A DNA stretch of 64,000 bases from the NCBI GenBank assembly GCA_012839295.1, contig DUNO01000011.1, positions 35,484 through 99,483 on the forward strand, given 5' to 3'. A program made the position numbers and the translations under genes. The DNA comes from Clostridiales bacterium. GTDB lineage: Bacteria; Bacillota; Clostridia; Lachnospirales; Lachnospiraceae. Of this stretch, positions 1 to 64,000 are shown piece by piece. Every line of letters starts with the position of its first letter. Within the stretch, counting starts at the first letter, position 1. Below the pieces are notes generated by a model. The model made no database searches, was not told the DNA's origin, and saw nothing but the letters and a program-made list of their open reading frames with translations.

Positions 1-31
1 GATTAAACTCATAGCAACCTCCCAATCTGGC

Positions 32-2617
32 CTATTCTATTCCGCGCTTAAAATGTCCCGTCGTATAATCCGACAACTCCTCCACATCCTGACCGCTGCA
101 GAAAAACCGGTCATAAAACAAACGTAAGACCTGGCATGCCTCGTTGAAGGACTCTTTCGTAAAATCAATCCTGATATTTCTCGGGTTTAATCTAATAATG
201 TCCGCGGCATGCTTATGGAGCGCCAAGGGCTGTCCATTGTAAATGGTATTATAGCAGGTGGTGCAGTTAGTCTTTACATAAAAGCTTTTCCCCAGCCGGT
301 CAGTCAAACGTCCCTGGATATTATTTTTACCCGCCCTTGCACAACCCACCGTGTTTTCAAACAGGCACTGGGCAGAGACCATCAGCAGGAGATGACCATA
401 TACAACCATGTCACAGTCGCTGATTCCTAGCTCCCTCAGCTCCTGGTAATTTAATTCTATGGGGGCGGTAAAATGCTCCAGCTGATGTTCCTGCCAGAAC
501 AATTTTGCCTCCTTATTATAAGTATACATATTATAATTAAGAATTATTTGCTTTTCTGCCATCTTTTCATTCAATAACGACTGCAGCAGGGCAACTTCTT
601 CAAGATTCTTCAGGATAAAGCCTGTCAGCTCCGGGAGGTTGATTAATTCTTCTAAATCCTGCTTCAAATTCCCATATACTTTTTTTCTGCAGATCTGGGG
701 AAGTGACAGATAAAAGTCCTTTATCTCCCGGTCCGCCCTTCTTGCCAAACGCTTCAGCGCCTTTATGTCAAAGCAGTCATACTCTGCATAGATGGCAGTA
801 ACCTCTAAAAAATTCATGGCTGCTTCAAATTGCAATTCCGTCTGTACGGATACGCTGATACCAAAATTCCCTGCCCCTGTTTTACCGTCAGGAGCAGACA
901 TCACAGCTTGCTTTCTGCCCTGATGCCCATCCAGATTCCGATCCCCATCCAGATTTCTATGATATTTCCCTGCCAGCGCCTCTTGCAGCCGGGAAATTCC
1001 AGCCCTCCTCAGCTCATTTAACCAGGCCACCGGAACGAAGATATCCTCATCCGAATCAATGGACAGCTCTTCAAAATAAAAAAGTGTCTCTCCTGTCTTT
1101 TCCAGGGCCGCGGCAAGCTTTTCTTTTGTCATGGGTTGCTTGATTGCCGGCTGGGCCTCATTATGGAAGACCGTAACCTCCACCTCTTCCGATTCATAGG
1201 GCTTTCCTCCGCACCGTGAGGATAACCCTCCGCACCGTGAGGATAACCCTCCGCACCGGAGGGTTAGGGACAGCCTGTCACCGGTATGGGCCACCAAAAC
1301 ACCTGTCATGCCTCTTTGGGCGTCCTTTTCGATATATTCCCTGGAAAACTCCTCTAATAAAGCGTTATTCTTGGTACGATAGACCTGTGCACCTTTCTTA
1401 ATCCGGGTGCCTGCAGCCTTCATCTGTCCATAGTTCGGCGTTTTCTTTACTTCCGCAGCCGGGCTTGGCCTCTTCCCCGCAGTAGTCCTCAGGATTACCC
1501 CTGCCTCATGGGGCTCCTTAACCGTGAATTCATGGACGGCTTCATGGCCAACACGGATTTCCAGAATATCCTGGGCATTCAACCTTTCCTTCAGTAAAAT
1601 CCCTACCTGGCTGCCCTGTACCTCCTTCACTTCACCCACAAATACCCCTCCATGGTTCGGACGGTACAGGGACATCATCGATTTCCCATGGTATGTCCTG
1701 GCATATCCTTCTGAAAAACCACCCCGGTTATAGATATCCTGGAGCTGGAGCATATCCTCACGAAACTCCTCACCGGATACCAGCTTATCATAAGCCGCCT
1801 TTCCCTTATCCAGATAATAGTCAACGTATTTCCGGTAAAGCCTTGCCGTCGCCGCCGAATATTCCGGACGCTTCATCCTTCCTTCAATTTTAAAGGAATC
1901 AATGCCCGCTTCCACCAGCTCCGGAATAATTGCCAGGGTATTGATATCCTTAGGGCTGAGTAAATACTTCTCCTGTTCCCCTGACAATCTGCCATAGTCG
2001 TCCCAAAGCTGGTACGGCATACGGCAGGGCTGGGCACAGCGTCCACGGTTCCCGCTGCGCCCGCCGATCATGCTGCTCATCAGGCACTGCCCGGAATAGC
2101 AATAGCACAGGGCTCCATGAACAAAGGTCTCTATCTCCAGACTGGTGTTTTCACGGATGCTCCTGATTTCCTCCAAATCCAATTCCCTTGAGGTAACTAA
2201 CCTGGTAACCCCATACTCCTTCAGGAGGTTTGCCCCCTCCGCCATGGTCAGGGTCATCTGGGTGCTTGCGTGAACCGGAAGTCCGGGAAACTGCTCATGG
2301 ATAAAATGCAATACCCCCACATCCTGGACAATAGCCGCATCCAATCCCTGCAAATAGTATTTTTCCAGATAGGAATAGAGCTGCTTTGCATGTTCCTTTT
2401 CTTTTAACAGGGTATTTACCGTAAGGTACAGCTTCTTACCCCTGATATGCGCTTCATCAATTGCCTGTAACAGGGCGGCCTCATCCAGATTGTTGGCATA
2501 TGCCCTGGCGCCAAAGCTGCTTCCCCCGATATATATGGCATCACAGCCTGCATTCATGGCCGCCCGCATCCCTTCATAGGAGCCGGCGGGCGCCAAAATT
2601 TCTATCTGTCTTTTCAT
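32..2617 (-). CDS. U32 family peptidase with C-terminal DUF3656-like region
   Basis: N-terminus KRQIEILAPAGSYEGMRAAMNAGCDAIYIGG and the EIETFVHGALCYCYSGQCLMSSMIGGRSGNRGRCAQPCR motif are typical of U32 peptidases; start moved to MKRQIE inside the longer ORF. Confidence 0.93.
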   Translation of the reverse strand: MKRQIEILAPAGSYEGMRAAMNAGCDAIYIGGSSFGARAYANNLDEAALLQAIDEAHIRGKKLYLTVNTLLKEKEHAKQLYSYLEKYYLQGLDAAIVQDVGVLHFIHEQFPGLPVHASTQMTLTMAEGANLLKEYGVTRLVTSRELDLEEIRSIRENTSLEIETFVHGALCYCYSGQCLMSSMIGGRSGNRGRCAQPCRMPYQLWDDYGRLSGEQEKYLLSPKDINTLAIIPELVEAGIDSFKIEGRMKRPEYSAATARLYRKYVDYYLDKGKAAYDKLVSGEEFREDMLQLQDIYNRGGFSEGYARTYHGKSMMSLYRPNHGGVFVGEVKEVQGSQVGILLKERLNAQDILEIRVGHEAVHEFTVKEPHEAGVILRTTAGKRPSPAAEVKKTPNYGQMKAAGTRIKKGAQVYRTKNNALLEEFSREYIEKDAQRGMTGVLVAHTGDRLSLTLRCGGLSSRCGGLSSRCGGKPYESEEVEVTVFHNEAQPAIKQPMTKEKLAAALEKTGETLFYFEELSIDSDEDIFVPVAWLNELRRAGISRLQEALAGKYHRNLDGDRNLDGHQGRKQAVMSAPDGKTGAGNFGISVSVQTELQFEAAMNFLEVTAIYAEYDCFDIKALKRLARRADREIKDFYLSLPQICRKKVYGNLKQDLEELINLPELTGFILKNLEEVALLQSLLNEKMAEKQIILNYNMYTYNKEAKLFWQEHQLEHFTAPIELNYQELRELGISDCDMVVYGHLLLMVSAQCLFENTVGCARAGKNNIQGRLTDRLGKSFYVKTNCTTCYNTIYNGQPLALHKHAADIIRLNPRNIRIDFTKESFNEACQVLRLFYDRFFCSGQDVEELSDYTTGHFKRGIE

Positions 2618-2817
2618 CTTTTCCTCATTTCTATGCTTTTCTCCTGTCCCGGTTACAGGCTGTGCCCGAAGGCCTAGGTACACACCCGCCGAAAATAGAA
2701 AAAGCTGCCCTGATTAAGGATATCCACAGGATGGACACACCCTGTAATACCACTTATTCATGACAAGTGAATTAGCGCCCTAATTCATCTTGTATGGACA
2801 GCCTGCCTGATATACAT

Positions 2818-3225
2818 TTATCTTCGAATATCGTTTCGTTCGGTTTCTAATCTGACCATCTTCCTCTGCGTCTCATAAAGCTCTTTTTTCAGTTCCTCCA
2901 CTTCCTTCTGGGTAGAACTAAGCTTTTCCTGCGCAGCTACCAGCTCATGCTTCAAATCAAAAATCTCATTGCTCTTTTGCTCATCTTCCTTCTCAAGCTC
3001 TTGTAATCTGTCCTTCATTTTATAATAATCATCCGCAATATTAATCTGCATTAAGATATTTTTCAAGTCAGAGTCCAAGAATTTATAAGCATCCTTGTTG
3101 CGGAACTCCGTATGCTTTCCATTGATGTAGGAAGCAATTTTATGCAAATATTCCTCACTTTCGTATCCACTTAAGGTATATCTCTTGTTATTTATAATAA
3201 CTTCAATATCGTGATACTGATTCAT
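2818..3225 (-). CDS. zapA: Cell division protein ZapA-like
   Basis: MNQYHDIEVIINNKRYTLSGYESEEYLHKIASYINGK plus coiled-coil C-terminus; adjacent to U32 peptidase; start set at MNQYH. Confidence 0.85.
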   Translation of the reverse strand: MNQYHDIEVIINNKRYTLSGYESEEYLHKIASYINGKHTEFRNKDAYKFLDSDLKNILMQINIADDYYKMKDRLQELEKEDEQKSNEIFDLKHELVAAQEKLSSTQKEVEELKKELYETQRKMVRLETERNDIRR

Positions 3226-3373
3226 AGGCCATCCTCCACACGTAATTCCATGCTCTGACAAGACAATTATACCTGATGTTATTTTTCCTGGCAAGCCGTG
3301 ATTGTAAATATATGCAGGGCACAGGCATACGCCCTGCACCACAGGCAGTGAGACAGGCTTCCGGCAATGGGTA

Positions 3374-4363
3374 TCACAACAAGCCGATATGCCTGTAAGC
3401 CAGCTCCGAGGCGACCCTTCCCCTCGGTGTACGCAGGATCAGGCCATTTTGTACAAGGTAGGGCTCATACACCTCTTCTACAGTTCCCGGATCTTCTCCG
3501 ATGGTCGTTGCAATTGCTTCCACCCCTACAGGCCCCCCGCTAAACTTCTCTATCATGGTGACCAGGATGGCACGGTCAATATTATCCAGCCCCAGCTTAT
3601 CCACCTCTAATAAATCAAGGGCAAAGCCTGCAACCTCCTTCGTGATCCTGCCATCATATTTCACCTGGGCAAAATCACGTACCCTCTTTAACAGCCGGTT
3701 TGCCAGGCGCGGAGTTCCTCTCGACCTCCTGGCCAGCTCTGTTGCACCCTCCCCGTCAATTTCCACCTGCAGGACCTCTGCCGACCGGAGGATGATTTCC
3801 TTAAGCTCCTCTACCGTATAAAATTCCAGCCTGTTTACCACGCCAAAACGGTCCCTGAGGGGCGGCGTCAGCATGCCTGCCCTCGTCGTTGCACCGACCA
3901 AGGTAAACTTCGGCAGGTCAATGCGGATGGATTTGGCGGCTGACCCCTTCCCGATGATAATGTCTATCACATAATCCTCCATGGCCGGGTATAATAATTC
4001 CTCCACCTGCCGGTTCAAACGGTGGATCTCATCGACGAACAGCACATCTCCCTCCTGGAGGTTATTCAGGATAGCTGCCATCTCGCCAGGCTTTTCAATG
4101 GCCGGACCCGAGGTAATCTTAATGCTTACCCCCATTTCATTTGCAATAATTCCTGCCAGGGTAGTCTTTCCCAGTCCCGGAGGCCCGAAAAACAACACAT
4201 GGTCCAAGGATTCGTTCCTCTGCTTTGCTGCCTCTATGTAAACCTTTAGATTTTCTTTTACTTTTTCCTGACCGATATAATTGGATAATAATTGGGGTCT
4301 TAAGGAACCCTCAATCTTTTTATCCTCTTCTGTAAAATCGGTAGTGATAATACGCTTTGCCAT
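3374..4363 (-). CDS. ruvB: Holliday junction branch migration DNA helicase RuvB
   Basis: [19 protein letters not shown], Walker [25 protein letters not shown]. Confidence 0.98.
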
Positions 4364-4399
4364 AATATCTCTCCAATTGCATTTTTCTTATATTAACCT

Positions 4400-4470
4400 A
4401 ACAATCATTTGGCTGCAAAGCCACCAGGCCACTCAATGTCGGATGTGAAATATTCTGTATTTCACACTAC
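4400..4470 (-). repeat. Dispersed two-hairpin element, copy 1, overlapping the ruvA stop codon
   Basis: Minus strand TAGTGTGAAATACAGAATATTTCACATCCGACATTGAGTGGCCTGGTGGCTTTGCAGCCAAATGATTGTTAG; matches the 10717-10787 copy. Confidence 0.75.
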
Positions 4471-5072
4471 ACCCTCTTTAAACACATTTTCAAAATTTCC
4501 TCAGAGGTCATATCTTCCTTTATGTCCACCTGGTTCACAATCTTAAGCGCTTCCGAAGCGGAATATCCAAGAACCGTAAGCGCCTGGACAGCCTCTTCCC
4601 GTTTCCCAAAAATTCCTGAGCCTGAAAGCTGTTCTTCCTGATTAATAAAACGTTGCTCAAAAGCAGTCTCCAGCTTAAACTTATCCTTTAATTCAAGTAT
4701 CAGCTTACCTGCCGTTTTATTTCCAACCCCGGGAGCCTTTGCAATTAGCTTCGTATCCTCCGCAAGAACCGCAAAGCGGATATCATCCGCCGAAATCGCG
4801 GAAAGAATCCCCAATGCCCCCTTAGGGCCAATTCCATTTACCGTAATCAACAGCTTAAACATCTCAAGGTCGTCCTTCGTTAAAAAACCAAAGAGTCCAA
4901 TAGCATCCTCCCTGACATGAAGATAGGTATACACCTTGATATCGCTGCCCCTGGAAGGCAATTTCATAATAGAGGAACCCGGCAGATAGACCTCATACCC
5001 GATATTTCCCACCTCTACAACCACATAATTCTCCTTAACTTCCGCCAACTCGCCCTTCAGATAACTAATCAT
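4467..5072 (-). CDS. ruvA: Holliday junction branch migration protein RuvA
   Basis: [28 protein letters not shown]; adjacent to ruvB. Confidence 0.97.
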
Positions 5073-5112
5073 GATACACCTCTATATTTTTATTAAGCTT
5101 TTGTATTAAATT

Positions 5113-5364
5113 TTAGTCAGGCAGCCTCTCAAAGCTCCCTCTCGAAATATTTAACCGTCCCTCCTTCAAGTAATTCAACACCTCAAAGGCCGTAATCCCT
5201 AAGGCTTCCGAAATTTGCAATGCATTGCTGTTCGGATACTCCTTCAGGTACGCCTCAATATCATCAAACTGGTCAGCGTCGATTTGCTTGCAGTCCTCAC
5301 AGGTATAGGCTTTAAACCTTGAACGAAATACTTTTTGGCAATGCCGGCACACATTGGTATACAT
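5113..5364 (-). CDS. Small zinc-ribbon plus helix-turn-helix protein (flagellar-operon/YvyF-like)
   Basis: CRHCQKVF...CEDCKQID followed by an ALQISEALGITAFEVLNYLKEGRL HTH-like segment. Confidence 0.6.
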   Translation of the reverse strand: MYTNVCRHCQKVFRSRFKAYTCEDCKQIDADQFDDIEAYLKEYPNSNALQISEALGITAFEVLNYLKEGRLNISRGSFERLPD

Positions 5365-5442
5365 AGACCAATCCTCCTTCCTAAAGGATGCTCCGCCTCC
5401 CTCTATAAGGAGGATTAACCTCCTTCTTTGTGCTGCCGCAGG

Positions 5443-7917
5443 TTACATTAAGGTCGAAAAAACATTTAAAATCCTTTGGTAAGCTTTGATATGGAAAGGT
5501 CTGTTCTTCCATTCATCATAGGTCACCTCATGGCATTGCTCCATCGTCTTGACCAGATCCTGATGGATGGTCCGGATCGTCTCCTTATCACAGATCCATA
5601 CGCCGCACTCATAGTGCAGGTAGAAGCTGCGGTAATCCATATTGATTGTTCCTACAATACCGCTGTCCTCCGTAATAATCGTCTTGGCATGGATAAACCC
5701 GGGGGAATATTCATAGATCTTGACCCCGGCCTCCAGCAGCTTGCCATAATTATAGTTCGTAAGGATTTTAACATTCTTCTTATCCGGGATAAACGGCGTG
5801 ATAATCCGGACATCAATTCCGCTGACAGCCGCAGTAACCAACGCATCCCGCATATCTTCTTCAATTATAAGGTAAGGTGTTGTAATGTACAATACCTTCT
5901 TGGCATAATATATCATCTGTTTATAGATGTTTTCCACCGGATTTCTCGGATTATTGGCGGGCCCGTCGGAAATCACCTGGCAATACACCTCATTTTCCTC
6001 AAACTGCCTGGTAGGGCGGAATGGATTATAGTCCATTGGAGCCCCGGAACCTGAAACCTCCCACATCTGTAAAAAGGTTACCGTCAGCCCCCATACCGCA
6101 TCCCCTTCGACGCGGATAGCATTATCCTTCCAGGTTCCGAACCGCTGGACCAGGTTTACATACTCATCAGCCAGATTCATGCCTCCCGTAAATCCTACGT
6201 TCCCGTCCACCACAATAATCTTTTGATGGGACCGGAAATTCAGGTACAGCTTATCCGTATACCGGTGGATCGGATTAAATACACGGACCTCCATCCCTTC
6301 ATTTTCAAGGCTTCTCCTAAAGCTGCTCGGCGTGCGCAGCATTCCGCCAAAATCATCATAAAGGAACATGACCCGGACGCCCTCATCCAGCTTCCTCTTG
6401 AGCAGCTCATGCATCCTATCCCATAAAGCCCCTTCCGCCACAATAAAGAAATTAATCAGGACAAATTTCTCAGCCCCTTCAATCTCCTGGAAGATCGCCT
6501 CAAATACATCCTCACCCATGGGATAATAATCCACCTTATTATTCTTAAATAATGGAAAGGAATTATATTCCAGGTATTTCGTCATCCGGCTCTTGGTGGG
6601 ATACCTCTCCGCAAATTGTCTGGTTACCTCCGGGTTATATTCCAGGAATTCGGCGCCCCGATGGAGCTTGACCTGTATTCCATGGTCGATTCTGCTCCTT
6701 CTCCCCTTTCCCCAAAGCATGAACATAATATGGCCGGTAATCGGTAAAGCCGTAATAATGCAAATCCAGCCGATCTTATAGGAGGTATTGCGGTTGTCAT
6801 TGATTAATCCGACAATAACGATGATACTCAGCACCTGGATGGCTGAATAAATATAGATCGTATAGCCTCTGAGCAGGATGGACAGATAGATAATCAGCCC
6901 CATCTGTGCAAGGACCAGGATTCCCACCAGTACAGCCTTAAGAATCCCGCTCAAATTACCTTTGATGGTTCCCTTTACCTCTTCCTTGAACTCCTTTCCT
7001 ATTTCGCGGACAGTTTTCTTATTTATCTTTTCACGTAAATCGTGCAGTGCATTTTCTCGGAGCTTGCCTACCTTCATGGATGGAAAGGCCTTTAATAAGC
7101 GGATATGGTTCCTCAGGGCCTTGATATTCTGGTAGCGCCCGAAGAATTCCTTTAATTTTGCTTCTATTTCCGGCTTTAGCTCCTTCAGCTCGGTTTTACC
7201 GTTTGCTACAATGCTTTTCTGGTTATTTACCCATTCATCAATAGAGCTTCTGGCCTCCGTAAACAGACCCAGCAGCCGTAAATCATCAAATCTGGCCTTC
7301 CAGCCCTCTCCTGTAGCAAATACCTTCTTGGTTCCGAAGTACTCCAGCATATCATTACGCAGTCCGTTAAGCCTGGTAAGGATCTGTTCAAATTTTAAGG
7401 TTGATATTACTGTGGTCGTGAAATCTGCTAAAAGTAAGGGAACCAGTATATAGCCAAGGATTTCTCCCATCCTTCTTGGTATGAGGCCAATGATGGTATT
7501 GATTCCCGGCTGGAAAATACGTATCATCAAAACAGAAAGCACACCCCAGAACAAGGATACAAACAGGCTGATCCGGCCATTGATATTAAGGGGATGCGTA
7601 CTATAATCCCACCATCTGGTGTGGAAAACCAGCTCCATGACCAGTGAGGTAAGAAATTCCAGAGCCGTTGCCAACAGCATTCCCCCAAAAAACACAAACC
7701 ATAAATTGCTTTGTACCTCCCAAAGCACCATATATACCACCAATGCGCCGCAGCCGTAGATCGGAATGACTGGGCCTATCAAAAAGCCTCGGTTAACCAG
7801 GGCTCTCTTTTGGATTGAAACAAGGGTGCTTTCATAAATCCAACCGAAAACGCTATACAAAAAGAATATGTAAAACAGATAGTAGAATTCATCACCTAAT
7901 ATTTTAATACTCCACAT
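5443..7917 (-). CDS. Fusion: N-terminal putative ABC-transporter type IV (CmpB/PF06541-like) membrane domain and C-terminal cardiolipin synthase
   Basis: N-terminus FFLYSVFGWIYESTLVSIQKRALVNRGFLIGPVIPIYGCGA; C-terminus has two HKD motifs (HQKIIVVDGNVGFTGGMN and HAKTIITEDSGIVGTINMDYRS). Confidence 0.9.
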   Translation of the reverse strand: MWSIKILGDEFYYLFYIFFLYSVFGWIYESTLVSIQKRALVNRGFLIGPVIPIYGCGALVVYMVLWEVQSNLWFVFFGGMLLATALEFLTSLVMELVFHTRWWDYSTHPLNINGRISLFVSLFWGVLSVLMIRIFQPGINTIIGLIPRRMGEILGYILVPLLLADFTTTVISTLKFEQILTRLNGLRNDMLEYFGTKKVFATGEGWKARFDDLRLLGLFTEARSSIDEWVNNQKSIVANGKTELKELKPEIEAKLKEFFGRYQNIKALRNHIRLLKAFPSMKVGKLRENALHDLREKINKKTVREIGKEFKEEVKGTIKGNLSGILKAVLVGILVLAQMGLIIYLSILLRGYTIYIYSAIQVLSIIVIVGLINDNRNTSYKIGWICIITALPITGHIMFMLWGKGRRSRIDHGIQVKLHRGAEFLEYNPEVTRQFAERYPTKSRMTKYLEYNSFPLFKNNKVDYYPMGEDVFEAIFQEIEGAEKFVLINFFIVAEGALWDRMHELLKRKLDEGVRVMFLYDDFGGMLRTPSSFRRSLENEGMEVRVFNPIHRYTDKLYLNFRSHQKIIVVDGNVGFTGGMNLADEYVNLVQRFGTWKDNAIRVEGDAVWGLTVTFLQMWEVSGSGAPMDYNPFRPTRQFEENEVYCQVISDGPANNPRNPVENIYKQMIYYAKKVLYITTPYLIIEEDMRDALVTAAVSGIDVRIITPFIPDKKNVKILTNYNYGKLLEAGVKIYEYSPGFIHAKTIITEDSGIVGTINMDYRSFYLHYECGVWICDKETIRTIHQDLVKTMEQCHEVTYDEWKNRPFHIKAYQRILNVFSTLM

Positions 7918-8186
7918 AATGTTATAGCTCCTCCAGATATTGTTCAGATGTATTAATAGTTACCGGTGCCTTCATGCAAGTCTTCCGGGATTGGTTAAAC
8001 ATGCACGGGTATGGTTGGGCCATACCTCCCCACATATATCGTATGATATCACATCATTTTAGAAAATTCAGTAAGTTTTTTCATTAACTTCATTAAAATT
8101 TCATTAGACAACGCCCAAAAACACACTCTTTCCTTACTTTTTATTCTATGATAAAATAAAATCAGATCAAGGGAGGGATCATAGGA

Positions 8187-9317
8187 ATGATAACAAGACA
8201 ATTTACATTGCAGCAGGGACCGGCTTATCCCTTCGAAAGGGAGTATGACCTTAATAAAATTTTATATTTTGATATCGAGACAACCGGCTTCTCCGCCGAA
8301 TCCACCTATCTTTACTTGATCGGCTGCGCCTATTACAGGGACTCCTCCTTCCATATCCTCCAGTGGTTTTCAGAAGACATCAGGGAAGAGGGCGAATTAT
8401 TGGCCGCCTTCTTTGAATTCCTGAGATCCTATGAGGTTCTGGTCCATTACAATGGCACAGGCTTTGATATTCCCTACCTGCAGCGGAAAATAAAATTACT
8501 GGGATTAGATTACTCCTTTGACCATGTGGTGAGCCTGGATATTTATAAAAGGCTGACTCCCTATAAAAAGCTGTTCCAATTAAAAAACTTCAAACTAAAA
8601 ACCATCGAGAAATTTCTGGGCATCCGCCGCCAGGATATGCTGGATGGCGGTGATTTAATCCAGGTCTATCAAAGCTATCTTGGCAAGAAGCACTATGAGG
8701 AGCTGTGGAAAAAGCGGAACCCCGGACTTTCCCTGCCAGCCCTCTCTGAAGCTGAACAGCTGTTACAGCTGCTGCTATTGCATAATTCAGACGACATCCA
8801 GGGTCTGGTCCGCCTGTCCCCCATCCTATATTACGCAGATTTATTTGAAAAACCAATCCGCATCCAGGAAACATACATTAGGGACAGGGAATTCGTCATT
8901 TGCTTTGAAATCACTGCTGACCTTCCTGTCCGCATCACTTACGGCAATGGCTTTGCTCATTTGGACGCCTTTGGAAATACCGCTAATTTAACCATATCTG
9001 TCTATGAGGGCGAATTAAAGTATTTTTACAGCAACTATAAGGATTATTATTATCTTCCTGCGGAGGATTATGCAATCCACAAAAGCATCGCCAGCTATGT
9101 TGACAAGGATTACCGGAAAAAAGCCACTCCTTCTAATTGTTATACCAGAAAGCAAGGCATCTTTGCTCCCCAGCATGAGCCGCTGATCACTCCCTGCTTC
9201 AAGATGAACCATGCTGATAAATTGTCATTTCTGGAAATACATACTGATTTTCTCCTCCAGGAGGAAAACCTGGAACGATATGTAGTACATATGCTGCAGA
9301 ACCTTCTCTCCAGCTAG
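8187..9317 (+). CDS. YprB-like ribonuclease H-like (RNase_H_2) exonuclease domain protein
   Basis: ILYFDIETTGFSAESTYLYLIGCAYY, LVHYNGTGFDIPYLQRK, LLLHNSDDIQGL. Confidence 0.85.
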   Translation: MITRQFTLQQGPAYPFEREYDLNKILYFDIETTGFSAESTYLYLIGCAYYRDSSFHILQWFSEDIREEGELLAAFFEFLRSYEVLVHYNGTGFDIPYLQRKIKLLGLDYSFDHVVSLDIYKRLTPYKKLFQLKNFKLKTIEKFLGIRRQDMLDGGDLIQVYQSYLGKKHYEELWKKRNPGLSLPALSEAEQLLQLLLLHNSDDIQGLVRLSPILYYADLFEKPIRIQETYIRDREFVICFEITADLPVRITYGNGFAHLDAFGNTANLTISVYEGELKYFYSNYKDYYYLPAEDYAIHKSIASYVDKDYRKKATPSNCYTRKQGIFAPQHEPLITPCFKMNHADKLSFLEIHTDFLLQEENLERYVVHMLQNLLSS

Positions 9318-9418
9318 CCCTCTATCTACGAATAAGTTAATGCCCGCAGGATAATTTAAATGCTAATAATTAATTATTTAACATATAATATAATTAATTA
9401 ATCAGCTTGAGGATTATC

Positions 9419-10723
9419 ATGGACATTTATGTAGTACAACCAGGTGATACAATAATCTCCATTGCAGAAAAATTCGGTGTTTCCCTCTATCAATTAATAC
9501 AGGACAATGGGCTTGGAAATTCCTTCCACTTAGCCAATGGCCAGGCTATTGTCATCGTCTATCCTACTAGAACCCATATCGTCGAAGAAGGTGACTCCCT
9601 GCAGTCGATTGCAGAGGCTTATAATACCACATTGCTCCAATTATTAAGAAACAATTCCTTTCTTTCTGATAGAGAATATATTTATCCCGGTGAAACCCTG
9701 GTGATCAGTTATGATACCCGGGGCAAGCTTATAACAAACGGCTATGCTTATCCTTTTATTAACCAGGGCTCACTCATGAAAGTGTTGCCCTATCTTACTT
9801 ATCTGTCTATTTTTAATTACAGGATCATGGATGCCGGTGAAGTAACCAAATACAATGATGATACCCAGCTGATACAAACCGCAATAACCTTTGGTACCAT
9901 ACCGCTCCTGATGATATCCGCCATGTCTCCCCTGGGGGAATCAGATGCAGAAGTCGTATATAAATTACTGATCAACGAAGAGTTTCAAACCCATCTTATT
10001 TCAAATATCCTTGAGATCCTCCGCTCCACAGATTATCATGGCGTCAATATCATGATCAGTACCATGAACGAGGTAAACCAGGAGCTTTATTTTACTTTTT
10101 TAACAAGATTTTCCGACCAGCTATCCCAGGAGGGGTATCTGATTTTTTATACGGTTAATCCCAACCTCCGATATGAAGACAATGAAATTAAATTCGAGAG
10201 GATCGACTATTTAAGGATCAGCCAAAAGATTAACGGCTTTACCTTCTTCCAGTATGCCTGGGGTAAGAAAACGGATCCTCCTTCCCCGGTAAGCTCAGCA
10301 GAATTAATCAACGCCTTCCTGGAATATATCGTTACGGTTATTCCGGCGGAATTAGTCTCCGTCGGAGAACCCCTCATCGGCTATGATTGGGAGCTTCCCT
10401 TTATCCCAAACCGTTCCAGCGTCAACTCCGTTACTATCAATACAGCCATTAAAATTGCTTATGATTCTGCCGCCACCATAGAATTTGATCCCATATCCCA
10501 GACCCCGTTTTTCACCTATCAATTCTCTTTTTCCGCTAAGCCCATCGATCATATCGTATGGTTTATTGATCCCAGAAGCATCAACGCTTTAAATGGCCTG
10601 ATTGATAAATACGGTCTGCAGGGTTCCGGCATCTGGAATATCATGATTTACTATCAGCCGCTGTGGACAATCTTAAATTCACAGTACGAGCTTGTAAAGA
10701 TGATACCTGACCGAATAGTGTGA
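9419..10723 (+). CDS. LysM-domain glycosyl hydrolase family 18-like protein (YaaH/SleL-like)
   Basis: Two LysM repeats (VVQPGDTIISIAEKFGVS; IVEEGDSLQSIAEAYNTT) then a GH18-like barrel; start set at ATG 9419. Confidence 0.85.
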   Translation: MDIYVVQPGDTIISIAEKFGVSLYQLIQDNGLGNSFHLANGQAIVIVYPTRTHIVEEGDSLQSIAEAYNTTLLQLLRNNSFLSDREYIYPGETLVISYDTRGKLITNGYAYPFINQGSLMKVLPYLTYLSIFNYRIMDAGEVTKYNDDTQLIQTAITFGTIPLLMISAMSPLGESDAEVVYKLLINEEFQTHLISNILEILRSTDYHGVNIMISTMNEVNQELYFTFLTRFSDQLSQEGYLIFYTVNPNLRYEDNEIKFERIDYLRISQKINGFTFFQYAWGKKTDPPSPVSSAELINAFLEYIVTVIPAELVSVGEPLIGYDWELPFIPNRSSVNSVTINTAIKIAYDSAATIEFDPISQTPFFTYQFSFSAKPIDHIVWFIDPRSINALNGLIDKYGLQGSGIWNIMIYYQPLWTILNSQYELVKMIPDRIV

Positions 10724-10787
10724 AATGAAGATCATTTCACATCCGACACCCCGTGACCTGACGGTCAAATGATCGTTAGTGTAAAAA
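10717..10787 (+). repeat. Dispersed two-hairpin element, copy 2, overlapping the stop codon of the LysM/GH18 gene
   Basis: TAGTGTGAAATGAAGATCATTTCACATCCGACACCCCGTGACCTGACGGTCAAATGATCGTTAG. Confidence 0.75.
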
Positions 10788-10795
10788 ATGCCACA

Positions 10796-10838
10796 AAAAA
10801 ACCTGTAAACCATTGATTCAAGGCTTACAGGTTTTCAT
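10796..10838 (-). terminator. Intrinsic terminator downstream of rpmF
   Basis: AAAACCTGTAAGCC...GGTTTACAGGTTTTTTT inverted repeat with T-run. Confidence 0.8.
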
Positions 10839-10842
10839 TCAA

Positions 10843-11022
10843 TTATTCAGCTGTGATTATTTCCTTTTTATTGTAGGACCCGCAAGCCTTACACACTCTA
10901 TGGGGAACCATGAGCTCTCCGCACTTGCTGCATTTTACTAAGTTAGGAGCAGTCATTTTCCAGTTAGCTCTACGGCTATCTCTTCTTGCTTTAGAATGTT
11001 TACCCTTCGGACAAATAGACAT
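10843..11022 (-). CDS. rpmF: 50S ribosomal protein L32 (59 aa, below the ORF-track cutoff)
   Basis: Hand translation MSICPKGKHSKARRDSRRANWKMTAPNLVKCSKCGELMVPHRVCKACGSYNKKEIITAE*; next to yceD. Confidence 0.97.
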   Translation of the reverse strand: MSICPKGKHSKARRDSRRANWKMTAPNLVKCSKCGELMVPHRVCKACGSYNKKEIITAE

Positions 11023-11025
11023 CTG

Positions 11026-11553
11026 TCACACCTCCTTAAAATTGTTAAAAATATCTCGGATTACTGACATTCTGGGATCATAATGCTGCGTATCGCAGTC
11101 ACAGGTATTCTCATTTAGATTTATCCCACACTTTTCGCAGAGTCCTTTACAGTCCTCCCTGCACAAAAGCTTCATAGGGAAATCAATTAAGATTTCTTCA
11201 TAAATCAATGTGTCTACATCCAGATTGTATCCAATAATATAATTTGTTTCGTCCAGACCTTCTGTACGCTCCTCCTCAGAAAGCTTAAAATCAACCTCTT
11301 TCTGAAATCTGATCTCCATAGGATGTACTATTTCCTTCAGGCATCTGCCACAGTACAGGGTCAAAGAAATATCCGTTCCGCCCTCAATCAATACAACCTT
11401 GTCACCAAGATTTGTTATTGTGAGCTCTACCGGTTCCTTATGGGCGAATCCATAAGAAGTACCCTGGTATTCAACACTCTCAAGTTCAAGGGGGGCATCG
11501 ATCTTCGCTACCTTATCCTTCGTAGTCATTATTTCTGACAAAGATATCAGCAT
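11026..11553 (-). CDS. DUF177/YceD family protein
   Basis: C-terminal LLCREDCKGLCEKCGINLNENTCDC; immediately upstream of rpmF. Confidence 0.92.
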   Translation of the reverse strand: MLISLSEIMTTKDKVAKIDAPLELESVEYQGTSYGFAHKEPVELTITNLGDKVVLIEGGTDISLTLYCGRCLKEIVHPMEIRFQKEVDFKLSEEERTEGLDETNYIIGYNLDVDTLIYEEILIDFPMKLLCREDCKGLCEKCGINLNENTCDCDTQHYDPRMSVIRDIFNNFKEV

Positions 11554-11717
11554 TGTAATCTCTCCGAATATTCACTGCTTACAAGAATTTAAATATAAAC
11601 TCTCTTTTACGCGCTTCTTGTATTATACCCAGTGAAATACTATTTGTCAATCAAAAAATGTTATTTCTTACTTACCTATCCTTAACCTCTTAACCTAATA
11701 TGCCCTACCATACTTAC

Positions 11718-12914
11718 TTATTTGAGCAGTTCTACAGTTTCCCTTGCAATTGCCAGCTCTTCATTGGTGGGCACAATGCAAACCTTAGTCCTTGATTCAG
11801 GAGTTGTCAGCATAAGGAGCTTGCTCTTGGTATTATTTAATTCCAGATCAATCTTAACGCCAAGATATCCCAGGTATTCGCATACCCATTCCCTTACTCT
11901 CCAGTCATTCTCACCAACACCTGCCGTAAATGCGATCGCATCCACGCCGTTCATTGCTGCTACATAGCCTCCGATGTATTTTGCTACATTATAGCAGAAT
12001 ACTTCAAATGCAATAGTAGCTAATTCGTTACCTGCATCAACAGCATCATTCAGGTCACGGAAGTCACTGGATACCTCAGACATACCCTGAAGTCCGGATT
12101 CCTTATTCAGAAGGCTCATAACCTGGTCAAGGGACTTTCCTTCCTTCTTAGCGATGAACTCGATAATGGAAGGATCGATGTCGCCGCATCTGGTACCCAT
12201 AACAAGGCCTGCAAGAGGAGTGAAGCCCATGCTGGTATCGATGGATTTACCGTTTAATACTGCGGAAATACTGGAGCCATTTCCAAGGTGGCAAACGATG
12301 ATTTTGGAATTGTTAATATCTAAGCCGCAGAATTCAGCCGTTTTCTTGGATACAAAGCTATGGCTTGTACCATGGAAACCGTATTTACGGATCTTATATT
12401 TTTTGTAATATTCGTGAGGGATGCCGTATAAATAAGCTTTCGGAGGCATTGTCTGATGGAATGCAGTATCAAACACACCAACCTGGGGTTTGCCGGGCAT
12501 TAACTTCTCGCATGCATGGATCCCTATTAAGTTTGCCGGATTATGGAGGGGTGCCAATTCGCTGCATTCTTCCAGGGCTTCAATTACCGCCTCATTGATT
12601 ACAGTTGAGCTGGCAAACTTCTCACCGCCATGTACTACCCTGTGCCCTATCGCACCGATCTCATCCAGGGATTTGATCACGCCATGCTTCTCATCCGTCA
12701 GGGCATGAAGCACCATCTGGACTGCAACCTCATGATTCTTCATGTCATTCGTTTCAATTACTATCTTGTCCTGGCCCTCCGGTGTGTGTTTCAGCTGGCT
12801 CAACTCTTGTCCAATACGCTCACAAATACCGACTGCCAATACTCGTTCCGTATCAGAATCGATCAGCTGATACTTTAATGAAGAACTGCCGCAATTAATA
12901 ACTAATACTTTCAT
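11718..12914 (-). CDS. ackA: Acetate kinase
   Basis: MKVLVINCGSSSLKYQLID; RKYGFHGTSHSFV; AFTAGVGEN. Confidence 0.99.
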   Translation of the reverse strand: MKVLVINCGSSSLKYQLIDSDTERVLAVGICERIGQELSQLKHTPEGQDKIVIETNDMKNHEVAVQMVLHALTDEKHGVIKSLDEIGAIGHRVVHGGEKFASSTVINEAVIEALEECSELAPLHNPANLIGIHACEKLMPGKPQVGVFDTAFHQTMPPKAYLYGIPHEYYKKYKIRKYGFHGTSHSFVSKKTAEFCGLDINNSKIIVCHLGNGSSISAVLNGKSIDTSMGFTPLAGLVMGTRCGDIDPSIIEFIAKKEGKSLDQVMSLLNKESGLQGMSEVSSDFRDLNDAVDAGNELATIAFEVFCYNVAKYIGGYVAAMNGVDAIAFTAGVGENDWRVREWVCEYLGYLGVKIDLELNNTKSKLLMLTTPESRTKVCIVPTNEELAIARETVELLK

Positions 12915-12931
12915 TTACACATACCTCACTT

Positions 12932-13020
12932 TTTTATTATAAATATGTTTTATATGTTTTACCATAATTATACTTTATCATAACTATATCTTACCATAAA
13001 TATGCTTTATTATAAACATG
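12932..13020. repeat. Degenerate AT-rich tandem repeat (about 15-17 bp unit) between ackA and pta
   Basis: ttttattataaatatg / ttttaccataattatac / tttatcataactatatc / ttaccataaatatgc / tttattataaacatg. Confidence 0.7.
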
Positions 13021-13056
13021 TTTTGTCCTGATATCCGGATTTTAATATAAAATACT

Positions 13057-13094
13057 GCGAAAAGCGAAGCATCTCACCACTTCGCTTCTTTGCG
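13057..13094 (-). terminator. Hairpin downstream of pta
   Basis: CGCAAAGAAGCGAAG...CTTCGCTTTTCGC inverted repeat. Confidence 0.65.
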
Positions 13095-13098
13095 TATC

Positions 13099-14133
<1,035 letters not shown>

Positions 14134-14170
14134 TCAAATAATAGTTATCAGGTGTGTATAATTTCTGATA

Positions 14171-14249
14171 AAGGCGCTGCTTTTGCGTCGTGTAAAGTGT
14201 ACCCTAAAGGGCACGCCGATTACAGGAAGATGATTTTACTTCCTGTAAA
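14171..14249 (-). repeat. Dispersed hairpin family 2, copy A
   Basis: Minus strand TTTACAGGAAGTAAAATCATCTTCCTGTAATCGGCGTG...GACGCAAAAGCAGCGCC; matches copies at 26069-26128 and 43388-43420. Confidence 0.7.
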
Positions 14250-14544
14250 ATAAAATTAGTGTATATAAAAATAAGTAAAAACCATAACTTTGATTATAAG
14301 ACAAAATACATTTTGATACAAGTATATTTTGTAGAAAAAGGTGGGATTCTTTAAACAAAATTAATGGTAAAAATAATATATTTTTGTGAAATACTACGAA
14401 AGCCATATGTATAATTTATATTAGGATAAATTTGGATTTAGATTCTAATAAGTAGAATTTTAGTTTTTTGGTTTTTATTCAGCCCACTTCATATCGCTTG
14501 GATTGTTGTCATTGACGGTACCCGGCAGAAATGTTATATTGGAA

Positions 14545-14663
14545 CCACATATTAGTATGTATTAAAACTATGTATTAGTATGCATTAAAACCACGTAATA
14601 ACATGCATTGAACCCACGTATTATATCGTATATTGAGACCATGTGGCAACATGCGTTATTGAA
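14545..14663. repeat. Degenerate tandem repeat, about 23-25 bp unit, 5 copies, upstream of tmcAL
   Basis: ccacatattagtatgtattaaaa / ctatgtattagtatgcattaaaa / ccacgtaataacatgcattgaac / ccacgtattatatcgtatattgaga / ccatgtggcaacatgcgttattgaa. Confidence 0.8.
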
Positions 14664-14693
14664 TAAAAAACACCCCATGACAGGAGATAGCAG

Positions 14694-15986
14694 ATGAAGG
14701 TTGTAGGATTAATTACTGAATATAATCCATTCCATAACGGCCACAAATACCATATCGAAGAGGCCAAAAGGCTGACGGGCGCAGATTATGCCATCGCCGC
14801 GATGAGCGGTAATTTTGTACAGCGGGGAACTCCCGCCGTCATAGACAAGTACAGCCGTACCGAAATGGCTTTAAATAATGGCATTGACCTGGTCCTGGAG
14901 TTACCGGTATGCTATGCCACCGGCAGTGCGGAATATTTTGCCCATGGGGCTGTCTCCTTGCTGGACAGGTTAGGAATCGTAGATTACCTCTGCTTTGGAA
15001 GCGAGTGCGGTGACCTGGCTCTTCTGGAGGAAGCCGCAGGGTTCCTGCTTGATCCCCCTCCATCCTTTGATGAAACGCTCCATGCGTACCTCAAAGAAGG
15101 CTTTACCTATCCGGCTGCCCGCGGCAGGGCAATGCAGCACCTCCTTGAAGACCAGCAGCCAGGCTATAGCACCTCCTTAACCAAGCTCCTCACGGAACCG
15201 AATAATATCCTGGGCATTGAGTACATGAAGGCACTGCGCCGCCTGGATTCTAAGATTGCCCCCAGGACAGTACAGCGGATTTTGGCACAATATCACGACC
15301 CGGATTTATCAAAAGGGGAGGCAGCCAGCCCCGCAATCAGTTCCGCTACCGCGATCCGCCGTGCTATTTTCAGCAAAGGACCGGAGGCCGGCAATTATTT
15401 TGGGGAAATCAGCCATAGTGTCCCCCCGGATGTATACCATATCCTTAAGAAATACCACCGGGTAAGATATCCCATCTCAGAGGAGGACTTTTCCCAGGTG
15501 ATAAGGTATAAGCTGCTTTATGAAAGCAGGCAGTCCCTCGCCGGGTATCTGGATATTTCTGAGGATTTAGCAGACCGTTTAAAAAATCTTTCCACCATTT
15601 GCTCCCACCGGGCTATTTCTGAACTGGCACAGGAGATTAAGACAAAGAACCTCACCTTAACACGCATCAACCGGGCCATCCTCCACATGCTGCTAAATAT
15701 TAAAGCCGAAACCGTTCAGGAATATAACCGGAATGGCTATACCCAATATGCCCGGGTGCTCGGAATAAAAAAGGAATCCTCCCATCTGCTCCGTAAAATC
15801 GAAAAGCATGGAAGAATCCCTATTATAATGAAAGTATCAAAAGCGGAGCAGCAGCTCCCTCCTCCTGCCCTACGCATGCTGCAGGAAGATATTTTAGCGG
15901 CTCATTTGTATATACAAGCGGTATACGAAAAGTATGGTACTATCATTCCCAATGAATACAGGCATGGGATTATTCTTTATCCGTAA
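14694..15986 (+). CDS. tmcAL: tRNA(Met) cytidine acetate ligase (nucleotidyltransferase, YlbM family)
   Basis: MKVVGLITEYNPFHNGHKYHIEEAK...GNFVQRGTPAVIDKYSR. Confidence 0.95.
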   Translation: MKVVGLITEYNPFHNGHKYHIEEAKRLTGADYAIAAMSGNFVQRGTPAVIDKYSRTEMALNNGIDLVLELPVCYATGSAEYFAHGAVSLLDRLGIVDYLCFGSECGDLALLEEAAGFLLDPPPSFDETLHAYLKEGFTYPAARGRAMQHLLEDQQPGYSTSLTKLLTEPNNILGIEYMKALRRLDSKIAPRTVQRILAQYHDPDLSKGEAASPAISSATAIRRAIFSKGPEAGNYFGEISHSVPPDVYHILKKYHRVRYPISEEDFSQVIRYKLLYESRQSLAGYLDISEDLADRLKNLSTICSHRAISELAQEIKTKNLTLTRINRAILHMLLNIKAETVQEYNRNGYTQYARVLGIKKESSHLLRKIEKHGRIPIIMKVSKAEQQLPPPALRMLQEDILAAHLYIQAVYEKYGTIIPNEYRHGIILYP

Positions 15987-16127
15987 ATTGATCAATGTGG
16001 GAGATCCGTGTGGATTTCCCGCATTATTTTAATCCCTTGACATTACATATCATGTAACGTTATAATATATGTATTGTATAATTAACAGTATATTAATCCA
16101 TTTTATTAGCTACAGGAGGGGTATCCT

Positions 16128-16715
16128 ATGCCTAAACAAATAACCTTAACCACCAGAAAGCAGCTGGATATCTATATGAATCCCCAGCGGCAGCGTCTTT
16201 TAAAAGCCATGGACATCCACGCAGCTCCAATGACCCCGAAGCAATTGTCCAGCCACCTGGGCATCTCAGCTTCCTCTGTTTCCCACCATTTAAAGAAGCT
16301 GGAAGAGCTGGATCTTGTTGGCCTTGACCATACGGAATCCATCCGTGGAATCCAGGCTAAATATTACAAGCGCCTTCCCGTCGTAATCAACCTGGGAAGT
16401 GACAAGGACGATGACCTCAAAGAGGAACGTACCCTGCTCTCGGATTATTGTATGAATGAAACCTGGAAGAGCTTTAAGGAGCATATGGAGCAGCTAAATG
16501 ACCGCACTAACCCGTTGGAGACAGGTGACGTCATGAATGGTATTCTTTATTTGACACAAGAAGAGGCAGAACAGCTGAAAGCACTGATACTGGGCTTTTA
16601 CTCCAGACATATGGAACCTGCTCCCGGCACTGTCCCATGGGAAACCGCCATCATCGCTTTTCCCCATAAAGCTTACCCTGCCGAAAAAACCATACCAAAG
16701 AACGCGGAGGATTGA
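16128..16715 (+). CDS. ArsR-like winged-helix transcriptional regulator
   Basis: PMTPKQLSSHLGISASSVSHHLKKLEELDLVGLDHTESIRGIQAKYYK. Confidence 0.85.
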   Translation: MPKQITLTTRKQLDIYMNPQRQRLLKAMDIHAAPMTPKQLSSHLGISASSVSHHLKKLEELDLVGLDHTESIRGIQAKYYKRLPVVINLGSDKDDDLKEERTLLSDYCMNETWKSFKEHMEQLNDRTNPLETGDVMNGILYLTQEEAEQLKALILGFYSRHMEPAPGTVPWETAIIAFPHKAYPAEKTIPKNAED

Positions 16716-16716
16716 C

Positions 16717-17913
16717 ATGAAGTTAAGCCATAAACTAATCTTTTTTATAAGTCCCTTTTGTATAGGAATCACAGCGCCTGTGTTTTCCCTGGTTCTGCTC
16801 TCACACGGCGCAACGCTGGAATCATTATCCATCTGTGTCGGCATTTTTGCAGCCACGGTGGTGCTTCTGGAGCTTCCCAGCGGAATACTCACTGACCTTA
16901 TCGGGAGGAAACGTACCTTCCTGATTTCCCAATGCTTTATGCTGTGCTATTTCCTATTGGTTCTCTTTAGCCGCAATGTCCTCCTGCTAGCCATTGCATG
17001 TGCCATTCAGGGAATTGGCAGGGCTTTCAGCTCCGGTTCCCTGGAAGCCTTAGAGATTGAGGCCTATATGAAGGAAAAGGGGACAGAGGGACTTTCCAAA
17101 ATTAACAGCACCCTGGCGGTCATCACAAGTGCGGGATTAGCCTCCGGTTCTCTTTGCGGAGGTCTTTTCGGATATTTAGACCCTACATATACGCTGCTTC
17201 TGGCTGTCTGTATTCTCCTGGAAGCATTCCTTTTAATCCTTACACTTCTTTTCGTGAAGGAGCGCTGGGAAAAAACATCGGATGCAACGTCTATGATCCA
17301 GCTAAAAAATCAGGTACATAACCTTTTCTCTTCCCTAAAGCGCTCCAAAATTATCATAACCATACTTGCCATGTCCGTCATGCTGGGACTTGGACTTAGC
17401 ACCATCGAGGTCTATTGGCAGCCTGCGCTAAAACTTTTTCTGCCGGAGCACTTGGGCTGGATCTTTGGCATCATTAATTGCCTGGGATATTTGGGCATGA
17501 GCCTTGGCAACAAAGGGGCTGAACGGATATGGAGGCATTGGCATTTATCAGAAAATGTTAAACGGCCTATGATGTGTTACTGGCCCCTGCGGCTCCTGCT
17601 CCCATTCACCATCCTTCTATTAGGGTTATGCGGGAATATACCTGTCTTCATTTTCTTGTTCATCCTGACCTATTTTGTTCTGGGAGCCGGGAACTTATTT
17701 GAAGATACCATATTCCATTCCTCCATCGATAACAGCCAGCGCGCCAGTATGATGTCCTTATCCTCCCTGTTCTTAAGAAGCGGTGGGATCCTCACCTCCA
17801 TCCTGGGCAGCCTGATTCTGACAGGCTTCTCCCTGCCCTACGTCTGGATTCTGCTTTCAGCTGCCACAGGTGCCGGGATTCTGCTCTTGATGGTTCTGTA
17901 TCGAAGAAGATAA
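16717..17913 (+). CDS. MFS transporter
   Basis: 12-TM-like protein, LELPSGILTDLIGRKRTFLIS motif; probably co-transcribed with the ArsR-like gene. Confidence 0.88.
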   Translation: MKLSHKLIFFISPFCIGITAPVFSLVLLSHGATLESLSICVGIFAATVVLLELPSGILTDLIGRKRTFLISQCFMLCYFLLVLFSRNVLLLAIACAIQGIGRAFSSGSLEALEIEAYMKEKGTEGLSKINSTLAVITSAGLASGSLCGGLFGYLDPTYTLLLAVCILLEAFLLILTLLFVKERWEKTSDATSMIQLKNQVHNLFSSLKRSKIIITILAMSVMLGLGLSTIEVYWQPALKLFLPEHLGWIFGIINCLGYLGMSLGNKGAERIWRHWHLSENVKRPMMCYWPLRLLLPFTILLLGLCGNIPVFIFLFILTYFVLGAGNLFEDTIFHSSIDNSQRASMMSLSSLFLRSGGILTSILGSLILTGFSLPYVWILLSAATGAGILLLMVLYRRR

Positions 17914-18002
17914 ATCATAATCACCGGCTATAAAATGAACCCATTTTGTCAGACAAAAATAAGCCTAATGAAAGGGGGGGCATTAATCTGGATGCAAAAA
18001 AT

Positions 18003-18045
18003 AAGCTCTTTCCTTAATGACTATATATCACTTAGGAAAGGGCTT
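18003..18045. terminator. Hairpin between convergent MFS and HEPN genes
   Basis: AAGCTCTTTCCT...AGGAAAGGGCTT. Confidence 0.6.
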
Positions 18046-18065
18046 ACCTTTATTTATAAATAATA

Positions 18066-18482
18066 TTAATTTGTTTTGCTTCTTTCTGCAATATACTTAT
18101 TGACCTCCTGATAGAATAACCTTGCATTTTGTATCTGTTTTTCCGTTTCTTCTCTCGATGCAATAAACATATCATCATAGTCTGATGCATTTCTAATTTC
18201 AGATGCCTGTCCAATAATAGAGGACAGCTGTTCATTAAAAACACCCGATTTTATATAAGACTTCCTAAACTCAGCAATTATTCCGCTATGTTTTTTACTA
18301 TCATATCCATCAAAAGCAAGTACAGCCCGCATTGCATGAAATATGGAGTAATATGCCCTATTATTTGCTACACGCAAATGGTTATCTTCTAACATCATTA
18401 TGGCAATATCTAAATCCTCCTTAGATCTTTCAATCCGGTATCCAGCGTATTCCATTCTCACTTTAAATGTTTCATCCAACAA
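18066..18482 (-). CDS. HEPN domain toxin (HepT-like/UPF0332)
   Basis: ANNRAYYSIFHAMRAVLAFDGYDSKKHSGIIAEFRK...EIRNASDYDDMF; overlaps the MNT gene by 11 bp. Confidence 0.88.
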   Translation of the reverse strand: MLDETFKVRMEYAGYRIERSKEDLDIAIMMLEDNHLRVANNRAYYSIFHAMRAVLAFDGYDSKKHSGIIAEFRKSYIKSGVFNEQLSSIIGQASEIRNASDYDDMFIASREETEKQIQNARLFYQEVNKYIAERSKTN

Positions 18483-18807
18483 TTACTCCCTCCTTTTCAA
18501 TGTTTTTATAAAATCCAGAAGCCTCTTTGTATTCTTTAAAGATGTCATAATTCTGGAATACTGCCGAGATGACAACATCATATTTTAGATCCAGTTTGTC
18601 AGCCGTTGGTCTCATTGTATTTCTTGCTTCTGACAATTTCTCAGGATGGATGGCGAGCAAAACCAATAAATCTATATCACTTTCCTTGTCAAAATCTCCC
18701 CTGGCACATGAACCAAATAAAATGACCGCTTTCAGGGAAGTTCCAAATTGTCTTTTTGCTTCTAAAATGTATTCACTTATAACCTTTTGTACCTTTTGTT
18801 TTGTCAT
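18472..18807 (-). CDS. MNT-type minimal nucleotidyltransferase antitoxin
   Basis: VILFGSCARGDFDKESDIDLLVLL: GSX10DXD motif intact. Confidence 0.9.
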   Translation of the reverse strand: MTKQKVQKVISEYILEAKRQFGTSLKAVILFGSCARGDFDKESDIDLLVLLAIHPEKLSEARNTMRPTADKLDLKYDVVISAVFQNYDIFKEYKEASGFYKNIEKEGVIVG

Positions 18808-18916
18808 AGCTTCCCTCCTAACTTACCTAAATCCTAACGATTAATCCCTAATACTATTATAATTGTGCCCCGCATCTTAATCAACAACTTAATGAATTTT
18901 AAGGATGATTATTAAA

Positions 18917-18962
18917 AATCCCAGAAACGCCCTTTATTTTAATTTACGCATTTCTGGGATTC
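18917..18962 (-). terminator. Terminator downstream of pepF
   Basis: AATCCCAGAAATGCG...CGTTTCTGGGATTTTTAAT. Confidence 0.75.
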
Positions 18963-19004
18963 CAGTATCATTTGTTGTTTTGTTTATTATTTTATCTACA
19001 TCTG

Positions 19005-20816
19005 TTATTTCATCAGCTCTTCCATTTGCCCAAGCAGCTCCTCAAACAGCTTCAATGCCTGGTGGACCGGCTCCTTCGTGCCCATATCCACTCCTGCTGC
19101 CTTGAGAAGCTCAATCGGATAATTGGAGCTTCCCCCGCTTAAGAAGCGGATGTAATCCTCCACCGCAGGGGCTCCTTCCTTCAGGATCCGCCTTGATAAG
19201 GCAATTGCTGCTGAATAGCCCGTTGCATACTGGTAAACATAAAATGCATTGTAGAAATGGGGAATCCTCGACCATTCCATATCAATTTCCGGGTCTATGA
19301 TAATGCCATCCCCAAAGTATTTTACATTCAGGTCATGGTAGATCCTGCACAGGGTATCCGCCGTCAGGCTCTCCCCATCCTCCACCAGCTTGTGGGTGAT
19401 CATCTCAAATTCCGCGAACATGGTCTGGCGGAACAAGGTGCCCTTGAATTTCTCAAGAAAATGGTTGATTAAATACGCCTTCTGCTTCTTGTCCCCGGTG
19501 CTTTTCAGCATATGGTCAATTAGCAGGGATTCATTGCAGGTAGATGCAACCTCCGCAACAAAGATCTTATACCCGGCATAGACATATGGCTGGGTTTTAT
19601 CGGAATAATAGCTGTGGATCGCATGCCCCATCTCATGGGCCAGGGTATATACATTATCCAGGGTATCGTTATAATTTAACAGGACGTAGGGATGGGTTCC
19701 ATAGGCTCCCCAGGAATAGGCTCCGCTCCGTTTGTTTTCATTCTCATAAATGTCAATCCAACGGTTGTTAAAGCCCTCCTGCAAAATCCCCTGGTATTCC
19801 TCCCCCAGGGGCTCCAGGCCTTTTGCAACAATAGTTTTTGCCTCCTCAAAGGGAACCTCCATCTTCATATCTGCAACCAGCGGAGCATACAAATCATACA
19901 TATGAAGCTCCGGAAGCCCCAGCAGCTTTTTGCGCAGGGCTACATAGCGGTGCATCAGGTGCAGGTTTTCATGCACTGCCTCTATCAGGTTCGTATAAAC
20001 CTCTGTGGGGATATTTCCTCCATCCAACGCCCTCTCTAAGGTTGAATTATATTTCCTGGCCTTGGCAAAGAATACCTCCTGCTTTACATTTGCACTAAAG
20101 GAGGCCGCCAGAGTATTCCGGTAGCTTTTATAGGTAGAATATACGCCCTGGAAGGCTTCCCTTCTTACTCTTTGATCCGGGCTTTCCAACAGCTGCCCGT
20201 AACGGCCATGGGTGATTTGGATCCGTTCCCCATCTTCACCCTCGATTTCAGGGAACTTAATGTCCGCATTGTTAAACATGGAGAAAATATTGCTGGCACC
20301 ATCCGCTATTTCTCCTGCATCCGCAAGCAGCACCTCCATCTCAGCGGATAACACATGGGGCTTAAGCCGGAGAATGTCCTTCAGGTAAAAATCATATTCC
20401 ATCAGCCCCTTCGTTTCCCTAAGGAAACGGTTAATGGTTTCCTCCGGTATGGTCAGGATTTCCGGGGTTGCAAAGGACAGGGCACTGTTTACCTGTACCG
20501 ATAGGGCATTTGCTTTTGCCGCCAGATCCTGATAGGTGGGATTTGCAGTGTCCTCATGGCTCTTCTGGCCCGCATATACATAGACCCGCTCCATCAGCTT
20601 GCCAATTTCATCTGACAGCCGCAAAAACCCCAGCAGCAGCTCCCCTGATTCTCCCAGCCTGCCCTGGTACCCTGGGATGTCCCCCAGCATTTCCTTAAGT
20701 CTATTAAATTCTGCCTGCCATTGCCCATCCGAGCCATATAAATCCTCAATTGCCCAGGTATATCTCTTATCCACTTCACTTCTTTTCGGTAAGGTTTTGT
20801 TCTGTGCCATAAACAT
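19005..20816 (-). CDS. pepF: Oligoendopeptidase F
   Basis: HEMGHAIHSYYSD zinc motif; KRSEVDKRYTWAIEDLYGSD N-terminus. Confidence 0.96.
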   Translation of the reverse strand: MFMAQNKTLPKRSEVDKRYTWAIEDLYGSDGQWQAEFNRLKEMLGDIPGYQGRLGESGELLLGFLRLSDEIGKLMERVYVYAGQKSHEDTANPTYQDLAAKANALSVQVNSALSFATPEILTIPEETINRFLRETKGLMEYDFYLKDILRLKPHVLSAEMEVLLADAGEIADGASNIFSMFNNADIKFPEIEGEDGERIQITHGRYGQLLESPDQRVRREAFQGVYSTYKSYRNTLAASFSANVKQEVFFAKARKYNSTLERALDGGNIPTEVYTNLIEAVHENLHLMHRYVALRKKLLGLPELHMYDLYAPLVADMKMEVPFEEAKTIVAKGLEPLGEEYQGILQEGFNNRWIDIYENENKRSGAYSWGAYGTHPYVLLNYNDTLDNVYTLAHEMGHAIHSYYSDKTQPYVYAGYKIFVAEVASTCNESLLIDHMLKSTGDKKQKAYLINHFLEKFKGTLFRQTMFAEFEMITHKLVEDGESLTADTLCRIYHDLNVKYFGDGIIIDPEIDMEWSRIPHFYNAFYVYQYATGYSAAIALSRRILKEGAPAVEDYIRFLSGGSSNYPIELLKAAGVDMGTKEPVHQALKLFEELLGQMEELMK

Positions 20817-20905
20817 ATCTCTCCTATCATTATATTCTTGAATAAAAAATGCTTCATTTCAATAAATTATAATAAACCTGTCACTTGTCTTCAAGGAGTA
20901 TTTCC

Positions 20906-21928
20906 ATGAAATTTTTTAAATCGCGAAAAAGTACCCTGGTCAAATTGGCCATTCTTCTGTTTTTGGTAACCATGCTCCTATTCCCGGGCTGCGCCTTCCG
21001 TGGTGCCAGCTCCGGGTTGCTTTTGTGGTTTAACAATGTATTGCCCAGCCTGCTGCCCTTCATCATTGTGTCAAACCTGATCGTCCGTTTAAATATCACC
21101 AGGCATATCAGCAGGGTTTTTTATCCGGTCTTCGGGAAGATCTTCGGCATCAGCAGGGAGGGCTGTTATCCGGTGGTCATAGGCTTTCTGTCCGGGATTC
21201 CCATGGGGGCCAAAGCCGCCGCAGACCTGGAAGCAGACCGCCGTATCTCCATGGAGGAAGGGCAGTTCCTGATGTCCATGTGCAATAACGCCAGTCCCAT
21301 GTTTATCATAGGTTACATATCCATCACCCAGTTAGAGCTCCCGGAAATAAAATATGCCCTGTTTGCCATCATCTTTGGCTCTGCAATTATAGGTGCATTT
21401 ATTTACCGCCTGCTTGTTTTCCTAAGAAAACCCCGCAGAGGGAAGCTGCAGGCTGCCTCACTTACCAGGCAGGAAGCCTCTATGGACACAGCCGCCCCAC
21501 TTCCTGGAAAAGCTCCCCGTCCTGGCTCCTTCCGCTTTGAAATGCTCGACAGCTCCATCATGAACGGTTTTGAAATTGTGACAAGGATCGGCGGTTATAT
21601 CATATTATTTTCTATTCTGGCCCAAATTATGAAAGAAAGCCTGCCCTCTTCCGGCATCGTGAAAGCTTTTGCCATGGGGATTCTTGAAATCACCACCGGC
21701 ATCAGCCAGATCTGCTCTACTGCTGCCGGGATAAAGACAAAAATAGTCCTGATCGCTGCTCTCACCTCCTTTGGCGGCTTATCCGGTATTGCCCAGACCA
21801 AAAGTGTTTTGCAGGGATCAAGACTATCCATCCGTTCTTATCTATATGCCAGGGTTATCGTGGCAATCGTCGCTTTTTTACTTGCTGTAATTTATGTAAA
21901 TACCCTTTTTACTGCTGGATATCATTGA
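20906..21928 (+). CDS. ylbJ: Sporulation integral membrane protein YlbJ
   Basis: Nucleoside-recognition-like TM protein; GFLSGIPMGAKAAADL, FGGLSGIAQTKSVLQGS; start at ATG 20906 after AAGGAG. Confidence 0.88.
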   Translation: MKFFKSRKSTLVKLAILLFLVTMLLFPGCAFRGASSGLLLWFNNVLPSLLPFIIVSNLIVRLNITRHISRVFYPVFGKIFGISREGCYPVVIGFLSGIPMGAKAAADLEADRRISMEEGQFLMSMCNNASPMFIIGYISITQLELPEIKYALFAIIFGSAIIGAFIYRLLVFLRKPRRGKLQAASLTRQEASMDTAAPLPGKAPRPGSFRFEMLDSSIMNGFEIVTRIGGYIILFSILAQIMKESLPSSGIVKAFAMGILEITTGISQICSTAAGIKTKIVLIAALTSFGGLSGIAQTKSVLQGSRLSIRSYLYARVIVAIVAFLLAVIYVNTLFTAGYH

Positions 21929-22556
21929 TAAAGGTATCTTCATCAAAATCAAAGTCCTCATCAGCATAAGCCTCCGGCGCCGCTGTGGTGCTTTGGCTGT
22001 TATTCTGGGGATAGAGCTGTTCACTTAATTCCCTTTTATTACTGCTCACAATCTCCAGGCTGTTCTTTAAGGTACCAATGAAACCATCATATTTTGAGAC
22101 GGCTGAGTCATAAGCATTGGAAAGTACACGCTCTACCTCTGTCAGTACGTCATTGGAATATGCCAGTGTGCCGGCCCTGATCTGATCTGCTTCTTCTGCT
22201 GCCTCCCTGCGGAGCCTGTCCGCTTCCTCGGAGGCCTGCATGATCATTTCATTTGCCTGATAGTAGGCCTGCTGCATAATTTCATGCTCATTTAATAAAT
22301 CCTTCGCTTTTTCCCTTGTCTGGCGAAGAATGTTTTCCGCTTTCTCTTCCGCATCCGCGATGATGGCATCCCGGTTTGCAATGATTTTCTGGTAACGCTT
22401 AATTTCATCCGGTGTCCTAAGACGAAGCTCGTCCAATAAATCATACAGCTCATCCTTCGGTACAATTACCTTGGTGCTGGATAAGGGCTGCATTCTGCAA
22501 CTTTCAACAAATTCATAAATATCCTCGATTAACTGCTCTATTCTGCTTGCTCCCAT
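21909..22556 (-). CDS. Coiled-coil ATPase-subunit-like protein downstream of coaD
   Basis: MGASRIEQLIEDIYEFVESCRMQPLSSTKVIVPKDELYDLLDELRLRTPDEIKRY; start set at MGASR (SD AAGGAG). Confidence 0.65.
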   Translation of the reverse strand: MGASRIEQLIEDIYEFVESCRMQPLSSTKVIVPKDELYDLLDELRLRTPDEIKRYQKIIANRDAIIADAEEKAENILRQTREKAKDLLNEHEIMQQAYYQANEMIMQASEEADRLRREAAEEADQIRAGTLAYSNDVLTEVERVLSNAYDSAVSKYDGFIGTLKNSLEIVSSNKRELSEQLYPQNNSQSTTAAPEAYADEDFDFDEDTFINDIQQ

Positions 22557-22569
22557 TCCCAAACACTCC

Positions 22570-23058
22570 TTATATTTTATATTTATCGTAGATAGGCTGA
22601 ACGATATTTGCCGGTACAAATTGCCTGATGTCTCCGCCAAAGGCTGCTATCTCCTTGATTGCGCTGGAACTTAAGTAGGAATATTCCACACTTGTAGTAA
22701 AAAATACGGTATCTACCTTTTCATCCAATTTGTGGTTCATCTGTGCAATCTGCAGTTCATATTCAAAATCAGTAATAGCACGAAGTCCCCTTACGATAAT
22801 TGCTGCCTTCTGCTCCCTGGCAAAATCAATCAAAAGTCCGTCAAAAGCTATCACCTTCGTTGTCTTAATATCCGTATATTCCTCAATCACTTTCTCTATC
22901 ATCATAACCCGTTCTTCCGTAGAAAACAAAGGTTTTTTCGCTTTATTCTGTAAAACACCGATAATCAGCTGATCCACTAATTTAGAAGCACGAACGATAA
23001 TGTCCAAATGTCCTAATGTAATTGGGTCAAAGCTGCCGGGATAAATACCGACCTTCAT
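22570..23058 (-). CDS. coaD: Pantetheine-phosphate adenylyltransferase
   Basis: MKVGIYPGSFDPITLGHLDIIVRASKLVDQLIIGV; YSYLSSSAIKEIA. Confidence 0.98.
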   Translation of the reverse strand: MKVGIYPGSFDPITLGHLDIIVRASKLVDQLIIGVLQNKAKKPLFSTEERVMMIEKVIEEYTDIKTTKVIAFDGLLIDFAREQKAAIIVRGLRAITDFEYELQIAQMNHKLDEKVDTVFFTTSVEYSYLSSSAIKEIAAFGGDIRQFVPANIVQPIYDKYKI

Positions 23059-23092
23059 CCATACCTCCTAAGCTGTCGTCTGCACCGCAGGA

Positions 23093-23647
23093 CTATTTTA
23101 CCTCAATAAAGACATGTTGATTTGTCTTATATTCCTTTTTCTTATAAATACGGAACCTTGTATCCTCTAAATAATCAAAATTCGTCCTTAAGGCGGCCTC
23201 AATCACGATAATTGTATCACAATATATAATATTCGAGTTCTGAAGGGTGAGGAGTACATCCTTCTCAAATTGGTTGTTATATGGTGGATCCATAAAGATC
23301 ACGTCAAAAACCTTCCCCTTTACCTCCAGGATGCGGATGGCTTCCACTGCACTATAAGCAACTACCTCCGCTCTCTCCTCCAATTTGGTAGTCCGAAGGT
23401 TTACACGGATGCATTCCACTGCCGCTTTATTATTTTCCACAAAAGCAGCATATCTGGCTCCTCTTGATAAGGCCTCAATGCCTATGGCTCCGCTTCCGGC
23501 AAACAAATCCAAAAAATCAGAATCCGCCAGATACGGGTTCAGGATATTAAACAATGTTTCCTTTGTCCTATCCGTCGTCGGCCTGGTTTCCATTCCCTCC
23601 GGCGTCTTTAGCTGTAATCTTCTTGCTTTCCCCGCTATTACTCTCAT
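23093..23647 (-). CDS. rsmD: 16S rRNA (guanine(966)-N(2))-methyltransferase RsmD
   Basis: MRVIAGKARRLQLKTPEG...RPTTDRTKETLFNIL; FMDPPYN. Confidence 0.97.
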   Translation of the reverse strand: MRVIAGKARRLQLKTPEGMETRPTTDRTKETLFNILNPYLADSDFLDLFAGSGAIGIEALSRGARYAAFVENNKAAVECIRVNLRTTKLEERAEVVAYSAVEAIRILEVKGKVFDVIFMDPPYNNQFEKDVLLTLQNSNIIYCDTIIVIEAALRTNFDYLEDTRFRIYKKKEYKTNQHVFIEVK

Positions 23648-23949
23648 ACCAACTCTCCATTTCCCAAAGGATTATCTTTCAAATCTCAAAGGATTGTTTT
23701 TTAATCCTTGCCTTTGGAGCGAAAAATCTCCTGGACTGGATATTTTCCGGTCTTTTGGACTAAACATCCCCAGTCTCCCGGGCTGGATACCTTCCAGCCT
23801 TCTATCCTGGACATTTCACTGCTGTTAATGGTCTCAAATTATATTTTAGTATATTATGAATATTTGTCAACTTTTTTTATTGTCAGTTTATCCTATAAGT
23901 TTATCCTATCCGGCCCAATATTTCAATAAGTTATTAGGACTAACCACCT

Positions 23950-23984
23950 AAAAAATACGGTTGCCAATCACTTGACAACCGTAT
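23950..23984 (-). terminator. Terminator of the SASP gene
   Basis: ATACGGTTGTCAAGTGATTGGCAACCGTATTTTTTA. Confidence 0.88.
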
Positions 23985-24012
23985 CATTAATTAAAATCAC
24001 TTTAATCCTTTA

Positions 24013-24213
24013 TTATTTGCCTGCCATTCTGTTTTCATAATCTGCGATCATTTTCTTAACCATATAACCGCCTACAGAACCATTCTGCTTTGAAGTTAAG
24101 TCCCCATTGTATCCCTGCTTTAAAGGAACACCGATTTCATTAGCGACTTCATATTTAAAACGATTTAATGCTTCCTTTGCTTCTGGAACTTCTACTCTGT
24201 TTCTACTTGCCAT
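24013..24213 (-). CDS. Small acid-soluble spore protein, alpha/beta type
   Basis: ALNRFKYEVANEIGVPLKQGYNGDLTSKQNGSVGGYMVKKMI. Confidence 0.97.
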   Translation of the reverse strand: MASRNRVEVPEAKEALNRFKYEVANEIGVPLKQGYNGDLTSKQNGSVGGYMVKKMIADYENRMAGK

Positions 24214-24319
24214 ATAAACTCCTCCATTTCATATTTTGATTTACTCAAAATAGTTTGTGTTGTTGTTTACCACCCAAAGAAATATACCTTCAAAATATTT
24301 CTTTAAGTTGTTACAGTCA

Positions 24320-24348
24320 TAGTATGTGCAGATAGAGTCGAAGTATGC
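24320..24348 (-). promoter_or_regulatory. Candidate sigma-G-type promoter of the SASP gene
   Basis: Minus strand GCATA-N17-CATACTA about 100 nt upstream of the SASP start. Confidence 0.6.
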
Positions 24349-24377
24349 TAGAATTTATTTCTTTTTTTAAAGCAAAT

Positions 24378-24458
24378 TTTAGCAATTGATTTTAAAGTTT
24401 GCCTGCTTTAAGCATTAATTTTAATGCTCACCTTTAGCGGCTGATTTTGAAGCCTGCC
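24378..24458. repeat. Degenerate tandem repeat (26-29 bp unit, 3 copies) downstream of citrate synthase
   Basis: tttagcaattgattttaaagtttgcctgc / tttaagcattaattttaatgctcacc / tttagcggctgattttgaagcctgcc. Confidence 0.7.
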
Positions 24459-24463
24459 TAAAA

Positions 24464-25831
24464 TTATTCGGATGTCCGCTGGTCAAGGGGAATATAACCC
24501 GTTCTCTTACAGATACTTTCATAGGCCGGACGGATAATCTTTCCAGCATTATTTAATTCTTCCAAACGATGGGCGCTCCAGCCTGCAATTCTGGCTATGG
24601 CAAAAATCGGGGTGTACAGCTCCTTCGGAAGATCCAGCATATGATAAACAAAGCCGCTGTAGAAGTCCACATTTGCACTGACTCCCTTGTACATCCTTCT
24701 TTCCTTTCCTATAATCTCAGGAGCAAGACGCTCTACCTTTTCATATAAGCCGAATTCCTTCATCAGACCCTTTTCTTCTGACAGGCTTCTTACATAGCGC
24801 TTCAGGACATTGGCCCTTGGATCGGAGATGGAGTAAACGGCATGTCCCATACCATAGATCAATCCCATCTTATCAAAGGCTTTTTTATTTAATATATCAG
24901 AAAGATAAGCACTGATTTCCTCTTCATCCTCCCAATCCTTGATCTTTTCCTTCATGTCGTCAAACATCTGCATAACCTTAATGTTGGCACCGCCGTGCTT
25001 TGGACCCTTCAAGGAACCCAGGGAAGCAGCCACAGAGGAGTATGTATCTGTGCCTGAGGAAGTTACCACATGGGTGGTAAAGGAGCTGTTATTACCGCCG
25101 CCATGCTCCGCATGGAGTACCAGCGCCACATCCAGGATCTTTGCTTCCAGCTCCGTGTATTTCTTATTGGGGCGGAGCATATATAAAAGGTTTTCCGCTG
25201 TCGACAGCCCTTCCTTCGGGGGATGGATGACTAAGCTTTTATTATGGTGGTAATGGCCGTAAGCCTGATAACCATATACAGATAATAATGGAAATAATGC
25301 TATCAGCTGGAGGCTCTGTCTCAGGACATTCTCCATTGAGGTATTATCAGCCATATCATCATAGGAATAAAGCGTAAGCACGCTTCTTGACAAGGTATTC
25401 ATCATATCCTTACTTGGAGCCTTCATAATAATGTCCCTGACAAAGCTGGAGGGCAGCTCCCTGTAATTTTCTAATAAGTTAACAAAACGATCCAGCTGTT
25501 CCTTTGCCGGAAGATTACCAAATAACAGAAGATAAGCGGCTTCCTCGAAGCCGAACCTCTTTTCCTCCATATATCCTGCAATAAATTCCTCCACGTCAAC
25601 ACCGCGGTAATATAATTTACCCTCACAAGGCAACACTTCGCCCTCTACCTTTTTATGAGATACAATTTCACAGATGTCGGTAAGTCCCGCCAACACACCT
25701 TTTCCATTGATATCTCTTAAACCACGTTTTACATCGTATACCGTATATAGTTCAGGGTCTATCATCGTATTCTTCTTGCATAACTCAGTTAATTCAATAA
25801 TTTCTGGGGTGATTTCGGAATACTTATTCAT
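24464..25831 (-). CDS. Citrate synthase
   Basis: LHAEHGGGNNSSFTTHVVTSSGTD, YGMGHAVYSISDPRANVLK; start set at MNKYSEITPE. Confidence 0.96.
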   Translation of the reverse strand: MNKYSEITPEIIELTELCKKNTMIDPELYTVYDVKRGLRDINGKGVLAGLTDICEIVSHKKVEGEVLPCEGKLYYRGVDVEEFIAGYMEEKRFGFEEAAYLLLFGNLPAKEQLDRFVNLLENYRELPSSFVRDIIMKAPSKDMMNTLSRSVLTLYSYDDMADNTSMENVLRQSLQLIALFPLLSVYGYQAYGHYHHNKSLVIHPPKEGLSTAENLLYMLRPNKKYTELEAKILDVALVLHAEHGGGNNSSFTTHVVTSSGTDTYSSVAASLGSLKGPKHGGANIKVMQMFDDMKEKIKDWEDEEEISAYLSDILNKKAFDKMGLIYGMGHAVYSISDPRANVLKRYVRSLSEEKGLMKEFGLYEKVERLAPEIIGKERRMYKGVSANVDFYSGFVYHMLDLPKELYTPIFAIARIAGWSAHRLEELNNAGKIIRPAYESICKRTGYIPLDQRTSE

Positions 25832-25876
25832 GAATTCTCCTTTCGATTGTGAGAAAGGAGAATTTTTCTCCTTTCT
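25832..25876 (-). promoter_or_regulatory. SD / anti-SD / SD leader immediately upstream of citrate synthase
   Basis: AGAAAGGAGAA AAA TTCTCCTTTCT CACAATC GAAAGGAGAA TTC ATG. Confidence 0.6.
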
Positions 25877-26068
25877 ATTGTCCAAGCTTTTTGGATCAAC
25901 GTTGGTTTATTGGTTGCCTTATTTTCCCATTTTATTACTATAAGTAATATTGGTATAATTATACCATAGATCGGATTGTATGCAATCCCCAAAATAATAC
26001 CTTATAAAAATATAATATTTTTTATAATAATTTAAGTTCTCAGAAGTTGTCTTTTTAACTTCTGGGAA

Positions 26069-26128
26069 AAGGCGCCGTATTTGCGCCGTACATCCCGATT
26101 ACAGGAACATGGTCTATGCTCCTGTAAT
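26069..26128 (-). repeat. Dispersed hairpin family 2, copy B, directly after the L,D-transpeptidase stop
   Basis: Minus strand TTACAGGAGCATAGACCATGTTCCTGTAATCGGGATGTACGGCGCAAATACGGCGCCTT. Confidence 0.7.
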
Positions 26129-27460
26129 TTAATGATAATGGATTACTACGTCCGCGGTGGCTGTATTCCCCGCTTCATCCGTGGCTTTGACCGTAATCCG
26201 GCAATCATTATTCTCTCCACCGGCAATATCCGCTTCCAGAATAACAGCGCCATCCTCTGAATAATTATCAACTACGGTTACGCCGGACAGGACACTGTCT
26301 GCACTTGGAACCTCTCCTGACGCCAGATCCAGCTCCGGAACATTTAAGAAAACCGGTGCCGTTGTATCAACCACTACATCAGCATGCTCTTCCGCCAGGA
26401 TTTTATCCTTCCGAAGCACCTGATAGGTTAAGAAATAATTTCCTTCTTCCAGTTTTTCAATAATTACCTTTAATTTTGACTGGTCTAATTTTTTTCCGTC
26501 CTGATATGCCTCCACGCCATCCAGGGCAAGCTCCCTTGTTATTAATGCCTCGTCCTTGACTACCCTGTCGCGTATTCCTGCAAATTCCACCGGAGCATCA
26601 CTTTCCTCCACCGTAACCAGGATTGTTTTATCCGTGGCCATACCCAGGGTATCCTTTACCGTATATGTAATTTCATATTTACCGGGCGTGTTTACATCAA
26701 CCTTGCCCTTAACCTTAACCTGCTTCGTTATATTGCTGCCTGTGGCAGATACAGCTGTAATCCCGGACAGCAGATTTAATTTTTTCCCCTGGACGACTGT
26801 CAGGTCCTTTGCTCCTTTAATTTCAGGTGCCTTTGCCAGATAAGGATTCTTTGGGTCCGGGTCTGTAGGATCCCAGCCATTTGCGGCCGTGATTTTGAGG
26901 GCTTTTGGCTTTCCCAGGGGTCCCGGATTCTTTTTATCATCATAAACAACCACTGTCGTACCTATGGGACAGTTATCATAAATCCATTTTGCATCCGCAA
27001 CATTTACCCTTATACAGCCGTGGGACGCCGCAGTGCCCAGCTTATTATATTGTTTGACGGATAAGGAGGCCGGATTATTATTTTCATAATAATATACGGA
27101 ATGGAACAGGATTCCTTTCACAATCCGGGTTGCATATTGCCCATATACATCACCCATCAGTAATTTCCAACGGTATTTTGCTTTCGTCTGGAAGGTGCCC
27201 GTAATGGTCAGGTTGCCTGTCCCTACGGAGCAGAGCATCGCTTTGACAGGAACCGTATAAGCACCCTTTTTATCTTTTTCATAAACTGTGATTGTGTTAC
27301 AGGCCCGGTTCACCTTAATCAGATATGCCTGTTCGGCTGCAGATACAGCCTTATTACCGGCTGCAAGAAATAAAATGCTGATACCAAGGGCTAATAAGAA
27401 AATCCGCCGCCTAAATAACCTTGTATAAAATCTGTTCATAACAAATCTCCGTTCTGCCAC
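26129..27460 (-). CDS. L,D-transpeptidase (YkuD) with C-terminal Ig-like/DUF5011-like repeats
   Basis: ASHGCIRVNVADAKWIYDNCPIGTTVVVYD catalytic motif; signal-like N-terminus. Confidence 0.92.
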   Translation of the reverse strand: MAERRFVMNRFYTRLFRRRIFLLALGISILFLAAGNKAVSAAEQAYLIKVNRACNTITVYEKDKKGAYTVPVKAMLCSVGTGNLTITGTFQTKAKYRWKLLMGDVYGQYATRIVKGILFHSVYYYENNNPASLSVKQYNKLGTAASHGCIRVNVADAKWIYDNCPIGTTVVVYDDKKNPGPLGKPKALKITAANGWDPTDPDPKNPYLAKAPEIKGAKDLTVVQGKKLNLLSGITAVSATGSNITKQVKVKGKVDVNTPGKYEITYTVKDTLGMATDKTILVTVEESDAPVEFAGIRDRVVKDEALITRELALDGVEAYQDGKKLDQSKLKVIIEKLEEGNYFLTYQVLRKDKILAEEHADVVVDTTAPVFLNVPELDLASGEVPSADSVLSGVTVVDNYSEDGAVILEADIAGGENNDCRITVKATDEAGNTATADVVIHYH

Positions 27461-27600
27461 TTTTTTCGTGGCCTATTATGCAAGATATTCTGCCGTTCAT
27501 GCATGAAGAAGGCGCTTGCTGCTTCTTCCGGGGTGAAGAGTATTTCTAAGAAATACTTTTCACCCTATTTTATGCATTCTGTCCGTTTCGTCTTTCATAA

Positions 27601-30000
27601 TTATTTTATCCGAACGATGTAGGTTTCATAGTCTTTGGTTTCATCTGCCGGGCTCAGGAAAACAACCTCCCCCAGGCTCTTTAGCATCTCATGGTTAATC
27701 GTCGTATATTTATCCTGTTCCAGCTTGCCCACATAGATATAGGACACCTGGTATTTGTCCAATAAGCTTCTTATATACCCCTCATCCGTTCCGGTATATA
27801 TCTTCTCAATGTCCGAGGTACGTGCATCCAGAAGTGACAGTTCCCCCTTCCAAAGCCATTCATGGGTATGCCATCCAAGTATGGTCGGCAGCCCCGTCAT
27901 CACCGATACCCTTTCATAATCCGTATAGCTGTCGCCCGGCGCTTCCAGGACCACCGGCATACCTGTTACATTTTCATTCAGCCAGTTAATTGCCAGGTCG
28001 TCGTCCGGCATTGTCGTCTCCATGAAGGCCGTCGCATCCAGCCCTTCATAGCCTGACAGTTTAAAAATATTCCCATACCAGGAATTCACCGCATTTTGTA
28101 TATAACATACCGTCATAAGGAAGAGAACCAGCCCCGTTGCTGCAACCCTCTTTTGCCGCGCTGTATTGCCATAGCAAAGCAGGCGCAGGAAAATATATCC
28201 CATGCCAAGCCCAAACATGATATAGGCCTGGTAGGTAAGCTTAAACATGGTATTGGCCCTTTTATAGTCTCCGGAATATATATCCTGGACATAGACCAGC
28301 TCCGGAATCAGAACCAGGCCTATGGCACAGAGCCCGATAATAATAACGAACAGATCAGAGGCTGTCAGATTCCTTAGGATATCAGAAAACCTTATTTCAA
28401 AAGCCTTTTTAGTTTTTTGGGTCTTGCCCTCCTTTTGAACCTTGATTTCGGCTCCAGCCCTTCCTCCTGCCTGGATCTTTTCTTCTATTTGGGTCTCCGG
28501 CTGCTCCTGGGCTTCCTCCACGTATTCCCGGATTTTCCTTTTTCCTATATCCGATACCATGAAGCAAAGAAAAGCGACCACCAGAAAGACGGGCAGCCCC
28601 CATAGGATAATAAGCTGGTTTAAGGGGGTATGGGCCACAGCCAGGCAGATATTCGTGGAAATCTGGTCAAATTTCAAGGTGAAGGGCAACGCCACCAGCT
28701 CAGACACACCGATAATAAAGATTCCCTGAAGGGCAGTCAGCACCGTAACAGTTTTTATCCTAAAATGGTTTACGATAAGGTTCGTAAATAAAATTACGGC
28801 TCCTGAAACAACGAAATAGATCGGATAGTCCCAGAAATTCGTAGTATGGAACAGCCCGATAAAAAATGCAACCAGCAGGAAGGCCGGATTAATGATATCC
28901 TTCCAGAAGGGAATATCCCTTCTCTTTTTGTGCCTGCGGTAGCAGGTCCAGGCGAATAAAACTCCCAATACGGTGAGCACAAACATGATATTGACCACAT
29001 GGGCATGGAGATCCCCCAGGACAAAGGAATATGCGGGAAACTCATGTATTGTCTTATCATTTGTCTCCGGGTGGTATCCGATAAACCTGGTTGAATCCGG
29101 GAACCAATAATCCTCCGTGCCCGGTTCCATACCAAAGAATTTACGGACCCATCCCTCAAACCATTGATAGGTTGGATAATGCATATTGCCGGCAAAACAG
29201 ACCGAGGTTCCACCTAAGAGCCCGCTTAGGAAGGGGAGCCATTCCCTTTGCTTCCCCTGCCCTTTCATAAAATGTGCTGCCAGATTATATACCAGGGAAT
29301 AGGACAGCCCAAAGGTGAGGGCGCCTACCATCATCAGCATAAGATTATATCCATGGAATACCTTTACAAAGGATAATTTTGTCAGGAAGGTGGCCAAATA
29401 CTGGCCTACATAATAATAATTCAAGCTGGTACCGGAAAACCAAAAATCCTGGGGCGGCATATAATCGCTCCTCATCATGCTGGTCATGAAGCCATAGTCC
29501 ATGAATTTTTCCGTACCGTAGGCCTCCGGCTTAAAGCCCCTGATATAGACGAATAATAGAAAAAGGCCAAAGAATAACAGCTCTTCACCCAATATGGTAT
29601 CGAGCAGCTTTTCCATCGCCAAAAACCTTTCCCTGCGGTTCCCGGCCATGGCCGTTTTAGGATTCCTGTATTTCCTGCGAAGCCCCAGGATAACCCCATT
29701 TGCCACAAGACCGATTCCTGCACAGATGAGGCAGGCCTGCGCCGTGAATTTCATCAGCTGCAGGGAGGATAAAAGCCACATCAGGTAGCCTGTAACCGCC
29801 AGGCCAACCGGCTTGGCAAAGAGATAGCCTTTGTCATGGAATTTATCAAATACCAGGGTTGTGACAGGTAAAAAGATGATCCCTATACAGGCAACCGTAG
29901 CCCACCATTGCAGGAAGGGGCTAAAATCCGACTTTAACAGTATATTCCCTGACACATACAATATGATTGCAATTAATAGATAGCTTGCTTTTTTTAGCAT
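27601..30000 (-). CDS. DUF2298/YYY-type polytopic membrane protein (GT-C-like)
   Basis: SLNYYYVGQYLATFLTKLSF, LVYVQDIYSGDYKRANTMFKLTYQAYIMFG, PTILGWHTHEWLWKGE. Confidence 0.85.
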   Translation of the reverse strand: MLKKASYLLIAIILYVSGNILLKSDFSPFLQWWATVACIGIIFLPVTTLVFDKFHDKGYLFAKPVGLAVTGYLMWLLSSLQLMKFTAQACLICAGIGLVANGVILGLRRKYRNPKTAMAGNRRERFLAMEKLLDTILGEELLFFGLFLLFVYIRGFKPEAYGTEKFMDYGFMTSMMRSDYMPPQDFWFSGTSLNYYYVGQYLATFLTKLSFVKVFHGYNLMLMMVGALTFGLSYSLVYNLAAHFMKGQGKQREWLPFLSGLLGGTSVCFAGNMHYPTYQWFEGWVRKFFGMEPGTEDYWFPDSTRFIGYHPETNDKTIHEFPAYSFVLGDLHAHVVNIMFVLTVLGVLFAWTCYRRHKKRRDIPFWKDIINPAFLLVAFFIGLFHTTNFWDYPIYFVVSGAVILFTNLIVNHFRIKTVTVLTALQGIFIIGVSELVALPFTLKFDQISTNICLAVAHTPLNQLIILWGLPVFLVVAFLCFMVSDIGKRKIREYVEEAQEQPETQIEEKIQAGGRAGAEIKVQKEGKTQKTKKAFEIRFSDILRNLTASDLFVIIIGLCAIGLVLIPELVYVQDIYSGDYKRANTMFKLTYQAYIMFGLGMGYIFLRLLCYGNTARQKRVAATGLVLFLMTVCYIQNAVNSWYGNIFKLSGYEGLDATAFMETTMPDDDLAINWLNENVTGMPVVLEAPGDSYTDYERVSVMTGLPTILGWHTHEWLWKGELSLLDARTSDIEKIYTGTDEGYIRSLLDKYQVSYIYVGKLEQDKYTTINHEMLKSLGEVVFLSPADETKDYETYIVRIK

Positions 30001-30056
30001 AGTAACCCCCTACGAGTTCACTCATCGAGTGTTGAATTAAGCGAAATTTGCATGCC

Positions 30057-30770
30057 CTAATCCCGGCCAAGGCTCTGGTTGATCCTTTTAAAATCCCTCC
30101 AGGCCTGCCTTCCGATTTTCATAATCCGTCCCATATTAATAGAGTTCACTCCGCCCTGTCTTTTCCGGAAGGTGACAGGAAGATATTTCACCTCCAGCTT
30201 TTTCCTGGCATAGATCACCGCTATCATTACATTGGAAAGATTAAAATTGTCCGGTATCAGGCCTATATGCTCCTTTAATACCGAGGCCTTCATCAGGCGG
30301 AAGGGCGTATTGGCATCTGCTAATTTCACCCTGAAGCTAAGGTATAGGACCAGCTTCAGGATTTTTGTGACAAAAATACGGGACAATCCGTCCTGGCGCT
30401 TCCTCCGGTTGCCAATTACCATGTCGTAGCTATCACGGAGCTTCCAGAAGGGCCAGAATTCAAAGGGAATCGTCTGCCCGTCGGAATCCGTCTGGAAAAT
30501 ATAATCCGCCCCGGCCTGGATCGCATGCCGGTAGCCATATAATAAGGTTGCACCATGTCCGCTGTTGGGCTTTGTCATCGGTTCAAGGGCCGGAAGGTTC
30601 TTCGCCATATCCTGAAGGATCTTATAGGTTGAATCCTTGCTCCCATCATCTATTACGACAAGCTTGCTCCCGTTCCCGATCTGCTCCACAATTGGATACC
30701 AGTCCTTTATTACATTAACCACATTTGCCTCTTCATTATAGGCAGGCATTATAATGTACAGCTTATCCAA
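30057..30770 (-). CDS. Family 2 glycosyltransferase (polyprenyl-phosphate glycosyltransferase-like, soluble form)
   Basis: LYIIMPAYNEEANVVNVIKDW; VVIDDGSKDSTYKIL; FQTDSDGQT. Confidence 0.9.
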   Translation of the reverse strand: MDKLYIIMPAYNEEANVVNVIKDWYPIVEQIGNGSKLVVIDDGSKDSTYKILQDMAKNLPALEPMTKPNSGHGATLLYGYRHAIQAGADYIFQTDSDGQTIPFEFWPFWKLRDSYDMVIGNRRKRQDGLSRIFVTKILKLVLYLSFRVKLADANTPFRLMKASVLKEHIGLIPDNFNLSNVMIAVIYARKKLEVKYLPVTFRKRQGGVNSINMGRIMKIGRQAWRDFKRINQSLGRD

Positions 30771-30837
30771 CTTAAATACCCTCCATTCTCCTCATCAGAG
30801 GACTTCTCTCCTTCTAAGGAGCCTCTCCGTCCCATTC

Positions 30838-31926
30838 TTATCTTAGGGCCTCAAAGGCATCCAATGCCCTCCTGACGACTGCATCCATATTATAATAACG
30901 GTATTCCGCAAGCCGTCCAATGAAGATGACCTTGCTTTCCTTTTTCATTTCCTCCTCATACAGTGCAAACTGAGCCTTGCAGTCCTTCGTAGGGAAGGGA
31001 TAATAGGGCTCTCCCTCCCCGCTGGGGAATTCCTTGCCTATGGTGGTCTTCTTATGCTCCTGCCAGGTCAGCTTCTTATATTCCGTGATCCGGGTAAAAT
31101 CATAGTCGTTTGGATAGTTGACCACCGGAGCCTCCTGGTATTCCTCCTTGTCAAAGGTCTCAAATACAAAGTTTACGCTGCGGTATGCCAGCTTTCCGTG
31201 CTTATAGCCATAAAATTCATCCGTCGCACCGGTGTAGATTAAGGTCTCATGCTTAATATCCCCGATTACCTCTTTATAATCAGTATTCAGAAGAATCTTG
31301 ATATTTTTATTTGCCGCCATATTCTCACACATTTTCGTATAACCGCGCTTTGGCATGCCCTGGTATTTATCTGCAAAGTATCTGGTGTCACGGTTTAAAC
31401 GGATCGGGATTCTTGAGATAACGGAGGTATCAAGCTCCCCCGGATCCACTCCCCACTGCTTCCTTGTATAGGTTTCAAAGATTTTCTCATAAATATCCTT
31501 GCCAACCTTGCTTAAGGCAACATCCTTGCTTGTCTTGACCTCACTGATTGGCACTGCCTGTTTTTTTAAGAATTCCTCAACCTCGGAGCAGTCCAGGTTC
31601 AGGTTGTACAGCTTATTGATTGTTTCCACCGTGATCGGCATTGGTACCGGGTTGCCGTCCACATAGGTCAGGACCCTGTGCCAGAAATCATTCCATTTTG
31701 TAAAGCGGGATAAATATTCATATACCCCCTTGTCATTGGTATGGAAAATATGGGGTCCGTAATTGTGGATTAATATCCCATCCTCATTATAGGAATCATA
31801 AACATTCCCGCCGATATGGTTCCTTTTTTCAATTACCAGTACCTTTTCATTTAATTCATTCGCAATGCGCTCCGCCATAGTTAATCCGGCTAATCCGGCG
31901 CCGACAATTACATATTTGTATTCCAT
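30838..31926 (-). CDS. glf: UDP-galactopyranose mutase
   Basis: YKYVIVGAGLAGLTMAERIANE; NHIGGNVYD; YGPHIFHTND; start set at MEYKY. Confidence 0.97.
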   Translation of the reverse strand: MEYKYVIVGAGLAGLTMAERIANELNEKVLVIEKRNHIGGNVYDSYNEDGILIHNYGPHIFHTNDKGVYEYLSRFTKWNDFWHRVLTYVDGNPVPMPITVETINKLYNLNLDCSEVEEFLKKQAVPISEVKTSKDVALSKVGKDIYEKIFETYTRKQWGVDPGELDTSVISRIPIRLNRDTRYFADKYQGMPKRGYTKMCENMAANKNIKILLNTDYKEVIGDIKHETLIYTGATDEFYGYKHGKLAYRSVNFVFETFDKEEYQEAPVVNYPNDYDFTRITEYKKLTWQEHKKTTIGKEFPSGEGEPYYPFPTKDCKAQFALYEEEMKKESKVIFIGRLAEYRYYNMDAVVRRALDAFEALR

Positions 31927-31995
31927 CCTTACACCCGTACCTTTCATTTTTTGACGACCTATCCAAAAAGTGAATTGGTCTAATATAATAAAGCC

Positions 31996-34071
31996 CTAGT
32001 AAACCGGCTTCCATGTATCATAGATCGAGGTCCGGTAATCTCCTTCTCCCTCATAGTATACACATTCGTAGGTATTTTTTATGTTTTCTTCATTCACAAT
32101 ATAATCCTGGCTATTGCGGTTATCCTGGTCTACTACAATATATCGGATGCTGTTCTTCTTTACTAAAGCCTCCAGCTCCCCGGGAGTATCCGCCTCATAC
32201 ATCAGCTTGACCTGGGCCGTACGGTAATCCGTATCATATCCGGCAGACCAGGGGAAATACTGCCAGCCTTCGTACAGCATGGCTCCTCCAAGGACGATCT
32301 GGTTCACCGCATAATTAGACGTCAGGAACAGGTCTTTCGATTCACTGTGCTCCTCCACCCATTTTGTCAGGGGATCCTCCAAATCAAGTACCACCGCTGA
32401 GGAAGGCGTATTTTTTTTCAGCACTGTAATAAAATCATAGATGCCCGTGGCTGTTAAGCACAGAACCAGCAGAACACCGGCCATTCCCAGCAGGACATCC
32501 TTCCTTTCAAATAACCTTGCTACCAGCAAGGCCGCAAATATCCCTAACAGAATGCAGCTCATCATAATATATTTATGGTTCACCGTAACATCCACCGTCA
32601 GCGACACCGTAAAGGCAAGAACCAGCGGAGCCGAAAATGCGAGGATGAGGAAGCGTTCCACTCCCTTTTCCAGACAAAAGGCCGCCAGTAAAACAAAGGG
32701 CAGGATTCCAAGGAGGCGTTCCAGATAAGAGGCCACCCCAAATATAGTTTTATTCTCGGCGATAAAGCCAAAATAAAGCTCCGTCTTAACCACTGACCCG
32801 TTGATGAAAAAATGGGTCTGACATATGGTAAGCGCCAGGGTAATGGCTGCAACAATGATAAATTCGCAGCGCCGCTTTGACATGATTGCCATGACAAACA
32901 GTACGGACAGGCATCCGATTACCGCCGCCCCATGGAAGAAGCCCAGGCTTCCCAATAAAACGCCTGTGGCTATGGCTCTCCCCATATTTTCCGGAGCCCA
33001 GCCATCTTTCGTAAAAAAGGCTTCAGCCACTCTGGCCCAGCCCTTTTGCCGGCTGCCCTTCTGACCCTTTTTACCACCGGCCCCGGGGAAATTGTACTGC
33101 TTCAAGGCCTCAAACATCTCATATACATGGGGCATCAGCAAAATAATAACAAGAAAAATCACCGTCAGGCCAAAGGCCAGGTGTCTCTGGTTGCAATAGA
33201 CATTCAGGTTCCATAGCCCCCAATCCTCATTGGGCGTATCTGACAAAAAGCTTGTATTATCCATAAGGGCCTGCAGGATATTAGTTCCCTCCGGCAGCCC
33301 TGCCAGGTACGTAAACAATGCCCCCGCACTGCGGAATGCGAAAAACAGGCAGGCCAATACTCCTGCCGGAGGCTTTCCGGTTATCTTGACCGCTAAAAGA
33401 TACAGCAAAAAAAATGCGCCGGCAAAGCTCAGGATACTGGGAAGGTTAAAGGCATAGTCCAGGCGCATACCCAAATATTCCAGATTGCCAACCAGAAATT
33501 GGAACATAAAGTGATATTTTATATCCTCTCCCCCAAAGTGGGAATAGGAGGTAGGAAAATTATTTCCATAGGAAAAGGAACGGATCATCCCGATATGGGG
33601 TGAAAAATCGCTGAAGACGGACACACCGATGTAGAGCTTATCCCCTGAGACAAAAAATGTCGTCCACATAAGGATGCTGCCCAGCAATATAATCCCGGCG
33701 GCCAGGATGATTTCCAGCCAGGCCCTTTTCTTATCCTTAGTCAGCAGGAAGCTGCCGTTCTGCTTAACAGCCCTTGCTTTTCCCAGCACTCCAAGCACTG
33801 ACAGCCCTGCCGCAAGGGGCATTACGATGAGATTGGCATAGTAAAGGGGCTCCGCCCTCGCCCCAAACAGATAGGCCACCAAATAGGTTGCCCAGGTAAG
33901 TGCTAAGGTTCCCGTCGCAAACCAGGCGGGAAAGAGCAGCAGAAAAGGGCTCACTGATATGTTCCTTTTTTTATAATCTTTTTCAACTATTTTACTAAGC
34001 CCCGGAAAAGCGTAGGTACAGATCACCCAGCCTGCCAAAAAGCAAAGTATCAGATAAACAAATCCCAACAT
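31996..34071 (-). CDS. Polytopic membrane protein, probable distant relative of the DUF2298 protein (GT-C-like)
   Basis: Many TM segments; FSPHIGMIRSFSYGNNFPTSYSHFGGEDIKYHFMFQFLVGNLEYLGM resembles the neighbouring DUF2298 protein. Confidence 0.65.
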   Translation of the reverse strand: MLGFVYLILCFLAGWVICTYAFPGLSKIVEKDYKKRNISVSPFLLLFPAWFATGTLALTWATYLVAYLFGARAEPLYYANLIVMPLAAGLSVLGVLGKARAVKQNGSFLLTKDKKRAWLEIILAAGIILLGSILMWTTFFVSGDKLYIGVSVFSDFSPHIGMIRSFSYGNNFPTSYSHFGGEDIKYHFMFQFLVGNLEYLGMRLDYAFNLPSILSFAGAFFLLYLLAVKITGKPPAGVLACLFFAFRSAGALFTYLAGLPEGTNILQALMDNTSFLSDTPNEDWGLWNLNVYCNQRHLAFGLTVIFLVIILLMPHVYEMFEALKQYNFPGAGGKKGQKGSRQKGWARVAEAFFTKDGWAPENMGRAIATGVLLGSLGFFHGAAVIGCLSVLFVMAIMSKRRCEFIIVAAITLALTICQTHFFINGSVVKTELYFGFIAENKTIFGVASYLERLLGILPFVLLAAFCLEKGVERFLILAFSAPLVLAFTVSLTVDVTVNHKYIMMSCILLGIFAALLVARLFERKDVLLGMAGVLLVLCLTATGIYDFITVLKKNTPSSAVVLDLEDPLTKWVEEHSESKDLFLTSNYAVNQIVLGGAMLYEGWQYFPWSAGYDTDYRTAQVKLMYEADTPGELEALVKKNSIRYIVVDQDNRNSQDYIVNEENIKNTYECVYYEGEGDYRTSIYDTWKPVY

Positions 34072-34211
34072 ATTTCCTCCGAGGTATCCTATGCCGGCAA
34101 ACCAGACTCCTTGGCTAAGCTAGTTCCGGGCTTCTTCCTGATGGAATACACCGTATCCCATTTGTGAAGCATGGAAGTTGTTAGGCACCGTCTTTTGGTG
34201 CTTAACAACTT

Positions 34212-35309
34212 CTAAGTCTTACTGGTAAGACTTTCACACTTTTCTTTGGGAAGCTTCTTTGAACTAATGCACTTTGATACCAGGTATCTGGGTCTGCCCT
34301 TCACCTCTTTATATATTTTTGTAAGGTAAATCCCTATCATGCCGAGACTTACCATGATTGAGCTTCCTATAATCAGCTGTAGAAGGATCACTGTGGTGAA
34401 ACCGCTGGTTGCCTGGCCGGAGAATTTCATGTACAGGGTCTGGATCCCCAGCGCCAATGCACCAAAGAACATGATAATGCCCAGCACCGTGATACAGTGT
34501 AACGGAACCGAGGTATAGGAAGTAATCGCATTGACCGCCAGCCGTACCAGCCGCAAAAAGGACCACTTTGTCTTACCGTTAACCCTGTCAGCAACATCAA
34601 ATTTTATCTGCTTGCGGTCAAAGCCCAGCCAGGCCGACATTCCCCGAAAGAAGGTTGCACGCTCCGGCATTTCCTTCCAGGCATCCACCGCCCTCCGGTC
34701 CATTAATTTATAATCCGAAGCCTTTCCCAGGTTGATGTCCGAGGTCTTATATATAATGTAGTAAAAGAATTTTGCACAAGCCCGGTAGATGGGATTTTCC
34801 TTCCCCCTCGAGCTTTTTACCCCTTCAACCACATCAAAGCCCTCTTCCCTCCAGGCCCTTACCATCTCCGGTATCAACTCCGGAGGGTGCTGTAAATCCG
34901 AATCCATCACAAGCACCATATCGCCGTCCGCATATTCAAGTCCCGCACAAAGAGCCGACTCCTTGCCAAAATTACGGCTCAAACGAACCACGGTAACCCT
35001 CGGATTACTCTCTGCCATGCTTTTTAACCTGTCCCAGGTATTATCCCTTGACCCGTCATCCACCAGGATTATTTCATAATTTATCTGGTTCGTTATTAAT
35101 ACCTGCTCAATTACATGGACGGAACTGCTAATATGGCTTTCTTCCTGATAAACGGGTATCACTACGGACAGCTTGGAATCCTTTGTTCTCTCTTTATTCG
35201 TATCATAAAATAAGTTTCCCATAGCTATGTCCATGTCCTTCACCTCACAAATCGCCACGAAAGTGCCGACATGAACCCGGTCCTCCATTCGTTTTATTAA
35301 TTTTAACAC
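34212..35309 (-). CDS. GtrB/YkcC-like family 2 glycosyltransferase with two C-terminal TM helices
   Basis: LSVVIPVYQEESHI, ILVDDGSRDNTW, LVMDSDLQHPPELIPEMV; exact start uncertain. Confidence 0.92.
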   Translation of the reverse strand: MLKLIKRMEDRVHVGTFVAICEVKDMDIAMGNLFYDTNKERTKDSKLSVVIPVYQEESHISSSVHVIEQVLITNQINYEIILVDDGSRDNTWDRLKSMAESNPRVTVVRLSRNFGKESALCAGLEYADGDMVLVMDSDLQHPPELIPEMVRAWREEGFDVVEGVKSSRGKENPIYRACAKFFYYIIYKTSDINLGKASDYKLMDRRAVDAWKEMPERATFFRGMSAWLGFDRKQIKFDVADRVNGKTKWSFLRLVRLAVNAITSYTSVPLHCITVLGIIMFFGALALGIQTLYMKFSGQATSGFTTVILLQLIIGSSIMVSLGMIGIYLTKIYKEVKGRPRYLVSKCISSKKLPKEKCESLTSKT

Positions 35310-35595
35310 CCGTGCCTTTCAATTTTTTGATGAACCTTTCAAAAAATTGAATAGGCCTGAATAAGAAGGTTGAATATGTTCTTTTTTCAACCTACTTTCT
35401 ACAACCTTTCCCTTCTTTATCATTTTTTACAAAACCGCTTTTATTATTATACATGAAGCAAAATTATTTTACCATGTTTTTGTAAAATTAGTGGACAATC
35501 TTTTTGTGAAAATAATGTGAATTCCCTGTATTTTTAACACATATCGACACATACCACCGAAATTGTCCTGCTTAAGCATAACTTCCCATAACTTA

Positions 35596-37632
35596 TTATA
35601 ACGTACTTGCGGTCCTATGCAGGATCCTGTCCTCCAGGTAAGGATTTCCTTCAAAGATAGCGTCCACTTCCTGGTCAGTCAATTTTTTTACAGCCTCCGC
35701 CGCTTCCTTTAAAACCCTGGCATCCGTGAAAATATCCCCCAGCTTAAAGTCCATGTCGCCGCTTTGGCGTATGCCGAAGATATCACCGGGTCCCCTGAGC
35801 TTTAGGTCTTCCCCTGCAATAAAGAATCCGTCATTTGACTTATTTAATATCTCAAGCCGTTCCCAGGCTTCCTTACTGCTGCTGCCACAGACGAAGATGC
35901 AGTAGGACTGGTGCTCCCCGCGCCCTACCCGTCCACGGAGCTGGTGGAGCTGTGCAAGGCCGAACCGCTCCGCATTCTCCACCATCATGACAGTTGCATT
36001 GGGCACATTTACCCCTACCTCAACTACGGTCGTTGAAACCAACACCTGTATCCCGCCATCGGCAAACCGCTCCATCACCTGGTTCTTTTCCTTTGGCTTC
36101 ATTTTTCCATGGAGGTATTCCACCTTTATCCCGGGAGGAAGGGCTTCCCTGAGGCGTTCCGTATATTCCAGGACGTTCTCCGCTTCTATTTCCTCGCTTT
36201 CCTCTACCATAGGGCATATCACATAAGCCTGTCTCCCTAAAGCGGCCTGCTTCTCAATAAACCGGTATGCATTCGGGCGGTAATTCGTATCTACTACACA
36301 ATTTTTAATTGGCAGCCTCCTGGCCGGAAGCTCATCCACAATGGATATATCCAGGTCCCCATACAGGATAATGGCTAAGGTTCTGGGAATGGGCGTAGCG
36401 CTCATGACGAGCACATGGGGATTTCCGCCCTTATTCATCAAAGCCTCCCTTTGCTTTACCCCAAACCGGTGCTGTTCATCCGTAACCACCAGGCCAAGCC
36501 TGTCATATTCTACCTTTTCCTGGATCAGTGCATGGGTACCTACCACAATATCCGCCTCATGGTTCCCAATCCGCTGGTAGGCTTCCCGCTTCTCCTTTGC
36601 AGTCATGGAACCCACCAAAAGGCAGACAGATACCCCGAAGGGTGACAGCAGCTCCGTCAGGGATTTCAGATGCTGTTTTGCCAAAACCTCCGTCGGTACC
36701 ATCAGGCTGGCCTGATATCCGTTTTTCACCGCCAGGAACAGGGCCAATATGGCGAGGATGGTTTTACCGGAGCCAACATCACCCTGAACCAGACGGTTCA
36801 TCACATACTCCCCTTGAAGGTCTGTCCGGATCTCCTTCCATACCCTAAGCTGTGCCTTTGTCAGCGGATAGGGAAGCGCATCAATCAATGCCCCCGTAGC
36901 TCCCTCCTCCTTCATGACATATTCCGATTTTACCAGCTGCCTCTTCTCCTTTAATTTCCGCAGTGCCAGGGAGTAGAGAAAGAACTCGTCAAATACAAGG
37001 CGCTCCCTGGCCTTTATCATGCTGCTGCGGTCCTTGGGGAAATGAACCTCCTTCATAGCCTTCGTCCGATCCAGCAGCCCATATTCCTTTGCCAGCTTCT
37101 TCGGGATATAATCCTTTGCCATGGTAAGCTCTGACAGCACCTGCTTCACTGCCTTAGATATCGTCGTGTTTGTAATGCCCTCCGTCAACGGATAGCTTGG
37201 CTGCAGTACTTTTATAAGCTTGGCATAATTCTCCCATTGATAGATTCCCGGCTGCTCCATAACCAGCACACCGTTTTTACGTATGACCTTGCCCCGGAAG
37301 ATATAGCGGCTCCCGGTCCTTAAGGTCTTCTGCAGGAAGGGCATATTAAACCAGGTAAGGCTTATCGAGGCCGATGGATCCTTTACCTGGACATTTATAA
37401 TCTGAAGGTTCCGTACCTTTTTTACTTTTGGGGATGCGGTTAAGGAGGCTTCTATGGAGGTTGTCATGCCCTCCGAAACTGCTGCAATAGGAACAGGGTG
37501 GTTAAATTCCTCATATCCTCTTGGAAAATGCTCCAGCAGATCCTGGACTGTCTCAATGCCCAGCTTACGAAAGGCCTTCTCCGTCTTCTCCCCAATGCCC
37601 TTAATTACCTTTATATTATCATTTGCTTCCAC
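35596..37632 (-). CDS. recG: ATP-dependent DNA helicase RecG
   Basis: RLVQGDVGSGKTILAILALFLAV, VVTDEQHRFGVKQRE, VLVMSATPIPRTLA. Confidence 0.99.
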   Translation of the reverse strand: MEANDNIKVIKGIGEKTEKAFRKLGIETVQDLLEHFPRGYEEFNHPVPIAAVSEGMTTSIEASLTASPKVKKVRNLQIINVQVKDPSASISLTWFNMPFLQKTLRTGSRYIFRGKVIRKNGVLVMEQPGIYQWENYAKLIKVLQPSYPLTEGITNTTISKAVKQVLSELTMAKDYIPKKLAKEYGLLDRTKAMKEVHFPKDRSSMIKARERLVFDEFFLYSLALRKLKEKRQLVKSEYVMKEEGATGALIDALPYPLTKAQLRVWKEIRTDLQGEYVMNRLVQGDVGSGKTILAILALFLAVKNGYQASLMVPTEVLAKQHLKSLTELLSPFGVSVCLLVGSMTAKEKREAYQRIGNHEADIVVGTHALIQEKVEYDRLGLVVTDEQHRFGVKQREALMNKGGNPHVLVMSATPIPRTLAIILYGDLDISIVDELPARRLPIKNCVVDTNYRPNAYRFIEKQAALGRQAYVICPMVEESEEIEAENVLEYTERLREALPPGIKVEYLHGKMKPKEKNQVMERFADGGIQVLVSTTVVEVGVNVPNATVMMVENAERFGLAQLHQLRGRVGRGEHQSYCIFVCGSSSKEAWERLEILNKSNDGFFIAGEDLKLRGPGDIFGIRQSGDMDFKLGDIFTDARVLKEAAEAVKKLTDQEVDAIFEGNPYLEDRILHRTASTL

Positions 37633-37752
37633 ACCCGGCGCCTCCTAATCTTTAATTTATCCATTATACTGTGCCTGCAGGGGCACCTATTAGTACCACC
37701 TATTATAAACGATTAGGATTCGATTAAAAAGGAAAAATTTTAAAAAAGGCTA

Positions 37753-37800
37753 TTGACATTTGTTTATTACGGCTGTATTATTGTATTAATCACTTAATAC
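37753..37800 (+). promoter_or_regulatory. Consensus sigma-A promoter with an operator-like palindrome
   Basis: TTGACA-N17-TATTAT followed by GTATTAA-TCAC-TTAATAC, upstream of the GntR gene. Confidence 0.75.
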
Positions 37801-37859
37801 AGTGGTACACAAAGGGGAGAACCTCCTCCCTTTTCACACTTGAAAGGAGCGTTGCGGCA

Positions 37860-38240
37860 ATGGAATGGGAACTTGATTCTGGACGGCCGGTTTACCTTCA
37901 GCTAATTGAACGGATCCAGGCCGGCATCATATCCGGATATTATAAACCCGGGGATAGGCTGCCCTCTGTCAGGGAATTGGCTGCGGAAGCCGCTGTAAAT
38001 CCCAATACTATGCAGAAGGCATTAGCAGACCTGGAACGGACCGGATTATTATATACCAACCGGACCAGCGGCAGATTTATTACCTCGGATGAATCCATGA
38101 TTAAAAAATTAAAAGAGCAATCTGCCTTGGAGTTAGTCCAGGAGTTTATCGAGCGGATGCAGCAGCATGGATTTGAGCCAAAAGAAACCCTGGCCTATGT
38201 AACTGATATCGTTAATAACAATAAGAAGGTTGAAAATTAG
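37860..38240 (+). CDS. GntR family transcriptional regulator, YtrA-like
   Basis: SGRPVYLQLIERIQAGIISGYYKPGDRLPSVRELAAEAAVNPNTMQKALADLERTGL. Confidence 0.93.
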   Translation: MEWELDSGRPVYLQLIERIQAGIISGYYKPGDRLPSVRELAAEAAVNPNTMQKALADLERTGLLYTNRTSGRFITSDESMIKKLKEQSALELVQEFIERMQQHGFEPKETLAYVTDIVNNNKKVEN

Positions 38241-38320
38241 CAGCCAGGATTAAAGCATCTGATTTTTAAACAGCGTATAGGATTTTAGAAAGGCGCAAAG
38301 CGCCGTAATGGGAGGCTATC

Positions 38321-39019
38321 ATGAATACAATTTTAGAGTGTAAATCACTAACCAAAAAGTTCTCAGGTCTTACTGCCCTGGATAATGTGAATCTCACTTT
38401 AGAGCGCGGCCGGATTATCGGTCTTTTAGGACCGAACGGCAGTGGTAAAACCACATTAATTAAATTAATCAATGGATTATTGGTTCCAAACGGCGGGGAA
38501 CTTCTTATAGGCGGCAAATCCCCCAGCCCTGAGACGAAGGCAGTCGTATCCTATCTGCCCGAGAAAACCTATCTTCCTGAATGGATGCGTGTCTCAGATA
38601 CCATCAGCTTTTTCAAGGATTTTTACAAGGATTTTGACGAACAGCGTGCCTATGATATGCTGCAGCGTCTCCAGCTTGATCCAAGCAAACGTTTGAAATC
38701 CCTGTCAAAGGGTACCAAGGAAAAGGTACAGCTGATTCTGGTCATGAGCCGCCAAGCCGATCTATACTGCCTGGATGAACCCATCGGCGGAGTTGATCCT
38801 GCTGCCAGGGATTACATCCTTAATACAATCATCTCCAACTACAATGAAAACGCTACTGTGCTTATTTCTACCCACTTAATTTCAGATATTGAAAAAGTGT
38901 TGGATGAAGTTGTATTTATAAAGAACGGCCATGTCACACTTCACGAAAGCGTTGACGATATCCGTTCCAAGGAAGGCAAATCCATTGATTCATTATTCAG
39001 GGAGGTATTTAAATGTTAG
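38321..39019 (+). CDS. ABC transporter ATP-binding protein
   Basis: GLLGPNGSGKTTLIKLING; LSKGTKEKVQLIL; LDEPIGGVDPAARD. Confidence 0.96.
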   Translation: MNTILECKSLTKKFSGLTALDNVNLTLERGRIIGLLGPNGSGKTTLIKLINGLLVPNGGELLIGGKSPSPETKAVVSYLPEKTYLPEWMRVSDTISFFKDFYKDFDEQRAYDMLQRLQLDPSKRLKSLSKGTKEKVQLILVMSRQADLYCLDEPIGGVDPAARDYILNTIISNYNENATVLISTHLISDIEKVLDEVVFIKNGHVTLHESVDDIRSKEGKSIDSLFREVFKC

Positions 39020-39798
39020 GAAAATTATTAAAGCATGAGCTAAAAGCGACCGGCAGGCTACTTCTTCCGCTATTTTTAATCCTTGCCGTATTAACAGTAA
39101 TGAACCGTATCGTATCATATCTGGATATATTTAAAGGCGTGTTATCCGTAATACCGGGTCTTATCATCTTCGCATATACCATTTCAATCATTGCCGTATT
39201 TGTTGTTACCTCCGTATTGATTATTTACCGTTTTTATAAGAATTTAATGACGGATGAAGGGTACCTGATGTTCACCCTTCCTGCGAAGACCCGTGAGCTT
39301 ATCGATTCCAAGCTTATCATATCCTTTTTATGGTCCCTGGTGTCCATCGCTGCCGTTATCCTGTCCCTCATCGTAGTCTTCTCCGGCTACAGCTATTATC
39401 CGGACATGAAGCATGCCCTTGCCATGTTATTTAGGGAACTTGCCTCCAGCCTCGGTAATTATGCAACTTTATTCTATGTGGAGCTCATAGTAATGACCCT
39501 GCTCAGTATCATTAACAGTACACTGATGATCTATGTCTCCATCGCCATTGGCCAACTGATAAACGGGCACAAGATCATCGGTTCCATAGGTGCATATATT
39601 GGATTAAGCACAGTACTGCAGGTTCTATCCGTTGCGCTCATGGCTATTGCCAATTTAGCCTTCGGCAATACCTTCCAGGATATAACTTCTGTTCCCCGGA
39701 TCATATTCCCATTTTCACTCGCTTTCCAGCTGGTAACCAGCATTGCATTCTACCTGGGCACGGACTTCTTATTTAAACGGAAGCTGAATTTAGAATAG
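39013..39798 (+). CDS. ABC transporter permease
   Basis: MLGKLLKHELKATGRLLLPLF, six TM-like segments, overlaps ATPase gene end. Confidence 0.82.
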   Translation: MLGKLLKHELKATGRLLLPLFLILAVLTVMNRIVSYLDIFKGVLSVIPGLIIFAYTISIIAVFVVTSVLIIYRFYKNLMTDEGYLMFTLPAKTRELIDSKLIISFLWSLVSIAAVILSLIVVFSGYSYYPDMKHALAMLFRELASSLGNYATLFYVELIVMTLLSIINSTLMIYVSIAIGQLINGHKIIGSIGAYIGLSTVLQVLSVALMAIANLAFGNTFQDITSVPRIIFPFSLAFQLVTSIAFYLGTDFLFKRKLNLE

Positions 39799-39831
39799 GG
39801 TGAATATCCTAAAAGGAGGGACTAAAATTTA

Positions 39832-40218
39832 ATGAAAGTAAGAAAGCTTTTCCCCTTGCTGCTGGTCATTATCACCGTCCTGGGCCTAAGCGGCTGCACT
39901 AAGAGTTCCAGTGTAGAAATCGGTTCCTTAGAGAATAATACCAATGCCAGAACCTCTATGTCCTACACTTTATTTACCGGCACAAAAACCAGGGAAATTA
40001 CAGTCGAAAAGGATAAACCAATTGATGTTGCAGTTGATATTGAAACAAAAAGCGGTTCCCTGGATTTAAGCATCACAAATGAAGCTGGGGAGTATAGTTA
40101 TGAGGGCCATGATTTAGAAACGAATTCCTTTGTTGTCACATTATCCGACGCAGGTAATTATACAGTGCAAATAATAACAAAAAAGCATAAGGGTGGTTTC
40201 ACCATAACCTGGGAATAG
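39832..40218 (+). CDS. Small lipoprotein
   Basis: MKVRKLFPLLLVIITVLGLSGCTKSSS lipobox; beta-rich C-terminus. Confidence 0.75.
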   Translation: MKVRKLFPLLLVIITVLGLSGCTKSSSVEIGSLENNTNARTSMSYTLFTGTKTREITVEKDKPIDVAVDIETKSGSLDLSITNEAGEYSYEGHDLETNSFVVTLSDAGNYTVQIITKKHKGGFTITWE

Positions 40219-40231
40219 GATAACAAAATCA

Positions 40232-40268
40232 GGAGGGTGCTGCAAAGATCTTCTTTGCAGTACCCTCC
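40232..40268 (+). terminator. Terminator of the GntR-ABC-lipoprotein operon
   Basis: GGAGGGTGCTGCAAAGATCTTCTTTGCAGTACCCTCC. Confidence 0.82.
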
Positions 40269-40318
40269 CCCTATTTGTACACAAACCGGGAACTATGTAA
40301 TCCCCTGCCGTAATTTTA

Positions 40319-40915
40319 TTACCGCAGCCTGCGGTCCTCAAAACGGCTCATTGCCGTGAGGCAATTGGCTAATTCCTGGATTCTTGCCTCCAGCGGCCCT
40401 TCGTCCACAGTAAGGTCAAGGGCAACCGCCATATCGGTTATTATCCTGTCATCCAGATGCTTTTTATTTGTAAGTAAAACCTCTAATTTTTTACTGTAGG
40501 ACTGTGCATCCAAAAAGGTTATTAATAAAGGGCTTACCTCTCCCGTATTCTCCTGTATATTAGGCTCCTGGGAACCGGACAAAGGCTCCTGCCTTCCCCC
40601 ATCTTCTGCAGATCCTGCAATCACGGCCCGCTTTTCCCCCGCTGCTTCCTTCCCATTTCCATATAGGCTCTCCTCCTGGGTGCTCTTAAGCTCAAACCGG
40701 TATTTCTGCTTTACCTCAGGATATTTCACATGGTCCACCTCACTGACAAACATATCAAGAGGACGGACATAGGTCTTAAAATCCCCATAGAGAGCCTGAT
40801 AGACCACCATAATCTGCCCTGTCTCTGAGTGGGCTGCCACTGTAATGACCTGATATTGCCTGTCCTTAAAATGCTTATATATTTCACCTGGTTTTGGCAT
40901 TCTGTTTCCTTCCAT
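40319..40915 (-). CDS. DUF1653 domain protein
   Basis: PKPGEIYKHFKDRQYQVITVAAHSETGQIMVVYQALYGDFKTYVRPLDMF. Confidence 0.85.
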   Translation of the reverse strand: MEGNRMPKPGEIYKHFKDRQYQVITVAAHSETGQIMVVYQALYGDFKTYVRPLDMFVSEVDHVKYPEVKQKYRFELKSTQEESLYGNGKEAAGEKRAVIAGSAEDGGRQEPLSGSQEPNIQENTGEVSPLLITFLDAQSYSKKLEVLLTNKKHLDDRIITDMAVALDLTVDEGPLEARIQELANCLTAMSRFEDRRLR

Positions 40916-40945
40916 TGATTATCCTCCCTGGATTAAAGATTTGAA

Positions 40946-40975
40946 AAACCGGTAGAACATGGTTTCTACCGGTTT
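40946..40975 (-). terminator. Terminator of the DAK2-domain gene
   Basis: AAACCGGTAGAAACCATGTTCTACCGGTTTTTC. Confidence 0.85.
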
Positions 40976-40991
40976 ATATACTCATGAAGCC

Positions 40992-42743
40992 CTATTCCAC
41001 AGATAACACATAATAATAGATGGGCTGGCCGCCATAATGTACCTCAACATCCAAATCCGGATACTGCCCCATTATCTCTTCTGCCAGAGCATTTGCTTCT
41101 GCTTCTTTTACCTCTTCTCCGTAGTATAAGCTGATTAATTCGGAATCATCATCCGCCAGGCAGCGGATCAGCTCAAGGGCGGTAGCCGCTACCCCCTCAC
41201 CAACAGCAAGGATCGTCTTATCGCCAATGCCCATGATATTCCCCTGCTTGATCTCTTTTCCGTCAAGGCTCGTGTCACGTACGGCATAAGTCACCTGACC
41301 GGATTTCACCTTCTGCATCTCCTCCGTCATCCTTGCGACATTCTCCTCCGGCGCCTTATCATAAACAAAGTTAATGATTGCCGTAATTCCCTGGGGAACC
41401 GTCTTGGAAGGAATAACATGTATATTCTTATCCTCTGTCAAATGCTTCGCCTGCTCTGCCGCAAGAATTATATTCCCGTTATTCGGTAATATAAATATAT
41501 CATCCGCATTTACTTTACTGATTGCCGTCAGCATATCCTCCGTACTTGGATTCATAGTCTGTCCGCCCTTGATAATATAATCCACACCAAGTCCGGTAAA
41601 TATTTCATCCAGGCCTTCACCCATGGATACGGCGATAAAGCCGGCCTTCTTCCTGGGCTTTTCTTCCACCGGCTTTTCCTCTGCCGGCTTCTTTACTTCC
41701 GCCTTCTGCTCCTGGGCAACCTTCTGGGCATCCTTTATCAATCTTTCATTATGCTCTTCACGCATGTTATCAATTTTCATTCTTGTTAATGAACCATACG
41801 TTAATGCCTTCTGGATAGCAAGTCCTGGGTCATTCGTATGTACGTGGACCTTCACGACATCATCATCCGATACAACGACAAGCGAATCACCGATTGATTC
41901 AAGGTATGCCTTGAACTCTTCCTCCGTCTGGGCATTATACACTTTAGGATTGTCTTGCAAATCCTTATCCAACATAATGATAAATTCGGTACAGTAGCCA
42001 AATTTGATATCATCCGTGGAGATAGGCTCCCTTACGGATACTGCGCTGGCTTCCTTGGCCGCAATATTGTCAAAGGATACTTCCTTACCGATTAGGGCAT
42101 CATATGCGCCCTTCACGATCTCAAGAAGACCCTGTCCGCCGGAATCCACTACCCCTGCTTCCTTTAATACGGGCAACAGCTCCGGTGTGTTCTGCAGCAC
42201 AACCTCCATATGGGCGATTACTTCCTTGCAGAAATATACCATATCTTCAGTTTCAGAAACTAATTCGGCCGCTTTTTCAGCAGCGCCCCTGGCTACTGTC
42301 AGGATAGTTCCTTCCTTTGGCTTCATAACAGCCCGGTATGCGGTTTCTACCCCTTTTTGCAAAGCATTGGCCATAACGGTAACATTTATTTCATTAAAAT
42401 CCTTGATTTCTTTGGAAAAGCCACGGAACAGCTGGGATAAGATAACGCCGGAATTCCCCCGTGCACCCCTTAGGGAGCCTCCGGAAATAGCCTTGGCCAA
42501 TTCCTCAATCGTCGGATTTTCAAGGGCATTCACTTCCTTAACAGCGGACATAATGGTAAGTGTCATATTTGTTCCGGTATCCCCGTCCGGAACGGGGAAT
42601 ACATTCAATTCATTAATGATTTCTTTCTTAGCTTCAATGCTGGCAGCTCCGGCAAGAAACATTTTCTTAAGGGTCTGCGCATCTATCGTTTTAGTAACCA
42701 CTGGTTTTTCCTCCTTAAACGTTGTGCTCTCAGGATCAGTCAA
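40992..42743 (-). CDS. DAK2 domain / YloV (FakA-like) protein
   Basis: LNVFPVPDGDTGTNMTLTI, RGARGNSGVILSQL, VVDSGGQGLLEI. Confidence 0.94.
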   Translation of the reverse strand: MTDPESTTFKEEKPVVTKTIDAQTLKKMFLAGAASIEAKKEIINELNVFPVPDGDTGTNMTLTIMSAVKEVNALENPTIEELAKAISGGSLRGARGNSGVILSQLFRGFSKEIKDFNEINVTVMANALQKGVETAYRAVMKPKEGTILTVARGAAEKAAELVSETEDMVYFCKEVIAHMEVVLQNTPELLPVLKEAGVVDSGGQGLLEIVKGAYDALIGKEVSFDNIAAKEASAVSVREPISTDDIKFGYCTEFIIMLDKDLQDNPKVYNAQTEEEFKAYLESIGDSLVVVSDDDVVKVHVHTNDPGLAIQKALTYGSLTRMKIDNMREEHNERLIKDAQKVAQEQKAEVKKPAEEKPVEEKPRKKAGFIAVSMGEGLDEIFTGLGVDYIIKGGQTMNPSTEDMLTAISKVNADDIFILPNNGNIILAAEQAKHLTEDKNIHVIPSKTVPQGITAIINFVYDKAPEENVARMTEEMQKVKSGQVTYAVRDTSLDGKEIKQGNIMGIGDKTILAVGEGVAATALELIRCLADDDSELISLYYGEEVKEAEANALAEEIMGQYPDLDVEVHYGGQPIYYYVLSVE

Positions 42744-43092
42744 TTACTCTGACACCTTCAACAAAAATATTAATTTTTTTAACCTCAAATCCTGAGAACT
42801 CTTCAACATTATATTTCACGTTACTGATCAGGTTGTCAGCAACTGCAGAAATACTCACGCCATAGGAGACGATAATATGCAAGTCAATTGTAATTTTATT
42901 CTCTTCAATCTGGACACTGACACCGTGGCTCAGGCTGTCTCTCTTTAACAGCTTGGCAATACCGTCCTTCATATTAACGGACGCCATACCAACAACGCCA
43001 AAGCACTCCACTGCAGAGGCTCCCGCATATTTTGCCAGCACATCATTATCTACAACTATTTCACCGATTTGTGAACTCATATGTCCCTTCAT
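42736..43092 (-). CDS. Asp23/Gls24 (YloU-like) protein
   Basis: GEIVVDNDVLAKYAGASAVECFGVVGMAS...ITIDLHIIVSYGVSISAVADNL. Confidence 0.93.
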   Translation of the reverse strand: MKGHMSSQIGEIVVDNDVLAKYAGASAVECFGVVGMASVNMKDGIAKLLKRDSLSHGVSVQIEENKITIDLHIIVSYGVSISAVADNLISNVKYNVEEFSGFEVKKINIFVEGVRVID

Positions 43093-43387
43093 ATTAAACC
43101 TCCTATCAATTTATGCAACTAACCGAGATTGTCTTCACTTAATTATACCATTATTCCATGGATAAGCAAAGGTAGGAATTTATTTAAGTGGTTGAATACA
43201 ACCACTTTTCTTAGTATTATAACCATTTTAATTGATGATACCTACACCATTTTCATGCGCGGAGATATTTTTCTTCTCATTTTTTACATATGGATAAGAT
43301 TTTACATCCTTTTCATGCCGAATCTTTCTTTATGGATCTACTTTTTTTCCAATATTAGGCTAACCATAGGAACCCCTGCATACTATA

Positions 43388-43420
43388 TTACAGGAAGTAA
43401 AATCATTTTCCTATACTCGG
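43388..43420 (+). repeat. Dispersed hairpin family 2, copy D (core)
   Basis: TTACAGGAAGTAAAATCATTTTCCTATACTCGG, near-identical to copy A. Confidence 0.65.
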
Positions 43421-43459
43421 GATCTAAATTATTACCAATTATGATTGGAAGTGATAACT

Positions 43460-43597
43460 ATGAAGAGAATGATCGGTTTTATCCTGTTCTGGATTGCCAT
43501 CGGTATGACCATTATGCTATTCATCACGAATGGAATCTTAGCTATATGTATTATCATTTTATGCTTATTGCTTGGATATAATCTATTCTGTAACTAA
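43460..43597 (+). CDS. Putative 45-aa small membrane protein (missed by the 60-aa ORF cutoff)
   Basis: Hand translation MKRMIGFILFWIAIGMTIMLFITNGILAICIIILCLLLGYNLFCN*; weak upstream GGAAG. Confidence 0.6.
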   Translation: MKRMIGFILFWIAIGMTIMLFITNGILAICIIILCLLLGYNLFCN

Positions 43598-43654
43598 TTA
43601 ACTTATTAAAAACTATCTAAAATTAAAATACCCTTATTTTTCAACAAAAAAAGA

Positions 43655-43678
43655 GGGTGTCAAGATCCCCTGACACCC
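43655..43678 (-). terminator. Terminator of rpmB
   Basis: GGGTGTCAGGGGATCTTGACACCCTCTTTTTTT. Confidence 0.88.
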
Positions 43679-43688
43679 ATCGTTTCCC

Positions 43689-43874
43689 TTACGCGCGTTC
43701 TACTTTACCGGATCTAAGACAGGAAGTACAAACATACATCTTTCTTGCTGCACCGTTAACTTTAACCTTAACAGACTTTACGTTGGATTTCCACATCTTG
43801 TTAGATCTTCTATGAGAATGACTCACAGCGATTCCAAAGTGAGCACCTTTATCACATATTGAACATTTTGCCAT
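43689..43874 (-). CDS. rpmB: 50S ribosomal protein L28
   Basis: MAKCSICDKGAHFGIAVSHSHRRSNKMWKSNVKSVKV; start trimmed to MAKC. Confidence 0.97.
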   Translation of the reverse strand: MAKCSICDKGAHFGIAVSHSHRRSNKMWKSNVKSVKVKVNGAARKMYVCTSCLRSGKVERA

Positions 43875-43996
43875 CAAAAGCACCTCCTTAGGGAAAATAT
43901 AGGCCCAAATTGACCCTACAAACATATTTATTCTAACAGAAGATGACATATAATGCAAGAACTTTTTTCTACCTCTGGCGCTTATTTCTGACCGCT

Positions 43997-44407
43997 TTAT
44001 CTCTGACTGCCTTCTGCCTGCTTTTTAATTGCTTCCTCTACCTTTTCATCCACTTCACTTTTACCCTGTGACTTCTTCGTAAATTTATTAATGATATCCG
44101 GAACCATGTCAAGAATCTTGGTTACCGCATCCTGATCCTTAATATTGACCAGCTTGGAGCTGCCGTTCTGTATTACAAGCACTGAGCTGGGTGAGATCTT
44201 TCCCCCCATACCACCGCCTGCATTATTCTTATGGTCACCGGAGAAGGCTCCTGCCCCCACACCGAAGCTGACCTCTACCAATGGTAGGATAATTGTATTT
44301 TCATCTACCCTGACTGCCTCACCGACCACTGTTTTTGTTGTTATAAAGCTGTCCATACCTTTAAATAATGATTCGACTGTTGAATTAAAACTGTTCTCTG
44401 CCATCAT
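43997..44407 (-). CDS. GerW family sporulation protein (YtfJ)
   Basis: DENTIILPLVEVSFGVGAGAFSGDHKNNAGGGMGGKISPSSVLVI. Confidence 0.93.
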   Translation of the reverse strand: MMAENSFNSTVESLFKGMDSFITTKTVVGEAVRVDENTIILPLVEVSFGVGAGAFSGDHKNNAGGGMGGKISPSSVLVIQNGSSKLVNIKDQDAVTKILDMVPDIINKFTKKSQGKSEVDEKVEEAIKKQAEGSQR

Positions 44408-45483
44408 AACGCCTCCTTCAAAATTACGATATTCTTTGTCAACTGCTTAAACCGTTTATCTAATAATAACTTAATTACTATTATGAGTATTGTAATTAAT
44501 CTTATTCTCCCCCTTGCATAATGCCTGCCTTCCAATACTTTCTCCTCAAAATCGGGGGTGACTTGGATTTTATCCCCATAAATGCTATATAGAATTCCCA
44601 TAGCTCCCAGGGCTTGTCCTGTGGAACAGGGATCGCCGGTGCCAAACCTTATTGTAGACCTTAATTCCTTCGGAAGCATATGCTTTAATATTTTTTTCAG
44701 GCTTTTAAAGGTCACCTGAAAGCCTTCCTTATTTATCTCCAGCCGTATAAAATCAAGGATCAAGTCCAGCTTCCCCTTGATATTATGAACCGATTCAAGG
44801 ATTGCTTTTATCTTTTCTATAAAATTCCTGATAAAGGCTATTACCCTTTCCTTTATTTCTTTTATTTTCATATGGATACGCTTAAAAACTGATCCTTTTT
44901 CCTCTTCCTGGGATCCCTCCAAATCAGGTTCCATTTCCCAAACCGTCTCCGCTTCTGCCCGTGTTTCTGTTCCTGGCTTTGCTTCTGTCCCTGTATCATT
45001 CCCTGTTTCTTTCTCAACCAATACCGCTTTTTTATCCGATATCAGTTCCTTTTCATTTATTGTATCCCGCTTTTCGTCAGTTATGTCAAGCTGGCTCATT
45101 TCATTTTTCCCAGTTTTTAAAGGCTTAGCCTTTAGAGGCTTCTTTCCAGCTTTTGCATTTTTTTTGGTCCTGACCTGCTCCGCTTCTTTCTTAAGCTTCC
45201 CCGCCTTGGGCTTCCTCGGCTGCAGGTTATCATAAATTGTAAACCACAGTACCTTAACGAAGATATGGAATCCCCCGTCCGTATGTGATACCCTGGCCCG
45301 GACCAACTGGAACAGCCAGCCCACCTTACCCTCCAGGGTAAACAGTTCATGGCCGTGCTCTGCCCTTACCCTATAGCTGACCGGATCAAAAAGAATGATG
45401 AGGACGGCCAGCAAAAATAAGCCAAGCACGGCCAGCAGTAATATCCCTATTATTTTCAATATAAGCAGAATTACCAGGAGCAT
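44404..45483 (-). CDS. DUF2953 (YtfI-like) protein
   Basis: N-terminal TM, LLAVLIILFDPVSYRVRAEHG; overlaps gerW as in the ytfI-ytfJ pair. Confidence 0.8.
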   Translation of the reverse strand: MLLVILLILKIIGILLLAVLGLFLLAVLIILFDPVSYRVRAEHGHELFTLEGKVGWLFQLVRARVSHTDGGFHIFVKVLWFTIYDNLQPRKPKAGKLKKEAEQVRTKKNAKAGKKPLKAKPLKTGKNEMSQLDITDEKRDTINEKELISDKKAVLVEKETGNDTGTEAKPGTETRAEAETVWEMEPDLEGSQEEEKGSVFKRIHMKIKEIKERVIAFIRNFIEKIKAILESVHNIKGKLDLILDFIRLEINKEGFQVTFKSLKKILKHMLPKELRSTIRFGTGDPCSTGQALGAMGILYSIYGDKIQVTPDFEEKVLEGRHYARGRIRLITILIIVIKLLLDKRFKQLTKNIVILKEAL

Positions 45484-45539
45484 ATATCCACATCAACCGC
45501 CAATCATCATCATTTTATTTTCTTATGTAAAGTAATTTC

Positions 45540-45848
45540 TTATGTAAAGTAACTTCTCACATCAAATTCCCCCGTATTGTGATAAACCTCCATTATCATT
45601 TCCCGGACAAGGCCGATCGCTTCCTCTCTTCCTTTGGCAAGTCCAATCACATGGATATTGGTTCTCTTATAATGGGGAAACAACAGTTCATTCGCCTCGA
45701 GGATATCAAATAAATTATTGGGATTTGAGGCAAGGGCAACAAGGTACACACCGTAAGCAGCCTCCCGGTTATTGATGGAAGCAATTACCCTTTCCTTCTT
45801 CCTTTCCAGCTTTTCACCGACATAAAGTCGTGAGGACCATAAAACCAT
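45540..45848 (-). CDS. Conserved hypothetical protein
   Basis: 102-aa ORF with plausible composition. Confidence 0.6.
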   Translation of the reverse strand: MVLWSSRLYVGEKLERKKERVIASINNREAAYGVYLVALASNPNNLFDILEANELLFPHYKRTNIHVIGLAKGREEAIGLVREMIMEVYHNTGEFDVRSYFT

Positions 45849-45950
45849 AGAAAAATAATACCTCTTTCACTCAAAATTTAATATCCCCTGTTCGAATAAA
45901 GAACTGATTTACCTAATAGTATACCACATATTACCAGAAAAAATACAGTC

Positions 45951-47372
45951 CTATTCTGTCATTATCTCATTTATTATCTCTACACATGCGGCTTTTTCAT
46001 ATTCATCCGAGCAGCGCCCAAGGCTATAGAGGACATAATCCATGACCTCCTTATGGTCAACAAAGAATACGGGTATCTTATTCATCGTATTTGCCATGAC
46101 CGCCCGGGTAACCATCCGGTCACTCCGCTCAAATAATGCTGACAGCTCTTTAATTAATGCCTTCTTTTCCTCATAGATCCTATCCTCATCCGCGATTTTC
46201 CCCGGAGCTTCCTGCTTATCAAAATCGATAAATAAGCTGCTGGACAATAAATCCTGGGAACAGAGCAGTACCTGCAGCAGCTGCTCCAGCATCAGGCCTG
46301 CAGTCAGGGGCTTCTGCCTTTCCTTCACCTCATACAGCGCATTCTCCAGAAGAGAGAGCTCATAGGAAATCGATTCCTGGACACCTTCCAGCTCTGTCAG
46401 CAGCTCCAGCAGTTCCCCGGAGGGGTTACTCTTTAACTTACTTTCAAACTGTTTGTTAATTTCACTGATGATACGGATTGCCGCCTCTTCGGCATGCTCC
46501 GTGCCGGATCCAGCCATGCCCGCATAGGGGGTGCATAAAAGAAGGGCATAGATCTCATTGGTAATCTCCTGAAGCCCGATATAAGCCGTGGTTTCCGTTT
46601 CCAGCATCAGGGTCGCAGCCTGCAATAAAACAAGGGCTTCCTTATAAGCCTCCTCGGTAATATCCTTAAAGGCTATACCGGATAAGCGGTGCTTTTTTTC
46701 CCACAGCTCCGGGTAAAGCCTCTCCAGCTCTTCCCCCGGATACAGCATAGCGGAGGTGCGCAGGATATATAAGAATGCCTCCAGCGAATTCGTGTCCGAA
46801 CCCAAATAGGCATCGATACTGCCCTTAATCAACTCAAAATACTTCTGCTTTGTAACACGGACAGGCAGCTGCCCCAGCATCTCCTTGATCCTTTCGTTGA
46901 TGATAACATTATCCCCTGAATCAAAGATATACCGGAGGATCTCCTTTGCAAGCTCCTCTTCGTCCACCGCTTCGACGGTTCCTTTAAACCGGTACTCCAC
47001 CCTGTTAATTACATGCTCATATATCTGAAAAAGATCCGTGTAGGCTGTTAAAGCCTCTACATGTCCCGTATTATCCCTACGTATCCCATCTATGCTGCGG
47101 ACCCACTTCTCCCTGGCTTCCCCGCTTTGCTTTTGTAAAATACCTTCCTTAATAATTGTATTTAACTGCTCCAGCGTCTCCAGGGCAGTCTTGCTCCAGG
47201 TATTCCCATCATCACAGAAGGCCTCATAGAAGGAAAAATAATGCATCGCAAGCCTGACCTTTGCATAAGCAAGGTACTGGTCTGAGAGCTGGTTAAATAG
47301 CTGGGGAATTGCCGCCTCTAATTGCTTCCCCTGCTGGATATCCTTACAAATACGTTTCGTGTTTTTATTCAT
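45951..47372 (-). CDS. Hypothetical helical protein
   Basis: Long 473-aa ORF, no recognised domain. Confidence 0.75.
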   Translation of the reverse strand: MNKNTKRICKDIQQGKQLEAAIPQLFNQLSDQYLAYAKVRLAMHYFSFYEAFCDDGNTWSKTALETLEQLNTIIKEGILQKQSGEAREKWVRSIDGIRRDNTGHVEALTAYTDLFQIYEHVINRVEYRFKGTVEAVDEEELAKEILRYIFDSGDNVIINERIKEMLGQLPVRVTKQKYFELIKGSIDAYLGSDTNSLEAFLYILRTSAMLYPGEELERLYPELWEKKHRLSGIAFKDITEEAYKEALVLLQAATLMLETETTAYIGLQEITNEIYALLLCTPYAGMAGSGTEHAEEAAIRIISEINKQFESKLKSNPSGELLELLTELEGVQESISYELSLLENALYEVKERQKPLTAGLMLEQLLQVLLCSQDLLSSSLFIDFDKQEAPGKIADEDRIYEEKKALIKELSALFERSDRMVTRAVMANTMNKIPVFFVDHKEVMDYVLYSLGRCSDEYEKAACVEIINEIMTE

Positions 47373-47657
47373 TGTTTATACCATCCTGTTCTTCTCCATG
47401 TAAATTATGAGAAGTTACCTCTTGACTTCTCATTAAAGTCATTCTATATAATCATTTCTTCTTCGTTCTTATACTACTTATTATAACAGCAAACCACTCC
47501 AGGCACTAGACATATATTACATATTTCCTATGATTTTACCGCCACGGGCATTCCCTAAAATTCCAGGTATTAAGAAGTGCCTATTATAAATATAATAAGC
47601 ACCTCGGTTTTCCAATTATTTAATTCTCCAGCCGAACTCAGCCGGCAATAGACCCAT

Positions 47658-48557
47658 TTACTTTTTCGTCACATGCTCATGGGTAAACAGATGATCCATG
47701 CAATATTCATAATTGCCGTCACATTTGGAACAGAAGCGGAACTCCAAATTGTCACCGTCCAGCTCCGTCCTTCCGCAGACTGCACATTTATGCCTCGTTA
47801 TTACATTCTTCCCGCGAAACTGCGTAACCGTCCCATGGTTCCTGGGATCCTGCATCTGCCTGCGGTAATCCGCCTTACGCTTGATTTCGCTTGGGGAAAT
47901 CCTGCGGTAATTCCTGGTTCCGAAGAAGAACAGAAGGAAATTGCCAAAGGTTAATACCAGAGGAATGATTAATATTGCAGCGCCCTTTGAAATGTAATTG
48001 TAAATGTAATAGAGGTAAATAATACCCTCCAGGACCGCCATATATTTCGCCTTGACGGGAATCAGGAAGTAGATATAAAACTGTACGTTCGGATACAGCG
48101 CAGCAAAGGCAAAAAACATAGTGCTGCAGATCAAGCCCATGGAATCAAAGGCAGGAAAGCTGATCCCCGTAACCAGGTAAATAATCAGGTAGCCTATAAT
48201 GTTTAGTATCACTCCTGAAAAGAAATACAGGTTTAACCGGAAGGCTCCCCAATTCTGCTCCAGGGAATTGCCGATCATATAATAAAAATAGGTTGATATG
48301 GCAAAAAAGATGATATTACGGATGTCACTATAGGGTATGATGAAGGTAACCAGCCTCCAGACCTGTCCCTGTAACACCTTCCCAAAATCCAGGGAAAGAT
48401 ACGTGACCAATACATCCGGCATAAAGGTACCAAGGATCAGACCCAGGCAAAATATGCCCACAATATATTTCATCAGGTTCGGGATCGCGTACCTCCCAAA
48501 TTTTCTTTCCATTTTATTTATCAAATTCACGTCAACACCTGTACCTTTCAAATACAA
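47658..48557 (-). CDS. Rhomboid-like membrane protein with C-terminal zinc ribbon; true start probably MERKFGRYAI
   Basis: GQVWRLVTFIIPY and GNSLEQNWGAFRLNLYF rhomboid-like motifs; C-terminal CAVCGRTELDGDNLEFRFCSKCDGNYEYCMDHLFTH. Confidence 0.75.
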   Translation of the reverse strand: MYLKGTGVDVNLINKMERKFGRYAIPNLMKYIVGIFCLGLILGTFMPDVLVTYLSLDFGKVLQGQVWRLVTFIIPYSDIRNIIFFAISTYFYYMIGNSLEQNWGAFRLNLYFFSGVILNIIGYLIIYLVTGISFPAFDSMGLICSTMFFAFAALYPNVQFYIYFLIPVKAKYMAVLEGIIYLYYIYNYISKGAAILIIPLVLTFGNFLLFFFGTRNYRRISPSEIKRKADYRRQMQDPRNHGTVTQFRGKNVITRHKCAVCGRTELDGDNLEFRFCSKCDGNYEYCMDHLFTHEHVTKK

Positions 48558-49493
48558 CTAGAATACCTTTTTCTTCCTGAAAATAAGCACGGTAATAGCA
48601 GCAATAACCAGTGCGGCACATACTGCTATAATAAACGCATAGGGATTATCCTGTCCGGGAATGTGCGAAAAATTCATTCCGTAAAAGCTAGCAATCATCG
48701 TGGGTATGGAAAGAACAATCGTAATAGCGGCTAAAAACTTCATAACAATATTCTGATTATTTGATATAATTGAAGCAAATGCATCCATCGTTCCACTCAA
48801 AATACCGCTATAAATATTCGCCATCTCAATGGCCTGCTTATTCTCAATAATCAGATCTTCCAATAGATCCTCATCCTCCGGATAGTGTTTGATATTCTCC
48901 AGCTTTAACATTTTTTCAAATACAACTTCATTGGAGCGTAGTGAGGTTGTGAAATATACCAAGCTTTTTTCCAATTCCAATAAATCAATCAGCTCACGAT
49001 TCTGTGTTGAAATATGAAGCTTACGTTCAATTTCTTCACTTTTCCGGTCAATCGTACGCAGATCCTGAAGGAATGTTGAAGCATTCCGGTAAAGAATCTG
49101 GATGATAAACCTGGTCTTCTTATAAGTATAGAAATCTCTGACACGGCCATCAATAAAGCATTTTAGTACCGGCGTCTCCTCCAGGCATACTGTAATCATG
49201 TAATTATCAGCTACGATGATTCCAAGTGGAATTGTAACATAGCGGTCCTTATCATTTCTTCTCTCGAGTGCGGGAATATCTACTATGATCAAGGTATAAT
49301 TATCCTCAACCTCAATTCTGGCCCGTTCTTCCTCATCCAAAGGGGCCCTAAGATGATCCACGTCAATTCCTGTTGCTTCAGCAATTTCCATTAACTCCGT
49401 TGCAGAGGGAGCGGTCATCGCAACCCAGCATCCTTCCGTAATTCCGGTCATTCTCTGCAATGAACCTTCTGCCGTTCTAAAAATATCAATCAT
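48558..49493 (-). CDS. corA: CorA-family magnesium transporter
   Basis: C-terminal ASFYGMNFSHIPG (GMN motif) between two TM helices; ATG at 49493 after GGAAGGAG. Confidence 0.92.
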   Translation of the reverse strand: MIDIFRTAEGSLQRMTGITEGCWVAMTAPSATELMEIAEATGIDVDHLRAPLDEEERARIEVEDNYTLIIVDIPALERRNDKDRYVTIPLGIIVADNYMITVCLEETPVLKCFIDGRVRDFYTYKKTRFIIQILYRNASTFLQDLRTIDRKSEEIERKLHISTQNRELIDLLELEKSLVYFTTSLRSNEVVFEKMLKLENIKHYPEDEDLLEDLIIENKQAIEMANIYSGILSGTMDAFASIISNNQNIVMKFLAAITIVLSIPTMIASFYGMNFSHIPGQDNPYAFIIAVCAALVIAAITVLIFRKKKVF

Positions 49494-49506
49494 AAATGCT
49501 CCTTCC

Positions 49507-49639
49507 ACTGCCTATGAGCAGGTACACCCTCCGGGTATATATTCCTCCCGAAGTATATACAGGAAAACAGCACCCAGACCTAGCGAACCGGATTTTGGCC
49601 GGCTGTGCCCTTAACATATCCTCTACTACTCATAGCAGT
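49507..49639 (-). ncRNA. Candidate structured leader RNA upstream of corA
   Basis: Closing stem ACTGC-TATGAGTAG ... CTGCTCATA-GGCAGT, inner stems AGCCGG/CCGGTT and GTATATA/TATATAC; ends next to the corA SD. Confidence 0.45.
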
Positions 49640-49867
49640 CCCTATTAAATTTTGTTTTCGTATTGGATTCTGACTACTACCAGGGCCGGCTTCCATCCAT
49701 ACCACATCCTTTTTTCCTAAAATTTGTAAAACAATGGGCAATTTAATAGCCCATTCTATTTTTTATATTCTTCCGGGAACATGCCCCCCGTCGGGTGCAG
49801 TGAAAAAGATGAATTTCCGAGGGAATTCATCTTAATTCAGTAGCAGGTTTCTTTTTAACCTGAACTT

Positions 49868-49896
49868 ATTATAAGTTTTTATCCTACCTTTGTCAA
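49868..49896 (-). promoter_or_regulatory. Consensus sigma-A promoter driving the corA leader
   Basis: TTGACA-N17-TATAAT on the minus strand. Confidence 0.75.
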
Positions 49897-50084
49897 ATAA
49901 AACAAAAATTAATAATATTTATAATTTCCTAAGAAAATTTTCTTATGCGGAGTATGGCCAATAAATGTTTTAAGGGGCGGCACATTATTTTTTGCATTTT
50001 TTGTTGCATTTTTTCCTAATATGGCATATAAATTTACTTAAGGGTATTTTTATTTCCATATAATCCCAACCAAAAATTAATGTG

Positions 50085-50113
50085 TTGAACTTAAGAATTT
50101 GTTGGCGTATAAT
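50085..50113 (+). promoter_or_regulatory. Sigma-A promoter of the dehydratase activase gene
   Basis: TTGAAC-N17-TATAAT about 50 nt before the ATG. Confidence 0.7.
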
Positions 50114-50164
50114 AAAGAAAGTTGACTTTTATCTTTATATGTAGTAAACAGGGAGTGATTTAGA

Positions 50165-53100
50165 ATGAAGAAGATCTATAGCCTCGGTATAGATATTGGT
50201 TCCACCACCGTTAAAATAGTGATTATCAATAATGACGGAACGCTGCTTTTTTCCGATTATGAGCGTCACTTTGCCAATATACAGGAGACCCTGGCCAGCT
50301 TAATTAAAAAGGCCCAGGAAAAGCTCGGGGATGTTGCCGTATCGCCTGTCATCACAGGTTCAGGCGGCTTAACCATCTCAAAGCACCTTGACATCCCCTT
50401 TGTCCAGGAGGTAGTCGCAGTATCGACCTCCCTGCAGGACTATGCTCCACATACCGATGTAGCCATCGAGCTGGGCGGTGAGGATGCGAAGATTATTTAT
50501 TTTTCCAATGGAATCGAACAGCGTATGAACGGAATCTGTGCCGGAGGTACAGGCTCCTTTATTGACCAGATGGCAAGCCTCCTAAAGACAGATGCTTCGG
50601 GCCTTAACGAATATGCCAAAAGCTATCAGGCCATCTATCCCATTGCTGCACGCTGCGGTGTATTTGCAAAATCGGATATCCAGCCCTTAATTAATGAGGG
50701 TGCCACAAAGCCGGATCTTTCCGCTTCCATCTTCCAGGCTGTTGTCAACCAGACGATCAGCGGCCTGGCCTGTGGAAAGCCCATCCGCGGCAATGTGGCC
50801 TTTCTGGGCGGCCCCTTACATTTCCTTGGGGAATTAAAAAACGCTTTTATCCGTACCCTGAATTTAAAGGAGGACCAGGTCATTGCCCCCGAGCATTCCC
50901 ATCTGTTCGCTGCCTTGGGTGCGGCAATGAACGCAAAGCAGGACTCCCAGGCTGACTTATCCGGCTTATATGAGAAGCTGTCCCATGGAATCAAAATGGA
51001 CTTTGAAGTAAACCGGCTGCAGCCCCTATTTACAAGCGAAGATGATTACCAGGCCTTTATAGACAAGCATTCTGTACATACGGTCAAAAAAGGCGATTTA
51101 AATACTTATGAAGGAAACTGCTTCCTGGGCATTGATGCCGGCTCCACCACCACTAAGGTGGCCCTGGTGGGCGAGGACGGCTCCCTATTATACTCCTTCT
51201 ACAGCAATAATAACGGCAGCCCCCTTAAAACCACCATACGGGCGGTCAAGGAAATCTACGACCTCCTGCCGGAAAACGCCAGGATCGTGCGCTCCTGCTC
51301 CACCGGTTACGGGGAAGCCCTGATCAAGGCCGCATTAATGCTTGATGAAGGCGAGGTAGAAACTGTGGCCCACTATCATGCTGCCGCCTTTTTCGAGCCT
51401 GAGGTGGACTGCATCCTGGATATCGGCGGACAGGACATGAAATGTATTAAGATCAAGAATGAATCTGTTGATAATGTCCTGTTAAATGAAGCCTGCTCCT
51501 CCGGCTGCGGCTCCTTTATCGAAACCTTTGCAAAATCCTTAAATTATGAAGTCCAGGATTTCGCCAAGGTTGCCCTGTATGCCGAAAATCCTATTGACCT
51601 GGGAACCCGTTGTACCGTATTCATGAATTCAAAGGTAAAGCAGGCCCAGAAGGAAGGGGCTACCGTTGCGGATATCTCCGCCGGCCTGGCTTATTCCGTT
51701 ATTAAAAATGCATTATATAAGGTAATTAAAATTACCAATCCCCGGGATCTTGGTAAAAAGATGGTTGTCCAGGGCGGGACTTTTTATAATGATGCGGTTC
51801 TTCGGAGCTTTGAGACCATCTCCGGCTGCGAAGCCGTACGGCCTGATATTGCGGGCATTATGGGCGCCTTCGGAGCGGCTTTGATTGCACGGGAGCACTA
51901 TGAAGGTGAAGCTACCTCCATGCTTTCCATTGATGCCATTAATGAGCTGAAATTTGAAACCGCACTGGCGCGCTGCAAGCGCTGTACCAACAGCTGCCTG
52001 CTCACCATTAATAAATTCACCGGGGGAAGGCAGTTCATCTCCGGAAACCGCTGTGAGCGGGGACTGGGCAAGGAAAAGAATGTTGATAATATCCCCAACC
52101 TTTTTGAATATAAGCTGAACCGCTATTTTGCATATGAGCCGCTGCCGGAGGCAGAGGCTGTGCGCGGCGTCGTTGGGATCCCCAGGGTACTGAACATGTA
52201 CGAGAATTACCCCTTCTGGCACACCTTCTTTACCAAGCTGGGCTACCGGGTAGTGCTGTCGCCAACCTCCAGCCGGAAGATCTATGAGCTGGGAATCGAA
52301 TCCATTCCCAGTGAATCCGAATGCTATCCGGCAAAACTGGTACACGGGCATGTGAAATGGTTAATTGACCAGGGGGTCCGCTATATCTTCTATCCCAGCA
52401 TCCCCTATGAGCGAAAGGAGATCCCCGGCGCCAACAACCATTACAACTGCCCCATTGTAACCTCCTATCCTGAGAATATTAAGAACAATGTCGAGGAGCT
52501 TAAGGATTCTTCCATCCTCTTTGAAAGCCCCTTCCTGTCCTTTGAAAATATTGAAATTGCCGGCAACCGCCTGGTGGAATTGTTCGCCTGCAAGCCCGGT
52601 ATCTCTGAAAAGGAAGTAAGGTCCGCCGTCACTGCGGCTTGGGCAGAGCTGTCTGTTGCAAGGGAGGATATGTGCAAAAAAGGCGAGGAGACCATTGCCT
52701 ATCTGCAAGCTTCCGGCAGAAAGGGCATTGTACTGGCAGGCCGTCCCTACCATGTGGATCCCGAGATCCATCATGGTATACCGGAGCTAATCAACTCCTA
52801 TGGTGTAGCCGTCCTTACAGAGGATGCTATCTCCCACCTCGGCGAAATCGACCGCCCTACCATTGTAGTGGATCAATGGATGTACCACTCCAGGCTATAT
52901 GCTGCGGCCTCCTACGTCCGCACCCAGCCGAACCTGGAGCTCATCCAATTAAACTCCTTTGGCTGCGGCCTGGATGCGGTAACCACGGACCAGGTCAACG
53001 ATATACTCTCAAAATCGGGTAAAATCTATACTGTATTGAAGATAGATGAAGTAAATAACCTGGGTGCAGCAAGGATCCGTATCCGTTCGCTCCTGTCTGC

Positions 53101-54454
53101 TGTCCGTGAACGTGAGACCAAGCACCTTAAGGCGAATGTAGTTTCCTCCGCCCACAACCGGGTAATATTTACGGAAGAAATGAGGGAAACCTATACGATT
53201 CTTGCCCCGCAGATGTCTCCGATCCATTTTGACCTATTGGAGCCTGCACTCAGAAGCGGCGGCTACAAGGTTGAGGTACTGCCAAATGACAACCGTCAGG
53301 CCGTGGATGTTGGTCTGCAATATGTAAATAACGATGCCTGCTATCCATCCCTAATGGTAGTAGGCCAGATCATGGACGCTCTGCTCTCGGGAAAATATGA
53401 TTTAAACAAAGTGGCTGTCATGATTACCCAGACCGGCGGGGGCTGCCGTGCCACCAACTATATCGGCTTCATCCGGAGGGCTTTGGAAAAAGCCGGTATG
53501 TCACAGATTCCTGTAGTCTCCTTAAGCGCCTCAGGCCTTGAGAAAAACCCGGGTCTTAAGATTACGCCCCAGCTGCTGATTACGGCAATGCAGGCCTTGG
53601 TTTACGGTGATGTCTTCATGCGTGTATTGTACCGGACCCGGCCCTATGAAAAAATCCCCGGCTCCGCCAATGCCCTTCACCATAAATGGAGGGATATCTG
53701 TATCAAGAGCCTTGAAAACGGTGCAAAATGGGGCGAATATAAAAAGAACCTCCGGGGAATCATCCAGGATTTTGATACCCTCTTACTGGATGAAACCGTG
53801 AAAAAGCCCAGGGTAGGCATTGTTGGGGAAATCCTTGTTAAGTTCCTTCCTTCCGCCAACAATTACCTGGTAGAGCTTCTGGAAGCAGAAGGAGCTGAGG
53901 CCGTAATGCCTGATTTACTCGATTTCTTCATGTACAGCTCCTATAACAATAACTTTAAGGCCAGATACCTTGGAAAGAAGAAAACCTCCGCATACATTGG
54001 AAATACAGTAATCTGGGCATTGGAAAGGCTCCGTTCGACCTCAACGAAGGCCTTCGAAAACAGCAGGCGTTTTACCCCTCCTGTACCGATTAAAACCTTG
54101 GCTGATTATGCTGAGACCGTGGTCTCTACCGGCAACCAGACCGGTGAGGGTTGGTTCCTGACCGGTGAGATGCTGGAGCTGATCCACTCCGGTGTTAAAA
54201 ACATTGTTTGTACCCAGCCTTTTGCCTGCCTGCCGAACCATATCGTAGGCAAGGGCGTTATCAAGGAAATACGCAGGCAATATCCGGAAGCTAACATCGT
54301 GGCTGTTGACTATGATCCGGGTGCCAGTGAGGTTAACCAATTAAACCGGATTAAGCTTATGCTGGCTACTGCGGTGAAGAATATGGATAAGAATGAGGTA
54401 CCTGCCGAAAAGGTGCATATGGAAAGTGCTCAGGGTGAGCTGCAGTATGAATAG
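50165..54454 (+). CDS. Giant acyl-CoA dehydratase activase (two BadF/BadG/BcrA/BcrD ATPase domains plus DUF2229 and dehydratase-like C-terminus)
   Basis: [16 protein letters not shown]...[15 protein letters not shown] and [16 protein letters not shown]...[16 protein letters not shown]2229-like [24 protein letters not shown]. Confidence 0.93.
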
Positions 54455-54580
54455 GGTATGAATGGGGCTGGATCTGGGTTGGGAATAAGGCTGGATTATG
54501 CTATTGGGTTTGGTCTTTGCGGGGGGTGTGAGTACACTTCCAGCATTAATATAGAATTTTATTTTAAAACAATAACAAGA

Positions 54581-54610
54581 AGAGGGTGTTTTCTTTTTGT
54601 AGCACCCTCT
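54581..54610. terminator. Hairpin downstream of the activase gene
   Basis: AGAGGGTGTT...AGCACCCTCT. Confidence 0.6.
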
Positions 54611-54700
54611 GCCTGTTATTATTTTTAAAGAGATGTTATAAGGAAGATTATTTATGATGTGTTACGGGAGCTTTTCTTGGTGTTTTGTTTCTTCGGGTTT

Positions 54701-56245
54701 CTAGTCATAGTTGTTCTGCCTGCTATCATCCTCATCCTTGCAGGGACAGTCACCAGCTTCTTTTGTGCCTGTTATTACTGTTTCCGGTTTCTTTTCATAA
54801 TTTGTCTCTATTTTTCCGTCCCTGCTTATTTCTTCTGAGAATTCGTGTGCGAACTGGGCCTTAAGCTCTTTTCTGTTAAGGGACTTCTGACCCTTGTCCG
54901 GCTTTGCTTTCCTGGACCATTTCATAATCAGGTAGATTAGGGAAAAGGCTGCCGTCATCCCTATACCGGCAATTAATCCCGAGGTCTGCCCGGAGATAAA
55001 GGGCATGCTGGCGATTATGATGATAATACTGATTAAGGCGATCCAGGAGGTGAAGGGAAAGCCAGGCATTTGGCATTTTCCTTCCGGCGGACAGCCGTTG
55101 CATTTGCGGAAACGGATGTGGGTAGCCATAATTACCCCATAGGTCAGCAATGTGGCAAAGCCGCCGGAGCTGATTAAGAACAGATATACGCTTGGGAAAA
55201 ATTGCCCGGCTCCCAGGGCGAGCAGCATGGCAAGCCCGGAGAACAGGATGCCCCGGTAAGGTACGTCCGTTGATTCCTTTAACCATTTTGGCGCATGCTC
55301 CTCATCTGCAAGGGTGCGTATCATCCTTCCCAGACCAAACATGGCGGCCAGCATGGTGGAAAGGATGGCCGTAACCAGGATAAAATTAATTGCAATGCCT
55401 GCCCAGGACATTCCCCAGCGCGTTAAAGCTGCAACCATCGGGCTGACATCCTCCCTCAATGCTCCTGTCGGTATCAGGGGCAGCAGGGCAATGGCGGACA
55501 GCACATACAGGCCTACCAGGGCTACAACCGTATAGAGGATTGCCCTCGGTATAGTCCTATGGGGATCCTTTGCTTCTGAAGAGGCCATCCCGATAATCTC
55601 AAAGCCGGCATAGGCAAATACAACGATCAGCATGCTGCCTGCAATACTCCTGATACCGCCGGGCAGCAGGGGCTCCCTTGCCAGTTCACCGATCCCGATG
55701 GCACCCACGCCCCTGATGGCTCCGGTAATCAACAACAGGGCCAGCACAATAAATGCCACCACTGCAAATACCTTTACAATAGCCAGGCTTGATTCCAGCT
55801 TACTTAGCTTACTTGCTCCCAGGAGGTTTAGCAGCGTCGTTGCAATTATAATGACACAGCCTGATATGGGTACCGATATGCCCGGATACCATTCCTTGAT
55901 CAGGATGGATGCGGCTATTGCTTCACTGGACATCGCCAGCACCATGCCGGTCCAATATACCCATCCGATGACAAAGCCCGCACCGGGTCCAAAAACATTT
56001 GCCGTAAAGGTATAAAAAGAACCGGAAGCCGGATTTGCCACAATCATTTCCGATAATGCGAAAAGAATAAAATAAATTAAAATACCTCCTAATATATAGG
56101 ATATAACAATTGCCGGTCCAGCCGCCTGTATTGCGACGGCGGAGCCCAGAAAAAAGGAACCCCCGACCACAGAGCCCATGGCCATCATCGTCAATTGCCA
56201 GGCGGATAAGCCTTTCTCATGCTGCTTCATCCTCATTTCCTCCAA
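54701..56245 (-). CDS. APC-family amino acid permease
   Basis: LSAWQLTMMAMGSVVGGSFFLGSAVAI, EIIGMASSEAKDPHRTIPRAI. Confidence 0.93.
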   Translation of the reverse strand: MEEMRMKQHEKGLSAWQLTMMAMGSVVGGSFFLGSAVAIQAAGPAIVISYILGGILIYFILFALSEMIVANPASGSFYTFTANVFGPGAGFVIGWVYWTGMVLAMSSEAIAASILIKEWYPGISVPISGCVIIIATTLLNLLGASKLSKLESSLAIVKVFAVVAFIVLALLLITGAIRGVGAIGIGELAREPLLPGGIRSIAGSMLIVVFAYAGFEIIGMASSEAKDPHRTIPRAILYTVVALVGLYVLSAIALLPLIPTGALREDVSPMVAALTRWGMSWAGIAINFILVTAILSTMLAAMFGLGRMIRTLADEEHAPKWLKESTDVPYRGILFSGLAMLLALGAGQFFPSVYLFLISSGGFATLLTYGVIMATHIRFRKCNGCPPEGKCQMPGFPFTSWIALISIIIIIASMPFISGQTSGLIAGIGMTAAFSLIYLIMKWSRKAKPDKGQKSLNRKELKAQFAHEFSEEISRDGKIETNYEKKPETVITGTKEAGDCPCKDEDDSRQNNYD

Positions 56246-56385
56246 ACAGATTATTCATGTTCATGTTATTGTAATGATCCAAACCGAACCTATTTATACA
56301 AAACTAATATTTATGGTTATTATGCCTAGATTCTGAAATTACATTCGGTTTCCGGATTACATCCCAAAAATTGAAAACAAAAAAA

Positions 56386-56425
56386 CAGCCCCCGCCGGAA
56401 AGCATATTGCAATCCCAAGGAGCTG
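56386..56425 (-). terminator. Terminator downstream of ung
   Basis: CAGCTCC...GGGGGCTGTTTTTTTGTTTT. Confidence 0.75.
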
Positions 56426-56442
56426 CCATAATACAGCCTATA

Positions 56443-57138
56443 TTATTTATTCTCAATCTGCCAGTCAATCGGGGATATCCCATTTTGCTGCAAAAATTCA
56501 TTTGTCCTGCTAAAATGCCTGCAGCCGAAAAAGCCACGGTAGGCAGACAGGGGGCTCGGGTGGGGAGCCTCCAAGATCAAATGTTTCGGGTTATTCAGCA
56601 TTGCTTTCTTTTGCTGGGCAGGCCTGCCCCATAATAAGAATACAATCGGACGGTCCTGGGCATTCACGGCCTGGATGACCGCGTCCGTAAAGAGCTCCCA
56701 GCCCTTTCCCTGATGGGAATTGGCTTGATGTGCCCGGACAGTCAAAACCGTGTTCAAAAGCAGGACACCCTGCTTCGCCCATTTTTCCAAATACCCGTTA
56801 TTCGGTATATAGCATCCCAGGTCATCCTGAAGCTCCTGGTAGATATTGACCAGGGATGGAGGGATCTCCACATCCGGTTTTACGGAAAAACATAAGCCAT
56901 GGGCCTGTCCTTCATTATGATAGGGATCCTGCCCCAGCACAACAACCTTGACCTGGCTTAAGGGTGTTAAATGGAACGCATTAAAAATATCATCCGCGTT
57001 GGGATAGATGGTATAATGCGTATATTCTGACTTTACAAATTGATATAGCTGTGAATAATAAGGCATCCGGAACTCCTTGCCAACCGCGTCCAGCCAATCA
57101 TTACTAATCGCTCCCAAAGCTATTTCCCCTTTCCTCAT
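56443..57138 (-). CDS. ung: Uracil-DNA glycosylase
   Basis: [51 protein letters not shown]. Confidence 0.98.
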
Positions 57139-57153
57139 AACCTCAATCTATAA

Positions 57154-57915
57154 TTACAATCTGACACTAACTCCCTTTTCATGCAGATAGCGCTTAAGCT
57201 CCAGAACCTCCAGCTCCTTGTAGTGGAATAAGGATGCCGCCAGGGCCGCATCTGCCTTTCCCTCTGTCAGGGCATCATAAAAATGCTCCATATTCCCCGC
57301 ACCACCGGAAGCAATCACGGGTACAGGCACATTTTCAGAAATGGTTCTCGTCAGCTCAAGGTCATAACCATCCTTAGTACCATCCTTGTCCATGCTGGTA
57401 AGCAAAATTTCACCGGCGCCAAGCTCACAGGCCTTCATTGCCCATTCCACGGCATCGATACCCATATCGACGCGCCCACCATTTTTATAGATATTCCAGC
57501 CGTTGCCATCGGGCCTCCGTTTTGCATCAATCGCCAGCACCACACACTGGCTTCCGAATTTATCCGCCGCTTCGCTTATAAGGCTGGGATTTAAAATTGC
57601 TGCCGTATTTACGGCAATCTTATCTGCGCCTTCCCGGAGGATCATCTTAAAATCATCTACGGTACGGATGCCTCCGCCAACGGTAAAGGGAATGAATACG
57701 GTCTCAGCCACTCTGCGGACCATATCGATTTTAATCGTCCTTGCATCCGAGGAAGCCGTAATATCGAGGAAAACCAGCTCATCAGCTCCCGCCTTGTCAT
57801 AAGCCGCCCCCACCTCTACCGGGTCACCTGCATCCCTTAAATTAACAAAATTAATTCCCTTTACTACCCTGCCATTATGCACATCCAAACATGGAATAAT
57901 TCTCTTTGTATACAT
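57154..57915 (-). CDS. hisF: Imidazole glycerol phosphate synthase subunit HisF
   Basis: [51 protein letters not shown]. Confidence 0.98.
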
Positions 57916-57953
57916 GCCATCTCTCCTATCAATTCAAACAACGATCCCTACCT

Positions 57954-58559
57954 TTATAATGCCGCAAAATTCTTTAGTATTGCAAGACCCACATCCCCGC
58001 TTTTTTCGGGATGGAACTGGCAGGCAAATATATTGCCTTTTTCCACCGCAGCATGTATCAAAGTACTATAGAAGGTAGATGCAGCCACATCGGCCTCATG
58101 CTTCGCTTTTAAATAATAGGAATGCACGAAATAAACATAGGATCCGTCCGGGATCCCTTTGAATAATCTGGATTCCGGGCTAATGGCCAAGGAGTTCCAG
58201 CCCATGTGGGGGATCTTTAGCCCTTCACAGTCCGGAATACGGAGAATCTCCCCCTCCAGTATGGATAAGCCGTCCACACCGTCACACTCATCACTGCGTT
58301 CAAACAGCAGCTGCAGCCCTAAACATATCCCAAGCAACGGCGTGCCGCTTTTTGCAATTTCCTTAATCACATCCACCAATTGATAATGCTGCAGCTTCTC
58401 CATTGCGTCACCGAAATTGCCAACCCCGGGCAGTATCACCCTATCCGCCTTTAAAAGACTTTCCCTGTCCCTTGTTACAACAGCCTCTTCTCCCAGGTAA
58501 GCGAGAGCCTTCTCCACGCTTTTCAAATTACCAGCATCATAATCAATTATAGCTATCAT
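57954..58559 (-). CDS. hisH: Imidazole glycerol phosphate synthase subunit HisH
   Basis: MIAIIDYDAGNLKSVEKAL; PLLGICLGLQLLFERSDE; FACQFHPEKSGDVGL. Confidence 0.98.
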   Translation of the reverse strand: MIAIIDYDAGNLKSVEKALAYLGEEAVVTRDRESLLKADRVILPGVGNFGDAMEKLQHYQLVDVIKEIAKSGTPLLGICLGLQLLFERSDECDGVDGLSILEGEILRIPDCEGLKIPHMGWNSLAISPESRLFKGIPDGSYVYFVHSYYLKAKHEADVAASTFYSTLIHAAVEKGNIFACQFHPEKSGDVGLAILKNFAAL

Positions 58560-58601
58560 TCTTATGCCCGTGCCTTTCCTTAACTGAAAACCCTTTTATA
58601 T

Positions 58602-58662
58602 AGACCGGTCCAAGCAGGGCAAGTCTGAGGGTATTTTGTCCTCTCCTTTGCTTTACCGGTCT
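58602..58662 (-). other. Long imperfect hairpin between the zinc-ribbon protein gene and hisH
   Basis: AGACCGGT...ACCGGTCT outer arms with further inner pairing. Confidence 0.6.
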
Positions 58663-58693
58663 AATGCCAAGTCAAATATTCCTGTTAAATGTA

Positions 58694-60820
58694 TCAGTTA
58701 TTTATATTATTATCTACGACATCATACACTGCTAAACTATATTGCTTCATATTATCATAGGAGATAATTTCCATTGCCTGCTTTTCCGAAAGCTTGAATT
58801 CATTCTTTAATTCCGCCAGTATCTGCTCCCTGACATATTTTAAATCACTTTCAATCCCTAACAGTGTAGCAAGCTCTATGTACTTGTCATATCTTTTCAG
58901 GCCCTTTAACAAGGAATCTAGCGCCTGCGGATATTCTCCTATGGAATAAAAACTATTATAAGAGTTCAGCTGCTTATTAACAAACATAACCGTCATGATT
59001 TTATCGTATATGGCAATATCCTCATCCTTGATCTCCATACCGTATACCTCATTATAAGCATCCGTATACTTCTGCCCATCAAAATAATTGGTCGCTTTCT
59101 CTATGCTCAGAGTATAGGAAACCGCATTGGTTCCCACTATTATTAACGTCGCCAGCAATCCGAAGAAGATAAATACGATGGTGGCACCTAAACGGTTGAT
59201 CCTTCCCTCATCCTCTTCGATGTCATCGATTACCTGGATGATTTCTCTGTTTTTCTTTTCTTTTTTCTCTTTTTTACGTTTAGCAGCTTTCCCTTTGCCG
59301 CTCTCTTCTTCTCCCTCCGCAGCTCCCTTTTTACTTTTTTTCGGTTTTTTACCGGCTCCGGCCTCTTCTGGCTCTTCGCCTGCCTTCCCCTTTGCTTTGC
59401 CTTTCTTGGGAGGGGCTGCCGCTAATTCATCCGCCTTGTCCGCTTCCGTTTCCAATGCGCCAGCCTTCTTTGGTTCCTTACTCTTTTTTACATTGCCAAA
59501 CAAAAGCTGCAGAAGATTTTTCTTCGGCTTTTCACCATCTGCCGCCCCATCCTTTTTCTGTTTCTTTTCCTTTTTTGCTTTCTTCCCTTTTTTATCCGGT
59601 ACCTTACTCAGGATCTCCTCTTCCTGCATTTCAAGGTCCGTTAAGGAAGATATTCCTTTTAAAGCGTCAGAAAACACTTCTCCTACATCGCTGGGTCCGC
59701 TATCCTTTGGTGGTTCCACTGCTTTACCCTGCAGCAGGTCATTAATTGCCCTCACATCCTCCGATACCGGGTCATCCGAAGCTATCTGACCCAGAAGACT
59801 TAAGAAATCATCCTCGTCTGCTTCGGTTTGATCCGTGTCTTCCGATACCCCCGAAACGGCATCCTGAAGCTCTAATTCCGGGTTTCCTGGCTCCTGGGAC
59901 TTTAACTCTTGGGAGTTTAGCCCCTTGTCCCCAGCTTGTCCTTCCAGTTCATCCAGACCTTCCAGATCCACACGGTAATCATCCGGAACCGTATTAAGAC
60001 TATCCAATAAAGCATTTAAATCCGGGTCAAAATCCTCCTCTTCCAATTCGGGAAGCTCCTCCAGAAGCTGATTCTCCTCTGACTGCGGATCCGCCTCCTT
60101 ATCAGCTGCTCCATCATTAAACGCACCCGACAGCAGGTCTGCCAGATTATCTTGAAGCCCCTGATCCCCAAGGCCTTCTTCCTGAGCTTTCTCCTCCGGT
60201 GCCTGGCTGCTGCCAAATGCCTGTTCCTCAGAAGCTATACCAGCCAATGTCTCCGGCATTATCTCAGGCTCAATCATTGCTTCCGACGCTGTCCCAGTGG
60301 CTTTTGCCGTATTCCCGGTTCCGCCCGCCCCGGGCTCCTTCGCCGGCGCTTTCTCATGGTCATACAAAAGCTGGGAAATATCCTCTCCGAATAATTCCTC
60401 ATCACTGATTACAGTTTCCATCCCTAAATCCCTTAAATCATCACCCAGGTCATAATTATCAAAATCCTCCAGGTCACTTAAATCTATGGGATACGACATA
60501 TAGTCCTGCCAATCGTCTGCCGATTGACCCTCAGCAGCGATCCCAGGGCTATGTAACTTTTCCATATCATTCATGTCATCCAAGTTGTCTTGGACAAGCT
60601 GCAGGCTGCTTCGATTTCCACCTGACGAATTTGCAACACTTTTCTTCTTATAGATACTTTCTGCTGTTGGAGTAGTCATTTTAACCGAATTTAATAAGCT
60701 GTCAAGATAAGATTCATTTGACACCTTACTCCTCTTATCCTGGCAGTTCTCGCAATATTCTATCCCGTCTGGTATATTAGCTTTACATATCTTACATCTT
60801 GCCATCCATGCACCGTCCAC
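58694..60820 (-). CDS. Zinc-ribbon membrane protein with long acidic and Lys/Gly-rich disordered regions and a TM plus helical C-terminus
   Basis: N-terminal CKICKANIPDGIEYCENCQDK; KKGKAKGKAGEEPEEAGAGKKPKKSKK; TM ATIVFIFFGLLATLIIVGTNAVSY. Confidence 0.82.
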   Translation of the reverse strand: MDGAWMARCKICKANIPDGIEYCENCQDKRSKVSNESYLDSLLNSVKMTTPTAESIYKKKSVANSSGGNRSSLQLVQDNLDDMNDMEKLHSPGIAAEGQSADDWQDYMSYPIDLSDLEDFDNYDLGDDLRDLGMETVISDEELFGEDISQLLYDHEKAPAKEPGAGGTGNTAKATGTASEAMIEPEIMPETLAGIASEEQAFGSSQAPEEKAQEEGLGDQGLQDNLADLLSGAFNDGAADKEADPQSEENQLLEELPELEEEDFDPDLNALLDSLNTVPDDYRVDLEGLDELEGQAGDKGLNSQELKSQEPGNPELELQDAVSGVSEDTDQTEADEDDFLSLLGQIASDDPVSEDVRAINDLLQGKAVEPPKDSGPSDVGEVFSDALKGISSLTDLEMQEEEILSKVPDKKGKKAKKEKKQKKDGAADGEKPKKNLLQLLFGNVKKSKEPKKAGALETEADKADELAAAPPKKGKAKGKAGEEPEEAGAGKKPKKSKKGAAEGEEESGKGKAAKRKKEKKEKKNREIIQVIDDIEEDEGRINRLGATIVFIFFGLLATLIIVGTNAVSYTLSIEKATNYFDGQKYTDAYNEVYGMEIKDEDIAIYDKIMTVMFVNKQLNSYNSFYSIGEYPQALDSLLKGLKRYDKYIELATLLGIESDLKYVREQILAELKNEFKLSEKQAMEIISYDNMKQYSLAVYDVVDNNINN

Positions 60821-60874
60821 TTTATTGTAAATAAAATTCTAACAAGCAAATCCCTCATTCATACCTGGCATTGA

Positions 60875-61351
60875 TTAGCCAACATTAACATCGGAATTCA
60901 AGTTAGCTATGATTTTTCTTAGGTCGACTATTTCAATCATCCTATCCTCCGTTTCAAAAACCCCTATAATCACATTTTTCTGGTTTATTGAAAGTCTTTT
61001 ATTCAATTCCTTTATCTCAGCCTTGGCAACCTTATGTATTCCGCTGACACTGTCCACATGGAATGCAACATGTAAATTATTAATATTCGCAATAATATTC
61101 ATGTCGTTCCCATCGTCATTTGCGCTCTCCAGCCCAAAACATGCAGCTAAATTAACGATCGGAAGTACAACCTCCCTTGGTATAATAATTCCTTCAATAT
61201 AAGCATGCGAATTTGGTACAGGTGTTGGTTCTTTGTCATAAGGAAGAATCTCCTTGATATCGTTGATATTAATCCCATATGGATTTTTACCAACCCTAAA
61301 CTCCAAAATCTCAACCTCAGATGCCCCGCCCATGAATAAATCCATCTCCAT
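60875..61351 (-). CDS. CheW-like chemotaxis coupling protein
   Basis: EILEFRVGKNPYGININDIKEILPY...YIEGIIIPREVVLPIVNLAACFGL. Confidence 0.92.
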   Translation of the reverse strand: MEMDLFMGGASEVEILEFRVGKNPYGININDIKEILPYDKEPTPVPNSHAYIEGIIIPREVVLPIVNLAACFGLESANDDGNDMNIIANINNLHVAFHVDSVSGIHKVAKAEIKELNKRLSINQKNVIIGVFETEDRMIEIVDLRKIIANLNSDVNVG

Positions 61352-61724
61352 ACAATTACCTCCATATAAGTATCTATTTTGAAATTACTCTGGAAAAAAT
61401 GACAAATAGTCCAAAAATTCATCATAATCTATTATAGTGTTAAAGTCACCTTTTGTAAAGGCACAAAACCGGGCTCCGGCCAGTGTCTGCCCCTCATTCC
61501 TATTATTTTAATCTAACACATATATATATCGGTAGGATTATGTAAATTATTTAGCTGATTTTCAAATTGATCCTAATAAAAATGCAAAACCTACATAACC
61601 TGCCATTTTTCCCCCCACTCCAAGACTCCCCCCCTGGTCATTCCCTTTGTCCGGCGCCTTCCAGGATTCCCATCTTCCATAGGGTAGTCCCTTCGATACT
61701 AAATAGACACCCGGGCATCAAAAA

Positions 61725-61747
61725 AGACATGCTAAAACAACATGTCT
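61725..61747 (-). terminator. Terminator downstream of the pantothenate kinase gene
   Basis: AGACATGTTGTTTTAGCATGTCTTTTTTG. Confidence 0.82.
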
Positions 61748-61827
61748 TCCGGGAGTTACTGCATTTGTAAATAAAAATGAGAGCTTCTGCCTAAAAAAAC
61801 GAAGTAATCCCGTCAAAATCCTGATCC

Positions 61828-62652
61828 TTACTCTGTCAGGTAAGGTACTGTTGCCCCAATAGCTGTAGCAAATACTGCGTGAGGCGGTATAATAAAATTG
61901 ATGGGGTATAATTTACCGACTTCCCCAAAAACGGTTTCAGCCTGGGGCAGGGTGGTTAAGGCGCCGATTAATACCACGTCGCGGATGGGAGTGTCCAAAC
62001 AGGCAAATACAGCCAGCATTCCGATGGTCTGAAAGACCATATTGATAGTTCCAAGAGCCAGATCCGCCTTCGCAGCCTCACTTTTAATATGTCCGAAATT
62101 GGAAGCCGTAGTAAGGGGCGGAAGCTTTGGTATAAGATCCCTGCTTATATCCTGGATTGTTAAATCTACCTTTGTTAAATCCCCTTTTTCCGCAATGGCT
62201 GCAATTAATCCAATATCATTTTCATTAATTAATTTGGATGAGAGGCCCAGCAAAGAACCTCCGCCAACGCCGCTTCCTCCTATATGGGTGATCTGATCCT
62301 TTAATACCCTCACATAAGCCGAACCAGTCCCCATGCTGACCACCAGAGCCTGCTCCAGCTTGGACAGCATCGCTCCGCCAAGCCCAATAGCTTGAAATTC
62401 ATCTACCTTAAAGGTCGGTATCCCATAGATATCATCATTGACAAAGGATGCGCCAACCCCTGTAATAACGATTTTAGAGACATCCTTTAATGATATTTTA
62501 TATATATGTGTGAAATGCCCTATCGCACCGTATAAGGAGGTGATTTGGTCTGAAGCCCTTACCTGCAGGCTTCCCAGCATCTGATCCTTATTACGGAATG
62601 CTACTATTTTTGTTGTAGAACCCCCCACGTCAATTCCTAATATAATGCCCAT
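61828..62652 (-). CDS. coaW: Type II pantothenate kinase
   Basis: MGIILGIDVGGSTTKIVAFR; VVSMGTGSAYVRV; IGGSGVGGGSLLGLS; start set at MGIIL. Confidence 0.9.
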   Translation of the reverse strand: MGIILGIDVGGSTTKIVAFRNKDQMLGSLQVRASDQITSLYGAIGHFTHIYKISLKDVSKIVITGVGASFVNDDIYGIPTFKVDEFQAIGLGGAMLSKLEQALVVSMGTGSAYVRVLKDQITHIGGSGVGGGSLLGLSSKLINENDIGLIAAIAEKGDLTKVDLTIQDISRDLIPKLPPLTTASNFGHIKSEAAKADLALGTINMVFQTIGMLAVFACLDTPIRDVVLIGALTTLPQAETVFGEVGKLYPINFIIPPHAVFATAIGATVPYLTE

Positions 62653-62763
62653 AAGCCTCTCCTTTCGCTTCAGTATACCTGGCAGGCATTTGTGAAATAA
62701 TATCCTGCCCATTATGTACCATTTGCTAATTTTATGACGCAGGCGTTATTTTGTCAACAAAAA

Positions 62764-62800
62764 ATGGAGCAATAGAATTTTTAATTTCTATTTGCCCCAT
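62764..62800 (-). terminator. Terminator of the L25 gene
   Basis: ATGGGGCAAATAGAAATTAAAAATTCTATTGCTCCATTTTTTG. Confidence 0.87.
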
Positions 62801-62831
62801 TATATCTTTAGGAATTACTATTATATTAATA

Positions 62832-63383
62832 TTAAACTTCAATCACGGATGCGATCAACTGCTTCTTATCCATTTCCGGTGTGATTCCCTCAGGAAATGC
62901 CAGGTCGCCGACAAGAATATTATCAGCAGCTTTAGCATTGGATAAATCAAATTCTATCACATGGGGTATGTCCTGTGGCAGGCCTACTACAGGTATCACG
63001 TCAAAGAGACGGTTTAAAACCAATCTTTTCGCCTGCAGGAACTCAATCCCGGTATATCTTATTGCAACATCAGCCTTCACAGCGTCCGTGAAAAGCACCT
63101 TCTGAAAATCTACGTGCTGGTAATCATAATCCTTTGGATTTGTCTGGATCGCCTTTACCATTACCTCGAAGTCCTGCTGGTCTTCTCCTTCTAATTTTAA
63201 TATACAATTCCGTCCATATTTTTTATAGACTTTTCTAAACTCCTCTTTCCTTACAGCAACCGCTACCGAATCAAGCCCCCTACAATTAACATTGCCTAAT
63301 AAAAATCCTTCTTTTATAAGTCTCTTATTTTCATTCTTAGAATTTGAACGGGCTTCAAACTTTAACACTGCATCTACTGCCAT
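62832..63383 (-). CDS. rplY: 50S ribosomal protein L25/general stress protein Ctc
   Basis: KYGRNCILKLEGEDQQDFEVMVKAIQTNPKDYDYQHVDFQKV...IRYTGIEFLQAKRLVLNRLFDVI. Confidence 0.9.
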   Translation of the reverse strand: MAVDAVLKFEARSNSKNENKRLIKEGFLLGNVNCRGLDSVAVAVRKEEFRKVYKKYGRNCILKLEGEDQQDFEVMVKAIQTNPKDYDYQHVDFQKVLFTDAVKADVAIRYTGIEFLQAKRLVLNRLFDVIPVVGLPQDIPHVIEFDLSNAKAADNILVGDLAFPEGITPEMDKKQLIASVIEV

Positions 63384-63719
63384 TATGTACCTCCTTACAA
63401 TTATAATTCATAATTCTGTCTACTGCTTTGACAAGAAAATAAATTTATAAACAACTTATTTTCTGATAAATAAATAGCGTACACAAAACCTAGTTCCATT
63501 CTATACAATTACAGATAAATGTCAAGCTTTAAACCGTTTTTTATATTAAATAATTTATTTTGTATTTATATTTCAAGACATATCAGTCTTTTTTTCATTA
63601 TTTATCCTTTAAATCATATTTTTTTCTATTTCTTTGTATTTTTTAACTTCCATATGTTAATTTTTGAGTGTTCACATGGATTTAAAATAAGCCGCTTCTA
63701 TAAAATTTTTCACATAAAA

Positions 63720-63747
63720 AAACTTAGAATATTACTATCCTAAGTTT
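63720..63747 (-). terminator. Probable rRNA-operon terminator
   Basis: AAACTTAGGATAGTAATATTCTAAGTTTTTTTATG. Confidence 0.75.
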
Positions 63748-63881
63748 AGATTTGCATATAATTGACTTAAAACTACACACGGGGTGACATGCACCCCAAA
63801 GGATAAGGAAGGTATTCCCCTCTCCTCCGAAAATGTTCCATCCATGGACCCTGCGGCCCTCTTACTGTAATAACCTTTTTA

Positions 63882-64000
63882 GGTCAAGCCCTCGGCCTAT
63901 TAGTAACAGTCAGCTCCATGCGTTGCCGCACTTCCACCCCTGTCCTATCCACCTGGTCGTCTCCCAGGGGCCTTACTAGCTTATGCTATGGGATATCTCA
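63882..64000 (-). rRNA. 23S rRNA, 3' end (partial, runs off the window)
   Basis: Minus strand ends ...GCGGCAACGCATGGAGCTGACTGTTACTAATAGGCCGAGGGCTTGACC, the conserved 23S 3' terminus. Confidence 0.95.

Follow-up and report, generated by a model that had tools for sequence, protein, structure and literature searches.

Two similar sequences, each with two hairpins, stand at the ends of two genes in the 64,000-nucleotide stretch of DNA that was analysed (the window), which raises the question of what kind of element they are and how they came to lie there. The answer developed below is that they are probably copies of a non-autonomous, REP-like palindromic mobile repeat. The first copy (4398..4466, minus strand, 69 nt) lies between ruvA and ruvB in sense orientation relative to both genes, and the second (10719..10779, plus strand, 61 nt) lies 3' of a LysM/GH18 gene, with the next downstream gene convergent. 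Both sequences, picked out in the initial annotation, were located and then matched by a covariance model (69.8 and 88.1 bits, respectively). Their resemblance goes beyond chance, as the pattern of hairpin 1 and linker, with at most two mismatches, gave 62 matches in the genome versus 0 for a reversed control. Both copies had been described as starting at or inside a stop codon. Copy 1 indeed abuts the in-frame TAG stop codon of ruvA (4467..4469, minus strand; ORF 4467-5072). For copy 2 the stop codon is a TGA inside the unit (10721..10723, plus strand), where the LysM/GH18 ORF (9407-10723) ends as ATA GTG TGA, but this copy begins one base before the position claimed and follows a TAG (10716..10718, plus strand) that is not in the frame of the LysM gene.

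Hairpin 1 is formed in copy 1 by TGTGAAATA CAGAA TATTTCACA (4444..4466, minus strand; from the consensus structure and folding) and in copy 2 by TGTGAAATG AAGAT CATTTCACA (10719..10741, plus strand). The hairpin 2 region of copy 1 (4402..4441, minus strand) has the outer helix CGACA/TGATTG, a variant inner stem and an 8-nt insertion, and hairpin 2 of copy 2 reads CGACA ... TGACC TGAC GGTCA ... TGATCG (10744..10775, plus strand). Because of this insertion the comparison of GGCT/AGCC with GACC/GGTC, from which compensatory change had been proposed, is not one of strictly homologous positions, and hairpin 2 had been drawn too short; the longer hairpin nevertheless exists and does covary when all copies are aligned. 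Taken singly the copies are less telling: the whole-fold z-score was only -1.06 for copy 1, no better than shuffles, and -4.77 for copy 2, for which the single-sequence minimum free energy fold favours a rival 3' hairpin over hairpin 2.

The covariance model (R2) was built from 34 distinct units, and the consensus unit is 61 nt long, TGTGAAATGAAGATCATTTCACATCCGACATTGAGTGACCTAACGGTCAAATGTTCGTTAG. Hairpin 1 occupies columns 1-23, and hairpin 2 consists of an outer helix (26-30 with 52-57) and an inner helix (36-40 with 45-49). Covariation was assessed in the genome of the window (6.36 Mb in 82 contigs, 98% complete; the home genome) and in a sister species, a metagenome-assembled genome labelled Herbinix sp. 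Double-change cells exceeded those in shuffles in both, with 26 versus 11 in the home genome and 153 versus 50 in the sister species, which bears out the single-strand structure under selection first proposed from two copies. In the sister species both partners had changed in 15 of 19 pairs, and pairing was kept in 91% of cells; this alignment was fitted to the covariance model and its counts thus lean towards it. Covariation of this strength indicates that the structure is selected, or is needed for spread, and since it is seen between repeat copies inside one genome it fits a folded DNA strand in transposition as well as an RNA element. Pairing of the hairpin 2 loop with the terminal CGTTAG was also considered; it is true of the home consensus, fails in the loops of the sister species and was dropped. 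Rfam gave no gathering match in the window and nothing relevant up to E=1.

A covariance-model search for further genomic copies, as the initial annotation had proposed, found many. The home genome carries about 75-80 copies at 56 sites (79 matches at E<=1, 74 at E<=0.01), and the loci fetched held 77 matches in 56 arrays, i.e., 40 single, 12 double, 3 triple, and 1 quadruple. All 16 multi-unit arrays are head-to-tail direct repeats with a period of usually exactly 61 bp. The sister species has about 60 copies (57 matches at E<=0.01) that form a diverged set of its own. One other genome of the genus (G180) has a single match at E<=0.01, and the remaining 31 of the 34 genomes examined have none at that threshold. 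Across the family, 149 genera were sampled and a single further genome (G097) gave matches; these belong to a sister family in which the first hairpin is the same but the second half differs. Outside the genus, matches to the hairpin 1 pattern were mostly chance palindromes or weak. Spread via viruses was rejected, the pattern having no exact match in viral contigs. Units at different loci are at least 2 bases apart from their nearest relative, so very recent bursts are not indicated. Searches for longer, autonomous copies found no long form: the left-end search returned one truncated copy and the right-end search shortened copies only. The latter are eight home-genome copies (L215-L222) that lack hairpin 1 and retain the inner hairpin 2 and the tail, in several cases immediately 3' of xTAG; their sequence is consistent with deletion between AGTG repeats. 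Five contigs of the home genome terminate within unit arrays (the ends of C7, C15, C18, and C69 and the start of C23). The ends of C7 and C69 flank a single orthologous site in the sister species (L115), and the arrays there are therefore probably longer than assembled.

That the unit has moved is seen from orthologous sites. In the sister species the coding flanks of ruvAB align, with no unit separating the stop codon from the ruvB leader, and the ruvA orthologue ends in TAA where the home genome has the flanking TAG. The orthologue was located for seven more home-genome sites (L154, L158, L162, L163, L166, L174, and L175) in a search that used the home-genome flanks and was not conditioned on the sister species carrying a unit; all seven lack it. 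The clearest empty junctions are L154, L174, and L175, where the block missing at L175 also takes in an element of a second family (see below). At unit sites the sister species mostly has TAA as stop codon, and insertion might convert TAA to TAG, although the control set for this comparison was very small. The eight empty sites show that the unit is mobile, and in the home genome this two-hairpin repeat has reached no fewer than 56 sites. Both species carry units at four or more other sites, in some cases in differing numbers, a share that is biased upward as these sites were drawn from loci chosen for carrying units. The initial annotation was therefore right in part, with mobility, tandem repetition and empty orthologous sites missing from its reading.

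The position of the units relative to genes may be explained in more than one way. Between co-directional genes, as called by a simple script and not taken from curated annotation, units are in sense orientation at 65 of 71 sites (36 sense versus 3 antisense in the home genome, 29 versus 3 in the sister species). In a joint model orientation follows gene direction in the home genome and replication direction (GC skew) in the sister species; when pooled, both contribute (gene direction, p=2e-5; replication direction, p=0.007). Replication strand as the sole cause was found insufficient in the home genome, where the sense bias goes beyond replication (p=1.4e-6), and sufficient in the sister species. 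The concentration at stop codons that had been anticipated is present as a bias, but where the upstream gene is in sense orientation it concerns only some half of the copies: 21 of 45 in the home genome and 15 of 33 in the sister species lie no more than 12 nt from the end of that gene, and the remainder lie elsewhere in intergenic or leader regions. Within gaps between two genes that both run in the direction of the unit, stop proximity was observed 13 times versus 6.3 under a uniform expectation in the home genome (p=0.0013) and 12 versus 4.6 times in the sister species (p=0.0001). Stop codons recur at the flanking TAG (offset 0), at a TGA at unit bases 3-5 (-5) and at a TGA at bases 8-10 (-10), and the stop codon is supplied by the flanking TAG or the unit at 13 sites in the home genome and 8 in the sister species. 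The flanking TAG and the first ten nucleotides of the unit hold stops in all three frames and close any frame within about 4 codons, which would explain why insertion at gene ends is tolerated.

It is possible, although considerably less probable than movement as a REP-like repeat, that the unit serves mainly as an RNA element of the host and owes its spread and persistence to selection on the transcript. Its hairpins, in the 3' UTR or between cistrons, would then stabilise or insulate the mRNA, or affect termination and recycling at the stop codon. The sense bias of the home genome and the proximity to stop codons are in agreement with this, as are the sites common to both species. G-U intermediates also outnumber A-C intermediates (107 versus 79), which points weakly to the strand as written, but this excess also fits a folded top DNA strand. 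On the other hand all eight clearly locatable sites, seven of them from the unbiased search and one at ruvAB, are empty in the sister species, which means that a function tied to these sites is not conserved; moreover, the neighbouring genes appear unrelated and 31 other genomes of the genus do without the unit.

The junctions are marked on both sides. On the left the unit is preceded by xTAG, with T in 45, A in 52, and G in 49 of 55 home-genome cases and purine-rich sequence upstream of the TAG; the tetranucleotide is ATAG in 20, TTAG in 14, CTAG in 4, and GTAG in 3 of the 55. The unit itself ends in TTAG. The right flank repeats the first seven bases of the unit (TRTGAAA): TRTGAA with at most one mismatch was found there in 24 of 53 cases in the home genome and 16 of 46 in the sister species, versus 1.8% of control intergenic [AT]TAG. 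Beyond position +7 the resemblance drops to background, and decayed extra units are therefore not favoured as its general source. At L162, L163 (8572), and L182 the right flank forms a hairpin of its own (GTTGAAAA..TTTTCA type), which may be one more related module. Within arrays the joint reads TTAG|TGTGAAA, the same sequence as the insertion junction, so that one unit can be the target for the next.

Targets of the IS200/IS605 type are set by a left tetranucleotide, and the motif on the right side is unexpected for them. It is conceivable, if unlikely, that site-specific recombination or an RNA-mediated route, and not a Y1 transposase, moves the unit. It would then enter as a circle or transcript of 61 nt, at a core (xTAG|TRTGAAA) identical to the sequence formed when its own ends are joined. 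A two-sided junction motif that ends after +7, exact 61-bp head-to-tail arrays and a home genome in which no Y1 gene was found speak for such a route, but slippage or unequal crossing-over can also lengthen arrays. An equally tentative and broader proposal is that the 61-nt hairpin family spreads by an undescribed mechanism with recognition to the left and to the right of the point of insertion (GRRRWTAG|TRTGAAA, the right side being the start of the unit itself) and that, together with a related modular Lachnospiraceae family that has the first hairpin in common and a ribosome-binding site of its own, it would make up mobile linkers that bridge two cistrons, from the stop codon of one to the start of the next. 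This second family was observed in the home genome (L223-L225, L228) and in G097 (L232-L238) and has no Rfam match. Its first hairpin is that of the 61-mer. Its order is TGTGAAAA..TTTTCACA, then CGCARGTTTGTGC-TTGC-GCAC.., then TGCGCA..TGCGCA, and it ends in a ribosome-binding-site-like sequence directly upstream of the start codon. At L223 and L224 the 61-mer lies exactly at its 5' edge. Finally, that the units are intrinsic terminators alike by chance is highly improbable: they are hairpins located 3' of genes, but they lack a T-run after the hairpin, as had been pointed out from the start, 36 of the 56 home-genome sites lie between co-directional genes, ruvA-ruvB included, and all 61 nt are conserved with a fixed TAG junction.

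A non-autonomous, REP-like mobile repeat thus remains the probable identity of the unit. It is in agreement with the copy number, the arrays, a second species with its own diverged set, the covariation, the empty sites, the orientation, the stop proximity, the junction motif and the parallel with GTAG-REPs (PMC3733652). It accounts less readily for an orientation that tracks genes in the home genome but replication in the sister species, and the sites common to both species are also compatible with retained function. The search for a mobilising enzyme is a further counterpoint. The Y1 transposase family PF01797 is present in 19 of 34 genomes of the genus and has no match in the home genome, where a RAYT query in tblastn also found nothing; intact Y1/IS200-type and RAYT genes of relatives have no unit nearby, and a Y1 transposase linked to the unit was rejected on these grounds. 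A gene may have been missed, as the home genome is 98% complete and its 82 contigs include several that break off within arrays of the unit. A broken RAYT fragment of about 70 amino acids with stops, about 70% identical to the RAYT at L105, was observed in the sister species (L133:2467-2708, C338); the small contig that holds it also carries a unit at 3854. On this reading the folded strand, as DNA, would be recognised by a transposase, probably of the HUH/Y1 type and now lost or undetected, and would insert at xTAG|TRTGAAA; landing on a stop codon would be tolerated through the three-frame stops. Once transcribed, the hairpins would be located in 3' UTRs or intercistronic RNA and may there shield cistrons or keep them apart, a role also proposed for REPs. 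The analysis shows insertion and structure, whereas the transposase, a single-stranded route and possible effects on gene expression are inferred; a host function is plausible.

How the unit relates to known systems depends on the feature compared. BOX, RUP, ERIC, and bcr-type repeats are dispersed, structured intergenic repeats that are transcribed with their neighbours. The unit resembles these and MITEs (listed in PMC3733652) in this respect, but differs, as judged from their descriptions, in structure and TAG junction; in particular it is without the terminal inverted repeats of DDE-type MITEs, its ends TGTGAAAT and CGTTAG not being mutually inverted. Like PATEs derived from IS200/IS605, the unit has hairpins near both ends, no terminal inverted repeats, a fixed short sequence left of the insertion and no clear target duplication. 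Unlike PATEs, its hairpin 1 begins at the first base, its right flank also bears a motif and no Y1 TnpA with matching ends was detected in the home genome. RAYTs, which are related to the IS200/IS605 transposases acting on the lagging-strand template, are believed to mobilise REPs (PMC6006769), and GTAG-REPs lie mainly downstream of coding regions, where they often provide the TAG stop codon (PMC3733652). With GTAG-REPs and REPINs the unit has in common short palindromes whose 5' foot carries an unpaired tetranucleotide of the TAG type, a high copy number, and an intergenic location near gene 3' ends with TAG stops often supplied (PMC3733652; PMC6006769). However, a GTAG-REP is a single palindrome of 20-40 bp with GTAG or GTGG at its 5' foot, whereas the unit has two unlike hairpins in 61 nt, mostly ATAG or TTAG as tag, the TRTGAAA motif on its right side and a Lachnospiraceae host; GTAG-REP genomes encode a RAYT, usually flanked by repeats, and none was found in the home genome; and REPIN/BIME pairs are inverted, whereas unit arrays are all direct. 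Membership is not claimed, because tag, unit size, inverted pairing and RAYT all differ. REP-type repeats are so far mostly known from Proteobacteria and some deeper phyla, and a survey of tagged REPs does not mention Firmicutes or Clostridia (PMC3733652). A high-copy Lachnospiraceae family with clear empty sites, strong covariation and a two-sided junction motif is therefore a clean test system, both for how REP-like repeats move where a RAYT is not found and for whether hairpins at stop codons change gene expression.
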